Below are positions 1-64,000 of a DNA stretch of 64,000 nt, piece by piece. Within the stretch, counting starts at the first letter, position 1. Each line of letters begins with the position of its first letter. The notes beneath the pieces are model-generated. The model did no database searches. It worked only from the letters and a program-made list of their open reading frames with translations, and was not told the DNA's origin. The DNA lies in NCBI GenBank assembly GCA_000611775.1, contig KK106985.1, positions 1,288,291-1,352,290 on the forward strand, written 5' to 3'. Origin of the DNA: Umbilicaria muhlenbergii. Its lineage: Eukaryota > Ascomycota > Lecanoromycetes > Umbilicariales > Umbilicariaceae. The translations under genes and the position numbers were made by a program.

Positions 1-294
1 GGGGAGCTGGGCTCCGGCTGTCTTCTGATTTATCGTAGGAAGCTGGGTCTGGCTCGTCGTGGGGAGCTGGACACCAGCAGTCTTCTGGTTCGTCGTGGGT
101 AGCTGGGCTTCGGCAGTCTTCTTGCTTTTCTTTGGGGGCTTGACTGCAGGTATCTTCTCCTTCTTCTTTGGAGGCTGCACTGCAGCTACTTTCTCCTTCG
201 GCTTTGGAGGCTGGGCTGCAGGTTTTTTCTCATTTCTCGGCGGAAGGTCCTCTTCGCTCGAGCCAGCCAGGTCATCCGCATCAGTGAAAAACAT
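1..294 (-). CDS. N-terminal fragment of a Lys/Pro-rich protein (5' part only)
   Basis: The minus strand is open from an ATG at 294 to the left edge (98 codons, no stop), so the gene continues outside the window. It begins MFFTDADDLAGSSEED, an acidic head, then changes into imperfect tandem repeats of a basic, proline-rich motif (about 12-17 residues, of the type QPPKKKEKIPAV) followed by repeats of the type AQLPTTNQKTAGV. The plus-strand frame over the same bases is a Gly/Phe-rich shadow. I do not recognise the family; the acidic head plus Lys/Pro repeats suggests a disordered nuclear or nucleic-acid-binding tail, but that is inference. The ATG is followed by typical coding sequence and preceded by stops. 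Confidence 0.6.
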   Translation of the reverse strand, partial: MFFTDADDLAGSSEEDLPPRNEKKPAAQPPKPKEKVAAVQPPKKKEKIPAVKPPKKSKKTAEAQLPTTNQKTAGVQLPTTSQTQLPTINQKTAGAQLP

Positions 295-3200
295 CTTGAT
301 ACAGGAACTCCTCTCAATCTAGATTTGGAAACTGCAGGAACTTAAAGTGCGGGGTTTCCACCGAGGGTATGTAATAACATAGCGCAGCAGCAACAGTAAA
401 GGAGGGAGAAGAAAAAAGGACTATATACAGTCGAACATCACAAGCGCTATGGTCCAAGACTCACATCCCAAAGAGGAAGACGATTCTTCCGGCCGGAAAT
501 TTTCCAATGCAGCTGCAGGCAGCGCGCAGCGTCGCAGATTGTCGGTGATCCAGCATCTCGACAGTTCGCGGCTGGGATAAATTCCCAGTGATTGGTGCAC
601 GTGGCGCCAAACGTTCTCGAGGTCCTCCGAGAGATCATAATCTCAGACCATCTTCTGGCACCTACCTCGCAGACGCGAAGACCATGTCCATGTCCCCATC
701 CGTGAGTCGTTGCAGTGCCGGTGTAGTCGTGCAACCTTCCTGCCTTGGCCTTCCCTGCCGCACTTTATTCTTGTTCCTGACGGGAGTGAGGTGGTGTAAC
801 GTCGGACCGTCCCCGTTGGAAACGCGGCTTGCATGCATGTCTGTGTCAACGTCATTGGCTGATATCTGTGTTCTTGGTGGCACTTGCTAAGTCCAGCCTC
901 TAGATCGAAGCTTCAAAGCTTGATTCGACTTTTGGACGCCAGCGAGGGTCAATGCTGATCTACAGAAATGGCAACCATACTGTAAAGGTATCATGAGTTG
1001 TACCGGCATGATACTAACTACGTGCATATGGGGGTCATCATTTTTACAAAGTTACTGTTTGCCATACACGTTCTAGACAAGGTTGCCAGGGGCATTGCGA
1101 TCAACGACGGGATCTCCAAAGTCAATTTCCAACCCCTTCTTGTTATCGATTTTTGCCACGCAAGCCGTTAGCCAACCATCTACGTAGGCTGCGCAAGTGG
1201 ACCAGGCAACCTTGAGAGCAGTTGCCTCTTTTTCTCCTCTCGAAGGTTGCCTCTTTTCCTCCTTCTCGAAGTCGAACCACGTCTGTACCCCTCTATCAAG
1301 CAGGACTCCCAAAAGTGATAAAGAAAAAGGTCGAATATCTATTCTGCGAAGAGCTTCACTGATTCAAAAAAAATATATATCAGCCTTCTGTTTTAAAAAG
1401 ATGATTATTATCTATTATCTTCTCAATCTATGTGGAGTTCTGGATAACCACTAGCTCATAGAGAAATTATTTCATCATATAAGAACAAAGATAAATCTTT
1501 CAAGCGTTGCCGGCTAATACAAACTTATATTGTGGTGAATATTACGAACAATAAGGAGATTGTACTGCATCATACAACAGACTTTTCCAAACAATGACGG
1601 CCGTGATTGTCGAGATGTTGATACCATCAATACGAGATTACCAAGTACCCGCTCGCTCCAGTCCTACTCTACGGGAGGGGGCGCGTGCCCAGTAGAGGGT
1701 GGCTCAGCTGCATGGCAGGGACAGCGTCAACATCAGGATCCGTGAACCTTATTTGCAACCCCTCCTCGTCCCGTCTTATCGATTTGACGCAGCAGTCCTC
1801 TTATCGAATTAAGGCAACGGAATCCTACACCAATCATCCCTCCAGAGGTGTCGAAACCGGATCATGTCAACCTTGAAAGCCGCTGCCTGATTCCCCTTCC
1901 AGATCCATTTAAATAGCTCTCAAATCAACTTTGGGTGCGACCCTCATAACTCTCTCACGGTGTAATTATTGTTCCTGCATAGAAGGACCTCGGCGTGCTT
2001 GGAACGCCGAAACCTTTATGATGAACAGCTTCATTCGTTCAAGAGCGCGCGTAGGGATAGACCCCGGTACATTACGGACAGGCCTTTTTCCATCGGCGAT
2101 TTGCCAAAATATACTCCTACAACTTTATTATTAGTACTCCATCCCCCCAAAGTCGTCTACCTACGTTTAGAAGCAGAGAACAAACCAATTGCCAGCACGT
2201 GCAAGTCGATCACACTGACGCATCTAACCATTTGGGGGATGCCATTTCTCAATCGGTGGAATCACACCTCCAAGACGCTCTTCTTCAGGACTGACAGCAC
2301 ATCTCTGCAGGCCGGGAAGGCCACAAATTGTCACCCTTAGCAACAGCAATGCAGATCCTCTCCTTTTTTCTCCAGACTCCCAAGGCTCCTCCCCACATCG
2401 AACTCGATGTGGGCGAGTGACGGGGCCCACACCAAGGCGGAGGGCGCAGTGACGGCGAGCAGAACGATCCGATTGTATATTTAGCCCTGGACTGTGAGGA
2501 AGAAATCGAGCAAGAGATCGAGCGACAAAAGCAGTCGAATCAAAGCTTCCAAAAATAGAGCTTTCAGGACTTTCAAACCTGGAGCAAATGAGTGAAAAGC
2601 ATAGAATTAAGTGTAAAGACCTCAGTTATATGATAAGGGTATACAACAAAAGCCGATCTGGGGGCGCAAGAAACACCAAAGAACTTATAGGGTCACAAAC
2701 TAGCGCATAAACCTCGTGATCTTCCGAATAAACCCTTTCCATACCCATCGATCCCGTGAAGAGCAGCAAGTCATATCAAGATATAGACACTCCTCACAGA
2801 TGTGCATGTAGACCCCTCCCAATTTTGAAGCCTGCCCCCCTTGCGCATTCAGAAAAACAGAAAACATTCTCCAAAGTCCACATCAACAAGAATTTCACAA
2901 CAAGATAGAGAACGCTGCACAGGATATCTTTGAGGACGTCCACAAGGAGGATTTGAGACCCAAATCAACAAGTCACACCCCCTCCAACCGACCCTGTCAA
3001 AACCCCCCCAATAGCTAGCTGGCTGGCTATCTGTTGGTTTTGACAGCGCTGACTTAACTTAGGCTGGGCTGGATATTTAGCGGGGTGGGCGTTGACAGCG
3101 GCGGCAGCGCAGGGAGCCTGGCTAGCAGGCGAGCAGCTGCGGCGGTGGTCTCGGCGGCGGCGGCGAGGTATCGATCTATACACGGGTCCGCTGAATTTCT

Positions 3201-3791
3201 CCAGAGGTACATTGGACTGGAAAACCGCAATGTTTCAGGCGCTCCATGGCCTCAAAAACATGATTTTAACCTGAAACAGATAAGTAATTCCAGGCATCTG
3301 TCTATCTGTATGAACCGACTGCGTCTATGGATTGACGAAACGTCCATGCGTAGAGGACCATGCGTAAAGAACAGGGGTCAGTCTATCTGTACACGTACCC
3401 TTTGTCCAACCCGTTGCATGGCCCACAGGCTCCAAGAATGTGTCTTATGTACAACAGCTGTGTATATAGAAAGATACATACAGGCTCCCAAGCCCTTTCC
3501 CCCAAGAACGCGCACGACAATCGTTGCGCGTACGCAATCGACAAAATCCCTCCCAACTCCCTCAAATGCCTACAACACACCAAGCCCCGCGTCCGCCAAC
3601 TGTACTGGACCAGAAAGCAACGACCACAGACCGCGGATATCTGTACGCAGTCATATCACCCCAAAGCCCTCGCCCGTCAAATGTAACGACGAAAAGCAAT
3701 AACAAACAGACCGCAGATACATCTCCGCAGTCCTCTCACCCCCCCAAGCCCACACAGAAGCCTCCATCAGATACCACCAACCCCCGCCCCC
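295..3791. other. Gene-poor interval with an AT-rich island
   Basis: No reading frame here shows a family motif or a believable exon chain. About 1340-1580 is clearly more AT-rich than the rest, with poly-A and TATA runs, and could be an old decayed insertion. At 2965-3170 a C-rich run turns abruptly into a G-rich run. The longest frame (3085-3702, plus) is compositionally odd and is treated as spurious. Confidence 0.5.
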
Positions 3792-5991
3792 CTAATAATT
3801 CTCCGGCAAGCCCTGAAAGTCCCCAACCGTCTGATTACAACTAAACGCCCTCTGCCACGCCTTCTGCGGCAAAATCCCCGCCTCCACCCCCAACTTCCAA
3901 CTCCACTGCACCGCCCCCTCCGTGACCCAAGTCCAATAAAACCAGCCCCACCCTTTCTCGAAGCTCTCCATCTGCGCCTCCGCGTTCATCAGCAACCACT
4001 GCTTATACGTGTCCGAGTAGCGACTCGGGTCGGCGTTGGCGTCGGTGCATTCGCAAACACCGCTGTTGGGCGGGCAGGATGGGGTCAGGATTTGGGTGGA
4101 TGGGTCGCCCGTGTTCATGGTGCCGGTCCAGCGGGCGCCGACGTTGACGTTGTTGAGGTAGGTGGCGCAGTCGGTGTCGGCTTGGGACCATTCGCCGCAG
4201 AGGGTGGGTCCGAAGCTAGAAGGGGAGGGGGTCAGTACATCGACTCTCCGTGGCCATGGGGGGTTAAGGGGGTACGTACCCGGTTGCTGGATTCATGCTC
4301 GTTTCCGTTTGGCTCGTCCACCCGGAACAGGCGAAATTGATCTTGTTCTGGTGCGTGAAGGCGATTTGCGCTTGGTTGAAAATCACGTATTGATGCGCAT
4401 CCAGCACCAATCCGGGGATGCCCTGCAGTTGTCCTTGCCATTTGGGCAGGCCCAGGAAGCCATCGGCGAACGAGATGGTTTGCTTGATCCCGTTCTGCCG
4501 GACGATCTGGATGGCGCTGGTGGTCCAGCTGATTACGTCGGCAACAGGTAGCAGCGTCATTTTGGGCTCGTTGACTAGACCGTAGAAAGCGATGACGTTC
4601 TCGTAGCGAGGTTGCGCGAAGAAGGTCGAGATCTGGTTATGGAGATCCAGGGATCTTTGAGCATTCAGGGCGCCATCAGTGCCGTTGAGCCAGCCAATGG
4701 ATCCCTGTCTTCCGCTGTGGTTCCATCCATTCTGACTCCCCGGTAGGGCGTGTAGGTCTAGGTTAACTCTCAAGCCGTACTTGCGTGCATACTCGATCCC
4801 TCGAAGTAGGTATCTCCATGAGATCTTCGGTACGTATGGGTCCCCTGGATATGTGGTGATTGCCCAGTATGAGTAAGGTATCCTCACGTGGTCCAACCCA
4901 GCAGCCTGGATATCGGCAAAGGTCTGCTCTGTCACAAAGGTAGCGTAATGCTTCTCCAGTGTCTGTGCGGCTTGTGGTCCTAAATGTTGGGTCAGGGTAT
5001 ATTCATCGACAATGCCCATGCCCGCCTGGTAGGTGTTGAATAGCGATGGCGTGATAAATGGTTCAATTGACAACCATCCTCCCAAGTTTACGCCTCGAAC
5101 CGGAGCGTCAGGTCCATACGTCCACTTCTGGTTCAGTGGAGGTGTGTTCTCATTCGCTCCGGCTGTATCATCCCACGTGGAGTTCAGACCCATGATCGGA
5201 AGCCCGCCAACAGTAGCATTTGTATAGGTGACATTGAAGTCCTTTGTATCGTACCATGTAAACGGGTCCAGTATGGTCCCCTTCGCCGCAGGCGGAATGT
5301 CATTTTGACTAATCCCGTTCAGATTCGAATTCGAAGGAGTTCCAGTTGATGAGCTGCTATTCCCACCACCCTTTTTCTTTCCAAGTACTACGCCCACGGG
5401 GATCAAGATGACCAGCAGTAGTATCACCAATCCAACTAACAACCACACCTTTCTTCCGATTTTCCTTCTCCCTTTCGGATCACCGAAATATCCTCCTCTT
5501 CTACCCCTACCCTCCTCCAGCACCGCTCCACTTACTACCCTCCTCTTCTCCCTCGCTTCTTTTCGCCGACCATATTTCTCCTTGACGACTCGCCCAGCAG
5601 TAACTTTCTCTTTGTGCTTCACCTCCAGCCCCTTCTCCTTCTCCTTCTCCTTCTCCTTCTCCCTTTTCTCCCTCTTCTCCCTTTTCTCCCTCTTCTCCCT
5701 CTTCTCCCTTTCCTTCACCCCAGCAGCCGCGGACTTCTCATTCGCAGCATCCAACTTCGCCAACGAGTCAAAGCTGAGAGCCTGTGATGAACTGTTCGAC
5801 GTGGAGCTGGTTTCGACGATCGGTATCGCTGCTTTTTTCACGGGACTTCGGGAGGTGCTCTTCTTGACAGGACTCCGGGACGTGCTCTTGCTCTTTCTCT
5901 CGTTCGAGGCACGGGGTTTTCCTTCATCTTCACCACTCTTTGGTCGAGGCCTTGGTTTTGAAGGGCTGGTGTCTTTGCGATCGCCAGCCAT
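3792..5991 (-). CDS. exgD: Membrane-anchored exo-1,3-beta-glucanase, GH5_9 (ExgD-like)
   Basis: Two exons, 5991-4280 and 4215-3792, joined by a 64-bp GTACGT...TAG intron, give 711 residues. The protein is a type II membrane enzyme: residues 1-180 are cytosolic and highly charged, with a duplicated TSRSPVKK motif and a run of Glu-Lys-Arg tripeptides at about 92-120; one membrane helix lies at about 182-204; the rest is a secreted glycoside hydrolase family 5 domain. Family hallmarks seen are RGVNLGGWL (299-307), HVRIPYSYW (368-376), the acid/base Glu475 in GLVNEPKM, and the nucleophile Glu579 in CGEWSQADTDC. The intron lies just before the nucleophile exon. By homology it hydrolyses terminal 1,3-beta-glucosyl units and remodels the cell wall. 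Length and topology match Aspergillus ExgD better than the secreted ExgA/B enzymes. Confidence 0.9.
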
Positions 5992-7140
5992 TAGGCTTCA
6001 ATCGTGGAATGTGGGGTCGACTTTAACCGGACTGTAATGCGGTCATGGATGCGATATCGTCCTCTTAGCGCTCAGCAGACAATGGCAAAAGCCAAAGCGT
6101 CTGAGCGAAGAATGTGATAAGATGCAGATTGTTGATAGCTGCTCAATTGATGGTGGCAGGGCTGATTTCTGGCTGAGATATTACTGGTGACGAAGTGTTT
6201 ACCGGAGAATGCGGAGAGTCGCATGGGGCAACTGCGACAATCTCGGCAAGGTTCAACAACGAAGGAATAAGCAGTTGCACGAGGCGTCCTAGAGGTGAAT
6301 TAGACGATAATGTTGTTGTCCAGGTCTCCAGATTAACGACAGTGATTCCTGGGTAGAGGAGCGACAGAAGAGCGTAAAGAGCGTAGAGAGCGTTGAGAGC
6401 ATTGGGGGGGGTGGAGTTGCATTTCGCACATCGCAATGCCGGCGCATTCGAGGAAAGCTAAAGTGCGCCCTCCTCGCCCTCCTTTCCCGCACGGACGAGC
6501 TTCCGAGAGCAGTGGGAGCACCGTCGACGTGGTCGCAGAGTAGAACAGGAGCCCATCCCGTGCGACAACGTTGCAGCTCTACTGGCCCGCCCTGCTTCAA
6601 GGCTTCGAAGCCATGATACACCGGGGGATTCAACAGTGTACCGCGCAGTCGGAACAAAGCCATCTGAACTACCGTGGAGCCCCTTGTGGGTCTGGCACGT
6701 CAGGATATGCAAGCACGGCTACACAACAACGCAGTTGCCTCATAATATTCGTAAGAAGCTAAAGAACAACATAGAAACCCACATCATTTCTGAACAGCAA
6801 ATTAACGCCCATCTGCAGATGCTCGGATTATACTACAATACAATGGAAGTGCACCATATATAAATAAATGTGTTTGAGAATGGAGAATAGCGAACAACTG
6901 CTCGCTCTGCACACGCTCCCCCGAAAGAAAACCCCGCCCAGCTATGCAGCAAAAAGTGGTTGGAGCATCATGCCTCTGGACGCCTCTTTGCTAGATGCCA
7001 TGAGTAGCCCCGGGAACCCAATTCCCCCGAAAGTGTCGTGACATAATAGTGCAAAGCGTCGTTACCCGCCTCCTTCACCTCGCCCTTTGGAGCCGTCCTC
7101 TTCGTGCTCCCCATCTTCTTGGGACACGACCCCCTCTCCT
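5992..7140. other. Intergenic, between exgD and the kinase gene
   Basis: This holds the exgD upstream region and the kinase 3' flank. A short imperfect repeat of the type GAGCGTAGAGAGCGTTGAGA lies at about 6370-6402. No gene is supported; short frames on both strands lack motifs. Confidence 0.5.
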
Positions 7141-9154
7141 CTACCTCCCGCCTCCGTTGATCACCACCCGTGCGCCTTCTTTCCCCAATACTCCCTGCTC
7201 CACCGGTTTCGGACTTCTCTCCCTCCCTCTCTTCCGGGACAAGAAGCCTAACATCCCCGTCGGCTTCCCCCTGATTGTCCCGGGGCCATCCAGCCCCGCG
7301 TTCTCGGGCGGCATCGCCGCGCTCGGGTTCGCAAGGTCGGACCAGGAGCCTGTCTCGCCCAGCACTACTTGCAATCCACCTCCCTTGGACGTGCTGCGGG
7401 TGCCGCCGCCCGACCGTGGCGCAGATGTTGGAGGCGGGGGAAGCGAGGGCACGGGGAAGTAGTCGGATAGGCTGGAGTTTTCGGCTGGAGCGAGGAGGGG
7501 TGGGGATCCAGGCGAAGCTGTACCAGAACGGGTGGAGATGGTGTGTGCAAGCTCGGTGCTGGATTGTGTCTCAACCGGAGGTTGTGGTGGCCCTCCGGCC
7601 GAAGAGCACAGTGGATTTGGAAAACTAAGGGTATCATCACTGGTCAGAGTCGATCGTGATGTAAAGGGAATACCGCAAGGGCGATGAATGTATCTTACGC
7701 TACCGAGGTGTAATCGAACGGCTCAAAGAGCGTTTCAATCATCCGATGGAGCTCGTCTTCTCGTATCTCTTTGTCTGTCGCATCGTCCTTGAGCTGGACT
7801 CTTGGCTTCTGCCGCCGCGCCCGTGCTTCGAGTGGTGCTTCCTCCAACAACAGTTCTTCTAGATCGTATGTTGCGTCGAAGTTTGTCTTTTCGCTGGAAG
7901 GAATGAACACTGGTGGTATTTTCTTCTGCTCAAGGGCGACAAAGTCAATGCATCGGAAGAATGCGTTGTCGGTGAAGGTCTCAAAGCCGGCGGCACCTAT
8001 TCGTTTCTTCCTGTCCTTTTCCAGCAATGAGCGGATGGCATGCAGACACAGCATGGACACAGGAGGTTGAGTGACGGGGTAATTAGGATCGGCCCTGACG
8101 ATCTCTTTTTCAAGCTTCTCGTGGTTGTTTCCTTCGAATGGTCTCTGCGAAAAGTTTTAGTTGGATGCTTCATGGACAGCAGGTGAGACACACCTTGCTG
8201 TAGATGCACTCATATAAAGTTACACCAAGTGACCACCAGTCCACCTCGCTCAGGTAGCCTTTGCCCTCGTATACCTCAGGGGCAAGGTAGGCCAGAGTAC
8301 CCGACTTGCTATGCAGTTCTTTGTCTGGTTTAAACTCCGAGGCTACGTTCTATTGTCTGTCAGCTTCCATAACGGCAGTGGGGTCTTTGGATGTATGTAC
8401 GAAATCCGCCAGATGAACATGCCCCTCCGAGTCCAGCAGAATATTGTCTGGCTTGCAATCCCTGTGCACTATTCCCTGTGAGTGTATGTATCTTAAGGCG
8501 CAGCCCAGCTCCGCCATCCAGAATCGCACTGCATCTTCGGTGAAAGTCTTCCGGGAAATGTGAAATCGTAAATCGCCGCCGTTCATTAGATCCACCACAA
8601 GGTAGCTAACGACAGTCAACCCTCATCCGTTAAGCACCATAGCATGAGAGATTACCCACAGGTATTCAACATCTTGGAAGCTATATCTCAAGTTGCACAG
8701 GAAAGGGTGATTCAGTTGTTCTAGCATCCTCCGTTCTCGTATTATGTTCCGCACGCTCTCCGACCGTACCACTGCCAGGCTGTATCAGCGCATGCTCCAC
8801 AGGACTGCTCCTTCGTAGACCTGACTGACCCTCATCTTTGCGGATGTACTTCAGTGCGAACGTTAGACCGGTGTCTTTGCGCTCAACGATCCGTACTTTT
8901 CCGAAAGCACCTTTGCCTACCACCCGCAGGAGTCGGAAATGATTGAGGTTCACTAAATTGAGGAATCAGAACAATGTTAGCAAAACGCTCCTTGAAAAGG
9001 GAGCTGCACAGCTTTTGGGACGGGATAAAGCTCATGAGCTACCACAAAGTAGGGTATGAGAGATGAAGAGCACGAGAATGACTGGTTATGGTAGGGTACG
9101 GGGCTACATACCCTCATTGGTGAACACAATTGGCTTGCCGTTACTATTGCCCAT
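7141..9154 (-). CDS. STK32/YANK-type AGC serine/threonine kinase
   Basis: Seven exons (9154-9112, 8952-8830, 8771-8660, 8605-8401, 8349-8194, 8144-7699, 7624-7141), six introns of 49-159 bp; all phases agree, giving 522 residues. It starts [14 protein letters not shown]; Gly2 and Ser3/Ser5 make an N-myristoylation signal, as in animal STK32. Kinase motifs are GKGAFG (27-32), Lys49 in [12 protein letters not shown] (catalytic Asp142), DFN in place of DFG (160-162), and APE (184-186). DFN and the tail motif [12 protein letters not shown] are hallmarks of the YANK family. A 200-residue Pro/Ser/Gly-rich tail follows, encoded mainly by the last exon; without the last splice the protein would stop at YTSVA, but splicing at the GTAAGA donor opens a 161-codon frame. 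Substrates are unknown; membrane attachment is inferred. Confidence 0.88.
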
Positions 9155-12100
9155 TGAACTTCAGTATGGCCCAGGTCGGTGGTGCCATACATCAATGGTG
9201 AGGAAGGGGGTATTTTGATGTCCGAAAGCCGAATTCAAGGGCTCAGCGTCTAGGCTGGCCGCAGGGAAGCTATGACGAAGACAGCAACGGCGTATGACAA
9301 GTAAATTGAGATTGAAATTGATTACGAGTATTTCAGACGAATTGTCGGATCTGGCGATTCATAGTCGTTAGCACGGTGGTACTGGCACGGTAGGACTCTG
9401 TTGACTCAGAGCGTCAGCGCAGCTATGACCGTGGATTGCTGGCTGCTGGAGAAGGGTAAAGGTAGGAAACTAAGCAAGCGGGATTCCCGTTCGCCAGGTG
9501 CCGCGCTACTCCGCCAATTGTCCCGCATACCAACGAATGCAGTATCAGACGCAAAGCTTCCGATGTCAGCGCAAGCCCGGTTAGGCACTAATTTCGAGGA
9601 TGGGTTCGGGCTTCTCCCCCCCCCTTTGACGGAATAAGGTTGGTGGGCATGTGTATGCCATGTGGCCGTCGCAAGCCATGTCCGGTTGCACAGACTACGT
9701 GCAAGGGGCAGCCTTCGCCCTTTCGACGCTGCTCTGAAGGCCTTTCGCAACGGGGCCCTTCGTTTTCCTTGCTTTCCCACCCCGAACGTGCATTATTATT
9801 CACGACCGTTCTGCTACGACGAGCAGGTTTATCGTTTATCTGTATGTACGTACCTCTCTCACCGTGATGCCCATCGCTCGCCGAGATCATACACCATCAT
9901 ACACCATCCGTCGACTCGTCAGCCGCCACACAACAGTCCCCCGGTTTCCGACGAAGCCTCAATGTTGGCATTGGGATGAGCTGAGGGTCGCAATGATCTT
10001 TTAAAGCAGCAGCACATCGGTTGCAGCAAAGTGTGTCAGCGTAGGCCAAGAACAAGGCCCGTATGCAATCCCCCATGCACCGTCGCTTCCACTCTTCTCA
10101 TCCGATACGCTTCTAGAACGCTGCCACGTGAAATGATGCCTGCAACTCCACGTTGCGGGCTTGCGGCTACTGGTATCAGACCACGCGCGTGAGATCCTCC
10201 GTCTGCTTTAAGGTAGTGCTATGGCCCGAGTCCCCGACATGAAATCCTCCTTATGCGGCCGCAATGCAGATCGACCTCATCCGATACGAGACCATTCTCG
10301 ATGTGAGCCATGGTGTTTCAGACGCATGCCGTGGATCTCCCCGCCAATTTTCAACGAGAGTGGGAGGGAGGTGCAAGGGAGAGGACGGCGAGTCTTCGAG
10401 GAATCATCGTGCAGAATTTTTGATGATTCGAGTTCCTGCAGATCCACTAACACCGCATGACCCTTGTAACAACCAACTGTGCCGCCGTGGCCGCCTAAGA
10501 TACTCACATGTCTGCCGCTAGAGCGGTGTCCATACCGTAATCTTGCCCTTTGCTGCACCCACTAATCTCGGAGCCTTGATGATATCTGCGCCTATTCGGC
10601 AGGGCCTTTCCGTGGATTCTGCCCAGCGTGTTGTTTTGCCGTGCTTACGAGAGACACATCCATAGGCTGCTGAGACTGCAGTCACTCCCCCTTATGGTAT
10701 ACACCACCCCTAAAATCCTGGATAGATTCCCCAGACCTTGTAAGGCTGGCGTCCCGATGACCCGTACCAACTCACGGAGTACCATCCGCATGAAATGGAA
10801 CAAGGGGTAGATTGGGAGCCAGGATCTTGACCTTTAATGGTTGATTTGGGCCGATTGGATTTCTCGTTCAATCTTGAGGATTGAATCAAACTTCGCTACC
10901 GCAATCATAGAGGCACAGACAGTCCCGTATTCCGTCACGGCATTAGGTGTGGGTTCGAGTTCGTGGCAGATCTCAACGTGAATGCCTGCGTTAGAGTAGA
11001 GACAAGCGATCCAGGGTATTTCATATGCTTGTTGGAATGATCACTAGCGACTCCTTTTCCGTCCTACAGGAGCGCGGGCTCGTTCTGTACGAAATCTCCT
11101 CGAGTTCTTTCTGCCGGCTGTGAAACGTGTGATGCTATACGATCATCCGGAGCTCGGCTTTCGTTGCCTCCATGGTTGTCCACCTGCGGCCGATTCCAAC
11201 CACAAGGGAAGGCTCTTTTGAAGACAACCCAAAAAGAGACTAGTACACGATGGTGTTCACCCAGCCGCAGAGCAGTTCGGATTGACCACGTTGTTCCTGC
11301 TGGTGCGTTTGTCGGAACGGGGAAGGCAAGAAGAACGGAAACCGATCTTCGATTCGGGCGGTGAAACCTATAGAAACACCTTGAGGCTCATGGCTACAAT
11401 GCTAAGAGAGTTCAAAGTCGTTGTACGAATGTATTCAAAACTATGCTTCAAGATTCTTCTGGGTCTCTACTACTGTTGTACAAGGTATGCTGTGGATGTC
11501 AAGCCCTAGCTTACAGCTCGACGGGGAACAGTCACATATTAGTCAGCACCATGGTGAAAGGCGATCTCTCTCCGCAACCCTGCAGCAGTTGTCGCAACTA
11601 CTTTCCAAGCGTCCTGCACTTCGCAGATTATCGATACGGTACTGAGAGCTAAGCTCGCTGCTCCGTGGGATCGTATCGGTCCGCTTTACGAAGCCTGAAG
11701 GAACCCACTTCATGCAGTGGATATGGTACCCGACGTCATTTCTAGCGGCCATTTGGATGCGGACGAGTACCGGCTACCTGGATGGCGAGAGCCTATGGGC
11801 CTGCATTAGGCACCCGCGCCTATCAAGTACTCTTGAAGCGGCTCAATCGATTGCACGAGTCTTTCCCCGGTACCTGGAGAAACCCGCGCTTGAAGCGTAC
11901 AAATCCCAACACCGGAAGGGCTCTCTTACGTCGCTAGGAACTTGCTGGGCTACGCCCTGCCGATTACATCAATACCTTATCGAAAATACCGAAGCATGAC
12001 CGTTAGAGTGTCGATCACTAGGCAACGCCGCCAAGAACATAGGCGTGATAGGGTATTGGCGGGCCAAGAGTAGGGCTTTGCTAGCCGTGTACGAGTTGTC

Positions 12101-12515
12101 GACATGGTCCTGGCACTTGCAGCAGCTCCGACTTCCGAACCCTTCATTGTGCTTTGCTGATCGACGTTGCGCCAATGTCTTCCAGGATGACTGGACGATA
12201 GGCTCCAGTTTCCGGATAGAGGTTTACATCCAAGGCAGGATCTGCTGGATTAGGCCAGATATATCTCCCATTGCGGCCTGAAATATGCATCGAGAATCGC
12301 ATTTGGACCTGATCCTGAAAGCTAGTCTAGAACAGGCACAAGACGACCCCAAACCGAGAATCGAATATGCTTGGAGAGGCTGTCAACTTGGCACGTGTCA
12401 AGTTTCACTGTTCAATCGACGAATAAGAGAAGAACTTGAGGGACCCCTACCTTTTTCCTCTCGTCATGCCTGCTCTATTGACCCTGATCGTCCTCCTCCG
12501 CCGACCCCACACAAC
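9155..12515. other. Long gene-poor interval
   Basis: No gene is supported in 3.4 kb. Between about 11690 and 12280 several plus-strand frames each carry 50-90 codons of protein-like sequence broken by stops (for example LLKRLNRLHESFPGTW near 11830-11880), which could be a decayed host gene, but I recognise no family. 9400-11600 shows only short frames on both strands. Confidence 0.4.
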
Positions 12516-13203
12516 ATGCCAATCTCTAGCCTATCAATCCTCATTATCTTGACCTTTACCGTCAACATCATCTTGGCAACTCCACTTACCCTGTCATCGG
12601 CGGCTCGAGCCCAATACTGCATTAATGCGCCACACACAGTAGCGGGCACGTAAGTGACGCCCCAGCCGTTCCCCCCAACGGCTCCTCACGATCAGCGCTG
12701 CAAGCCTCACAATCCTCAATGCAGCCTTCTCGGCCGAGGCGCTCTCTCTGATAGCCGTTCTCTCCTCGACCGGCGCACTCCCGTCTCCAGCCCCCTCGCC
12801 TCCAACCGCCTCCCTCCCCGCGAACCCAGAAACAAGATCCTCTGGTGCGCACCTGGCACCGAAACCTACGTCACTATCGTCCTCACCGTGACCGCCACCG
12901 CGCACCCCGCCGCCGGCCTCGCCATCAAAGAAGCTCTCAGCATGGCCGCCGTGCAAATAAACTCCGTCATCGGCATTCGCGGCGATGGCATCATCCCCTC
13001 CGGGCGTTATGAATACGAATTTGCTGGTAGAGCCCAGCTTGCGGACGTGGAATGCCAATAATCACCAGCAGACGTATGGAGTGGTGGGAGCGGCGATTAG
13101 CGCGTTGAGTGATTTTATGGGGTATTATCGTTACTGTGCGGCGGATTTCGAGATCTGGGATGGGGGGATCCAGGTGGGTGTTGGGCAGATTGGGGGTATT
13201 TGA
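12516..13203 (+). pseudogene. Small secreted protein, apparently frameshifted
   Basis: Exon 1 (12516-12649) begins MPISSLSILIILTFTV, a clear signal peptide. A 75-bp intron (GTAAGT donor at 12650, AG at 12723-12724) joins it in frame to an exon with CAPGTETYVTIV and GDGIIPSGRYEYEF. That frame stops at 13059-13061, but the typical ending continues in another frame from about 13035: LRTWNANNHQQTYGV, then DFEIWDGG, with a stop at 13201-13203. I found no intron of usable size with the right phase between the two frames, so this looks like a one-base insertion (or two-base loss) near 13020-13040, or a sequencing error. Function unknown; possibly an apoplastic or surface protein. Pseudogene is the cautious label. 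Confidence 0.5.
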
Positions 13204-13457
13204 ATTGGGGGAGTGGAAGGCAGGGCTGTGAGTTAGAGAAGCGGCTTGATATGGTAGACGGGCTGATGGACATACAGTCCTCGTCCAGAGTAGCTTACAT
13301 TTAACAGTCCAGGTGGGTAACAACAGGTCTGTAGAAGCGCATTATGTAGTTTCCTTTTATTCCCAGATTAAGGATTATTGATATTCCCGCTGGTGTAGCC
13401 ACACCAGATGATTTGTATACAAGAGCGCAAGAAGAGCCCGGCGTCCCAGTGCCAAGT

Positions 13458-15038
13458 CTATAAAATAACGCAGAGAAGAACAATGCCCAACAGTCCTAAC
13501 CAAAAATCCAGAACCGGTAACGGCCTTAACGTTGAGCCTTTGCTAACATCAACCCCTGGTGGTAATCGATTCGTCGGTATCGGCAACAGAGTCACGGTAA
13601 CGAGTTCCGTACTCGTACCAATAACAACGTTCGAGGCGGACGGCGCTAACGAGATCGGAGTGCCAGCAACCGTTATAGCCGGTGCGCCAGCACTGAGCGT
13701 CTGACCGGCAACGATGTAGTTAGACATGGCATTCGCGGTGATTGTAGATCCGGCCAAAGTCAATACCGGCAGTACGAGTGTTTGCGTTGGTTTTGTGACG
13801 GTCACCGTGGGTGTGTATGTGGGCGCGAGGGATACCGGCGTACCGGATATAGTGATAGGAGGTGCGCCTGGTACGACTGTTTGGGTTCCGACGACGAATA
13901 CCGATGCGGCGTTGGCAGTGACAGTTGTACCCCCTATCGCCAAGACCGGGGGGGGTGTTGAGGATGCAGAGGGCGCGAGCACTTCGATAGAAGTACCAAG
14001 AACAACGGCGGAGGCAGACGGAGCAAGTGATACTGAAACGCCGGCAACCGTAATGGCTGAGCCACCAGCTGTGATTGTCTGGGTTCCGATTGCGAACACG
14101 GGAACGACTGGCGATGAACTTAATGGTGAGGCTGACGCGGGGCCTGACGAGGAGCCCGATGAGGAGCCCGATGAAGAGACTACTGAGGAGCTTGCGGAAG
14201 AAATGCTAATTAGCACGAGAGGTGGAATCACAGCCGTGCTGGTACCAATAACGGCAATCAAAGAGGATGACAGTTGCGCCGAGGCGGGGGCTTGAACACT
14301 TGATACAGAAGCTACAGAGCTGACAATGCTGGTTGCTGCTGAGCTGATAACAGTTGATGATGCTGAGCTGGGAGTGCTTGCTGCTGCTGAGCTGATAACA
14401 GTTGTTGCTGCTGAACTGGGGGTGCTTGCTGCTGCTGAGCTGATCGCGGTTGTCGTAACTGAGCTGAGAGTGCTTGTTTGTGCTGAGCTAATAGTGGATG
14501 TTGTTACTGGGATACTGGGGGTTGTTGTCGTTGTTATCGCAACTTGTATTGTTGTAGTGGTTGAGAAGGATGAAACGACTGTTGTTGCTTCGCTAGACGC
14601 AGGCGTGCTGATATCAGCGGCTGCGCTTGGAGACGATGTTACCGTAGGCAAAACTGAAGTTGAAGGCCCACTGGAGTTGCTGGTGTAAGGCGAAGCTGGC
14701 GGTGGGGAAGGTACGGGTGCTCCTGCACCGGTTGAAGGAAAGGTTGCCGGTACAGTAATGGCCGCCGCTTGCTGAGCATCAACAAGCGGCGAACAATCAC
14801 TACATGACGCCGAAGAGGTCGTGGATGCTGTGCTTGTTGAGCCCGAGACGGGAGCGGTTGTGGATGCTGCTATTGGAAAGCTTCAGCGTGCTGCTGTTTT
14901 AGAGAATTAAGATCTTCCTCTACCTCCAATTGGACTAACTGCAGCAGTCACACATGACAGTAGTATCGAGAGGGTGAAGAACAGGACCAGAATGCTCTTG
15001 ACAATCGGTCGTCGAGACCTGAAGATCATAGTTGGCAT
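13458..15038 (-). CDS. Ser/Thr-rich secreted repeat protein, probably GPI-anchored
   Basis: Two exons (15038-14924, 14869-13458), 54-bp intron, 508 residues. The start MPTMIFRSRRPIVKSILVLF is a signal peptide; an internal ATG at 15029 is an alternative start. The middle is a Ser/Thr/Ala mucin-like region with near-identical units of the type VISSAAASTPSSA, likely O-glycosylated. The C-terminal part holds about three degenerate repeats built around VVGTQTVVPGAPPITI, GTPVSLAP and VVIGTST. The last 20 residues are hydrophobic with no charged tail (FWLGLLGIVLLCVIL), typical of a GPI signal or terminal anchor. The repeat type occurs in many fungal wall proteins of unknown function. A wall or surface role is inferred. 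Confidence 0.8.
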
Positions 15039-18000
15039 AGCGTAGTATCTTTCAAGCAATTTCAGATAGCGACAGACACCACCACTCTCCGCAACTCAGC
15101 GTCGGAGGAAAATAGTTGCGTGTGCTGGAGGGCTTGAGCAAAGCTTGTATGCGGAGGAGATGAGAAGAAATGCGACAGCGCACATTAAATCAGGTGACTG
15201 AGGCTTTTGCCCAGGAAGTAGCAGGAGCAGCATAAAGGATTAAGAAGAGGGGAACTAGGTGATGTACCCACTTACGTAGCCTGCGTACAACATGAACGAA
15301 TCGATAGGATCGTGGGGTGTCCTCCAACCTTCCAAATTCGGCCGTGCCCTCATCTTTCCCCCGGGTCCAGGCCCGTTGTTAACAGCATGTGCGAGAGACC
15401 GACCAGTCTATGCCGTTAACATCTCATTGGTGCGTTTCGCCGCGGACTTGCTGCTCCCTGCATCTGAAGGATCGGTCGCTGCATAAGGCGTCCAAAGAGA
15501 TGCTTCTGCGTCTGGGGGCTGAAGTGGAGGTCACCCAGCTCGGTCCATGTCAGCTCCGCTCCCCGAACCAGAAACCCGCACAACCAAAGCATATGTACTC
15601 AGGCACGCCCGCTATCCAGGTATCTACCCGCTGATGACGCAGATCAAAATGCGAAATGCGGGATAACTGATGTGGAAGACGAAGCGTGATCTTCCCGACT
15701 AGCATGCGGTAGGCGTACAAGCAAATTGCAGACAGCTTCGATTCCGTCTGGGGTTGAGAGAGCCGCTATCAGAGAGATGTCATCACATCCAGCTGTTGCG
15801 ATAGGTGTGATCGCTTTCCCCGCTTCGAATTCCCTGCACGATGAGTCGGGCGGAGCCGATGTTACGTTGCATGGCCACGGCCCCCAAAGGTCGTGTTTTC
15901 GCAGCCTTGTAGGGTGGTACAGCTCGGAATATTGAGGGGAAGGTAGACTTGGATCTTCAAGCACTTGAGGTCATTGTACATCATTTCTGGATCGAGTCGA
16001 AAGTCCGAAAGGTCCCGCACTCTGCCAAATCATCATCACTTCGCGCACAGCTCGTGGCTTAGGCTGTAGCTCACAAGTCCAGAAATTTCCCACTCGACGT
16101 TGGCTGACGCTGTACCACACATGGCTGATCCACGAAAGCGCCTTAGGACCAATGCCCCTCCTCCTTCCCTCCCACGTCATCGCTGACCCCGCCATCACAC
16201 GGACGTACTGGTGGGCCTGTTTTCTAGATCTAGATTGAAGTGTGGGGTTACACATGGCATTGATACCTCAGTTGGGAGCCACGGTGTTGGCGGGCCCTAC
16301 CTTAGGCCTTGAGTGCAGAAGGGAAATTCCCCAAGAATCTGTCCATCTGTGGACTTGACAAATAATGCGCGGGCTGTGGATAGCACTCCGATACTGTAGC
16401 ACTCATTCACAGCGATGCTCCCAACGTTGGAGGGGCTGCCGTAAATTAGTACGGATAGTGCGCCTTCGTATTATGTATCGCTGTAGGGTACTCGTCACCT
16501 AACGATACACTAGACCTTCGACTGTATAGACGGCCGCGAGGTCGGATTTTGTGGCATAAGAATAGTAGGTAGTTTAAGTGTTACGAGTGGTAAAGGGGCA
16601 TAAGCACGGCCAAGGCCCTCGCCACGTGCTGGACAGCTACGTACCTTCGGGGTTTTCAACTCGGCCAGCACCTATCTTTGATTACTACTGTAAGTAATGT
16701 TCAAAAAGATTGACTGAAGTTCCATGGATAAGAAAGGTTGTGCGAATACTTCGAGTATAGAATGGGGGATGCCAAGTTCGTGCTACGTTGCGATGGCGTC
16801 CAGCAAAAGTGTCGATAAAACTCATATCAAGATTACCTTTGAACCCCGGCAAGCTCTCAATCTAAGCAACATCTTCAAGTCCCGCCAAAAGCGACTTTCT
16901 ACCTCTGTATGTCGGTCACCACAAAATTCTGGAGGAGGAAGTGTTGAAGCACATAGTATTACAGCTTTTGATTGTACTGAAGACGTGATAATATGTTTGT
17001 CTTCAGTCCAGCGAATATTAGTTGCAGTGGTAGCAAAACTTTGTAGCATAGGTCATATGTTCGAAAAGGTAGATTCGTAGATCGTTATTATGTGTTGATG
17101 TCTTATCTTTCTACATTTGACGGGAGACAATAAAACCTATAAGAAAATATAAATTTTCATTAGCTGATTTGGACTGAAAAAGCAGAATGTGATTACACAC
17201 AGCATTAGTAACATTCAGAATACCTTGAACAGCCTGCACTCCTTCGTTCAAACACCGCACCAGGTACTAAAGGCTGTAAATCTAGAAAACACCCCTTGAA
17301 CCACTGACAACTCAGTTTAAAGAGTCTGACGCGGAGAGCCTCATTAACTCCAGCCGTGCTCATGTTCTTTACAAATTCTAAGCTAGGTTTCGAGACACAG
17401 CCCCACAGCCTTTTCTTGACATTTGACTGATGCCTGCTAGCTTCGGTACGGAGCGGGCCGAGTGGCTGACTGCTCGTTTGGACTCGAATATCAAGAATTC
17501 CAAACTCTCAGTACGGTAATTTCAACGACAGGTCTTGACAGTCCTATCACCCTCTCTGTACCTGCTGATACCAGCGCCATGCTTTTAGGTGTAAGCCACG
17601 ATAAGTCCGTCTTTTTGACCGCAGTCGCGTCTGGTTCACCACCAAATCATCTCTTGCGCGCTGGCAGCTTCTACAAAGTTGAAACATTTGTCAATCTTCT
17701 ACACATGGCTTGAACAAACTGCCACTTAATGTTTTGAGTGTACCTGGTTCTTATGCTCATGTAGGGACAACGTGTTTAGGAATGAAATGTGTTACCTCCG
17801 CAAATGGTCTCGTTGGAATGCGGCACTATTTTACCCCGACGTTCGCGGCACCTCGTGGCTGGGAGCTCAGACTTCTGCAGGTCTACACATTCCTGCTGTT
17901 ACTCATAACGACCATAATTGAGATCGTTTGCAGTGTATATTGACAAACTTTACAGCCTTATATGCTCGCTGATGACCTTTAAACCCAACATACTTTCTTG

Positions 18001-18072
18001 TTGTTCGAATGTCTTGTCCCGGTTTATCCTTCCCTCACCTCTATAGTTTAGTCCCGACAAAGAGCTCGTACA
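15039..18072. other. Gene-poor interval upstream of the collagen-like gene
   Basis: No gene can be supported in 3 kb. Frames at 16724-17080 and 17462-17713 (plus) are open but lack a good start, splice partners or motifs; the second uses a GTG start and might be a decayed exon. 17080-17210 is AT-rich. Confidence 0.45.
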
Positions 18073-20393
18073 ATGTTCTGTCGGTGCAGGCTAGGCTTGA
18101 GCGGCTGTATTGTCCTACTCAGTGTGCTGAGGGAATCATTTGCTGCAAGCACAGGCGGGAACTGTCCCTTTCAAAATCCGCTAAACAGAGTCGTAACCAC
18201 AGTCTTTGTGTTGGAATATCAAATCGCCATCAACACCAACGTCATAAAGAACGATTCTTTCGCAGTCAATACTGACCTGACGATCACCGTGGAGAATGCT
18301 CCTACAAGCCTTGATTTCACTACAACCTATACAGAACGTAGCACTGTTGTGAGAACAGCGGCCGGGTAAATAATTCAGACGACACTCTTAACTTATATGC
18401 TAATTTCAATCTAGCGAGGCTACCTCAGGAAGTATCATCCCGAATCTTCCATTCGTGCTCACCATCAACACCATTGGATCAAAGCAGCAACGACGAGGAA
18501 GCGCGATTGAAAACTTCGTAGGGGCCAGCGGAATATCGACGACGTCGTGTACCGACGCTATCACTTACACACTCGTGGGCGGTCAGCTATTTGCGCAAAT
18601 CAACGGCACAACTCAGCAATTCTCCGCAGATGGAGTTTCTCCCTACCAAATTTTTGTACCCAGCAGCACGCCGAGTGCTATAACCACTACGTTCAGCATA
18701 GATCGTACGGGCACACTCCTATGGACCAACGGAACATTTTACAATGGCAACGCACTCTTCTGCATTTTTTCGTCAGGAGTGATCGTGGCTGTTTTTCAAC
18801 TGAATGCACAGCCTTCAGGATGTGTCTTTGTAAATTTAAATATTCTTCAACGTGAGTTTGAGCTACCTCAGGCGTATACTCTTTAATGAGAACTCACATA
18901 TGTCAGTGCCGTCTAATAGTTCTTGTCAATATGTTGGCAATGTAGTAGGGCCAAGTGGCCCGACCGGACCCCAAGGAGTGCCTGGCCCTAGTGGCCCTAG
19001 TGGCCTGAGCGGAGGGCAAGGGGTTCCAGGCCCTAGTGGTCCGAGCGGAGGGCAAGGGCTGCCTGGGCCTAGTGGACCCCAAGGAGTGCCTGGCCCTAGT
19101 GGCCCCCAGGGCCCTGCCGGGCCGACTGGCCTTCAAGGTGAGCTTTTCTATTCTTTGGACCGCAGCTTCACAGTTTTATATTAACCTTACTGTAAGGTAT
19201 TCCGGGGATTTCTGGTCCGTCTGGACCTTCAGGACCAACTGGCCTTCAAGGTGAGTTCTCTTATACTTTTCACTGCAGCTGTAGTATTTTGTATTAACTT
19301 AATTGTTAGGAATTCAGGGTAGCTCTGGTCCGTCTGGGCCTCCAGGACCAACTGGCCTTCAAGGTGCGTTCTCCTATTCTTTTCACTGCAGCTGTAGTAT
19401 TTTGTATTAACTTAATTGTTAGGAATTCAGGGTAGCTCTGGTCCGTCTGGGCCTCCAGGACCAACTGGCCTTCAAGGTGCGTTCTCCTATTCTTTTCACT
19501 GCAGCTGTAGTATTTTGTATTAACTTAATTGTTAGGAATTCAGGGTAGCTCTGGTCCGTCTGGGCCTCCAGGACCAACTGGCCTTCAAGGTGCGTTCTCC
19601 TATTCTTTTCACTGCAGCTGTAGTATTTTGTATTAACTTAATTGTTAGGAATTCAGGGTAGCTCTGGTCCGTCTGGGCCTCCAGGCCCAACTGGCCTCCA
19701 AGGTGAATTTTCCTGTTCTTTTCACTGCAGCTGCAGTGTTTTATATTAACTTTACTGTAAGGTATTCCGGGGAATTCCGGTCCGTCCGGCCCTCCAGGAC
19801 CAACTGGCCCTCAAGGTGGGTCTTTCTGTTCTTTCCACTGCCATTGTACTGTCTTGTATTAAAATTATTCCAAGGAATCCAGGGCATTTCTGGTCAAATC
19901 GGTGCGACCGGGCCTACAGGCCCCGCTGGCCCCGCTGGGCCGACTGGGATTGCGTTCGCATACTTAGGATGCTTCTATCAACCGGCCCCAGGATCGATGT
20001 TGGGGACCGGTAGAGTATTGTCAGCGTTTCAGATCACGTCGACCGCGGCCATTGATCAGCTGTGCTCCAGTACGTGTAACTCTCAGAACTACGGTGAGCG
20101 CACTTGAGACTTATCCCATCAGCGTTGACTGACCTTTCTTGTTAGGGTACTTCGGCACGGTCAACAATGGTGCTGGTTCAGGGGATTGTAAGCCATCCCG
20201 TCGTTCGTTTGGTGCTTTCTGCACTTCGCTGACTGGTGCAGGTTATTGTGGCAATGTGACGTCGTCTGTGTCGGTGGCAGGAATTGGCAGTGGTGCTACG
20301 AGTAACACCAATTGCGGCGCTTGCAATGTGGGGGCTGGACAATGTGGTATTCCGACTTCGAACACGATTGCTATTTATGCGAGATCATTCTAG
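18073..20393 (+). CDS. Secreted collagen-like protein with Cys-rich C-terminal domain
   Basis: Eleven exons: 18073-18365, 18415-18851, 18907-19137, six 54-bp exons (19197-19250, 19310-19363, 19423-19476, 19536-19589, 19649-19702, 19762-19815), 19875-20093 and 20146-20393. All phases agree, giving 583 residues. A signal peptide ([19 protein letters not shown]) is followed by a globular domain to about residue 250, an unbroken collagenous run of 65 Gly-X-Y triplets at 258-452 (types GPS, GPT, GVP, GLQ), and a Cys-rich C-terminal domain starting [12 protein letters not shown] that resembles a WSC-type wall-binding module. Each small exon encodes exactly six triplets. Such a protein would form a rod-like trimeric stalk at the cell surface; carbohydrate binding is inferred. 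No prolyl-hydroxylase gene is seen in the window. Confidence 0.88.
19138..19874 (+). repeat. Exon-intron cassette array, 113-bp period
   Basis: Seven 59-bp introns alternate with six 54-bp exons in exact 113-bp register. Introns start at 19138, 19251, 19364, 19477, 19590, 19703 and 19816. The units beginning at 19310, 19423 and 19536 (exon plus following intron) look identical base for base; the outer units differ at a few to many positions. Donors vary (GTGAGC, GTGAGT, GTGCGT three times, GTGAAT, GTGGGT). All exons are phase 1-1, so gain or loss of a unit keeps the frame. Confidence 0.92.
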
Positions 20394-21420
20394 TATTCTG
20401 GTTGTTTGTTCCGACTTTGGGTTTTCGAAAAGGGGGTGCAGGTATTTTCTCGCATAGTTTCCAGGGCGTATTGGTGCGGACTTGCAATTTCGATGCATGT
20501 TGGGGAAGAGCTTGGATGATATAAAAAGGTCCTGGAAGGGAGTTGTTAAATCCGGATTGTAAAACCTGTCACGCCTGTTTCTTAAAATCACCACATTTGC
20601 CGAAGGAACTTCTTAGCTGCAGCCGAAAGTCCCTGCACCACGATCATTATCGAAAATTTACCTATTCACTTGGATGCTGAGATAGTTTGGCCTTTGTTTG
20701 GGTTCTAGAGAGACAATATTGCGGCTTCCCAAGCAGAATCTTGCAAGAAGAAGTATTTACATTGCCATACTGCGGCGCCGCGATGGCCACAGCATCAGGT
20801 CGAAGTTCTTAAGCGGTTGCGGCGCGAACTCAACTGCTCTTGTGCTTCCAAATGGAAGCAGTCCTTCCTACTTGTGTTCTGAATTTCAATAGATAACCCT
20901 AGCCACATGAGTCCCCATACCTAACCCCGCCATTGATGTACTGACGGCCTCGAATGGCGCCCATCCCGCTGAGTTTCCTCCAGTGCCGGCGCTACCAGCA
21001 GCCCGCTAGACAGGGAACATTTAACGACACCGTGAAAGGGCTCCTTCGTCGCGTGGTTGGATGATGTTTTCTTGCTGCGGAAGGTGCATCCTGTGAAGGG
21101 CGAGGTTGTAATGGAAGAGGAGGCAATTGTCGGTAAAGAATTCGGTATGGGGTACATGAGCTGATGTATGACGGATTTACGACACATGTCAGACCATCCA
21201 AAATAGGACTGCCCTTGCGCCCAACTCTGCCCCGATGGTATCTGTAGAGGGCCTGTGATAGGAACCATCATGACGCAGTAGTAAGGCGAGGCTTCAGGTT
21301 GGTGTTATTTCAACTTGGGGCCCTTCCAGAGTGGTTGTTATTTGCTCTCCAGTTCTTATACCTAGTGTGTTAAAGTGGATGATCTAAGGGGCCACAGATT
21401 GGAGCCACTCGACTGCGATC
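20394..21420. other. Convergent intergenic region
   Basis: 3' flanks of the collagen-like gene (plus) and the F-box gene (minus). No gene or structured element is supported. Confidence 0.5.
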
Positions 21421-23025
21421 TCAGCGGATTGCTAGCTGACCCACTGTCCAGGTATCGCAGTGACATCGTTTGTGCAAGTGCCCCCTACCTTTGCAGCTTT
21501 CCTTATCCTCAAGACGTCGCTTCAGCTCTTTTGCTCTTGCTTCGCGATAGAATGCGCTCTCATCGGCCATGGTGATGGCTTTGTCAAAACACCATGCAGT
21601 GAAGCCACTCGGGCGCAACATGATTATGAACTTGTCATCGCCAACTATCCGCAGGTATCCAGGCGCCACATTTGAGTGCTGACTTTCATCGTCGGTCCCG
21701 GGCAGAGTCCACATCTCGGCTTCTCTACAGATGCCGTAACGAAAATCAGCCACCAAAATGTCATTTTCAAAACGCATTTCCGTGTGCCGAAATCCATAGG
21801 CAACGTCGTTCCAAAAGAAGAAGTTCTCGAGAGGGCTATCAGGATTGGGTTGGTTCGCTAGCTGGGGAAGTACCTGGAATTTGAGGAGATCTTCGTTGGA
21901 TTGGTAAATCACACGGAGCAGCCGGCCAGAACCATCGGATGCTGAACTCCGCTCCGCTCCTGCATCAGCTCTAAGCCCAAATGAATGATAAGACCAGATT
22001 GTGAATGTTCCCCCTTTATCAGATGGCACTGGCCATTTGTGATGGTAGAGTGGTAGTCCGGGCCGTGGCCTTTTCTTTATAAGAAAACCATTAATGGTGA
22101 CCGATGAGCTCGAGATCATTTTCCCATCCAGAGAGAAGCGCGTCGCAAAGAACTTAGTATCTAGGAAAGCGTCCTGTCTAGTGTATTCAAAATATACCAC
22201 AGATGTCTCAGTGGGGTCAATGAGGACTCCATGGTCGGACCTCTGCTGTGTCTTGATCAGCGGATCGATATTGGGACTGAAAGAATGCGTTTTGCGGTTT
22301 GTGATGCTCCACATTGTTAAATAGTATACCGTTATTGAGCTGTGCAGTATTGCAATCATTTTTCCAGTACTGACAATGCCCACCACCATAGCTGATTTCA
22401 GTCGGATGGTATGTACCATCCCAGATACCGTCTCGAAAATGTAACACCTTCCAGTCACGGTCGTTGCTGCAACGAGGTACTCAGAGATTGTGATATGGGT
22501 CAGCTTCTCCCTCTCCGGCGTCACATAGGTCTCGGCTTTGCCAGCGTCAAGGCGCAATGTGCAAAGAGTCCCTTGGGTCCCGCTCCCGCCCTGGATCCAA
22601 GCAACAGTACCATTGCAGTAGGCTACCTGATGGTCTATGTAGCTACTGTGTTCTGACCTTCTGGGAACGTCAAGCCTCCATGGAAATAACCTCTTACTGA
22701 AAGCTCTTCCAGTCCGATAAGCATCGAGCTCTTCTGGTCCCGGAGCTGTGCCATTAGTCGAAGGAGGACCGTTTCCGACATTGAGTGGGTGGGGTGTTGC
22801 ACCCAATGATCGCAAGTAAGGGGCCAAGAAGTCTGGTGATGAGAGCAGCTCGAACCATCGTCTGGACACCCGTCGAGAGCGAACAATCATGTAGACTTCG
22901 AGGTAGGTGAAGATTTCCTGGCTAATCTCAAACGGCAGACTCGCAATGATATCATATTTGAAAGCATCCGCATCCAGCAGGGTTTTCAGCTCTCTCTTCT
23001 CATGATTACTGAGCTCGTTCAACAT
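21421..23025 (-). CDS. F-box protein
   Basis: Single exon, 534 residues, ATG at 23025 with no upstream in-frame start. The N-terminal F-box lies at about residues 26-70: IIASLPFEISQEIFTYLEV followed by VSRRWFELLSSPDFLAPYL, which should bind Skp1 in an SCF ubiquitin ligase. The remainder has beta-rich, propeller-like segments (for example VAYCNGTVAWIQGG, ISEYLVAATTVTGRCYIF) as in many fungal F-box proteins with a WD-like substrate domain. The C-terminus is basic and Cys/His-containing (HLHKRCHCDTW). The substrate is unknown. It is divergently transcribed from the SNF2 gene. Confidence 0.85.
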   Translation of the reverse strand: MLNELSNHEKRELKTLLDADAFKYDIIASLPFEISQEIFTYLEVYMIVRSRRVSRRWFELLSSPDFLAPYLRSLGATPHPLNVGNGPPSTNGTAPGPEELDAYRTGRAFSKRLFPWRLDVPRRSEHSSYIDHQVAYCNGTVAWIQGGSGTQGTLCTLRLDAGKAETYVTPEREKLTHITISEYLVAATTVTGRCYIFETVSGMVHTIRLKSAMVVGIVSTGKMIAILHSSITVYYLTMWSITNRKTHSFSPNIDPLIKTQQRSDHGVLIDPTETSVVYFEYTRQDAFLDTKFFATRFSLDGKMISSSSVTINGFLIKKRPRPGLPLYHHKWPVPSDKGGTFTIWSYHSFGLRADAGAERSSASDGSGRLLRVIYQSNEDLLKFQVLPQLANQPNPDSPLENFFFWNDVAYGFRHTEMRFENDILVADFRYGICREAEMWTLPGTDDESQHSNVAPGYLRIVGDDKFIIMLRPSGFTAWCFDKAITMADESAFYREARAKELKRRLEDKESCKGRGHLHKRCHCDTWTVGQLAIR

Positions 23026-23769
23026 GTTCTTCAGACTAAGAGCATGGTAAGCAGTTATAAAGGCTGGGAGAATGGTTCCACGTACGCTACTCTTCTAGCT
23101 GCCACGCCATCGATCTGTGACAAAGCTTCAGAGAGACTGGCATCCTGGCAGGTTGAAGACGAGTCCATCTCTAGGCGGATCGACTGAATGGCAAAGTCGC
23201 AGACTTCTGACTGTTGCATGCAGTCTGTTTACATCAGCTGGATCAATAACAGGAAACACAAGTTTTTGCTGATAGTAATAGACAACCTTTAGCAAATACC
23301 AATCGTGGTGAGAGACGGATAGAGGTAATGGGCACGACAAACCTATCTATACGTAACGGGAAAATGCCCACGTTACTATTGAATTCGAGCAACGCCTTCT
23401 ACAACCCAGAAGATCTGTTTGTGCATCGAAGTGACTCATAAGAAGCATGCAAGGGGTAACCCTCAATTTTGTCCTTCCTCATTTCTGCGGACTCCCGAGA
23501 CTTCCTCAGCAGTGCAGAAGTACCGCTGTACTGGTAGAAATAGCCTGCAAGTCGAAAGCGAAAGTGGTCCGCGTTGCTCTGCGCGACTGATAGGGCTGAC
23601 CCACGTCATTTTCTCCATCGCGACGTTTGCGAGGCGTGCGCTGAAAAGCCAACTACGCGGTCAGAGCACCTCTCCACAACTTCCGACAGCGGAGTCCACT
23701 AGGCATGAGAGTATTAAATAGCTACCAGGTTCGGGACTCGCAGGCCCCATCATTCTCACCGTTTTACTA
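23026..23769. other. Divergent promoter region, F-box and SNF2 genes
   Basis: 744 bp between the two start codons. No gene; no recognised binding motif that I would defend. Confidence 0.5.
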
Positions 23770-26700
23770 ATGGAGAAAAGGCCCAAACAACACAGAGCGC
23801 GTGGGGCGTTCCGCCCCCACAACACCCTGCTCTCAACAGAGACGCCACAATTCTCACTTGAATCTCGAACACCTCGCACACCGTTTCATGCTCACGAACA
23901 TCTTCCACCAAAAGCAGAAGCGATCGACTTAGAGTGGTATGAAAATCAGCGGGAACAGCATCGACACCTCCATTTAACTGAGTCGGTCGAAGATACGCAA
24001 TCGCTACCCTCCACAAGCTCGCCCATCTTCGAATTCACAGGTAATTCTAGAAGTGACATTTCTAGACTGGGTGACTCGAGCTCCATATTCTCCTTCTCCT
24101 CGCCGGCCCAAGAAGCGTTCGAACCAGCGGCTTCAATCGGAAGACCAACTCTCAATCCTACCAATGCAAGTCCTCAGCAAACCAACTTCACTTACGACCG
24201 TTATCAATACCTAACAGGCACACTTATCAAGCCTGTTACTGCGTCCCCATCACCTCGTCGCACTGAGAAAGATAACGAACAACCTACCACCATGGTGGTC
24301 GAACGAGAGCCGCCCAAGGCTCCTTTGTCACCGCAAAAGCCATACCAGCAGCCCATACAGAAGTTTCAACAGCCCGAATTTGGAAAGGCTAGCCCCCTTC
24401 AATCGAGGGTCTTCAACGTGCCAAAGCCGCATCAGACACGACCTGAACACCACAGGCCGGCACCCACAGCTGGGCCGGCACATGTGCAACAGACATCAAA
24501 AGAGCCTCTGCCAGTACCTAGTCACATCATACCCCAACAGCCAGCGCCTTACAGACCGAGTCATGTAACTCCAAGCTACCCCGACGTGGTGGAAATCCCA
24601 CGGCCAGTAAATCACCCCACATGGACAACCCACCGCGCGCAGCCACCCACTTTCTCGTCCATTGGCGGTGGGCTCGGTGGCTTTACCTCAATTAATCCCT
24701 ACCAGAAACAGCCACAGTATGTAGATCTTACAGCTGCCCGGGATGACTTCAACCCAGATGCTGCGCTCCTGGACGAAAGGTTTGGTGCGGCGGATCCTTA
24801 TACGTACGTGGATGCCGCGAAAGCCACTGAGAACATCAAAGCTCTTCTAGAAGGAGCTTTTGAAGACGAAGAAGACAAGCCAAGGACAAGGGCAAGGAAG
24901 AAGAGAATGGAAGCTGAGACTGCGGGCTTGACGGAGAAGCTACAGAACTTGAGTGTCACACCCGAGGACCAAGGACAAGAGGAAGACGGTGATGAGGATG
25001 ATGGCACAGTTGAGGGATTGAACGTAAAGCTGTTGCCTCATCAGGTGGATGGTGTGGAATGGATGAAGGAGAAGGAGATTGGGACACAGAAGAAGAATGG
25101 GGTCTTGCCAAAGGGTGGAATACTTGCTGACGATGTAGGTTATTTTGGTGAACGTAGCTGGCTTTAAGCTAATATGTTACAGATGGGTCTTGGGAAGACA
25201 ATACAATCGATAGCCCTAATCCTAACAAACCCACGGCCTTCGTCGTCAATAAGCAATGCTGAGATCAAACGAAAGATTCCAAGTAACGTTGATAAGGGTA
25301 CTTTGGTTGTCGCGCCTCTAGCTTTGATCAGGCAATGGGAGGCCGAGATCAGCAACCGGGTAACTGAGAGCCACAAATTGCGGGTTTGCGTTCACCATGG
25401 GCCGCAACGTACGAAGCGCTTCCAAGATTTGCGCAAATACGACGTTGTCATTACTACTTACCAGATCCTTGTTTCAGAACACGCCAATTCCTCGGAAACA
25501 GATGGTGGTCTCAAGGTTGGCTGCTTTGGGCTCCATTGGTACCGGGTCATTCTGGACGAAGCCCATACGATCAAGAACCGTAATGCGAAAGCTACGCAGG
25601 CGTGCTACGCATTGAGGGCCGAATATCGATGGTGTCTGACTGGTACCCCAATGCAGAACAACCTTGACGAGCTGCAAAGCCTGATCAAATTCTTGCGAAT
25701 CAAGCCTTACAACGAGCTTCCTGTCTGGAAGGATCAGATTACGAGACCTATGAATAACGGCCGTGGCGGTGTTGCAATAAAGCGCTTACAATATTTCCTT
25801 AGAGTATTCATGAAGCGGCGAACGAAGGACGTTCTCAAAAGGGAGGGCGCACTTAATCCTGGCGGAAAAGCATCTGTCGAAGGCGGCCCCAAAAGTGCGT
25901 TTAAGATCACCGCACGTAAGATCGAGAAGGTCGTTGCAAACTTCGAGCCAGCTGAGCGAGGTTTCTATGACCGTCTGGAAAAGCGGACAGATATAAGCTT
26001 GGAACAGATGATGGGTGGGCAGAAGTTGAACTACGCTAGCGCGTTGACCTTGTTATTGCGGCTACGACAGGCATGCAATCACCCGGAACTTGTTGGTAGC
26101 AGTATGGCGAAAGATAAAGATGCACTCACTATTGGACAGGCTGTAGGTGGCCAAACACCGAGGAAACCGAAGGCGGTCGATAGCGGGCCAGATGATCTGG
26201 CAGACTTACTTGGGGGCCTGAGCGTCCAGACAAAAAGGTGCGACATCTGCCAGATTGAGCTGAGCCCGGAACTGGCTTCGTCGGGATCGATACGGTGTAC
26301 GGAATGTGATGCAGATCTCATCGAACAGAAGAAACTGAAGCGGCAAGACAAGAAGCACAGCAGTCACAGAGATGAAAGAGGCGCAAAGAACACAAATGCC
26401 AAGCCTAGAGCACGTATTAGTAGGACTCGACATGATGTGGAAGACAGTGACGATGAAGAGGGAGAGGGTGAATGGGTGGTTCCTGAAGCTCGCCGCCGCA
26501 TACCGAACCTAGGGAAAGCGGGTGGAAGCGATGATGAAAACGCGGAAGGCGGTGGCGAATGGATCGCTTCAGTAGATTCTGACAGCGAGCATGAACCCTC
26601 TGTCCAGATACTCGGGTCCTACAAAAAGAAAGTAGTCAACCTGGACTCATCCGGGGAAGAAGCCGGCAGCTCGGGAGAGGAAAACCAAAGCGAAGAGGAA

Positions 26701-27525
26701 GAAGACGAATTCTCCTCAAGTGAGGATGAAGCACAACTGGCAACGTTGGCAACCTCTACAAAAATACAACACCTACTCAAGATCCTCCACCGCGAATGTG
26801 CAAAGAACAAGTTCATTGTTTTTTCGCAATTCACCTCTATGTTGGATCTGATCGAACCATTTCTCAGACGCGACGGCCTTGTCTTCACAAGATATGATGG
26901 CAGCATGCGCAACGACCATCGAGAAGCCAGTCTTGAACGACTTCGGAACGAAAGCAAAACACGAATCCTCCTGTGCAGTCTTAAATGTGGATCGTTAGGC
27001 CTGAATTTGACGGCCGCCAGTAGAGTTGTTATCCTCGAACCTTTCTGGAATCCTGTGAGTCCTTCTTTCTCCCCGAGTATTCGTTCCCCCCTCAGAAGTC
27101 GCTGACATGGTACGTAGTTTGTCGAAGAACAGGCTATCGACCGTGTGCACCGCCTGAATCAGACTGTCGATGTGATTGTCTACAAGATTACCATTGCAAA
27201 TACAGTCGAGGAGCGCATTCTCGACTTACAAGAAAAGAAGCGTGCGCTTGCCGAGGCAGCTATAGAGGGTAAAGCGGCCGCGAACTTGAGCATGAAAGAC
27301 ATTCTCAACTTGTTCAAGAGAGACGCAGAGCATGTGCAGGACAGCGAAGACGTGGGTGGGTTGGGAAGTAAGATGAGGGTTCTGGGTATCGGAGCGCAGG
27401 CCGTTGCAGATGTGGGGGTTGTTGTAGGAGGCATGGCGAAGACAAAGCGGGCGACGCCGCCTGTCATGGAGAGGAGCAAGGGCAATGTGAGGAAAGAAGA
27501 TCCAATCTATTCAAGGCGTTGGTGA
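23770..27525 (+). CDS. SNF2-family DNA-dependent ATPase (ULS1/Rrp-like)
   Basis: Three exons (23770-25134, 25183-27054, 27118-27525), introns of 48 and 63 bp, 1,214 residues. Residues 1-420 are disordered and Pro/Gln-rich. The ATPase core follows: GGILADDMGLGKT (Walker A Lys460), DEAH at 580-583, LTGTPMQNN, then after a long insert [29 protein letters not shown] and the arginine-finger motif [11 protein letters not shown] (about 1084-1094). The insert between the two lobes (roughly 790-1000) has paired cysteines (CDICQ ... CTECD) instead of a full RING finger, then acidic Ser/Glu-rich tracts. The architecture fits the Rad5/Rad16/ULS1 branch, whose members move along DNA and remove stalled or SUMO-modified proteins; the exact orthologue is not settled. 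Nuclear location expected. Confidence 0.88.
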
Positions 27526-28079
27526 TGCGGGTGGAGGGCTGTATGGGGACATGATGCATTGAAGATACCCTCGTGCGCAGTCAGGATAGCAGCCACAGAT
27601 GGCGTTGGAGAATGCAATGGTCGTTAATAAGTCCGAGACTAGCTACGTGATTATGACAATTCAACATCAACATTCTGCTGTCACTGTCAGGTTAATGGAT
27701 GGACTCGAAGCAATGAGTATGGAATTGTTCGGTTACGCTGGTGTGACGACCTCGATAGTGGCATGACGTAGCTGCTTAGGCGCTTTTTGGGAACATGGTA
27801 CGAGCAATTACCTTACCATGCTCTCGAGCAGTTGAAGACATTCTCTACCCACAAGGACTTTGACTCATTCATTGTGAATATCATTCGCTGTCTGAAAAGC
27901 ATCACAAGGTAGCTACATATTTATCGACTGGTACCAGGGCTAGCAGTTCACGTTCAAGGCTAATATTCGCCCCTTCCTCTAAAGTATCCCAACAGGATCA
28001 CACAGGACAACTGTTGGCAATCGCGAACCTGAGACCCCCCAGACGACTCTAAAACATCGCCATTGATCAAGTTGCCACA
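27526..28079. other. Intergenic
   Basis: 3' flank of the SNF2 gene and promoter of the next plus-strand gene. Nothing else seen. Confidence 0.5.
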
Positions 28080-28654
28080 ATGATCTCCACCGTCTCCAAA
28101 AGGCTCTTGCCAATGGCGAGATCCTGCCTTCTCCGCCGAACCGTCCCAGCACTGAGCTTCCAATCCCATTCCCCAGCCACCACCCGACCCTTTTCCCAAT
28201 CGGCAGGCCTTGCCTACCCTAGGAAAGATAGCCAAGACAAAGACAGCATCCAACCCGAAGCAACCGAATACAGCAAGAGCGGTACGGATGACCAGGCAGC
28301 CCAGCAAGACGACGCGGCATTCGATCCCGATAAGACGAGCCCGGAGGAGCAGAAAGATACTGCCGGCGCAGGGAATGTGAGTAAAGCGAAAGCGAGCAAA
28401 GCAAGGTTTTGCCGTTTAGTTCTGCCTTTTGTCTTTGACGTGATCGTTTACTGGGTTCTTGGGCTGATACTTAAATTTTGCGATAGGATGGCAACCCGCT
28501 CGATGTCAGTCCGGCGAATCCGGACGTGAGCCAGCAGAGAGGGCCGACGGAGGGAGGGGCGGAGAATTCGGCGGAGAGCTCGAGTGATTCGGGGAGTGAT
28601 CGGAAGAGGTCCAGTGGTGGGGGGAGCCCGAATAAGGGGAAGAAGGTTGCGTGA
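28080..28654 (+). CDS. Small conserved fungal protein, probably mitochondrial
   Basis: Two exons (28080-28376, 28487-28654), 110-bp intron, 154 residues. The N-terminus MISTVSKRLLPMARSCLLRR is basic, hydroxylated and lacks acids, a typical mitochondrial presequence, with a probable cleavage near RPFSQS. The rest is hydrophilic and disordered, with the motif NPLDVSPANPDVS, which I recall as the conserved core of a small fungal family (usually NPLEASPANPEVS). The C-terminus is Ser/Lys-rich. Function unknown. The first-exon frame reads on through the intron to a later stop, but that loses the conserved motif. Confidence 0.7.
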
Positions 28655-28842
28655 TGAGCGGAGGGCTTTCTGATGAGTTGACATGACATGAGAGCTTTCC
28701 ATAGCTGTCTTATACAAATTAAAGAAGCATAGCATTCCCGATCCAGAACCCCACCCTCCATACCTAAAACCCATCATACACTATCTCCACACCCTCCCCC
28801 ATCATTCCCCACCCCCCACTCCTCCATTCCCTCCACGAGCCT

Positions 28843-29598
28843 TCACCCCCCCTTCCCCAACCTCACAATCTCCGCCTGCCCCACCTCCCACACCCCCTCC
28901 GCCNNNNNNNNNNNNNNNNNNNNNNNNNNNNNNNNNNNNNNNNNNNNNNNNNNNNNNNNNNNNNNNNNNNNNNNNNNNNNNNNNNNNNNNNNNNNNNNNN
29001 NNNNNNNNNNNNNNNNNNNNNNNNNNNNNNNNNNNNNNNNNNNNNNNNNNNNNNNNNNNNNNNNNNNNNNNNNNNNNNNNNNNNNNNNNNNNNNNNNNNN
29101 NNNNNNNNNNNNNNNNNNNNNNNNNNNNNNNNNNNNNNNNNNNNNNNNNNNNNNNNNNNNNNNNNNNNNNNNNNNNNNNNNNNNNNNNNNNNNNNNNNNN
29201 NNNNNNNNNNNNNNNNNNNNNNNNNNNNNNNNNNNNNNNNNNNNNNNNNNNNNNNNNNNNNNNNNNNNNNNNNNNNNNNNNNNNNNNNNNNNNNNNNNNN
29301 NNNNNNNNNNNNNNNNNNNNNNNNNNNNNNNNNNNNNNNNNNNNNNNNNNNNNNNNNNNNNNNNNNNNNNNNNNNNNNNNNNNNNNNNNNNNNNNNNNNN
29401 NNNNNNGGCGGGCGAGGGCGTGGATGGTGGGGTGGGAGGGGTGGGTGAGGAGGGTGTGGAGGATTTGGGTGCCCTGAGAGAGGGGGGGGTAAGGTTAGTG
29501 AGTAGTGGTGGAGGGGTGGGGGGAGGGGAGGGGAGGGAAGGACGGACGACGAGGCCGGTGCAGCCGACGATGGCGGCGGTTATGGGGGGTTCTTCCAT
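28843..29598 (-). CDS. FMP52: FMP52-type atypical short-chain dehydrogenase, interrupted by assembly gap
   Basis: Exon 1 (29598-29548) encodes MEEPPITAAIVGCTGLV. A 74-bp intron (GTCCGT donor, CTCAG acceptor at 29475-29474) joins it to GTQILHTLLTHPSHPTIHAL. Together they form the Rossmann GxxGxxG start of the Fmp52/HTATIP2 family, a mitochondrial outer-membrane-associated NAD(P)-binding protein of about 230 residues. 503 Ns then remove most of the coding sequence. After the gap the frame ends VWEVGQAEIVRLGKGG, matching the usual ending with a hydrophobic-Asp/Glu-Ile-Val-Arg-Leu motif. If the gap length is right, about 228 residues would result. The frame across the gap cannot be checked. Confidence 0.72.
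   Translation of the reverse strand: MEEPPITAAIVGCTGLVVRPSLPSPPPTPPPLLTNLTPPSLRAPKSSTPSSPTPPTPPSTPSPAXXXXXXXXXXXXXXXXXXXXXXXXXXXXXXXXXXXXXXXXXXXXXXXXXXXXXXXXXXXXXXXXXXXXXXXXXXXXXXXXXXXXXXXXXXXXXXXXXXXXXXXXXXXXXXXXXXXXXXXXXXXXXXXXXXXXXXXXXXXXXXXXXXXXXXXXXXXXXXXXXXXXXXXXAEGVWEVGQAEIVRLGKGG
28904..29406. other. Assembly gap (503 N)
   Basis: Undetermined bases inside FMP52. The left flank is strongly C-rich and the right flank strongly G-rich on the plus strand, which may explain why sequencing failed. Confidence 1.
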
Positions 29599-30118
29599 TG
29601 GAGGTGTGGGGTGTTGTGGTCGGCTTGTCGAGCCTGTGGTCTTTCTTCGAGACTACCTTATTTTTTGGGTCACTTGGTCGCGTAGGGCTGCGCCTAAAGC
29701 GGGCCGAGGGCTCTAACAATCCCGAAACGCACGATTTATACTCATGTTTACTGGACTTGATGTATGATAAGAGCTTATAAAGCATATGCCCCCGGCGAGT
29801 CTTCACTGCACGGCTTGATGATGACGAGACCATAACAGGCCTGTGACCGTGGGGTGGGGAGAATACGGAGTGAATTGGAGAGAGCACTGGCACTAACGAG
29901 TCTTGTGGAGGAGGCATTGACATTGTTGAAATGGCGGTGCTCTTGAAAAGCTTTTCATTATATCATGCCAAATGTCTAACGATGTTACGTGCCTGATTAG
30001 AGGCTCTAGATCCACTTCCGAACGTAAAGTACATCTTCCAATTTTGTTATATATTCGTTACATACTCATCGTTTGATTTATGTATTTAGCCCACTCAGAG
30101 CGTGAGCATACTTCGAAC
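29599..30118. other. Intergenic
   Basis: FMP52 upstream region and PhoD 3' flank. No gene supported. Confidence 0.5.
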
Positions 30119-32435
30119 TCAGATATCCTCAACATCCTCGTGCGAGATGAAGTAGAGCCCTGTCGTCGTATCGTTTGTCGAATTCGTCTGAACCGTCTTC
30201 CCACCCTTCAGCGCTCCGTTCTCCACGACACCTCCACCAGTCACACCCGAAGAGCCCCGATACAATGCATTAGCCCCGCTCAAAACAGTGAAGTTGGCCA
30301 AGCTAATCTCATCCGGATTCCGGTTGATGATGGTTGGCATCCCGAAGTAGCTCGCGTTGACCGAATCATGGCCAATGTGCAGCTCAAAGTATCCACGATA
30401 ATACAATTCATTCCATTGCAGTTCGCGATTGGCGTTGATCAGCCAAACGCTGGCATTGTTGGCTGCTGCAATGGAGATGTTGTGGCCCGCCGGGCTAGGA
30501 CTAGACACGGCAGTACCAGCGAATTCGACTCCAATAGCGCCTTTACCCGTCGCCGGGTCGTAGGGTTGGTTGTCGAGCCAGACTAGATCGCTGGCCCAGT
30601 TGGCGTGCGAATCGCCGGAGATGACGATGTTATTGCCGATGTTGTGAGAGTAGAGGGTGTTGAATGTGCGGTTGCGGTTGGATTGATAGCCATCCCAGGC
30701 ATCGTAGTCGAGAGGGTCGACGTTGCCATATGCGAGTGATTCGTTGATGCGGGAGAAGACTGGGTTGGTGTTATTGCGGCTGGCGTGTAGATTATTACGG
30801 GATTTCTTACCAGTTTGACTGCCAATAACTCTCCAGGTGGCCTTGCGCTGAGCGGATTCAATGAGTTGGCTGTAAAACCAGTTTTCTTGGCGGCTGCCCA
30901 TCATTGAACGGCCGGCATCGTTGGAGATCTCATGGACGTAGTGAGTATTCCTTGTCAAGTACATAAGCCAGAAGTTTATTATCGGACCTTCAAACATCTC
31001 ACCAGTATAGATCGGTTATGTCTCTGTCGTACTGACGGGTATCAAGCATAATCAGATCAAGCAAAGATCCAATGGAGAAGCTTCTCCAGATACGCAGGTT
31101 GTCGTCCATCTCAACTTGACTACATCGCTGTCAGTGAAGATAGAACGGCACTGGAGTAGCACAGACCGGATAGGCATCCATTCGAAGTAAGCCCGGACAG
31201 CGTTCATCTTGCGCTGGTCTACACTAACGCCTCCGTCTCCAATGAACGATGCCTCCGTATTGTTAAGCTCCGAAGAGCCATCCTGGATGTTGTCAGCGTC
31301 GCGTTTGGTTTAGTTATGTTGATGTTTGACATACTTTGAAGGTATTGTCTGCCACCTGTGAGAGAAGTATTAGCAGCTTTGCACTTGACGATAGTGATTT
31401 GAGACTTATCATGGTCGTCCCAGACTGGAATCCATGGGAACTGCTGATGACTCAACAGAAGATCCAGATCCGTTCGGTATGTAGCGATCCGCTTGCGGTA
31501 ATCGTATAATGTGTAGATAGTTCGGTCTTCAGCGGTTGTCAGCTTTGGAATCTGCCCACAGGGTACACTGGAGCCTACCCGGCAGTGGGATACGGCCAAT
31601 GCTCTGGCCCCACCCGTAATCTCCATTCTTGTATTCGTAGATGTAGTCACCCAGATGAAGGACGTAGTCTACAGAGTCTTTGCGCGCGGGATTTCCAAAG
31701 GCATTGAAGAACCCAAACGCTGGCAAGATCAGTTTCGGTTTGAGCTTTTGGAGAAGCAAAGTACTCACGAAAGTTACTGCACGAGTACACAGCGAGACTG
31801 ATCTTAGTTACGAGGTCGTTTGGTGCGGGTGTTGTTTTGGTTCTACCAAGCGGACTGGTTTTGTTCGAGCCGCAAACGTTGAATTGGTAATAGTACTGGG
31901 TGTACGGGGAAAGTTTCTGAGCTTCGACCTTCCGGAGATGTCAGCATATGTCCTGATGGCGCGGCCCTGTGAGACGTACCTTGAGTGTATAATCAATGTC
32001 AGAGCTGGTGTATGCAGTGCCGGCATCGACTACATGCGCCAAGGTCTTATCCGTAGCAATCTTGAAGTTGATGCAGATTGGCGCAGTGGAAGGGGGAGCA
32101 TTTTCTGAAGTGTCATTCTGGATGGGTACGGGATTGTACAACGGCACGTATCCGGAAACCGTAGAGTTGCTGTTGACATCGTCCGCCATTGGGGCACATC
32201 GTGTCCACAGAATCACAGAACTGGGATAGGGATCTCCGGACGCTACCCCATGGGTGAAGTTCAACTGCGATGCATCGTAAGGCGGGGATCCTCCGTTGCG
32301 TTTGTTCACCTTGTGAATCGACACGCCGAGACCCGGATGGTTGTGCGAAGGGCTTCTGTAGTTGAGATTGCTGGCGTACGACGCCACAGCAGCGCCTGCC
32401 AGAGAGAGAAATGCCAAGAGTCCAAGCATGTTCAC
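30119..32435 (-). CDS. Secreted PhoD-like alkaline phosphatase/phosphodiesterase
   Basis: Nine exons (32435-31980, 31928-31769, 31719-31579, 31526-31408, 31355-31335, 31282-31167, 31119-31003, 30950-30811, 30759-30119), 636 residues, phases consistent throughout. The N-terminus MNMLGLLAFLSLAGAAVAS is a signal peptide. PhoD landmarks are FTHGVASGDPYPSSVILWTR, HLGDYIYEY (Asp230), VWDDHD (289-292), LDTRQYDR (364-370) and SGDSHANW (471-478), which supply metal-binding and catalytic residues. It should cleave phosphomonoesters or diesters outside the cell or in the vacuole. Oddities: a 21-nt exon (VADNTFK), and the intron before it (31407-31356) has no GT or GC donor; the sequence after CAT is GATAAGTCTC. 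The gene is divergent from MET10 and has a CACGTGGG box about 320 bp upstream. Confidence 0.88.
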
Positions 32436-33880
32436 GACGACACACAGATGTCTATCCTGTGCAGCTCCAAAATCTTCACCTGCGGGACTTCCACCCTCTT
32501 ATATAGTGACTGTAGTTCATCGCTACCTGCTGTGAATTCTGGATCCCCGGATCTTGTCCGTATCATGCCAGCTTAGCTATGAGCTTGTCCGACCAATGAT
32601 TGCTGTCCCATTGAGCATGTTGCTTCCACCTTCCGATTGCGTCATGGCGGGGACGTCGTTAGGCTGAGAGAATCTTCCCAGGTCGCCCATCAGCAAGGCA
32701 AAAGCAGCTACTGGAAAAGCATCGATGGGGCGGAGCTTGGTAGGTCGCGACCCACGTGAAAACCTTCCGATGGCCATTGGACGGTCCGAAGGCGCCTTCA
32801 GGGTCAGTCCGCGAATGGTTCCTGCAGGAGGGGACGAGGATGCAAGGAAGATGCATCCAATATCATTGCCGGCTTGCCATTGACGAGGAGTGCCAAGGTG
32901 CCAAGAGAAACGTGGGCGTGCATCTTCCGGAAACCTCCCAATCAACCGTCAGCTTCTCGAGAGGATCGGGCGGCCGAGGTGGGTGCACCCTGTATGAGTG
33001 TTCGAGCGGGGCATCACAGTTAGGAGACACCAACAGTTGCAACGCGCTGGGAAGCTTCTTCTGACTGTATTCCGGATGGTGTCGGCCATTCAGGTGCAAT
33101 TATCATCAGCGGTGCTGGTGAATCGGCATCCGCATCCCTCACGGTCGAGTATGAATACAGGGATCAAACCTACCCGGTAGCGAAAGGACTGGTTCCAACG
33201 GGACGTGTACCGTAAGGTATTACGAGGAAAGTAAGGCACCTACCAGTACCTTGGGTCCCTTCGAATCACCACCAAGTGGAAGTCCTAAGCGAAGAGATCC
33301 GGGGAATCCTTTCGCAGCAAATCGACCAAGCAAAAGCATATTTGTCAGCTCAGTAAGGTAGTCCAATCTCTACCCCACGCCTGGTTGTCTTCAAGACTTC
33401 GACCTCGACTGATCGTTGCCAACCAACGTGGAGAGGGACTTCCCGTGGATGAAATGCCACGGACGTGGATGTTGCGCCTGATGGATCCAGGCTCAGGCCC
33501 CATGGCGCACTTGAACAGATGGAGCGGAAGGGACCTGACTCTTTTCGGGCCTTGCCGACTCCTCCGTGCGGGATGAAGTCATCCGTCGCATCGTGCATTC
33601 CATTATCAGCGGATCTATCCGCCGCTAGGCTATATCAGGGCTAATCCCATGCTTGGTTGCTTGAGGTAATCAATCACGCCATTCAGTCTAGAGGAAAAAA
33701 GTTGCCGAAGTCGCTGCTATTCGCAGGTGGCGGAGGTCTGGATGACAAAAGCTTTCTGTCCGGTTTATTTGCTTACCTCTCTTGTATTTCTTTCCTTGCC
33801 TCTTTCTTGTGTCGCATTCGCATTCGCATTCTGATCCCTTCCTTCCGCGTGCCACTTTTTTGTTCAGAGTACAGAGTACC
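32436..33880. other. Divergent promoter region, PhoD and MET10
   Basis: 1.4 kb without a supported gene. It holds a CACGTG site near PhoD, and close to MET10 a pyrimidine-rich tract (about 33770-33860) with the hexamer CATTCG repeated at 33816-33831, as is common just upstream of strong fungal start codons. Confidence 0.5.
32751..32758 (-). promoter_or_regulatory. Candidate PHO box (CACGTGGG)
   Basis: On the minus strand the site reads CACGTGGG, the high-affinity form bound by Pho4-class bHLH factors (NUC-1/PalcA in moulds). It sits about 320 bp upstream of the PhoD start, a usual distance. The core CACGTGA on the other strand would also fit Cbf1-type regulators of sulfur genes, but MET10 starts 1.1 kb away. 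Confidence 0.5.
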
Positions 33881-36800
33881 ATGCATTTGCAGACCTCCGA
33901 ATCCAATGGCCCAGCAGGGCCAGACGCCACCCATGAAGGGCCCAAGAAGAATATAAAAGAATTCAAGCAACAGTCTTCAAGTCTTCCCTTTGGCCAAGAG
34001 ATCGCCTTCTCTTCCATTGGCGGACCGACCTACCTTACTGCGCAAACCCTCATCCAGCAAGTCGCGTACGCGCTGTCTGACAGGTTATGGACCTACTCTC
34101 CCGAGACCTTCGATCTCGACGTTGCTGTCAAGCATTGGTTCGCGCAAGGGGCAGAGAACGTACACGGCTATGCCACAAACGTTGAGTCGATGCAGATACG
34201 AACCGGTGCCGCGTCCATTGCACTTGGTTACATTTTCTCCAAGGATTTCGACCTGAAGAAGCGCTACACGCCTCAGTCGATCCTCGCAACATCTGCCGGT
34301 TTGCAATACTTACGTTCGGCCCTGGAGCAGCTGTCACTTCTATACTCTATAGCGAGCCCTTTTGTCGCCCACATCGCCGCTGTCGACTATGCTGGTGGCT
34401 CCTCCGCAGGGCTTGTCACCGACTATGCCTCAGCCCTGAGCCTTGCGGAAGAACTGGGCTTTGGAGTCGTCTCCAGTTTCTCAGCCCATGAGTCACAACA
34501 CATGTCACTCTTTGCAACGCTACTCGCAGGCCTTGTGCCGACAATTCACATCTACGATGGAGTCACCGTTGGCAGGGAGACTACCCGAGTCATAGATGTG
34601 CTTGACCAATCGGGTCTGCACAACGCATACAAAGCCATTCAGGAGGAGGTTTCGAGCCCAGGTAAAAAGCATGTAGACCTTGATACGAAGGTTGGTCGAT
34701 TGTTGAGAGCGTTTAACGGAGAGCTCGGCACCGCCTATGGACTCTTTGAATACCAAGGTCATGCAAATCCAGAGTCAGTGTTGGTAGTGTTTGGTACAAT
34801 CGAGTCTTCGCTGGCATCGCAAGTGGCTCTGTCATTAGAAAGAGACGGTGCAAAGGTGGGCGTTTTGAACGTCCGGGTATATCGTCCGTTTGTGGAGGAG
34901 GAATTCCTTAAAGCGATGCCCAAGTCTGTGAAGACCATTGGTGTACTGGGCCAAGTGCAAGATCTTCAAGCTGTCTCGGATAGTGGTGTTCGGTCAAGCC
35001 TTTACGACGATGTTCTGGCAGCTGTTACCTTCTCCGATGTTTGGGCTTCAACACCATCGGTCCTCGACGTAAAGTACCCAAGAGAGCAAGTTTGGACTCC
35101 CGTCTCTATCGCTGCAGCTTTCCAGCTACTCACGAAGAAACCGGTCTTGCAATCGGAATCAGATATAGATGAGGGCGGCGAATCAAGGAGCCTGCAGATT
35201 CTCGACCCTTCCGCTGTGCAGCAGTACACATTCTGGGACCTGGCCGCGTCCGAGACGGCCGATACTGCCGTTATCCTTGCTCAAGCTCTGTCAAAAGACT
35301 CTGCGGGTAATGTCACGGTTAAGTCAGCGCATGATAATCTCCTTCAAGGTGGGGTTATCAGGACCGACATTCGGAAATCTAAAAAGACCATCGTAGCATC
35401 GTATCCGATTGATGCTGCGAACGTGGTATATGTCGGTGATGGCGAACTTCTAAAACACATTGACGTCCTGAATGGGCTTCAAACCGGTAGTAAGATTATC
35501 ATGAAGCTGCCGGGGGTCAAGGACGAAGATCTTGAGAAGAAGTTACCCGTCGGTTTCCGAAAGGCGCTCAGTGCCAAGGGTGCTCATCTTTATATCCTCG
35601 ATCCGCAGGCCATAGAGGCTGTGGCGAACGACCCAGCGCTTGAGGCATATCTTGTAGAGGTCGTTTTTCTCCGTGTTGGCTTACCGACTCTAGAAACGGT
35701 TGGCTTGCAGAAGCTGGCCGCCGTCAATGGCAACTCTGAGATCCTCGGAACTCTCACCAAAGATCTGGACATAGCATTGCGCCAGATAGAAATCCCTGAG
35801 GCTTGGGCGACAGTAGACCCTGATACCGAGCTACCCAGTTTGCCAACAGGGATCCATGTGAACAGCTTTGCTCGTTTTGAGAATACTGAAGACGAACCAC
35901 CGTCACTCCTGAAGAACTGGCAAACCGCTGCGAAAGGATTGGTCTTCAAGGAAGCCTACGGCACGAAATCTGCACTCCGTCCAGATGTCGCAGTCAAGAC
36001 GCACACCGTTCACGTGAAGGAGAACCGGCGGTTGACGCCTCTGACCTACGACAGGAACATTTTCCATATCGAGTTCGACCTTGGGGATTCGGGCATGACG
36101 TACGAGATTGGAGAGGCGCTCGGTATTCATGCAGAAAATGATGAACACGAAGTGCAAGAGTTTATCAAGTTCTACAAGCTCAATCCTGAAGAAATCGTCG
36201 AGGTGCCGACACGGGATGATCCCATGGTGCTGGAAAATCGGACAATTTACCAGGCGCTAATGCAAAACGTCGATATATTTGGTCGTCCGCCGAAACGATT
36301 CTATGAAGCGCTCGCTGAATTTGCCGACTATCCTGACGAAAAGAAGGAGCTTCTCACCCTCGGAGGGTCGGAGGGAGGTACGGAGTTCAAGAGAAGAGCC
36401 GAGGTGGACACCGTAACCTACGCGGATATCCTCCTCGAGTTCCCCTCGGCTCATCCAAGTTTTCACGACATTGTGCGGATCGTCAACCCGATGAAGCGCC
36501 GAGAGTACTCGATTGCCTCATGCCAGAAAGTCACACCAAACAGTGTGGCCCTCATGATCGTAACGGTGGGCTGGGTCGATCCGAAAGGCCGTGACCGATT
36601 CGGGCAAGCGACCAGGTATCTCAACAAGCTCAGGATTGGCGCACCCGTTACGGTCAGCGTTAAGCCCAGCGTGATGAAACTCCCTCCGCTATCAACTCAG
36701 CCGCTCATCATGGCCGGCCTGGGCACCGGGTTGGCACCTTTCCGCGCATTCGTGCAACACCGGGCATGGGAGAAGGCGCAGGGCAAGGAGATTGGGTCGG

Positions 36801-37159
36801 TCCTCCTGTACATGGGTTCGCGGCACCAGCGTGAAGAGTACTGCTACGGGGAAGAATGGGAAGCGTATCAGGACGCGGGGGTGGTCACCCTGCTGGGCTG
36901 CGCCTTCTCGCGGGACCAGGCGCAGAAGATCTACATCCAAGACCGGATGCGGGAGAGCATGAACGACATCATCCAAGCCTACCTGAAGGAGAAGGGTGCC
37001 TTTTATCTCTGCGGGCCGACGTGGCCGGTGCCAGATGTCACCAATGTATTGGAGGATGCGATTGCGAGGGACGCGAAGACGACGGGGAAGAAAGTGGATC
37101 CCCGGAAGGAGATTGAGCAGTTGAAGGATCAATTGAGATATGTGCTGGAGGTGTACTAA
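33881..37159 (+). CDS. MET10: Sulfite reductase [NADPH] flavoprotein alpha subunit
   Basis: Single exon, 1,092 residues from the ATG at 33881, preceded by ACC; the frame is open further upstream but only non-ATG codons are available. The N-terminal part (GQEIAFSSIGGPTYLTAQTL, YASALSLAEELGFGVVSSFS) is the pyruvate-ferredoxin oxidoreductase-like region typical of yeast Met10, which lacks a flavodoxin domain. The C-terminal third is a ferredoxin-NADP reductase module: FAD-binding RREYSIAS (873-880) and NADPH-binding GLGTGLAPFRAF (946-957), ending LRYVLEVY. With the beta subunit it reduces sulfite to sulfide for cysteine and methionine synthesis in the cytosol. Length is slightly above the yeast enzyme (about 1,035). 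Confidence 0.95.
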   Translation: MHLQTSESNGPAGPDATHEGPKKNIKEFKQQSSSLPFGQEIAFSSIGGPTYLTAQTLIQQVAYALSDRLWTYSPETFDLDVAVKHWFAQGAENVHGYATNVESMQIRTGAASIALGYIFSKDFDLKKRYTPQSILATSAGLQYLRSALEQLSLLYSIASPFVAHIAAVDYAGGSSAGLVTDYASALSLAEELGFGVVSSFSAHESQHMSLFATLLAGLVPTIHIYDGVTVGRETTRVIDVLDQSGLHNAYKAIQEEVSSPGKKHVDLDTKVGRLLRAFNGELGTAYGLFEYQGHANPESVLVVFGTIESSLASQVALSLERDGAKVGVLNVRVYRPFVEEEFLKAMPKSVKTIGVLGQVQDLQAVSDSGVRSSLYDDVLAAVTFSDVWASTPSVLDVKYPREQVWTPVSIAAAFQLLTKKPVLQSESDIDEGGESRSLQILDPSAVQQYTFWDLAASETADTAVILAQALSKDSAGNVTVKSAHDNLLQGGVIRTDIRKSKKTIVASYPIDAANVVYVGDGELLKHIDVLNGLQTGSKIIMKLPGVKDEDLEKKLPVGFRKALSAKGAHLYILDPQAIEAVANDPALEAYLVEVVFLRVGLPTLETVGLQKLAAVNGNSEILGTLTKDLDIALRQIEIPEAWATVDPDTELPSLPTGIHVNSFARFENTEDEPPSLLKNWQTAAKGLVFKEAYGTKSALRPDVAVKTHTVHVKENRRLTPLTYDRNIFHIEFDLGDSGMTYEIGEALGIHAENDEHEVQEFIKFYKLNPEEIVEVPTRDDPMVLENRTIYQALMQNVDIFGRPPKRFYEALAEFADYPDEKKELLTLGGSEGGTEFKRRAEVDTVTYADILLEFPSAHPSFHDIVRIVNPMKRREYSIASCQKVTPNSVALMIVTVGWVDPKGRDRFGQATRYLNKLRIGAPVTVSVKPSVMKLPPLSTQPLIMAGLGTGLAPFRAFVQHRAWEKAQGKEIGSVLLYMGSRHQREEYCYGEEWEAYQDAGVVTLLGCAFSRDQAQKIYIQDRMRESMNDIIQAYLKEKGAFYLCGPTWPVPDVTNVLEDAIARDAKTTGKKVDPRKEIEQLKDQLRYVLEVY

Positions 37160-37875
37160 GCATTGATTGGTTGGGTGGTATTCTGTAGACTTTGAGTATG
37201 TTGTTGCATTTTGGCGGCTTTGTTTCGGGTATGGCGGATATTCTGTTGGATATGGTTGTCTAGGGTGGTAGAATACTCAATCGACCTGTGTGGTGTGACT
37301 TATTCCGAGATCCAAGTATCCAAGTACATAACAAAGGCCAACCTTAGCAGCGATGCAGCTTGTGCTCCCGAACGAACAAGCCTTTGTTGGTAATGCGATG
37401 GATCTCCAAGAGCCGGAAGAGGAAGGCGGTGAGGATGGCTAAGGACGCCTAAGGACGCCTGAGGACGGACGGGCTCTTTTCAGCGATCGGATGGGGCCGG
37501 CCGCAGCCGATTGGTCAATGACCGTTTCGACTGTCCAGCACGGCTCCCCATCACGCCCATTCACCAAGTGCCCACACATGCACTGCAGCGTCACTCCACA
37601 CACCGCACACCGCACACCGCACACCGCACACCCGTCACGCTGAACCCCACGCCACCATTCCACCACAACCAGGCTGCTGCCATCCAGCTCAGCTCAACTG
37701 TTCAATCCATGCCGGCTGTCAGTCCGACTCCGAATCGCCCGGCCTCGTCCGCCTCCCTTTCGCGCCAGATTTCAGCCGCAACAAGCGCATCCAGCCGTTT
37801 CCGTGGCCGTTTCAGCTCCGACCGTTGTGCCAATCAATGCGCCTGCGCATTGAGGCATTTCCACTCTTGATCACC
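37160..37875. other. Intergenic with a heptamer microsatellite
   Basis: Promoter region of the following gene. A CACACCG heptamer is repeated about five times at 37599-37633. Confidence 0.6.
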
Positions 37876-39717
37876 ATGCCCTATCACGACTCCCCATCTC
37901 CCGCAAAGCGGCCCTCCTTGGTGGAGAGGTCATCCTCGTCGCAGTCCGTGTCGAGGGGCTCCCCGTCCGGACCTGCCCCGTCGACGTCACACAAAGGATC
38001 CACACACAAGTTCAAGGCCCATGCCGTCGGCCACAATCGCTTGCCACATACGCGCGTCCCGTCGTATGGAAAGGGTTTGCACAAACTCACCAAGATCGAT
38101 GCCAATGGCGGAGACGGCTTAGTCACGACTACTCATTCTCGAAGCAAAGCGCACATAGAGTCAACCAGTCCTCTGCCGCATCAGAACTTCAAGCGCAACA
38201 GCTCGACTGGTGCCCTTCCCCGCACCAAGTCGAAAGCCTCGGTGAAGAAGAACTCTTCGGAACTTTCTCTCAAGCGCAATGGCTCCACTGCGCATTTGGG
38301 GAGAGCAGTGAGGCTGGATTCGACCTCACGAGCGACCCGCGCACTCAATGGCAAGCCGAAGAATGCCAAGTTCTCGGTAGGGAGCGACGGCCACGACGAC
38401 GATCAGGAGGAAGAAGAAGAAGAAGAGTGGACCGAAGACACCAACTCCCACAGCTCCCCGGCGACCACTCGAAACCACACACGCCAGAATTCACTCGGGC
38501 CCAACCAATCGCGGCCAAGAACACCTCCAACCGTCGACGGTGCCACCGATCGACCCTACACCAAGACATCCCATCAACCTCCTCAAACGCCACCCGAGAG
38601 CCCTTCCCAGAGTGCAAACAAGCTGTCCAATTACCGCCAGCAAACCTCCCACACCACGCACCCCTTCCCGGACGCCGATGCCCTGACCAGGCGCCTCCTC
38701 CAACGCCACTCCTCCCACAACCTCGCCCCACAAATGTCGTCCGTCTCCGCCACCGCCACCTCGACCGGCACCCAAAGTCCGCACTCGACCCCGCACTCGC
38801 AAGCCGAGCCCAGCATGCCCTCGGACGGCATCTCGCGCTTCCTCAGCAACGGCGGCGGTTCCTCCTCCGGCAGCGCCACCCCAGCCTCTCTATCTCAACT
38901 CCAATCCCACCTCCATCACCACAATAATCATAATAATAATAGCCACAGCCACAGCCACAACCACAGTCCCCAACCCTCGACCTCCGACCCCCACCCCTCC
39001 AGCAGCTTCGAACCCGCCCGCCGCGTCAAATCCACCGGCCACCTCACCGGCCCCGCCCCCGCCCCCGGTTATTCCCCGCCCCCCGTTTCCGCTTCCCCCC
39101 CCACCAGCAGCAGCACGCGCGCCCCCGCCCGCTCCTCCTCGCAGCGCCACTACCCCTCCGCCCTCGACCGCAAAGACCCCTCCCTCCCCTCCCGCACCCA
39201 GCTGAAACTCGAACTGCAGCGGCAGCAATCGAGCGTGGTGTCGAGTGCGCAGCCGGCGCCGCCGAGGGCGCCGGTGGTGCCGAATGGGCACGGGGCGAGG
39301 ACGGGGGGGGAGCGGGAGCGCATGGAGAGGGCGTGGGAGGCGGTGAGGGGCGAGATGCGGAATTGTAGGCGGTTTCGGAATCCGGTGGCGGAGGCGGTGG
39401 GGAGGGGGAGGGGGGGGAGGAGGGGGAGGAGGTCGTTGGAGGTGGGGCAGGAGAGGGGAGCGGAGAGGGAAAGAGAGGGGGATGCGGATGCGGATGCGGA
39501 TGCGGATGGGAGGGAGGAAGTGGGGAAGGAGGAGGGGGGCGACGGGAGGGCGGGGAGGAGGGGCCGGGTGAGGTTTGAAGTTGGGGGGAGGGAGAGGGAT
39601 GGTGAAGATGAGGGAGAAGGGGAAGAGGTTGGGGAGAGGGGGGGGGAGAGGGAGGATGAGGTTGGGGGACTGTTGAGACGGTTGTGGAGGGGTGGGGTGG
39701 TGGGCGGAGGGGTGTGA
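37876..39717 (+). CDS. TCO89-like disordered protein (TORC1 subunit family)
   Basis: Single exon, 613 residues from the ATG at 37876; an in-frame ATG at 37837 would add 13. The N-terminal third has LPHTRVPSYGKGLHKLTKID, then basic/Ser motifs with the rhythm FKRNSSTGALPRTKSKASV and LKRNGSTAHLGR. I associate these with fungal TORC1 subunit TCO89; a conserved-looking piece near the end (WEAVRGEMRNCRRFRNPVAEA) supports one continuous protein. The middle is Ser/Pro/His-rich and the tail Gly/Arg/Glu-rich with an Asp-Ala repeat. TCO89 is a fungal-specific TORC1 component at the vacuole. Family assignment is from memory of motifs; the gene itself is secure. Strand composition flips from C-rich to G-rich at about 39230. 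Confidence 0.62.
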   Translation: MPYHDSPSPAKRPSLVERSSSSQSVSRGSPSGPAPSTSHKGSTHKFKAHAVGHNRLPHTRVPSYGKGLHKLTKIDANGGDGLVTTTHSRSKAHIESTSPLPHQNFKRNSSTGALPRTKSKASVKKNSSELSLKRNGSTAHLGRAVRLDSTSRATRALNGKPKNAKFSVGSDGHDDDQEEEEEEEWTEDTNSHSSPATTRNHTRQNSLGPNQSRPRTPPTVDGATDRPYTKTSHQPPQTPPESPSQSANKLSNYRQQTSHTTHPFPDADALTRRLLQRHSSHNLAPQMSSVSATATSTGTQSPHSTPHSQAEPSMPSDGISRFLSNGGGSSSGSATPASLSQLQSHLHHHNNHNNNSHSHSHNHSPQPSTSDPHPSSSFEPARRVKSTGHLTGPAPAPGYSPPPVSASPPTSSSTRAPARSSSQRHYPSALDRKDPSLPSRTQLKLELQRQQSSVVSSAQPAPPRAPVVPNGHGARTGGERERMERAWEAVRGEMRNCRRFRNPVAEAVGRGRGGRRGRRSLEVGQERGAEREREGDADADADADGREEVGKEEGGDGRAGRRGRVRFEVGGRERDGEDEGEGEEVGERGGEREDEVGGLLRRLWRGGVVGGGV

Positions 39718-40868
39718 TGGCTGTTGTTTCAGGGGGGAAGGAGGCCAGATACTGGTGCTGCTAATGCTGATGCCGCTGCCTCTCGGACTGGGAAGGGGAG
39801 AGAGGAGACGTGGGTTTGTGACGGAATTTCCGGTTGTGCATTGCGGGGGTCTTTTTATCATGAGCATGGCGTTTTTTGGGGGGGGGGGAAGCGGGGCTGA
39901 TTGGCATTATCATTATTGTGGTAGCTGGATACGGTTCGGGATGGAGGCGGGATGGATGCGATGGGATGGGATCGAGAAGGTGGGCGGATGGTTGGGTGGT
40001 TGGGTGGTTGAATGGTTGGGTGGCAGGATGAGTAGGTGAATGGCTGGGTGGAAGGATGGGTAATATCAATGAATGGGGGTGTGGGTGGCAGTCTGCTGTA
40101 TATGCTTGCGAGGAATACATATGCCTTATTGTGGGTTTGGGTTGAGTTTCTCGTGGACGTGGCAGGTTGTGAGATGCATGACTGAATGGACGATGTGCTG
40201 TGCCGTGAGGTCCATGGTTCCATGCGGCGTCAGGTGACTTCGCTTCAGATGTGATATGCCACTGCCCGTCCCGACTATTCGATTTCGTACTGCAGTAACT
40301 TCTTGACTTAACCGTTTTGTACCTCGTACGCATGGGCAATCATCTTGACGTCCCGTATAGTTGACCCACACTCGCTCCGGAAGCCATCTTCTTCGGGTAT
40401 CTTCTCATTAATATACTGTATATGTATCGTATCTGTACTGTCCATGGTCCGAAGCCCCCAATGCGATCATGGGAATTGAATGTGACAGGTCATCACTGAC
40501 AGGACATCCACCCACAGCGGCTAATCGCCGTCGTGAGATAGTCGGATGGAGAATGCACGCTCGCTATGCAGCATCCCCTACACAGGAGAATGAAGAACGA
40601 AGAATGACATCGAGAAGCCGAAGCTGAGACGTCATGCAGAACCAAGACAGAGAAACCGCCCCATGCTGCGGCTCAAGAGACAAAAAAGTTGTACAAAACG
40701 CCGCCGCGCAACCCTCTATATCCTGTACAGTCGCGGCGATATGTCTAGGTATATATAATCCACCACCCCAACGCCATACTTTCTTTGGATATATCTCGCG
40801 GCAGAAAAGCTTCCATAGCCAGTACTCAGGCCTGATCTGCATTTCTCTCGCCGACGGATCCTCTTACC
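39718..40868. other. Convergent intergenic region with G-rich repeats
   Basis: No gene. 39720-40060 is very G-rich; 39980-40065 holds repeated GGTTGGGT / GGATGGGT-type units. Confidence 0.6.
39980..40065 (+). repeat. Degenerate GGTTGGGT-type tandem repeat
   Basis: Eight- to nine-base units such as GGTTGGGT, GGTGGTT and GGATGGGT follow one another. The array is telomere-like in composition but imperfect, and can form G-quadruplexes. Interpreted as a microsatellite. Confidence 0.6.
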
Positions 40869-43800
40869 TTAGCATCTAGGTCGCGCTGAATCTTCTGGTA
40901 CCGAATCTGCATGCACGGCATCCGTCTTCAAACCATCAAGCCGGTCCTGCTCCTTCGAGATCGGATCATCAAACGGATCTTCAGGCATCGATTTGTACGC
41001 ACCCTCGGGAAACCCCGACACTGGTGCTTGCTCCAACGGCACCGTATCAGCGCTGTAGATACCTCGTTGACGCTTCTCAAACCAGCCGCCCCGCTCCCAT
41101 TCACCCGGTCGATACAGCGAGCTCGCTCGAGTTTCTTCCTCCACGATACCAGAGAGCAAGACGCTCAGCCGCTTGAAGTCGACGGGTTTGAGGACCCATC
41201 CATCGAACCCGCCGTCGATGTAGAGTTGGCGGTCTCTTTCGACCAAGGATGCCGAGACGGCGAAGATGGGCACTCGGCCGTTGAGCGCTGCGCGTGTTGA
41301 TAGTAGTTCCGATGGATGGGTTTTCTCGTATGAGCGGATCATCTTGGTGGAAGTCAGACCGTCGACGATGGGCATCTGGGAAGTCTTATTAGTATAACCA
41401 GGCTGAACTAGGATAGAATCGTCACTGACCTGCATATCCATCAGGACAACATCATACGAGCTGGGCTTGTCACCGTACGCATTGGCACATTCTTCACCAT
41501 TGACGGTTAAGAAGACGTCGTGCCCAACTTTCTCGAGCCTCTTCTTGATGATTTTGCTGTTGATTGGATCGTCTTCCGCAACCAGAACCTGAAGATGATC
41601 AGCTGTTGGAGGTTCCGCTCTCCTGACGGGCTCGTCTGGAATATCGAATAGTACGCGCGCAGTAGTATTAGGAGGAGATGCTAGAGAGTGTGGAGCCGCG
41701 CTCTCATCTTCGGGCATCCGTACAGGTTTTATTGGAGTCCCAGAGTCCCTTACAGTCGCTTGCCCAGGAGTTAAATGCAAAGGTGACTGCAACGATTCAG
41801 CAACTGTGGAAATACCGCGGACTGTCGCCGAACTAGACCGAGAGAGCGGTTTGGGTCGGTTCGAGGAGGAATTTGGCCGCCGCAATGACCGTGACGAGCG
41901 TTGGTCGGTGCCAGTAACCATGTGCGGTTCTTGGATCGCAACGATCAAACGATCAACATCGCTCTTGGCGCTTTTACCGCTGGAACCACTCATGAAACTT
42001 TTCACACTGCTGATGCTATTTGTGCTCTTCATGCTCTCTGAGCTCTTCTTTCGAACTAAGTCCTTACCAGTGTGTTGGCTTTCCCTCTGTGGGCTTTTGT
42101 TCACAAGCATAACCTCTCCCCCTTCTGCTGGGGGTGTTGCCGGATGACCAGCTGGGGGCGCTACACCAGCTGCTTTTGCTCCGTCCGAAATTCTCTGTTC
42201 GTCATCGTGGGGTGGTAGATCGAACCCAAGCTGTATTACAAAGCGAGATCCTTTGCCCTCTTCCGACTTCAAACGCAACTGACCATTCATATTCCGGACA
42301 ACCCTAGCGACGACAGCCAGACCGAGTCCTAGCGTTCGCTTCTCCTCTTTTCCTTGCTTTGTCGTTTTTGGAGAATTTACTGCAAGGCTTTCTGATAGCA
42401 CTTCGTCGGTCTCTTCGGACTGCACTTGTTCGAGGTCTCTGAACAGAGCATCCAGCTTGGTCGGTGACATACCAGCACCTGTATCTTGTACCACAATGTC
42501 AATTTCGACATGTCCCTCAACACGATCGGCAGGCCACAATTCTACCTTGACGGCACCGTTATTTGTGTTTTGAATGGCATTCGCCGTAAGATTAGAAATG
42601 GCCTGGCGTACTCTTCTCTGGTCGCCGACAACAAATTGGGGTAGCCCTGGATGTTCAACAAGCTGGAACTCAATTTGCTTGCGCCTTGCATCGCCCTTGA
42701 AAGCATCCGTTGCTTCTCTGGCGGTCGCTGGGAAGTCGAATGTTTCGTCCCTGATCAGGTCATGTCCTTCCTCCGTCTTTGTCAAGTCGAGTAGATCATT
42801 GATGACGTAAATCAATGACTTCGACGCCGAATGTGATTTGGCCAGATTCTCCCTAGTCTCTTGGTCCAATGCACCCTCTAGAGCTATTTCAAGGTAGTTG
42901 ATGATGGCGTTGAGAGGTGTTCGGACTTCGTGGGCTGAATTCGCCAACAAAAGCCTGGTAAGTTGACTAGTCTGCAAGGCCGCTTCTTTCTGTCTCCATA
43001 CTTCAATGAACTTCCCGTAAACAAGGCAAAGAACAGCAGCGGTTTCTATCTCCTCTTCCGTCCACTCCCTGCATTTACCGATCACAGTCTCGCTCCACAT
43101 CTTGAAACTTTTTCTTGGCTCCAGATAGCCTTCCGTACCCTGTTTGATATATTTCTCATATGGGTTCCCGGCCCATTTGACTTCTCTCAACTGACCCTTG
43201 CGGAAGAACACTATGAAATCAGCACCCCCAACTGACAGAGGCACTAACAGAAGGCCCGCAATTACTGAGAAGCCAGGTTCGTATCGGAGATCTGGGAAGT
43301 CAATACGGATGTCATGGGATGTTAAGACTGAGGTCGTTTTTCGAAGTCGTAAGTATTCAAGTAGGGCAAGTGCCTCTTGCGACTGTTCCAGGTGACCAAG
43401 AATTTTGGTTTCGCCACGTATTGACAGCAAGCCGTAGTCGGCATCGAAGAGTTTGAGTAGGTCATCGGAAGACGCGATTATATATCCAGATGGATTATGC
43501 TCTGTAGGCGCAGTGTTGATAAGCTTGCGAGCCTGCAGCCTGGAAGCGTACGAGAGTCGTTCAATATTCCTTGACGCTGAGTCTCCAACCAGTCGACACA
43601 TTTTCCGTATGGGAAAGGATACTCTCATTCCTTTCGAGCCATAAGAGTGGCATGCGATGAGACCCCACAGCTCACTGAATGCGTTTATCGAGATCGACAT
43701 CGACGCTCTTACAGCCATGTTGGCCAGATACTTGAGATGTATGGGCGACATGGCTCGGAGGTATGCATGGGTCAAGTCCAAAGGGGTCTCGAGGTCCTCC

Positions 43801-45455
43801 ACGGTTCGACAAACTAGTCGGGCTGTCTCTAAATCTCGATCGTAAAGTAGTCTGACCTTGTTGACCTTGTACAGCTCACGCGCCTGCCGTGGTATATCAG
43901 AAGCAGGGAAGTTCAGGCCCTTGTAGAGATCCTTCGTTGCCCGTGGATCTACAAGCTCAGTCACAACTCTTCCGTTGAAAGCTTGATCGAATTGGTAGAT
44001 CATCACTCGGTGAAAGCCAGTTAATTCCTTAACGACACCCACCAAAACCTTCAGAAAGTGATCAAGGTTCGCAGCGCTCGCTAGTTGTTCTTGCACCTGA
44101 GACATGATGTTGAATACTTCCATAGCTGCTGCCTCGCCTTTCCGCTTTCTTGCACTTCGTAGAACGCGCAATGGTCTGCTGGAATTGACGGTACTTTCGG
44201 CCAACTCTTCGGCGGTGGGATTGCTGTGTAACGTGTCCTCCGGTGGCTCTGGTGTACGCTCTCCAGATGGTACAAGAGGGTACAACTGATCGTCCTCAAG
44301 CTCAAACTCGCATATTATCATCTGCGGGTTCCGCTCGTTTATATGCATCGCCGTCCACAGCTTCTGTGTCTTTTTGGAAGGTGATCGAATAGACAGAGTG
44401 AATACTTCAGGGCCATTCGTAGCGGGGTCTGCACCTTCGTCCCTGATGAAATCGAGATGGTCCAGCAGGTTATCGGCTTGCTCGTCCGACAAAATGTTGC
44501 AAAAGCTATCAAGCTCAAAAAGCTGCTTTGGTGTATAACCAATCATACGTTTTGAGTTCTCACTAACGACTCTAACAGTCAATTTGCCATCAGGCTCCTC
44601 TTGCATTGCTATAAGTAGTCCAAAGCCTTGTATAGCTCCGGGAATGTGAATTGGTTCATCATCGCATCTCTGCAGAACATCCCCATCGCGACCTGTTATG
44701 ACTGCGTGACCACCATCAGTCACAACATGCTTGAAGCGCGCAGTGACAAGACCAGGAATGCCATCGGCTAGACTCCTAATCGATTCTGCCTTGCTCCTTG
44801 TCTCTGCACCACCGCCCGTGCTAGCGACGCTTTCAGATCTGGCCGACGCAGTGTCACTGAACAACTGCACCTGTCTTGTACCTGTAATTTGCTGGGAGCT
44901 CCCAGTGGCCGACGAGGACTTCCTTTGAGCTTCCCCGGCTAATGAATTATCATCACTATTTCCACCTTCACCCGAACTAGTGGCTTCTGTGTTTCGCAGA
45001 GATCTCGATTGTGTTGCTATATTGGAAGCGCTAGTATTTTGGCTGGTAGATGCTGTGCTCGCTGTTGAGAGTCGTCTTGAACTTCGCGGTGTGCTGCTGG
45101 CGCTGTCCGGAGGGACCATACCTGGGAAGCCATCTCCGCTGTGGTCCTCCGGCCGGTTGTATGGTGTTGCGTTAGGGTCGACGGAGACAACCGATCGAAT
45201 TGGGAAGACCCGGTCGGTGAGGCTAGGACTCAGTGGACCGAAGCGAGACGGTAAACCATGCTCCCAGCTCTGCGAAGATGGGTCGGTGAGAATGTCATGC
45301 AGCTCAGAAGGCCAATGGCGTGATTTGGGCGAAGGCGGTGACCGCGGTGAAGCTGGCACTGAGAATGACCGCTGAGGAGATGGAGATGGGGAAGTTGCGT
45401 CCTTTAAAGGCGAATCTGGAGCATCGTCTGATGTGTTGGATGTGCTTGGTAACAT
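40869..45455 (-). CDS. fphA: Fungal phytochrome, hybrid histidine kinase
   Basis: Two exons (45455-41430, 41375-40869), 54-bp intron, 1,510 residues. Order: Ser-rich N-terminal extension (1-230); PAS with the bilin-attaching Cys264 in LQRCDDEPIHIPGAIQGFG; GAF with PASDIPRQARELY (517-529) and His573; PHY with the tongue WAGNP (761-765); histidine kinase with phospho-His842 in NSAHEVRTPLNAIINY, N-box NLTANAIQNT, G-boxes DTGAGM and LGLGLAVV; Ser-rich linker; receiver domain with acidic EDD (1295-1297) and phospho-Asp1340 in VVLMD, then FAVSAS and LKPVD. It should bind biliverdin and sense red/far-red light, as Aspergillus FphA does. The intron falls two codons after Asp1340 and restores MDMQMPIVDG; it is stop-free and 3n long. 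Confidence 0.95.
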   Translation of the reverse strand: MLPSTSNTSDDAPDSPLKDATSPSPSPQRSFSVPASPRSPPSPKSRHWPSELHDILTDPSSQSWEHGLPSRFGPLSPSLTDRVFPIRSVVSVDPNATPYNRPEDHSGDGFPGMVPPDSASSTPRSSRRLSTASTASTSQNTSASNIATQSRSLRNTEATSSGEGGNSDDNSLAGEAQRKSSSATGSSQQITGTRQVQLFSDTASARSESVASTGGGAETRSKAESIRSLADGIPGLVTARFKHVVTDGGHAVITGRDGDVLQRCDDEPIHIPGAIQGFGLLIAMQEEPDGKLTVRVVSENSKRMIGYTPKQLFELDSFCNILSDEQADNLLDHLDFIRDEGADPATNGPEVFTLSIRSPSKKTQKLWTAMHINERNPQMIICEFELEDDQLYPLVPSGERTPEPPEDTLHSNPTAEELAESTVNSSRPLRVLRSARKRKGEAAAMEVFNIMSQVQEQLASAANLDHFLKVLVGVVKELTGFHRVMIYQFDQAFNGRVVTELVDPRATKDLYKGLNFPASDIPRQARELYKVNKVRLLYDRDLETARLVCRTVEDLETPLDLTHAYLRAMSPIHLKYLANMAVRASMSISINAFSELWGLIACHSYGSKGMRVSFPIRKMCRLVGDSASRNIERLSYASRLQARKLINTAPTEHNPSGYIIASSDDLLKLFDADYGLLSIRGETKILGHLEQSQEALALLEYLRLRKTTSVLTSHDIRIDFPDLRYEPGFSVIAGLLLVPLSVGGADFIVFFRKGQLREVKWAGNPYEKYIKQGTEGYLEPRKSFKMWSETVIGKCREWTEEEIETAAVLCLVYGKFIEVWRQKEAALQTSQLTRLLLANSAHEVRTPLNAIINYLEIALEGALDQETRENLAKSHSASKSLIYVINDLLDLTKTEEGHDLIRDETFDFPATAREATDAFKGDARRKQIEFQLVEHPGLPQFVVGDQRRVRQAISNLTANAIQNTNNGAVKVELWPADRVEGHVEIDIVVQDTGAGMSPTKLDALFRDLEQVQSEETDEVLSESLAVNSPKTTKQGKEEKRTLGLGLAVVARVVRNMNGQLRLKSEEGKGSRFVIQLGFDLPPHDDEQRISDGAKAAGVAPPAGHPATPPAEGGEVMLVNKSPQRESQHTGKDLVRKKSSESMKSTNSISSVKSFMSGSSGKSAKSDVDRLIVAIQEPHMVTGTDQRSSRSLRRPNSSSNRPKPLSRSSSATVRGISTVAESLQSPLHLTPGQATVRDSGTPIKPVRMPEDESAAPHSLASPPNTTARVLFDIPDEPVRRAEPPTADHLQVLVAEDDPINSKIIKKRLEKVGHDVFLTVNGEECANAYGDKPSSYDVVLMDMQVSDDSILVQPGYTNKTSQMPIVDGLTSTKMIRSYEKTHPSELLSTRAALNGRVPIFAVSASLVERDRQLYIDGGFDGWVLKPVDFKRLSVLLSGIVEEETRASSLYRPGEWERGGWFEKRQRGIYSADTVPLEQAPVSGFPEGAYKSMPEDPFDDPISKEQDRLDGLKTDAVHADSVPEDSARPRC

Positions 45456-47125
45456 CTTGAAAATATGGCCAGCAGCCTTCTGTGCGGTTCGCTATCCTAA
45501 CCAGGTCGGAGGGTTGGTCTCCGCAACCAAATGTACAGATCCACTCAATGACTCTTGCGCAACAGCCTAGAAAGGCCTCTTATGCAATCAATCAGAGCTG
45601 GTTCTTACCGATGAACCGTTCCCTCGCGCATCAGCCGCCAAGACATCGGAACGCAAAGAAGGTAGAAACTGGTGGACTTGGCGAAGGGACAAGTGTCAGT
45701 GGGAGAGGCTAGAGGCACCGGTCGGACCAGCAGTCGAGAAAAGGAAGTTTGGCAAGAGTCACACCGCTCCTACCTTTGCGGGGCATTTGATAATGACAGT
45801 CAAGCGGCGGTGTGGGTATCATGGTCGAAGGTCGCCGCTGGAGCAAAAGAACATGTGCGCATGGTCTAGATTGGTGGCGTCAAGCTTTACATTAAGGTTT
45901 AGCGGCGCGATGGGGCACCCAAGAGGCTACCTTACGCACACTAAGGTACGGTACTCGTCCTTGTACGCCGTACTTGTACCTGAGGAGTCCTTGTACGTCG
46001 TAGCGTGGCTGCGTGGCTGCGTGGCTAACATCCTCGGGGAGGATGAAGGAAAACGGAGGAGGCCCGCTTCGCTTCCGGCATTTACGGACTTAGCTCCGTC
46101 AAGCAGGACCCTGAAAAAGTGGCATCAGTGCCGCTGTCATGCTTCATCAACGTGCCCCATCCAGAACATGACATATGACCGTTGCGCCATAGACGTGACG
46201 GCTTGGCACCTAAGCTCAGAGTACCGGAAGTCTTCATGCACCTCTCCATGCACCATGTATTGAATCGTTGAGACATTTCATTTATGTAGCGTAGAAGTTC
46301 TGAGGCTGAACGTGTTGCCTATCCATGGCAAGACTTGAGTGGCCCAAATCAAGACCATATAGCATAAACTCATGAATACCGACGAGTATTATGTAAACCT
46401 CCTGAAGCAGAGAAAGAAAACAGAAAATGAATCAAAGATAAATAAAAGACAAATAAAAGACAAATCATCATAGATCGATGATAAATAAAAGACGAATAGA
46501 AGATAGATAAAAGATGACTGGAAGACAAATAAAAGATGGCATGAATAGCAGATAGATAAAAGGCACATAGAGGAAGGATAGAAGATGAATTGAAGAAGGA
46601 CAGAATGAGTCTCCTAGTCTGATCTAGGATACTGCATCTTCCACAACCGCCATTTCTTGCTTGGATTCACAAGCGTGGCGAGCCACCCTCGCCACTATTG
46701 ATCAACGTCACTATCACCACGCAGCGCCCACAGCTCAAATCTTGCCTAATCTGAAGCGTTGCATCATCCAAGGGGGTGTTCTGAGTTGTCGTCCAGGAGC
46801 CGACACGATCGTGCCTGCCCATGCGACAAAGCCCATCGTTGCAACAATGCCCATTGACAACCATCAATCAGTGCGAGCGCTTTTATACATAACACACATA
46901 TCTGCCGGGCCTTACGAAAGATAGCACGTTGATCTCATCAACCCCTTGGCATCCTTTGCTGTGGCGTCTGGCTTTCTCAGGATCACTTACTGAATACTTC
47001 GAAAAAGCACTCTGGGGAATTCGCCACCCAGGCGAACACCTGGAAAGTCAGAGACATACCGCCCCTTGGACTGCCAATTTCTTCGGCATTCTGATCCCCG
47101 ATCCTTTTACCCGTGCTTCATCAGG
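45456..47125. other. Divergent intergenic region with an A/G-rich repeat tract
   Basis: 1.7 kb between two divergent genes. 46420-46600 is a purine-rich tract with the decamer AAATAAAAGA and variants many times. No gene supported. Confidence 0.5.
46420..46600 (+). repeat. Imperfect AAATAAAAGA-type tandem repeat
   Basis: Units of 10-13 bases (AAATAAAAGA, AGATAAAAGATG, GAATAGAAGA and similar) recur about a dozen times with drift. The top strand is almost pyrimidine-poor; possible intrinsically bent or nucleosome-free DNA between two divergent promoters. Confidence 0.65.
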
Positions 47126-48937
47126 ATGGTCTCTGAAGCTGCCAGCATGCAGAAGCGCTTCCACGTGCTAGTTATCCAGGATGGGGCTCTACAACACCAG
47201 ACCGCTAAGAAGATCTTAAGCTATTTTGATAACCACGTCAATATTATTGTCAGAGCCATGACATGTTCTCTGTACAACGCTAGCGACTACGCTCAAACAT
47301 CTACTGTGGAAGAATACAACTTTGACGACCTGAATTATGAGTTGATACAAGGCATAACTCACTTGCGGCCGAGCACTGTCCTACTTTCTAAATGGGCCGA
47401 TCTCCTGGTAGTGGCACCAGTCAAAGCAGACACAATCGCGAAAATGCTCCATGGATTCTCAGATAGCATTTTATTGGAGATTCTGCGGTTATGGGATGTC
47501 TCGAAGAAGATCTTACTCGTACCTGGGATGTCAATTGCAATGTGGGAAAACCCTATGACAGAAAAGCAGCTAAACAAGATTCGACGGAAGTGGAATTGGA
47601 TTCGCGTCCTTGAACCAGTGCTATGGAACCACAGTAAAGGAGAAGAGTTTGCTATGACCGGGTGGAACGGTCTGGAGGAGCTCGTCCAGAATGTAGAGAA
47701 CCAAGCCGATCTCATGACTATAGGCCGCGAGGTGGACACCATGGCAGGCCTAAGTTCCCATTTACCAAATCCTTTTTTCCTTAATAACATCCAATTGCCC
47801 CCGGAGATCTGGTCGATCATATTGCAGAACGTTGGAGACTGGGAAGTGGCTAAGTCGCTCGGGATCTATACCACCCTTCCGGTGCCACAAGAATGGCAAG
47901 GACCCAAAGGCACGGATGGACCCCGGGATTTCATGAAACACTTGGAATGGATCATCTTGACAGGGAAACACCCGGACATCATCAAACACCTTCGTTCTGG
48001 CCCACCGCAGAAATTGCTATCCAGACTATGCGTGAAACTCGTCATCAAATTCGGCCTTACAGACCTCCTCTCATATCTGGAGACCCACTTCTTCGATCTA
48101 TTTTGGTACTCTTTCGGGCATACACTGCTACCAGATAAAGCTTCCGCCTCCTTTGGCCGCACATGCATCTTGGAATGGTGGCGTACCTCTCCCTCCTTCC
48201 TCAACAAAGAGTACACATCCGAAGCGATCGATGGTGCCTCTAAAGCCGGCTTTATCCAAGTCCTGGATTGGTGGCGAGACTCAGGCCTCACCCTGCGTTA
48301 TACCGAAGCTGCCCTCGAACAGGCGAGCTCGAAGGGCAAGATTGAAGTTCTGGAATGGTGGCACAAAGCTTCACTTCACGACGAAAGTCAGCGACTTGTT
48401 GACTCTGGTAGCTCGCATCAACGGCAAGGGAGCCCTCGCCTTCAAAGAAGTACCACATGGCCCAATCCCAGTGCTGCAGTATCACAGCACCAACTCGGTA
48501 ACCGTTCTGCCCTACCGCAACCCATCCCCCTCAAGGTTGGTAAGTCCCTAATCTCTGCTGCACAAAACGGTCAAGCAACAGCGGTCCGCTGGTGGGCCGT
48601 GTCCGGCGTTCCGTTACTGCACGAAGAGAGTGTGCCTAAAATTGCGTCTGCGGCTGGTCATGTCAACGTACTACAGGTGTGGAAAGAATTAAAGGGCGAC
48701 AAAATGAGCTTTGACAACCAAGTTTTGGTTGCCGCAACGAAAAACGGGCACGCAGAAGTCCTAGAGTGGTGGCGAAGAAGTGGCTTCAGGGTCGAGTACA
48801 AAACTTGCGATATTGAAGAGGCGCTGGAGGATAGTCTGGGAGGAGAAGGCGAGCGAAAGGTTCGGGGCTGGTGGGCAAGGAACGGCTTGAACTTGGGAGT
48901 AGGTACGAGTGAGTGGATGAAGGTCAAAGTCCTTTGA
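47126..48937 (+). CDS. HFCD flavoprotein-like domain fused to LEWW ankyrin-like repeats
   Basis: Single frame, 603 residues from the ATG at 47126; ATG 47147 is also possible. Residues 1-200 resemble Hal3/phosphopantothenoylcysteine decarboxylase: KWADLLVVAPVKADTIAKML, VPGMSIAMWENPMT, FAMTGWNGLEELV. Key catalytic features are altered: the active-site His position before RRWAD reads Thr, the PAMN motif is PGMS, and the Cys-containing ACGDYG loop is replaced (EPVLWNHSKG). An F-box-like stretch LPPEIWSIILQNVGDW follows, then ankyrin-like repeats marked by ILEWW, VLDWW, VLEWW, VRWW and VLEWW. A flavin-binding, non-catalytic regulator or adaptor is inferred. About 48390-48540 departs from the repeat pattern and might hold an unrecognised intron. 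Confidence 0.72.
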   Translation: MVSEAASMQKRFHVLVIQDGALQHQTAKKILSYFDNHVNIIVRAMTCSLYNASDYAQTSTVEEYNFDDLNYELIQGITHLRPSTVLLSKWADLLVVAPVKADTIAKMLHGFSDSILLEILRLWDVSKKILLVPGMSIAMWENPMTEKQLNKIRRKWNWIRVLEPVLWNHSKGEEFAMTGWNGLEELVQNVENQADLMTIGREVDTMAGLSSHLPNPFFLNNIQLPPEIWSIILQNVGDWEVAKSLGIYTTLPVPQEWQGPKGTDGPRDFMKHLEWIILTGKHPDIIKHLRSGPPQKLLSRLCVKLVIKFGLTDLLSYLETHFFDLFWYSFGHTLLPDKASASFGRTCILEWWRTSPSFLNKEYTSEAIDGASKAGFIQVLDWWRDSGLTLRYTEAALEQASSKGKIEVLEWWHKASLHDESQRLVDSGSSHQRQGSPRLQRSTTWPNPSAAVSQHQLGNRSALPQPIPLKVGKSLISAAQNGQATAVRWWAVSGVPLLHEESVPKIASAAGHVNVLQVWKELKGDKMSFDNQVLVAATKNGHAEVLEWWRRSGFRVEYKTCDIEEALEDSLGGEGERKVRGWWARNGLNLGVGTSEWMKVKVL

Positions 48938-49783
48938 GAAAAACAGTTACGCGGGTTGAAGCTGAACCTGGAATAAGAGGGAGGTGTTTGGACATGTGTA
49001 GATATAGCGAGCATTCTAGGCGCCGGTATCTCGAAGGAGTCGGTGATTGTGTCTTTGGAGCATCGGAAAGCCGTGGCTGCTTTCATCGATGACTATCAAT
49101 GCGGAGGACTTGATACATACAACACTGAGCCTATATCGATGCTACTTATGCAATCACCTCATAATTGATGACCAAACCAAGGAACACAGTTCCTCTGCCG
49201 TGCGCTGCGTGTTTGCTTGCTGTTTGGTGAGATTACTTGACCGTCGCGTTAGCACAAGCGTAAATGCTCGTCCACCAGACGTGTAGGCATATAGACACAC
49301 AATCTTCCGACAGAGAACCGATGTCGATTTGCCCGGTATCAAGACGAGCTATCAAATACACGAAAATATATCGGACTGAAGGAATGCTTCGAATGCGTCG
49401 AGTGCCTCTGGAGATTAAGACCTGGCTTGGCGTTGCTTCGTGACTAAAAGTGCGACTAGCGTCACTGAACCAGAAACAAACATCCATATCTCGCTCCAAG
49501 CTGAGCTCTCTCGCACCAAGAGGACTGTGATCCGCACCAAACTACTTTTACCAACCCACACTCGTTGACTGAGATCGTTGATCTTACGAACACCATCTGG
49601 GGAGGCTCTGCTACAATTATGACTCTTCAATCATAGCTCTGTCGCCGGATACCGGACGTGTAGCACGTCGCGTGCGAGCTGCCGCCGGTGCCCCTCCTTC
49701 TCTGCCCTGGACCTTCATTGAGTCCATTATCATTACTTATGGCCTTAGTATCTATACCACCATCGCCACACACACTTGGGACC
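48938..49783. other. Intergenic, upstream of the Dbf4 gene
   Basis: No gene seen; short frames on both strands only. Confidence 0.5.
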
Positions 49784-51998
49784 ATGTCGAACCGAAGGGT
49801 TCCTCTTGCCAATGTTCCTAATGTCGCCAATTCGCCCTTCAGAGCCGTTGCAGCGGCGGCTTCGAAGCGGTCACGGTCTCAGAACACCACCCAGGAAGAC
49901 CTAGCTTATGTCGAACCTCCACCCGCGAAAAAGCAGATCATCCAAGTGGGCGAGTCAGCTCTTCGAACACCACCTCGAAAGCAAATTCCCCAGCACGCAG
50001 AAGGTCGAGTGTTCAACAAAAGGCCTGCAAATTCACAAATCACTGCATTTGAGAAGAAGCTCCTTGCGGCCAAAGAGAGACAGGCACAACAGAAGCCCGT
50101 TAGACAAGAAAAGGCATTGAATGAGAATCTAGAGAAGATCGGACAGTGGCAGAGACACTATCGGAAAGCCTTTCCTCAGTTCGTTTTCTACTTTGAGAGC
50201 CTACCGGACGACGTTCGACTGAGGTGTTCGAAACAAGTGGTCGCACTTGGGGCTGTAAGTAGTGTTGAAATAGTTTCTCGCGTGCAGACTGTTCTTCCTT
50301 GCTGACCAGACAATACTCATAGCGGGAGGAGAAGTTCTTCTCCAAGGAGGTCACTCATGTGGTCACCACGCGGGTGATTCCATCGGAGAGTGATACGACC
50401 GCTTCTTCGATAGATACCAATCCCTCTCCTTCAGTCAGCACAAGCTCACAACACACAAATCAATTACGAACTATCAACCCGTCGCTACTGGAAAGGCCAC
50501 TAGAATCAACTCAAACCCGGCATCAAACATTTTCAGCTAAAAGCAAGTTCACGTTCGAAACATCAACCGGGAGAAGGCTACAAGTCAACAATAATAATAA
50601 CAACAGCAACAACCAAGATGTCGAGCCACGCAGACAACCTGCTGGCAACGTCGACATTTTACATCGAGCTAAAGAAATGGGGATGAAGATATGGCAAGTA
50701 GAAAAGCTGCAACGAATGATGACTACGATGTTTGACACGGACATGGACGTGCAGTCTCCCCATGGTCACAATACGCGGAGCAACGTGGTAAATACTGTGG
50801 GTGCCGGGAGATTAAGCCGGGATATCGATTTGTCTCATATGCTACGCAACGAACAACTGAACGGACCATTAGATCGTGACACTGCTGTTGCATCAAGGGA
50901 GCTCATACTATTTAAGGGACCCTACATCTACATTCGTGACCTGGACGAGAAGACTAAGCCGGTCATGGTGAAAGAATATCCCAAGGTGTCCCGTCGAGAA
51001 GATGGGATTTGGCCCCAGTTCAGGGCTGCGAGCAATGGCAAATGTCCCTTTATTCAAGACGTTGACCAAAACAGACGGGAATTCGAAAAAGAGAAAGCCC
51101 GAGAACGAGAGATGCTTGCCAGAGCCAGACTTGAGAATGGAGCAGTGCCACGCACAAGGGCTATCACCGCTCTTACCTCTCTCGAATCTACAAAGATGCA
51201 GCCTCCACTCCAGGGTAAGCGAAAACGACCGCTCGAAGAGGCTGAGAATGGTGCAAACCAGATGACCCGAGAAGTTGATAAGATGCTTGGACTTGGGTCT
51301 GATCCTTCCACGACCATTGCAGCAAAGCCAAGAAGCCCAGGAAAAGTTCTTGGACAGTTCCCAGCGGCGGTGGGCCCAAGGCTACATGGCGGTGAGCCCG
51401 CTGCATCTGGAGTACAACCTTCCAATATCACCTCAGCAATACGATCCCAGATGATCTCATCAACAGCAGCAGCTCCAGGTGCCCGAGCTGGGACGAGTAG
51501 AGAAGTTCAAGAATTGAAAAGAAAGGTCCTGGAGAAGAACACTGGTCCCACGTTTACTGGCATCCCAACATCCCGCAGGATGAACGATCTGGCGGGAGCT
51601 GCGAGAGCTGAAAGCAGTGTCCCTGCTGTCAGGCAGGCCAAGCGAAAAGCTCAAGAGAAGCTGGGATTTATCTACGAGGACTGCACCCCTTCTGAAGAAG
51701 AGGAGAATGCTCGGAGAGCAATGGTGGTGAAGAAGACCAACGCCTCACAGAAGAAGTTTGAAAAGAAGGATCCGAAGCCGGGATACTGTGAGAACTGCAG
51801 AGACAAGTTTGACGACTTTGATGACGTGAGTCTATATTACAGGTCGTTGAAATGCGTTGTACTAACGTGACAATGTAGCACATACTGTCACGCAAGCACC
51901 GCAAATTCGCTCTCACACAAGACAACTGGAGGGAGCTCGATGCTCTGCTCAGTCATCTCGGCCGACCACTTAAAGACGACGACTCTGACGAGTTCTGA
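49784..51998 (+). CDS. nimO: Dbf4/Dfp1-type regulatory subunit of Cdc7 kinase (nimO)
   Basis: Three exons (49784-50254, 50323-51825, 51879-51998), introns of 68 and 53 bp, the second with branch site ACTAAC; 697 residues. The start ACCATGTCGAACC has a good context; upstream in-frame ATGs give no recognisable sequence. Motif N (BRCT-like) spans about residues 133-178 (FVFYFESLPDDVRLRC, then FFSKEVTHVVTTRVI); motif M is at ELILFKGPYIYIRDLDEKTK; motif C is the CCHH zinc finger, Cys646, Cys649, His659, His665, with the second intron between its cysteines and histidines. It activates Cdc7 to phosphorylate MCM and fire replication origins. N-terminal RxxL-like basic stretches may be degradation signals, but this was not verified. 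Confidence 0.92.
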
Positions 51999-52824
51999 AA
52001 TAGTACAAAGGCGCTTATGATAATAATAGTACAAGTGGATGGAAGGGCTCTTGGTCTGCTTGCAACCCCACCGAAATGCTGTTGCATGACCATTCCTGTA
52101 CCTTGTCTTGGAGTTGGGGTGATTTCAAGGTTCTGTGCTGGTTCGGCGTCTTGTTGCAAAGGTCGCTTCTTCGCTTACTATACCAACTTCGATTCTTCTG
52201 CATTGCAGTGTCCCTGCATCATGGCAAGCGTGTCTGTTCTGGACTTCACCTGCATTTCTTGGTGCGTAGCGGCATTTAAGGAGGCGCCTTTCTTTTTCTC
52301 CATATATCTGCTCGACAACTATAGCTCTAATCTCAGTTGGTGTCGCATCTTGCGAGAAGGCTTGTAGAGGGCAAATTTGCTCTTTGGGTGGGCTTCGGGG
52401 TCTGGTGGCTTCTAGTTTTTGAGGTCGCTATCCACTTAGATCTAACGTGGAACTTGACCTACCGATATGCTTTGTAGACGTGTGATTACATGCCAATGTC
52501 GTGATCGAGGGCTGTTCCATTAAGTTGTGAGGCAGAGTGAGCATGCTAGACTAATTGAATAGGGTGACGACCTGATAATATTTGTATGGCCCGTAAACAC
52601 TTTTCCCGTATAAGCACATCTCTGTCCATATCATTGCAAGTCCTAGGTTAAAACTCCAGCCTAGTGTAACACTGTAGCAAACAATCAAACATTCGCCGGA
52701 TACCAGACCTCCAAACTCGCCAATCCACCGCCTCCCCAACCGTCCAAGAAACCTCACCTCTACCCGCAACCTCCTCCTGGACACCCACACCCGCGACCCC
52801 GAACCTCAGAATTCCATACGACCA
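51999..52824. other. Intergenic, upstream of ATG12
   Basis: nimO 3' flank and ATG12 promoter. From about 52680 the plus strand becomes strongly C-rich. Confidence 0.5.
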
Positions 52825-53621
52825 ATGACCTCCCCAAATCCCTCCCCCGAAACCCCCATCCCCGACTCCCCCCACCCCGTCGACCTCCCCCTCCCCCTCT
52901 CCGCCTCCGTCATCCTGACCTCCCTCCCCCACGACGCCCACGCCGCCCTCGCCGACGCAGGGGAACTGGAGCAGAAGAAAGGTCTCTTGCCAACCCCCTT
53001 CCCATTCCTCCTCTTTCCCTCTACACTCAAACTCCCCACCCCCCCCAACCGGGGGTCTTCCAAACCCCCCATCAGCCTCCCCCACCATGCTAGCACCTCG
53101 CACTAACCAACCCCCCAAGTAACGATCCGGTTCCAAGCCATCGGCTCTGCACCGATCCTCCGCACCAAGGTGTTTAAAATCAGCAGTTCGCAGCGGTTCG
53201 AGACTGTGGTTGGGTTTTTGAGGAGGAAGTTGGAGGTTGGGCCGGGGGAGGGGGTGTTTTGTTATGTTAATAGTGTGTTTGCCCCCGGGTTGGATGAAGG
53301 GGTGGGGGGGCTGTGGAGGGTGAGTTTTTGTTGTGGGTTTCTTTTGGGGGGGTTTCTTTGGGGGGGTTGGGGAGGAGGTGTGGGGGGCGTTTCTGGGATG
53401 GGGCGTTGTGGGTTGGGGGGTTGTGGATTTGTGGGTTTGTGGAGTGAAGTTGGGAGTGGTAGAGGGGGTAGGGGGCGCTTTCATGGAGGGAAGGAGGGTG
53501 GGGCCAGGTGGATGGAGGTTTATGTCAGTGATCGCTGTGCTGACTTTAAGGGTGATGACAGTGCTTCAAGACGGATGACCAGCTTATTGTGGCCTATTCG
53601 ATGACGCCGGCGTTTGGGTGA
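52825..53621 (+). CDS. ATG12: Ubiquitin-like autophagy protein ATG12
   Basis: Three exons (52825-52981, 53120-53319, 53562-53621), introns of 138 and 242 bp, 138 residues. The N-terminal 50 residues are Pro/Ser-rich. The ubiquitin fold follows: [75 protein letters not shown], ending in Phe-Gly. The terminal Gly is the residue joined to a lysine of ATG5 by ATG7 and ATG10; the conjugate acts as the E3 for ATG8 lipidation. All family-typical blocks are present once the two introns are removed. Both introns are larger than others in the window, the first C-rich, the second very G-rich. Confidence 0.93.
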
Positions 53622-53927
53622 GGGGGGCGAGGTGGTCTATTGCTTGCGTTGATGAGACCCTATGACTGTGTATGAATGCCTACGAAGAAGATGACAGATC
53701 GAGGAGGTATTGGGTAAGTTAAAATTCTACTGCCAATTGAGACATTGATATTCTATGACTGACAGCTCCACCAGAAATCTAAAGAACCGAGATATCCACA
53801 CCACCAGTGCTGTGCCGCCAAAGTGCAAGATAAAAGACAAAGCCGCTCTAGATGTTCAAGCCCCAGGGGTGGGTACGAACAGGGTATAGACGCTATCAAA
53901 GGCAACAATAAACATCCAAAGCCCATA
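53622..53927. other. Short convergent spacer between ATG12 and panB
   Basis: 306 bp between two stop codons. No feature seen. Confidence 0.6.
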
Positions 53928-55042
53928 TCACATCGATTCAATGAGCTTCTCGAACTCGGCAAACTCCTCTTTCGGCATGGGATAGGTATGCTCGGGAGCT
54001 GGGTATGCACGACTCTTCACCTCAGCTATGGGTGCGATTAGTACGCACAACAGTGGTAGAGATGCAGGGACGACATACTCTTATAAGCCTCTATGGCTCT
54101 CATACTTTCACCCCACACATCCCCATACTTCTTAACAAACTTCGGGAGGAATCGGCCCGGCGGGAAGTTGCCAGACATGTCCACCTGAACCAGTATTTGT
54201 CCAGAGCAGCCGTTGCCAGCACCTATCCCGATGGTCGGTATCTTGAGCTTCTTCGTCACGAGACTGGCAATTTCGGCGGGCACAGCTTCCACAACGACGG
54301 CAAAACATCCTGCCTCCTGCACGGCGAGAGCGTCCTCAAGTACCTTCAGCGCTCCGGCGGTTGTCTTCCCCTGCACTCGGAAACCCCCAAGGGCGTTCTG
54401 CCGTTGGGGCGTGAGTCCGATGTGTCCGAGGACCGGAATGCCCGCTCTGGTGATGCGCTCAATTGTGGGAGCAAAGTCAACACCACCCTCGAGCTTGACG
54501 CCTTGTACCCGGCCTTCCTTGATGACACGGATGGCGGACTCGAGGCCTTGTTCGGGGGCTATCTCATAGGAGCCCATGGGTAGATCGCCGACCTATGGAA
54601 AGCCTGTCAGCAATTCGTTTGTACTGATAGCGGGGGGGTTGGGGCTCACAGTGAAGGCAGCTTTGGTGGCACGCGCCACACTACGGCAGTGCAGGATCAT
54701 CTCCTCGAGCACCACCTCGCTCGTGTCTTCCATGCCCAATGCAACCATAGCTAGACTGTCACCCACTAGTATCATATCCATGCCCGCAGCATCGGCGACG
54801 TGAGCGCTCGGAAAGTCATGCGCTGTGATCACAGTAATGGGTTCGTTCTTCTGATGAAGAGTGCGTAGCGTATTGATCGTGACTTTTTTCCTCGGGTTGG
54901 CTGATGGCTGGCCCATGGGAGAATGCGAGCTTTGCCGTGATTGGCATTGCGACAGCAGCACCCGAGGTGTGATGGGGTTGATAGAAGTCAACGGACGTAG
55001 GGCTAATCGCAAGGTCCTTGGTCGCATGAGGGTTTGCGCCAT
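53928..55042 (-). CDS. panB: Ketopantoate hydroxymethyltransferase
   Basis: Three exons (55042-54650, 54592-54079, 54025-53928), introns of 57 and 53 bp, 334 residues. The first 45 residues are basic and Ser-rich, a probable mitochondrial presequence. Family motifs: VTINTLRTLHQKNEPITVIT, ILVGDSLAMV (metal-binding Asp95), VGDLPMGSY, VKLEGG, LGHIGLTPQ, VVVEAVPAEIA (catalytic Glu), IGIGAGNGCSGQILV. It converts 2-oxoisovalerate plus methylene-tetrahydrofolate to ketopantoate, the first committed step of pantothenate and CoA synthesis. The ATG at 55042 was chosen because the upstream frame offers only a GTG. It is divergently transcribed from the E2 gene. Confidence 0.95.
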
Positions 55043-55801
55043 TGCTTCAACCTGGTTTTTTCGCACGTGTTGAGGTCAATTGTTGGGACTCCGAGTGCGG
55101 GTGAGGTGAAGCTGACAGGAGATAAGCCATTGTTCAGCCGGGGCGACGTTGGTTTAATATTATCCATCGTGATGGTGAGTGCGGCGGATCTCTGGGCACA
55201 ACAAGGCGGGCGGTGTTTTGGACGAGGGACTCCGCGAGGACGTGCAAGGTAAGATTACCTTAGTGAAGCCTCGCTGACCGACTCGTCCAGCCTCCGGCCG
55301 TTTTCCGGCCGTGCGACCGAGGCTGTCTGCTTTCGGCATAGCGGCCTTTTATGCACATCATGCCGAAGCCGCTTGTGAAGCCGTGAAGGGTGCATAAACC
55401 CCACGTCAAGGTACCTAAGGTAATCATCTCAATCAAGGTCTAGGCTCTCCACTGGCCTCTTCGGACGGGCAGCTTCCACCAGACCACGAGCACCTTCACT
55501 GACGCCCGCGTGCCCGACGCTTCGTCAACCGTGAACGAGAACAGGCAGACGCTGTCGGATCTCCTTCTCGCCTCATCGAACTCCCACCATCACAAGAACC
55601 ACAAAGGGCTCTTTATCAGTCACCACTCCAGCTTATCCGGAACAGTGGTCCTCGTGACCACTAGCAGCTTGGGACCGCCTTCCCAAGCAGTGTGAACTCC
55701 TCACAACCTTCGCGCACAGGACTTCTCCACTGGCGAAACAACCACCAAGTCTTAGCTACAATAACCACACTTTCCCTGGCCTTGGAAACACAGGTGGCAA
55801 A
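55043..55801. other. Divergent promoter region, panB and the E2 gene
   Basis: 759 bp, no gene. Nothing beyond general promoter-like composition is seen. Confidence 0.5.
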
Positions 55802-56888
55802 ATGAGCAGTCCAAAGAGGCGCATCGAAACAGATGTGAGTTCACCGGGCACCGAGGCTCACGCGAGCGGTTACAAAGTTGACATACTGATCACATGCTTG
55901 ATGCGTGGTATAGGTGATGAAGTGAGTGGCATCTGCCTTGGGAGGCCTTCTCCAACGCTAACGTTGTTGCAGGATGTACGGCATTCCTACTTTCGTCGAC
56001 AAGACAGCCATCCCGTGGTGAAGCGCTACCTGGAGGGTCGAGAAGCTGATGTTGGTCGCTCTAGGTTGATGAGCGATTACGAAGTCACACTTGTCAACGA
56101 TAACAGTGAGTACTGCCATGGTCTAAGCTGTCAGGCTTTAGGTCATTAGGGACTCGGATGAGCGGCATTGCTGACAGGCTGCAGTGTACATAGGCCCCCT
56201 CGTTTACGCAATTGGCTGGTCCACACAGAACCACGAGGCTTACCATTGTGCAGGCAAGAGTTCTATGTCCGCTTCAAGGGACCCGAAGAGAGTACGTCAC
56301 ATCTGAGCAACAAACGCAAGGCCACGCTTACCCCGGATTTTCAGCACCGTTCATGGGTGGGCTTTGGAAAGTGCACGTCGAGCTCCCCGACCAATACCCA
56401 TACAAGAGTCCTAGTATCGGCTTCGTGAACCGCATCTTCCACCCAAACATCGATGAGTTGTATGCGCCGTTCTCCGCACTCAAAGTATACCATGACTAAC
56501 ACATGTGCCTAGATCTGGCTCCGTCTGTCTCGACGTGATCAACCAGACCTGGTCACCCATGTTCGACATGATCAACATCTTCGAGGTCTTCCTGCCCCAG
56601 CTCCTGCGGTACCCCAACCCCACGGATCCGCTAAACGGCGAGGCTGCGGCACTCTTGATGCGAGAGCCGAAGAGCTATGAGGCGAAGGTCAAGGGTCCGT
56701 CAATATACATCACATTTGGCATTCACATCAGGCAGCTGACAAGGCGGTTTACAGAGTACGTCTCAAAGTATGCAACCAAGGATGCGGCGGATGAGGCAGG
56801 CGACGATAGCGAGTCGGATGATGAGATGAGCTCCGTCGGCAGCTTCGAGTCTGGAGATGAGGAGCCGGCGGGACAGATGGAGGTTTAG
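55802..56888 (+). CDS. UBC8: Ubiquitin-conjugating enzyme E2, UBC8/UBE2H type, with micro-exons
   Basis: Nine exons: 55802-55834 (33 nt), 55914-55921 (8), 55973-55975 (3), 56065-56105 (41), 56185 (1), 56254-56291 (38), 56345-56459 (115), 56513-56694 (182), 56755-56888 (134); 184 residues, close to human UBE2H (183). The model restores the family start [20 protein letters not shown], the NDNMQEFYVRF block, [23 protein letters not shown] and the catalytic Cys85 in [13 protein letters not shown]. The acidic tail [18 protein letters not shown] is typical. UBC8 works with the GID/CTLH ligase that degrades gluconeogenic enzymes. All introns have GT-AG ends. Treating the paired introns as single ones would drop one Met and the Met-Gln-Glu, so the micro-exon model fits the family better. 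The last intron (60 bp) is stop-free. Confidence 0.85.
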
Positions 56889-57450
56889 TCCTCCGTTAGT
56901 TATAAGCGTGGCGTACCTTGGCTGGGCACATTGTAGGTTCGTGAGCAATGATTGAAGCGAGCATATCTCGAAGCGGGCATCGGCGTTCCCTTTGCTGGAT
57001 TTGGTTACAGGCTGTAGTTCATGGTGTTGTGTTGCAGTGTTTGGTAGTTTTGACAGCCCTCAGCTCGAATATCACATCTTCCATTTCGTGAATGCTGCGT
57101 CCTGTATTTCAGGAATCTCTTATACTCTGCGCCCTGCTCCTCGTTCGGATAGGGTTTCATGTTTATCCGAGGTGACTCCGCCCCATTTCTGCATGAAAAA
57201 TTTCTTCCACCATCATTATCACGATGAACGTTATGGAACGTTGGAAATCGATGTCTTTGGTCTTCTCTTCCTCCACCATGCAATTGTTTTGTTTCTTGCA
57301 CTGGGCCTAGAACTCACCGTCAGTCACTTACTCTCGACTGCTCAACTCTGCTGTAGGCTATCGTCAACGGTGGACACCAGATTATACAAATCGTAATGGG
57401 ACATTTCTCATCATCTCTTGGTGCTAGTAGTGTTACATTGTTTCCATTCA
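56889..57450. other. Convergent intergenic region
   Basis: E2 3' flank and 3' flank of the rhodopsin-domain gene. No gene supported. Confidence 0.5.
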
Positions 57451-58999
57451 TTACTTGCCGCTGTTCTCAACTTCCAAAACACCCTCGTAAATATCTGATG
57501 TTTCCACGCGCACTGTTTTTCGAATGCCAATTTGCGGAGCACCGCTTTCCAAATCCCGAAATTCGTGGGTCTTGTACTCTTCAATATCCCCTGACCAATC
57601 TGAGGGGCGTCGCGGCCCACCTTTGACAGTTGTCAAATTGCCACTCACTATTCGCGACTCGTCCCGTTCATCCAACTCAATGTAGCTGTTATTCAGGGTA
57701 TGAGAGCCCCATGTGTCGTGCATCGGGACTCGTGCCTTTGCAGGCTTTGAAATGCTAGAGGATTTGGTCGAAGAACTGCCTTGTGATTTGCTATGGGGAC
57801 TGAAGCTAAGCCTGCTGGTGACTGCAGGGCCGAAATGGCGGAAGAACTGAGGCAAGACAGGTAGGCAGCCGCAGCTGATACCGCTTGTGATCTCGGCGAT
57901 TCTGCGTACACGTGAGCAACCATAGAAAGGCTGATGTGATAGGTAGTACTTACGCCCAAAGTCCCACGGGTACTAGGGTATACGTCTCGTCTGTGCTTCT
58001 TACAAAATTGATGCTTACAACCAATCGCATGGTGCTTGAAATGCAGGCACTGCCAACAATCAGCGTCTGATCACGACTTCATTGATGTTTCAAGGGTCTC
58101 ATACAACAAGCCTGCCGCAAAAACAGCAGAAACTCCGATCTTCCGTCTCACCGGCATCTGCAAGCGCCATATCTTACCCAGAGGTAGCAACAGAATGCAG
58201 AAATCCGAGACAATATTGAAAGCGGCTGTGATGATGAGGAACAGCTTCTCATTGACGCAATGCCCAGGAGTTGACGGTTCCCAGATCTTGCGCCTCGGTA
58301 CGCAGGCGAGTGTCGAAAGGAGACAAAAGACGATATAGAAGACCAAATTCAACCAGATGTTGCACTGTATTAAGTAGTAGGTTTTCCCTTTATGAGTGGG
58401 CACAAAGAGGCGGAGGTATTGCAACAAGATCGAGAGCTTCGTCAGGAATAGTATAGGTCCGTAGATAACCTCTTGGTAATTTACTAGCTAATCTGCTCAG
58501 CCCTCGTCTGCCACTGCTCCATCGTTGCAAAACCAGTCGACTTACTTTTGCAAAAGGTATAAGGTCTGTCTTTGGCACGTTCCATTGATGCCTCCCGTTT
58601 CCATAATTGTCGTTGTCAACAATGAATGTGCAAAATGTTACAAGACCCAGCTAAGGAAGGCAGTCTTAGTGGACTGTTGTTGTACTGGAGGACTTATTCC
58701 AATTATGCAAGAAGGAAAGCCATACCCAAGCAACCAAAGATGCATCTACGAGGTCAGCAGAGTTCACGTTGAGCGCACGTTATGTTTAGGAAGGACATAC
58801 AGTCATCCCAGCCATGAGATCTGGTGATACACAGTTTGGTATACATGCGCGTCCAGACGCAGAATGTGCTGATGGCTAGGCATACCACCACGGCGGAAAC
58901 GATTCCTCTGTGGAGAGAGTACGGGTCAACAAAATTGGGAGTAACACCGGGTGGAGGAGGCAAGCCTCCCACAATGTCCTGACTTGTAGGGTTGGACAT
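57451..58999 (-). CDS. Rhodopsin-domain integral membrane protein (PTH11/SAT4-like)
   Basis: Six exons (58999-58801, 58745-58726, 58650-58546, 58487-58105, 58049-57954, 57901-57451), introns of 52-75 bp, 417 residues. Seven membrane segments are visible, including GIVSAVVVCLAISTFCVWTR, YLIQCNIWLNLVFYIVFCLL and LFLIITAAFNIVSDFCILLL. Conserved landmarks are WTRMYTK after the first helix, HGWDDY before the second, VIYGPILFLTKLSILLQYLR, RRKIGVSAVFAAGL, and LWAIAEITSGISCGCLPVLP at the last helix. A 140-residue cytosolic Ser-rich tail follows. This large fungal family includes putative surface receptors; the ligand is unknown. A 20-nt exon (exon 2) is needed to join helices correctly. Confidence 0.85.
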
Positions 59000-61900
59000 C
59001 CGCGCGAAGGATGCCCACGCAAACTTAGTCGCCGAAGTACCGAATATCACAGATTCTGCAGGTGAAAAATATGATTGTTGCACGCGATCTTTGGAATGCT
59101 AACGAAAGCACAGTGGCCGTGCGGGCGTCCTAGACACATAGATGAAAAGAAAAAGTAACGACCACGGCCTACCCAAGTTATAAGATACGACCCCTCCTCC
59201 CCCAGTCCGAAGGTCTCCCAGTCCGATTGAACGGGACAGGAGAATGTGTTACCGGTGCGATTGTGCAATGTCATGCTTGACTTCTTGCATAGCCGCAATC
59301 CCCCACGCATTGGTGGTCGAGAGATGGACAGAAAGATCATCGATGCGTGGGTGTAACAAACCTAAGAGAGCAAGTTTCACTTCATGCTTGAAACTTGCCC
59401 CCGCATCTTCATCTACTTCCATACCTGGACCTTCGACACAAACCCTAAAACATGAAAGACGGGATGCCTGTTGACTGCGGTCTATCCGCACCAACACTTG
59501 GTTAGGACTGGAACTCTTGAAGCTGTCAAGGCCATATCAAGGGCCTCATCACCCGCGATCTAAGACACAGCCACGACTTGATAATGCTCGACGCACGCGA
59601 TACACCTACAACAGTACATATTGATCATCCACGCAAATGCCCTGCAGAATCCCGGGGGAAATGGCGCATTTTCTCAAAGCTGAAGACATTCTTCCCTGTC
59701 GACTTCTCACCAATACAATATGCTGTGAACCAGTCTCTCTCGATTGCGCTCCAGGCATCGGCTTAATGATCTCATGGTTGACAAAAGAGGCTGGGGACAC
59801 AGTGGTCCGAAGCTTGTTTTCCCGAACTGGCGCATCCAAGGTAAGATCTTACAATTCTCTCTGCATATTGATGTTCCAAACGCCAACCAATGAATTACCT
59901 TGAAAATCAACAACGCCAGAACGACGAATTGCGGGCCGGTACCAGCAACGAGCCGTTCGGTTCCGCAACTGTTATACGTTAAAAGACAATAACTGACAGC
60001 CTGTAACGGTCGCACCCGAGCGCTCGCGCAAGATGGCGCAATTCCGATGCTTTGCATAAACCTGAGAATTCAGCTCAGCATCTTCTCGTGACATGTTTTG
60101 GGCGAGATGTGCACCCAATCAATATGCCGGCTGCAGTGCAGCGACTGGGGAGCATCAAACGGCAATCTCCATGGGGAATCGATTTGGGATGCCGCGTGCA
60201 TTGATTTTACGAAAAGAGCTAAAGAGCTGCTGCATACGGAGTACTACCGCGACGAAGCGCGAGTAAGGCGCCGCCACAGGACACCAACACCTTAAACCGC
60301 GCATTATTAGGGCTCGCCTCTCGCCCCCGCCGGTCGAATTTGTTGAGAGGCACGAGAGGGTTCTGGATTCAATGAAAGAATGGAGTCTCCAGGTTTCGGA
60401 GAGAGACAAGCGGAAGCGCAGCGGGTGAGAAGATGTTGCCGCAAGCATGTCAAAGTCACAGTTGCTCGGCGGTCACAACTCATCGGCGTGATGGCGCTAT
60501 GCTGATTCGTTCAGCACGCACGTGCGGCTGCCGTTCAGTCGTGTAATTGGGTTTCGTCGCTTCCCGGCTCTTTCGAAAGCTAATCTTCGTGATTGAGTTC
60601 GAGGGGTTTTGTTTACAGTAGAGTCGGACACTTGTGGCACCGTCCCTGCTTGTACCTTTGCTGTTGCACAGTGCTTGAGACTACATGATATCCTTGCTGC
60701 CTCCGGCTGCATGTGCGTCTGCTGATATAGCAATCTCGTGGCCACGATTAGTGAAAGGTCCCTTGGCTAACTGCCATCCTCAGCCGCATCCCGCAGCAAT
60801 AATGTACTTCCGCTGAAGAGGTTGGTATACTGTCAGACAACGCTCAAGCCAAACGCGGGCTCCCTTTCGACGATATGTGGCATTCGTACCAAGCCACTCC
60901 CGTGGTTCCAGAAACCGTTCCTAGCCCAGCCGGAGCGTACGATCCGCCATTTCCGCCATCGAACGCTTTGGCCTGGCCGGACGGTCGTCTACAAACATCA
61001 ATGATTTTCCGCCGCCGCTGGGCGTGCACTTGTCCATGGTATCAAAGCTTCCTTGAGTCGAGATACCTTCAAAAGTACTCACCCAGCTCTGCAGATCACA
61101 TCCTCTGCACGTGCAGTCTCCAACAGGGCAGAGAAGGCGAATTCATTGGCCGACTTGCAGCATGGCCGCTCAAAGCAAGCTGCACCCCCTCCCAACCCCC
61201 CCGAAAAGGACATCCTTGAAGGGTCAACAGCTGAACATATATGTATTGTCAGCTGACAGAGAAGATTTACTCGGTAATGGCGTAACAGAGTTGTTCCAAA
61301 TGCAGATCATATCTTGACGCGGTGAAGTTAACTATGTGTTCAAAGTCCTTAGTCCAAGCTCCTTTGTCCAAACTCCTTCATTCAGCTCTCTACATACCGT
61401 TCTACCTCTGCTGGCACACGGGGTGAGTCGCGCTGCCCGGTACTTTTGTCAATGTGTTGGTCCGCCGCCGACAAGAGGAGCTACAGGCACTGTATCACTG
61501 CATTGTATGACATCGAGCGCCACTCAATAGCTAAAACCCAGGATGATTTCAGTGGTGGGTACCCGGATGCGTTGGACTCTGCGAGAGCTGTAATGATATC
61601 ACACTTTATGTGAGACGGAGGGTTTAGCCGTCACGTGATACCATATCATCAATACCCATGCATCGCTCATTCGCAATCCGTCACGACTGCGACATTCCAT
61701 CCGCCCTCACACATCTGAGACCTATCATCCTCTGTGACAGCGAAGCCCTCCACATCCAAGACCGATTTCATACGATAGAATCACTCCTTCCCCTCTCCGC
61801 TCTCCTGTATTTCATAATGCGCACATAAGTTTCCTCCTCCAAAAAACCTGATTCTCAAATCCCTCACGCGAGGCCCACCTCACACCAAGCGCTCTTGCTC

Positions 61901-62100
61901 TTCCACCCCCGAACTCCAGACTCCGATCTTGTCGGAGGCCGCCTATAACTCCGCGGGCCTCTGGCACCAGGACGTGTATTTCCAAAACGTACGCCCAGAC
62001 ATACGTCGTAGATGCCGCCCCATCCCCACGGAAAAGGCGCACGAACCCAACGGATGACTCGATCATGGGATATCATCGAACCCTTCATGTCTCTCTCCTT
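59000..62100. other. Gene-poor interval
   Basis: 3.1 kb upstream of the rhodopsin-domain gene. Short frames on both strands overlap each other and show no motifs or splice-consistent chains. I looked for tRNA-like internal promoter boxes and found none convincing. Confidence 0.45.
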
Positions 62101-63000
62101 TCATGCCCCTTCCCCCTCGCCCTCGCCCTGCCCCTGCGCTTTCTTCGCCTTCTCCCTCTCCTTCTTCTTAACCTTCTTCTCGCGATTCCTTCGAGTCCTT
62201 TTCTGCCGCTCCGCCAACTCCTTCTCCGCTTGATCCGCCGCCCTAGCCCTCTGCTGCGCCGTCTGCAGCGCTAGTTTTTTCCGGATGGCGATACGCCGCT
62301 TTTTGCCTTTCCGCTTTCTTGTGGGGGATGCGTCGTGCGTAGGTCCTGAGAATTTGGCGACACGTGTTTTGGTGGTGAGTTTGATGGTGAGGACGCGCCA
62401 GGGGAGGGTGTGGCCGGGCTGGGGGGGTGGTTAGTCTCTTGGGGAAGAGTTGGGGGGAGGAAGGGGGAGGGGAAGGGAGGTGTACGTAGGGGATGAGTTG
62501 GTTGTGTAGGACGTCTTGCCCGGATACGGCGATGGATTCGTATTGCTGTCGTCGTGCTGGAGCGGAGGCGCCGGTGAAGTAGTAGCGATCTGGTCGGCGC
62601 GGTTGCGTGAAGCCAGACTCGCCGCGATCTGGCGATAGCGACTTGATGGTGATTTTTTGGGGTCTGGAGGGTGGTTGTGCGGTGGCTGATGGGTTCGGTG
62701 TGGATGTTGAGAAGAGCCGGAAGTCGAAAGCTTCTTCCCTGTTGTTTGGCTCCTCAATGGTGCACTCTACGGCAGAAGCTTCATGTGGAGGCTGTTGGTC
62801 CTCTTCTGCTGGCTTGTAGGTTTGCTCGAACCGTTCATGGAGAAAGGTTTCGAGTGCTACATCGGGCGTGGACGACTCTGGCGAAAAAGACCTCGAATGC
62901 AGGTCTTCGCGGCGAACACTGCGGCGTATCAGCGTTGGCTGCCTTAGCTGCTACTAAAGATTGTTGGGCCTTACCGTTTCCCCTGAGAGATCTCAAACAT
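62101..63000 (-). CDS. Basic nuclear-type protein, DUF2011-like
   Basis: Three exons (63000-62975, 62918-62486, 62418-62101), introns of 56 and 67 bp, 258 residues. It starts MFEISQGKRVRREDL once the first intron is removed, a start I recall for the fungal DUF2011 family. A mid region VLHNQLIPYPGHTLPWRVLT leads into a conserved basic segment (KFSGPTHDASPTRKRKGKK) and a Lys/Arg/Glu-rich helical tail likely forming a coiled coil or nuclear/nucleolar signal, ending in a Gly-Glu repeat. The function of the family is unknown. The first intron has a GTAAGG donor and a CTGAT branch site, but the 26-nt first exon makes this the least certain part. Confidence 0.68.
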
Positions 63001-63498
63001 TCTCAATGCCTGCCTCGGGGGATTCAAAAGGACTTAGATGATAGGACTTGCTGTGAAACGTTGCTTCCGCAGGCGAGGACCCATTATCGCAGCGGGAAAG
63101 GGAATCGGACAGAGACAAATCACTCTGCCATCTCAAATATTGATTCGGCGAAGCACGCCCCCAAAGAAGGTTACGATGAACTCCATTCCGCCGCCGTGAA
63201 CTAACCATTGAGTGCTGGGTAAAGTGGCGCTGCAGCGGAGAGCTCGCCGCTAAACCCAATCAGGCACTGGGTCATGTGCATGCAGTTATCAGCATTTTTA
63301 AAGCAACATACTACTCGCGCCTGGAAAGTGGGCATGTTGAGCACGCCCAAAGAGTAATCGCACGGCAGCATACATCATTTGAATTCGTAATAGGCTTGAT
63401 GGGGTATCTCTAACAGTAGAACATCCTATATCCCCAAAACTCCCGCCCCCAATCCCAAAATCGCTATATCTTCATGACGTCTCCGAAGATGGCAAGCC
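63001..63498. other. Intergenic
   Basis: Spacer between two minus-strand genes; no feature seen. Confidence 0.5.
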
Positions 63499-64000
63499 CT
63501 AGCCAGCTGTACCAGGCCTTGATGCCGAGGGATTGGCCTTCCCCTTCCCTATCTTACTACTCCGTTTGACATGAAAAGCCTGCTTCAGCTTCTTCAGCTT
63601 CGCCCACCGCTCCTTATCCTTGGCGTCGCGAGCAGCGCGATCTTCTGCGCCTCCACCCGTACTAGCAATACTGGCCACCTCGCTCCCTGCATCATCGTCA
63701 TCACCCGCTGCATCTTCGTGGACAGAAGCTTCAGCCGGTGGTGGCATCGTCTCCGTTCTCATATGTTGCGCATTCCTTACGACCCGCAGGAGCGACTCCC
63801 AGCCTGCTAGCTCCGGCACCGCAATTGCGCCTTTCCGAGGCGTACTGCCGCCGCTTTGAGAAACTGCGTTGATCCACGGGCAATAATCTCGATGCTCGCC
63901 CACGACATCGAGGCAACTCATTGAGGCTTCGTCGTGGTCCGCTGCTGCATCTTTGGTGTTGGGCTTGGTCTTGAACAGCCATAGACCAAGACGTCTGAAA
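63499..64000 (-). CDS. rsm1: C3HC zinc-finger protein, Rsm1-like, C-terminal part
   Basis: The minus frame is open from the right edge to a stop at 63499, so the 5' part is outside. It begins RRLGLWLFK, then after a short spacer has LDVVGEHRDYCPWINA. Together these are the second half of the C3HC/Rsm1 zinc finger (the His and Cys of GEHRDYCPW are metal ligands). A Leu-rich segment (ELAGWESLLRVVRNAQ), an acidic Asp-rich tract and a basic C-terminus follow. Rsm1 in fission yeast takes part in mRNA export; the animal relative NIPA is an F-box-like adaptor. The function here is inferred. Confidence 0.75.
   Translation of the reverse strand, partial: FRRLGLWLFKTKPNTKDAAADHDEASMSCLDVVGEHRDYCPWINAVSQSGGSTPRKGAIAVPELAGWESLLRVVRNAQHMRTETMPPPAEASVHEDAAGDDDDAGSEVASIASTGGGAEDRAARDAKDKERWAKLKKLKQAFHVKRSSKIGKGKANPSASRPGTAG

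Follow-up and report, generated by a model that had tools for sequence, protein, structure and literature searches.

The closest described genes are fungal. In Cryptococcus neoformans, the gene CNN00420 contains repeats of about 107 nt, each made of exon ends and a whole intron; its introns 3–5 are identical, and intron 2 is one change away (Sharpton et al. 2008, PMC2395259). Splicing of CNN00420 is supported by ESTs, the number of repeats varies between strains, and short in-exon repeats of about 39 nt adjoin the intron-bearing ones (PMC2395259). In Coccidioides, the SOWgp gene carries nearly identical exon-plus-intron repeats that evolve by unequal crossing-over, and the homogenised centre of the repeat is given as support (Johannesson et al. 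2005, as cited in PMC2576457). Thus, the amplification of exon and intron as one cassette is a mechanism already known in fungi. An earlier note on the locus described here had known of no fungal example, and on this point the available text of both sources contradicts it.

In animals, the SmPoMuc genes of Schistosoma contain a 27-bp exon which is repeated in tandem together with its flanking introns, about 1 kb per unit, with an intronic part that is more than 94% identical (PMC2576457). For the fibrillar collagens, Yamada et al. (1980), as presented in PMC2852846, proposed that the genes arose by duplication of one unit holding a 54-bp exon with six Gly-X-Y triplets. Among the matches listed in open-licence PubMed Central text, we found no fungal collagen with exon–intron cassettes, and the retrieved portions of PMC5560861, PMC12237271 and PMC1553488 hold nothing that bears on fungal collagen gene structure. 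As far as we searched the literature, what is new in the gene described below is that a fungal collagen, with split Gly codons, repeats the amplification of a 54-bp exon that has been proposed for animal collagens.

Results

We analysed 64,000 nucleotides of contig KK106985.1 of the ascomycete Umbilicaria muhlenbergii (assembly GCA_000611775.1, positions 1,288,291 to 1,352,290); this whole stretch is called the window, and all positions are counted from its first letter. An 11-exon gene was modelled on the + strand at 18073–20393, and after splicing it has a single open frame of 583 amino acids from ATG to stop. Exon 1 (18073–18365) carries the start codon, a likely signal peptide and the beginning of the N-terminal region, and exon 2 (18415–18851) carries the bulk of the DUF7908 domain. 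They are separated by intron 1 (18366–18414; 49 nt, phase 2), which has a CTAAT branch-like site 11 nt from its 3' end. Intron 2 (18852–18906; 55 nt, phase 1) is followed by exon 3 (E3, 18907–19137), where the Gly-X-Y tract begins. The last ~34 bp of E3 resemble the 3' part of the repeated exon of the array that follows. Downstream of the array, the first ~20 bp of exon 10 (E10, 19875–20093) resemble the 5' part of the same exon; in E10 the Gly-X-Y tract ends and a Cys-rich C-terminal domain begins. Intron 10 (20094–20145; 52 nt, phase 1) leads to exon 11 (20146–20393) with the remainder of this domain and the stop codon. By eye, introns 1, 2 and 10 are unrelated to the introns of the array. 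The neighbouring open reading frames 17441–17713 and 17683–17943 have no Pfam match.

The product appears to be a secreted collagen-like protein in which the array encodes a stalk. An N-terminal signal peptide is likely, as judged by eye. The DUF7908 match (Pfam PF25485, E = 1.1e-34) covers residues 110–242, and the Collagen match (Pfam PF01391, E = 5.2e-29) scores 100.2 bits against a curated cut-off of 27.2. DUF7908 is an ascomycete family. The Gly-X-Y tract consists of 66 unbroken triplets (residues 258–455), 36 of which come from the six repeated exons. Up to E = 1, Pfam finds nothing in the 583-residue protein beyond DUF7908 and Collagen, including no COLFI domain (the fibrillar C-propeptide). 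Up to the same threshold, the Cys-rich C-terminal 129 residues match no Pfam family, including the C4/NC1 domain of collagen IV, and up to E = 10 no solved structure matches them. A WSC-like reading of this domain, made by eye, was rejected because Pfam gives it no support. Single-sequence structure prediction of the DUF7908 exon gave a mean pLDDT of 34.6 and was set aside. Scanning a collection of genome contigs for peptides of the DUF7908 region yielded 44 pattern hits, and scanning viral contigs yielded 13 for the C-terminal domain and 18 for the DUF7908 region; none was confirmed as a relative. These scans say little about fungi, since the collections consist of prokaryotes and viruses.

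The array begins at the 5' end of cassette intron 1 and finishes at the 3' end of cassette intron 7, which is exactly the span 19138–19874 given by the earlier note. Its seven introns lie at 19138–19196, 19251–19309, 19364–19422, 19477–19535, 19590–19648, 19703–19761 and 19816–19874, and the six exons between them at 19197–19250, 19310–19363, 19423–19476, 19536–19589, 19649–19702 and 19762–19815, all on the + strand. Every intron is 59 nt long and has GT...AG ends (7/7); every inner exon has 54 bp, phase 1-1 and six triplets (6/6). All cassette introns are in phase 1, so each junction splits a Gly codon as G|GN. The exons contain 60% G+C and the introns 34%. Tandem Repeats Finder reports 19125–19862 with a period of 113, 6.5 copies, 89% matches and 0% indels, and its score of 1056 is the highest of the 29 rows in the window. 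The unit proposed in the earlier note, a 54-bp exon plus a 59-bp intron with a period of exactly 113 bp over seven introns, was thus confirmed.

The copies in the centre of the array are identical. Cassette introns 3, 4 and 5 agree at 59/59 positions and cassette exons 2, 3 and 4 at 54/54, so that three successive units, each taken as an exon with the intron behind it, are the same, as had been claimed. Cassette intron 2 differs from introns 3–5 at three sites, and exon 5 differs from exons 2–4 at two sites, both synonymous. The edge units (introns 1, 6 and 7; exons 1 and 6) have diverged: between each of these three introns and any other there are 10–20 differences in 59 positions, and intron 7 is the most diverged. 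The perfect self-match at lag 113 extends over 19266–19572; therefore 420 bp (19266–19685, 3.7 copies) are perfectly periodic, which bears out the reading that exons and introns were copied together, and recently in the centre. Among exact repeats of at least 40 bp at lags of 40–399 in the whole window, only this block at lag 113 and its multiples 226 and 339 were found. A 39-base pattern written from the exons of the array has six matches, all within the array, and none in 100 shuffles. The TpA/ApT ratio (RIP index) is 1.47 in the array and 0.69 in the window, a value we leave uninterpreted because repeated AT-rich introns alone can raise it.

The earlier note had also stated that the Gly-X-Y repeat is not a simple in-exon minisatellite. 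This is correct for the cassette array. It does not extend to the adjoining upstream exon (18907–19137), in which minisatellite-like repeats of 45, 36 and 27 bp, all multiples of 9, occupy 18954–19123.

Elsewhere in the window, a 48-bp (24-bp) tandem repeat lies at 14317–14496 in a − strand open reading frame for a Ser/Thr/Ala-rich protein with no Pfam match, and an AT-rich 11/22-bp tandem repeat of the type AATAAAAGATA lies at 46430–46537. The open reading frame at 46994–48937 has an N-terminal Pfam Flavoprotein match joined to a long tail; this tail has no Pfam match and was judged ankyrin-like by eye only.

How the centre became uniform admits more than one answer. The array may be real while unequal crossing-over had no part in its uniform centre, which would have been homogenised by gene conversion or made by replication slippage. 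We consider this quite possible, though on balance we doubt it. These processes are indistinguishable from sequence alone; for the similar Cryptococcus gene, Sharpton et al. name unequal crossing-over, gene conversion and strand slippage, and propose slippage (PMC2395259). On the other side, the gradient from identical centre to diverged edges has been taken as a sign of unequal crossing-over in SOWgp (PMC2576457), and the upstream in-exon repeats suggest that copy-number change occurs in this gene. Neither observation is decisive.

An error of assembly is unlikely. It would leave the array in existence and make the count of identical units wrong, by expansion or collapse. The 420 bp of perfect periodicity exceed the length of a short read, and the window contains a gap of 503 N (28904–29406); the assembly is therefore a scaffold and may show too many or too few identical units. 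Against this, at least four unit types (units 1, 2 and 6 and the exon 5 variant) can be distinguished by private differences, which rules out a duplicated contig end as their source. Moreover, assemblers usually collapse identical repeats and do not expand them, which counts against an expansion artefact.

We also assessed whether the cassette segments look like introns of a translated gene. Across the six cassette exons, 12/54 columns are variable; by codon position the counts are 1/18 (first), 3/18 (second) and 8/18 (third). In cassette introns 1–6, 21/59 columns vary. Third codon positions vary more than positions 1 and 2 (Fisher p = 0.012), introns likewise vary more than positions 1 and 2 (p = 0.009), and no difference was seen between introns and third positions (p = 0.58); all p values are approximate because the copies share ancestry. 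The clustering of exon changes at third positions is consistent with a translated gene.

A branch-like site lies 12 nt from the 3' end of each cassette intron; it is TTAAC in six of the seven and the weaker TTAAA in the last. We compared them with seven introns of neighbouring genes, which are 47–64 nt long and all carry CTAAY or CTGAC 10–16 nt from the end (7/7); these were hand-picked where the protein seemed to continue and thus selected partly on their signals, and two weaker candidates were omitted, namely the first DBF4 junction with its 41-nt segment and another within the F-box gene. The TTAAC of the cassette is less canonical than the sites of these introns. The seven cassette donors fall at the 95th–99th percentile among all GTNNNN of the window, as scored with a matrix from 10 introns (the seven of neighbouring genes and the three others of this gene). 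Retention of any one of the 10 introns of the gene leads to a stop inside that intron. In the cassette introns the TAA within the branch-like site supplies this stop (7/7), which is one inherited feature and not seven independent events. The claim of the earlier note that the phase 1-1 exons keep the frame only as long as splicing works agrees with these results, and we infer that the cassette introns are spliced.

It is very improbable that the locus is degenerate or unexpressed, with its segments unspliced and the gene dead: the frame is open across 11 exons, the variation between exons is concentrated at third positions, and GT, AG and the branch-like site are kept in all seven copies, in the last one weakly. 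Introners can yield near-identical introns, but their insertion one by one into a pre-existing in-exon Gly-X-Y minisatellite is even harder to credit, as the exons were copied with the introns at constant spacing, a 43-base intron core allowed up to 3 mismatches matches only four places in the 64-kb window, all in the array, and the other three introns of the gene look unrelated to it.

The neighbouring genes of the window include a DFP1/DBF4-like gene, an F-box gene and, on the − strand, an open reading frame for a phytochrome-type histidine kinase. In the latter, a 54-nt in-frame GT...AG segment with a CTAAT branch-like site (41376–41429) interrupts the receiver domain. It is probably an intron that goes unnoticed in the open frame, since its length is divisible by three. 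Together with the short introns carrying CTAAY or CTGAC sites and with DUF7908, the histidine kinase and the DFP1/DBF4-like gene point to a fungal source.

To see where the 54-bp exon may come from, we compared it with the exons on both sides of the array. The 3'-terminal 27 bp of the cassette exon and those of the upstream exon agree at 22/27 positions in units 1, 2 and 6, and other in-register places of the upstream exon give at most 18. When the 5'-terminal 21 bp are set against those of the downstream exon, 17/21 positions agree in units 1 and 2 and 15/21 in unit 6; other places tried give at most 13. A chimera of the E10 head and the E3 tail, with the breakpoint at 20–21 bp, matches 41/54 positions both for exon 1 and for exons 2–4. 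In both cases it ranks first among 144 register combinations, which are not mutually independent, and the best controls reach 37 and 38. A whole unit drawn from E3 instead gives 35 for exon 1 and 34 for exons 2–4. For exon 5 the chimera reaches 40/54 and again ranks first of 144, leading the best control (38) by only two matches. For exon 6 it reaches 39, ties with one control and ranks second of 144, and 38 matches are obtained even by a control in which neither flank is the right one.

Thus, the 54-bp exons look as if their first ~20 bp derived from the start of the downstream exon and their remaining ~34 bp from the end of the upstream one; the signal is clear in units 1–4 and weak in units 5–6. 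An array of this kind could have begun with a single tandem duplication of 113 bp that spanned one intron. The end of one exon (~34 bp), the 59-nt intron and the start of the next exon (~20 bp) add up to 113 bp, and if this segment was duplicated once in tandem, a first 54-bp exon and another copy of the intron would result together. Recombination or slippage between homologous units would then add copies, and the most recent round of growth would have left the identical units in the centre. In the reverse reading, the array arose in some other way, and the E3 tail and the E10 head could be outer units of it that have eroded.

Discussion

We think it very probable that the array described here codes for a triple-helix stalk that grew through successive tandem duplications of a 113-bp exon-plus-intron cassette in a fungal gene. 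Along a collagen triple helix the rise is 0.286 nm per residue. Given splicing, each unit gained or lost would change the stalk by 18 residues, or ~5 nm of triple helix, and keep the frame.

The gene shares the features of the CNN00420 and SOWgp kind. Its repeat unit consists of a complete intron plus a coding length divisible by three, its introns are near-identical (three of seven identical, a fourth at 3/59 differences), and its centre is more homogeneous than its edges. The likeness to CNN00420, as far as the accessible text of PMC2395259 describes it, includes an intron-containing repeat in a fungal gene, identical introns 3–5 and in-exon repeats alongside. In contrast to CNN00420, with its unit of about 107 nt and its demonstrated transcripts and strain variation, the unit here has 113 bp and codes for collagen triplets. 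Repeated exons, near-identical introns and a homogenised centre are shared with SOWgp, which is also a fungal surface protein. Unlike the present product, SOWgp is not described as a collagen in the available portion of PMC2576457; its repeat-number polymorphism has been shown. MCL1 of Metarhizium is likewise a fungal collagen-like surface protein, compared here by its description in the consulted part of PMC7341153.

The comparison with animals shows likeness to two collagen families. All six cassette exons have the 54 bp and six triplets of animal fibrillar collagen exons. The exons of the Yamada model start with an intact Gly codon in phase 0 (according to the excerpted text of PMC2852846), whereas all seven cassette introns are in phase 1 and split the Gly codon. 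The gene further differs from the fibrillar collagens in that Pfam finds no COLFI and in that its near-identical introns still show recent copying. Gly codons split at exon junctions are also reported for collagen IV, in the part of PMC5395295 that we drew on, but Pfam finds no C4/NC1 domain in the present protein. We file the gene under neither animal family, because both the COLFI and the C4 domain are lacking by Pfam. Rather, it resembles the amplification proposed for the ancestral collagen and, we infer, arose independently of it.

Among other animal genes, the spider silk gene Flag and MaSp2 of Argiope likewise code for repetitive structural proteins and consist of exon-plus-intron units with strongly homogenised introns, as the passages taken from PMC3522626 and PMC9779670 relate. 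The present gene differs from them in coding for a collagen, and its introns have 59 nt against 496–2620 bp in other silk genes (PMC3522626). SmPoMuc resembles it in the tandem repetition of a small exon with an intron; unlike it, SmPoMuc is an animal multigene family coding for mucins, for which the authors, in the excerpt used, favour gene conversion (PMC2576457).

A further-reaching reading is that the gene is an independent and recent fungal re-run of the exon amplification of animal collagens, in which one tandem duplication spanning an intron created a 54-bp exon de novo, and in which expansion goes on today, the stalk changing in steps of 18 residues kept in frame by splicing alone. We put this forward tentatively; it may well be true, but we hold slightly more doubt than belief. 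Surprise about the mechanism itself is lowered, since the Cryptococcus and Coccidioides cases are known.

The growth of animal collagen genes under the Yamada model is ancient and can no longer be watched. In the present gene the central introns and exons are still identical, and therefore the steps may be read from it: an origin across one intron, expansion in the central part and erosion at the edges of the array. If unit counts differ among relatives or isolates, the assembly of a collagen by exon–intron duplication would become directly testable outside animals, and so would the role of introns as frame-preserving spacers.
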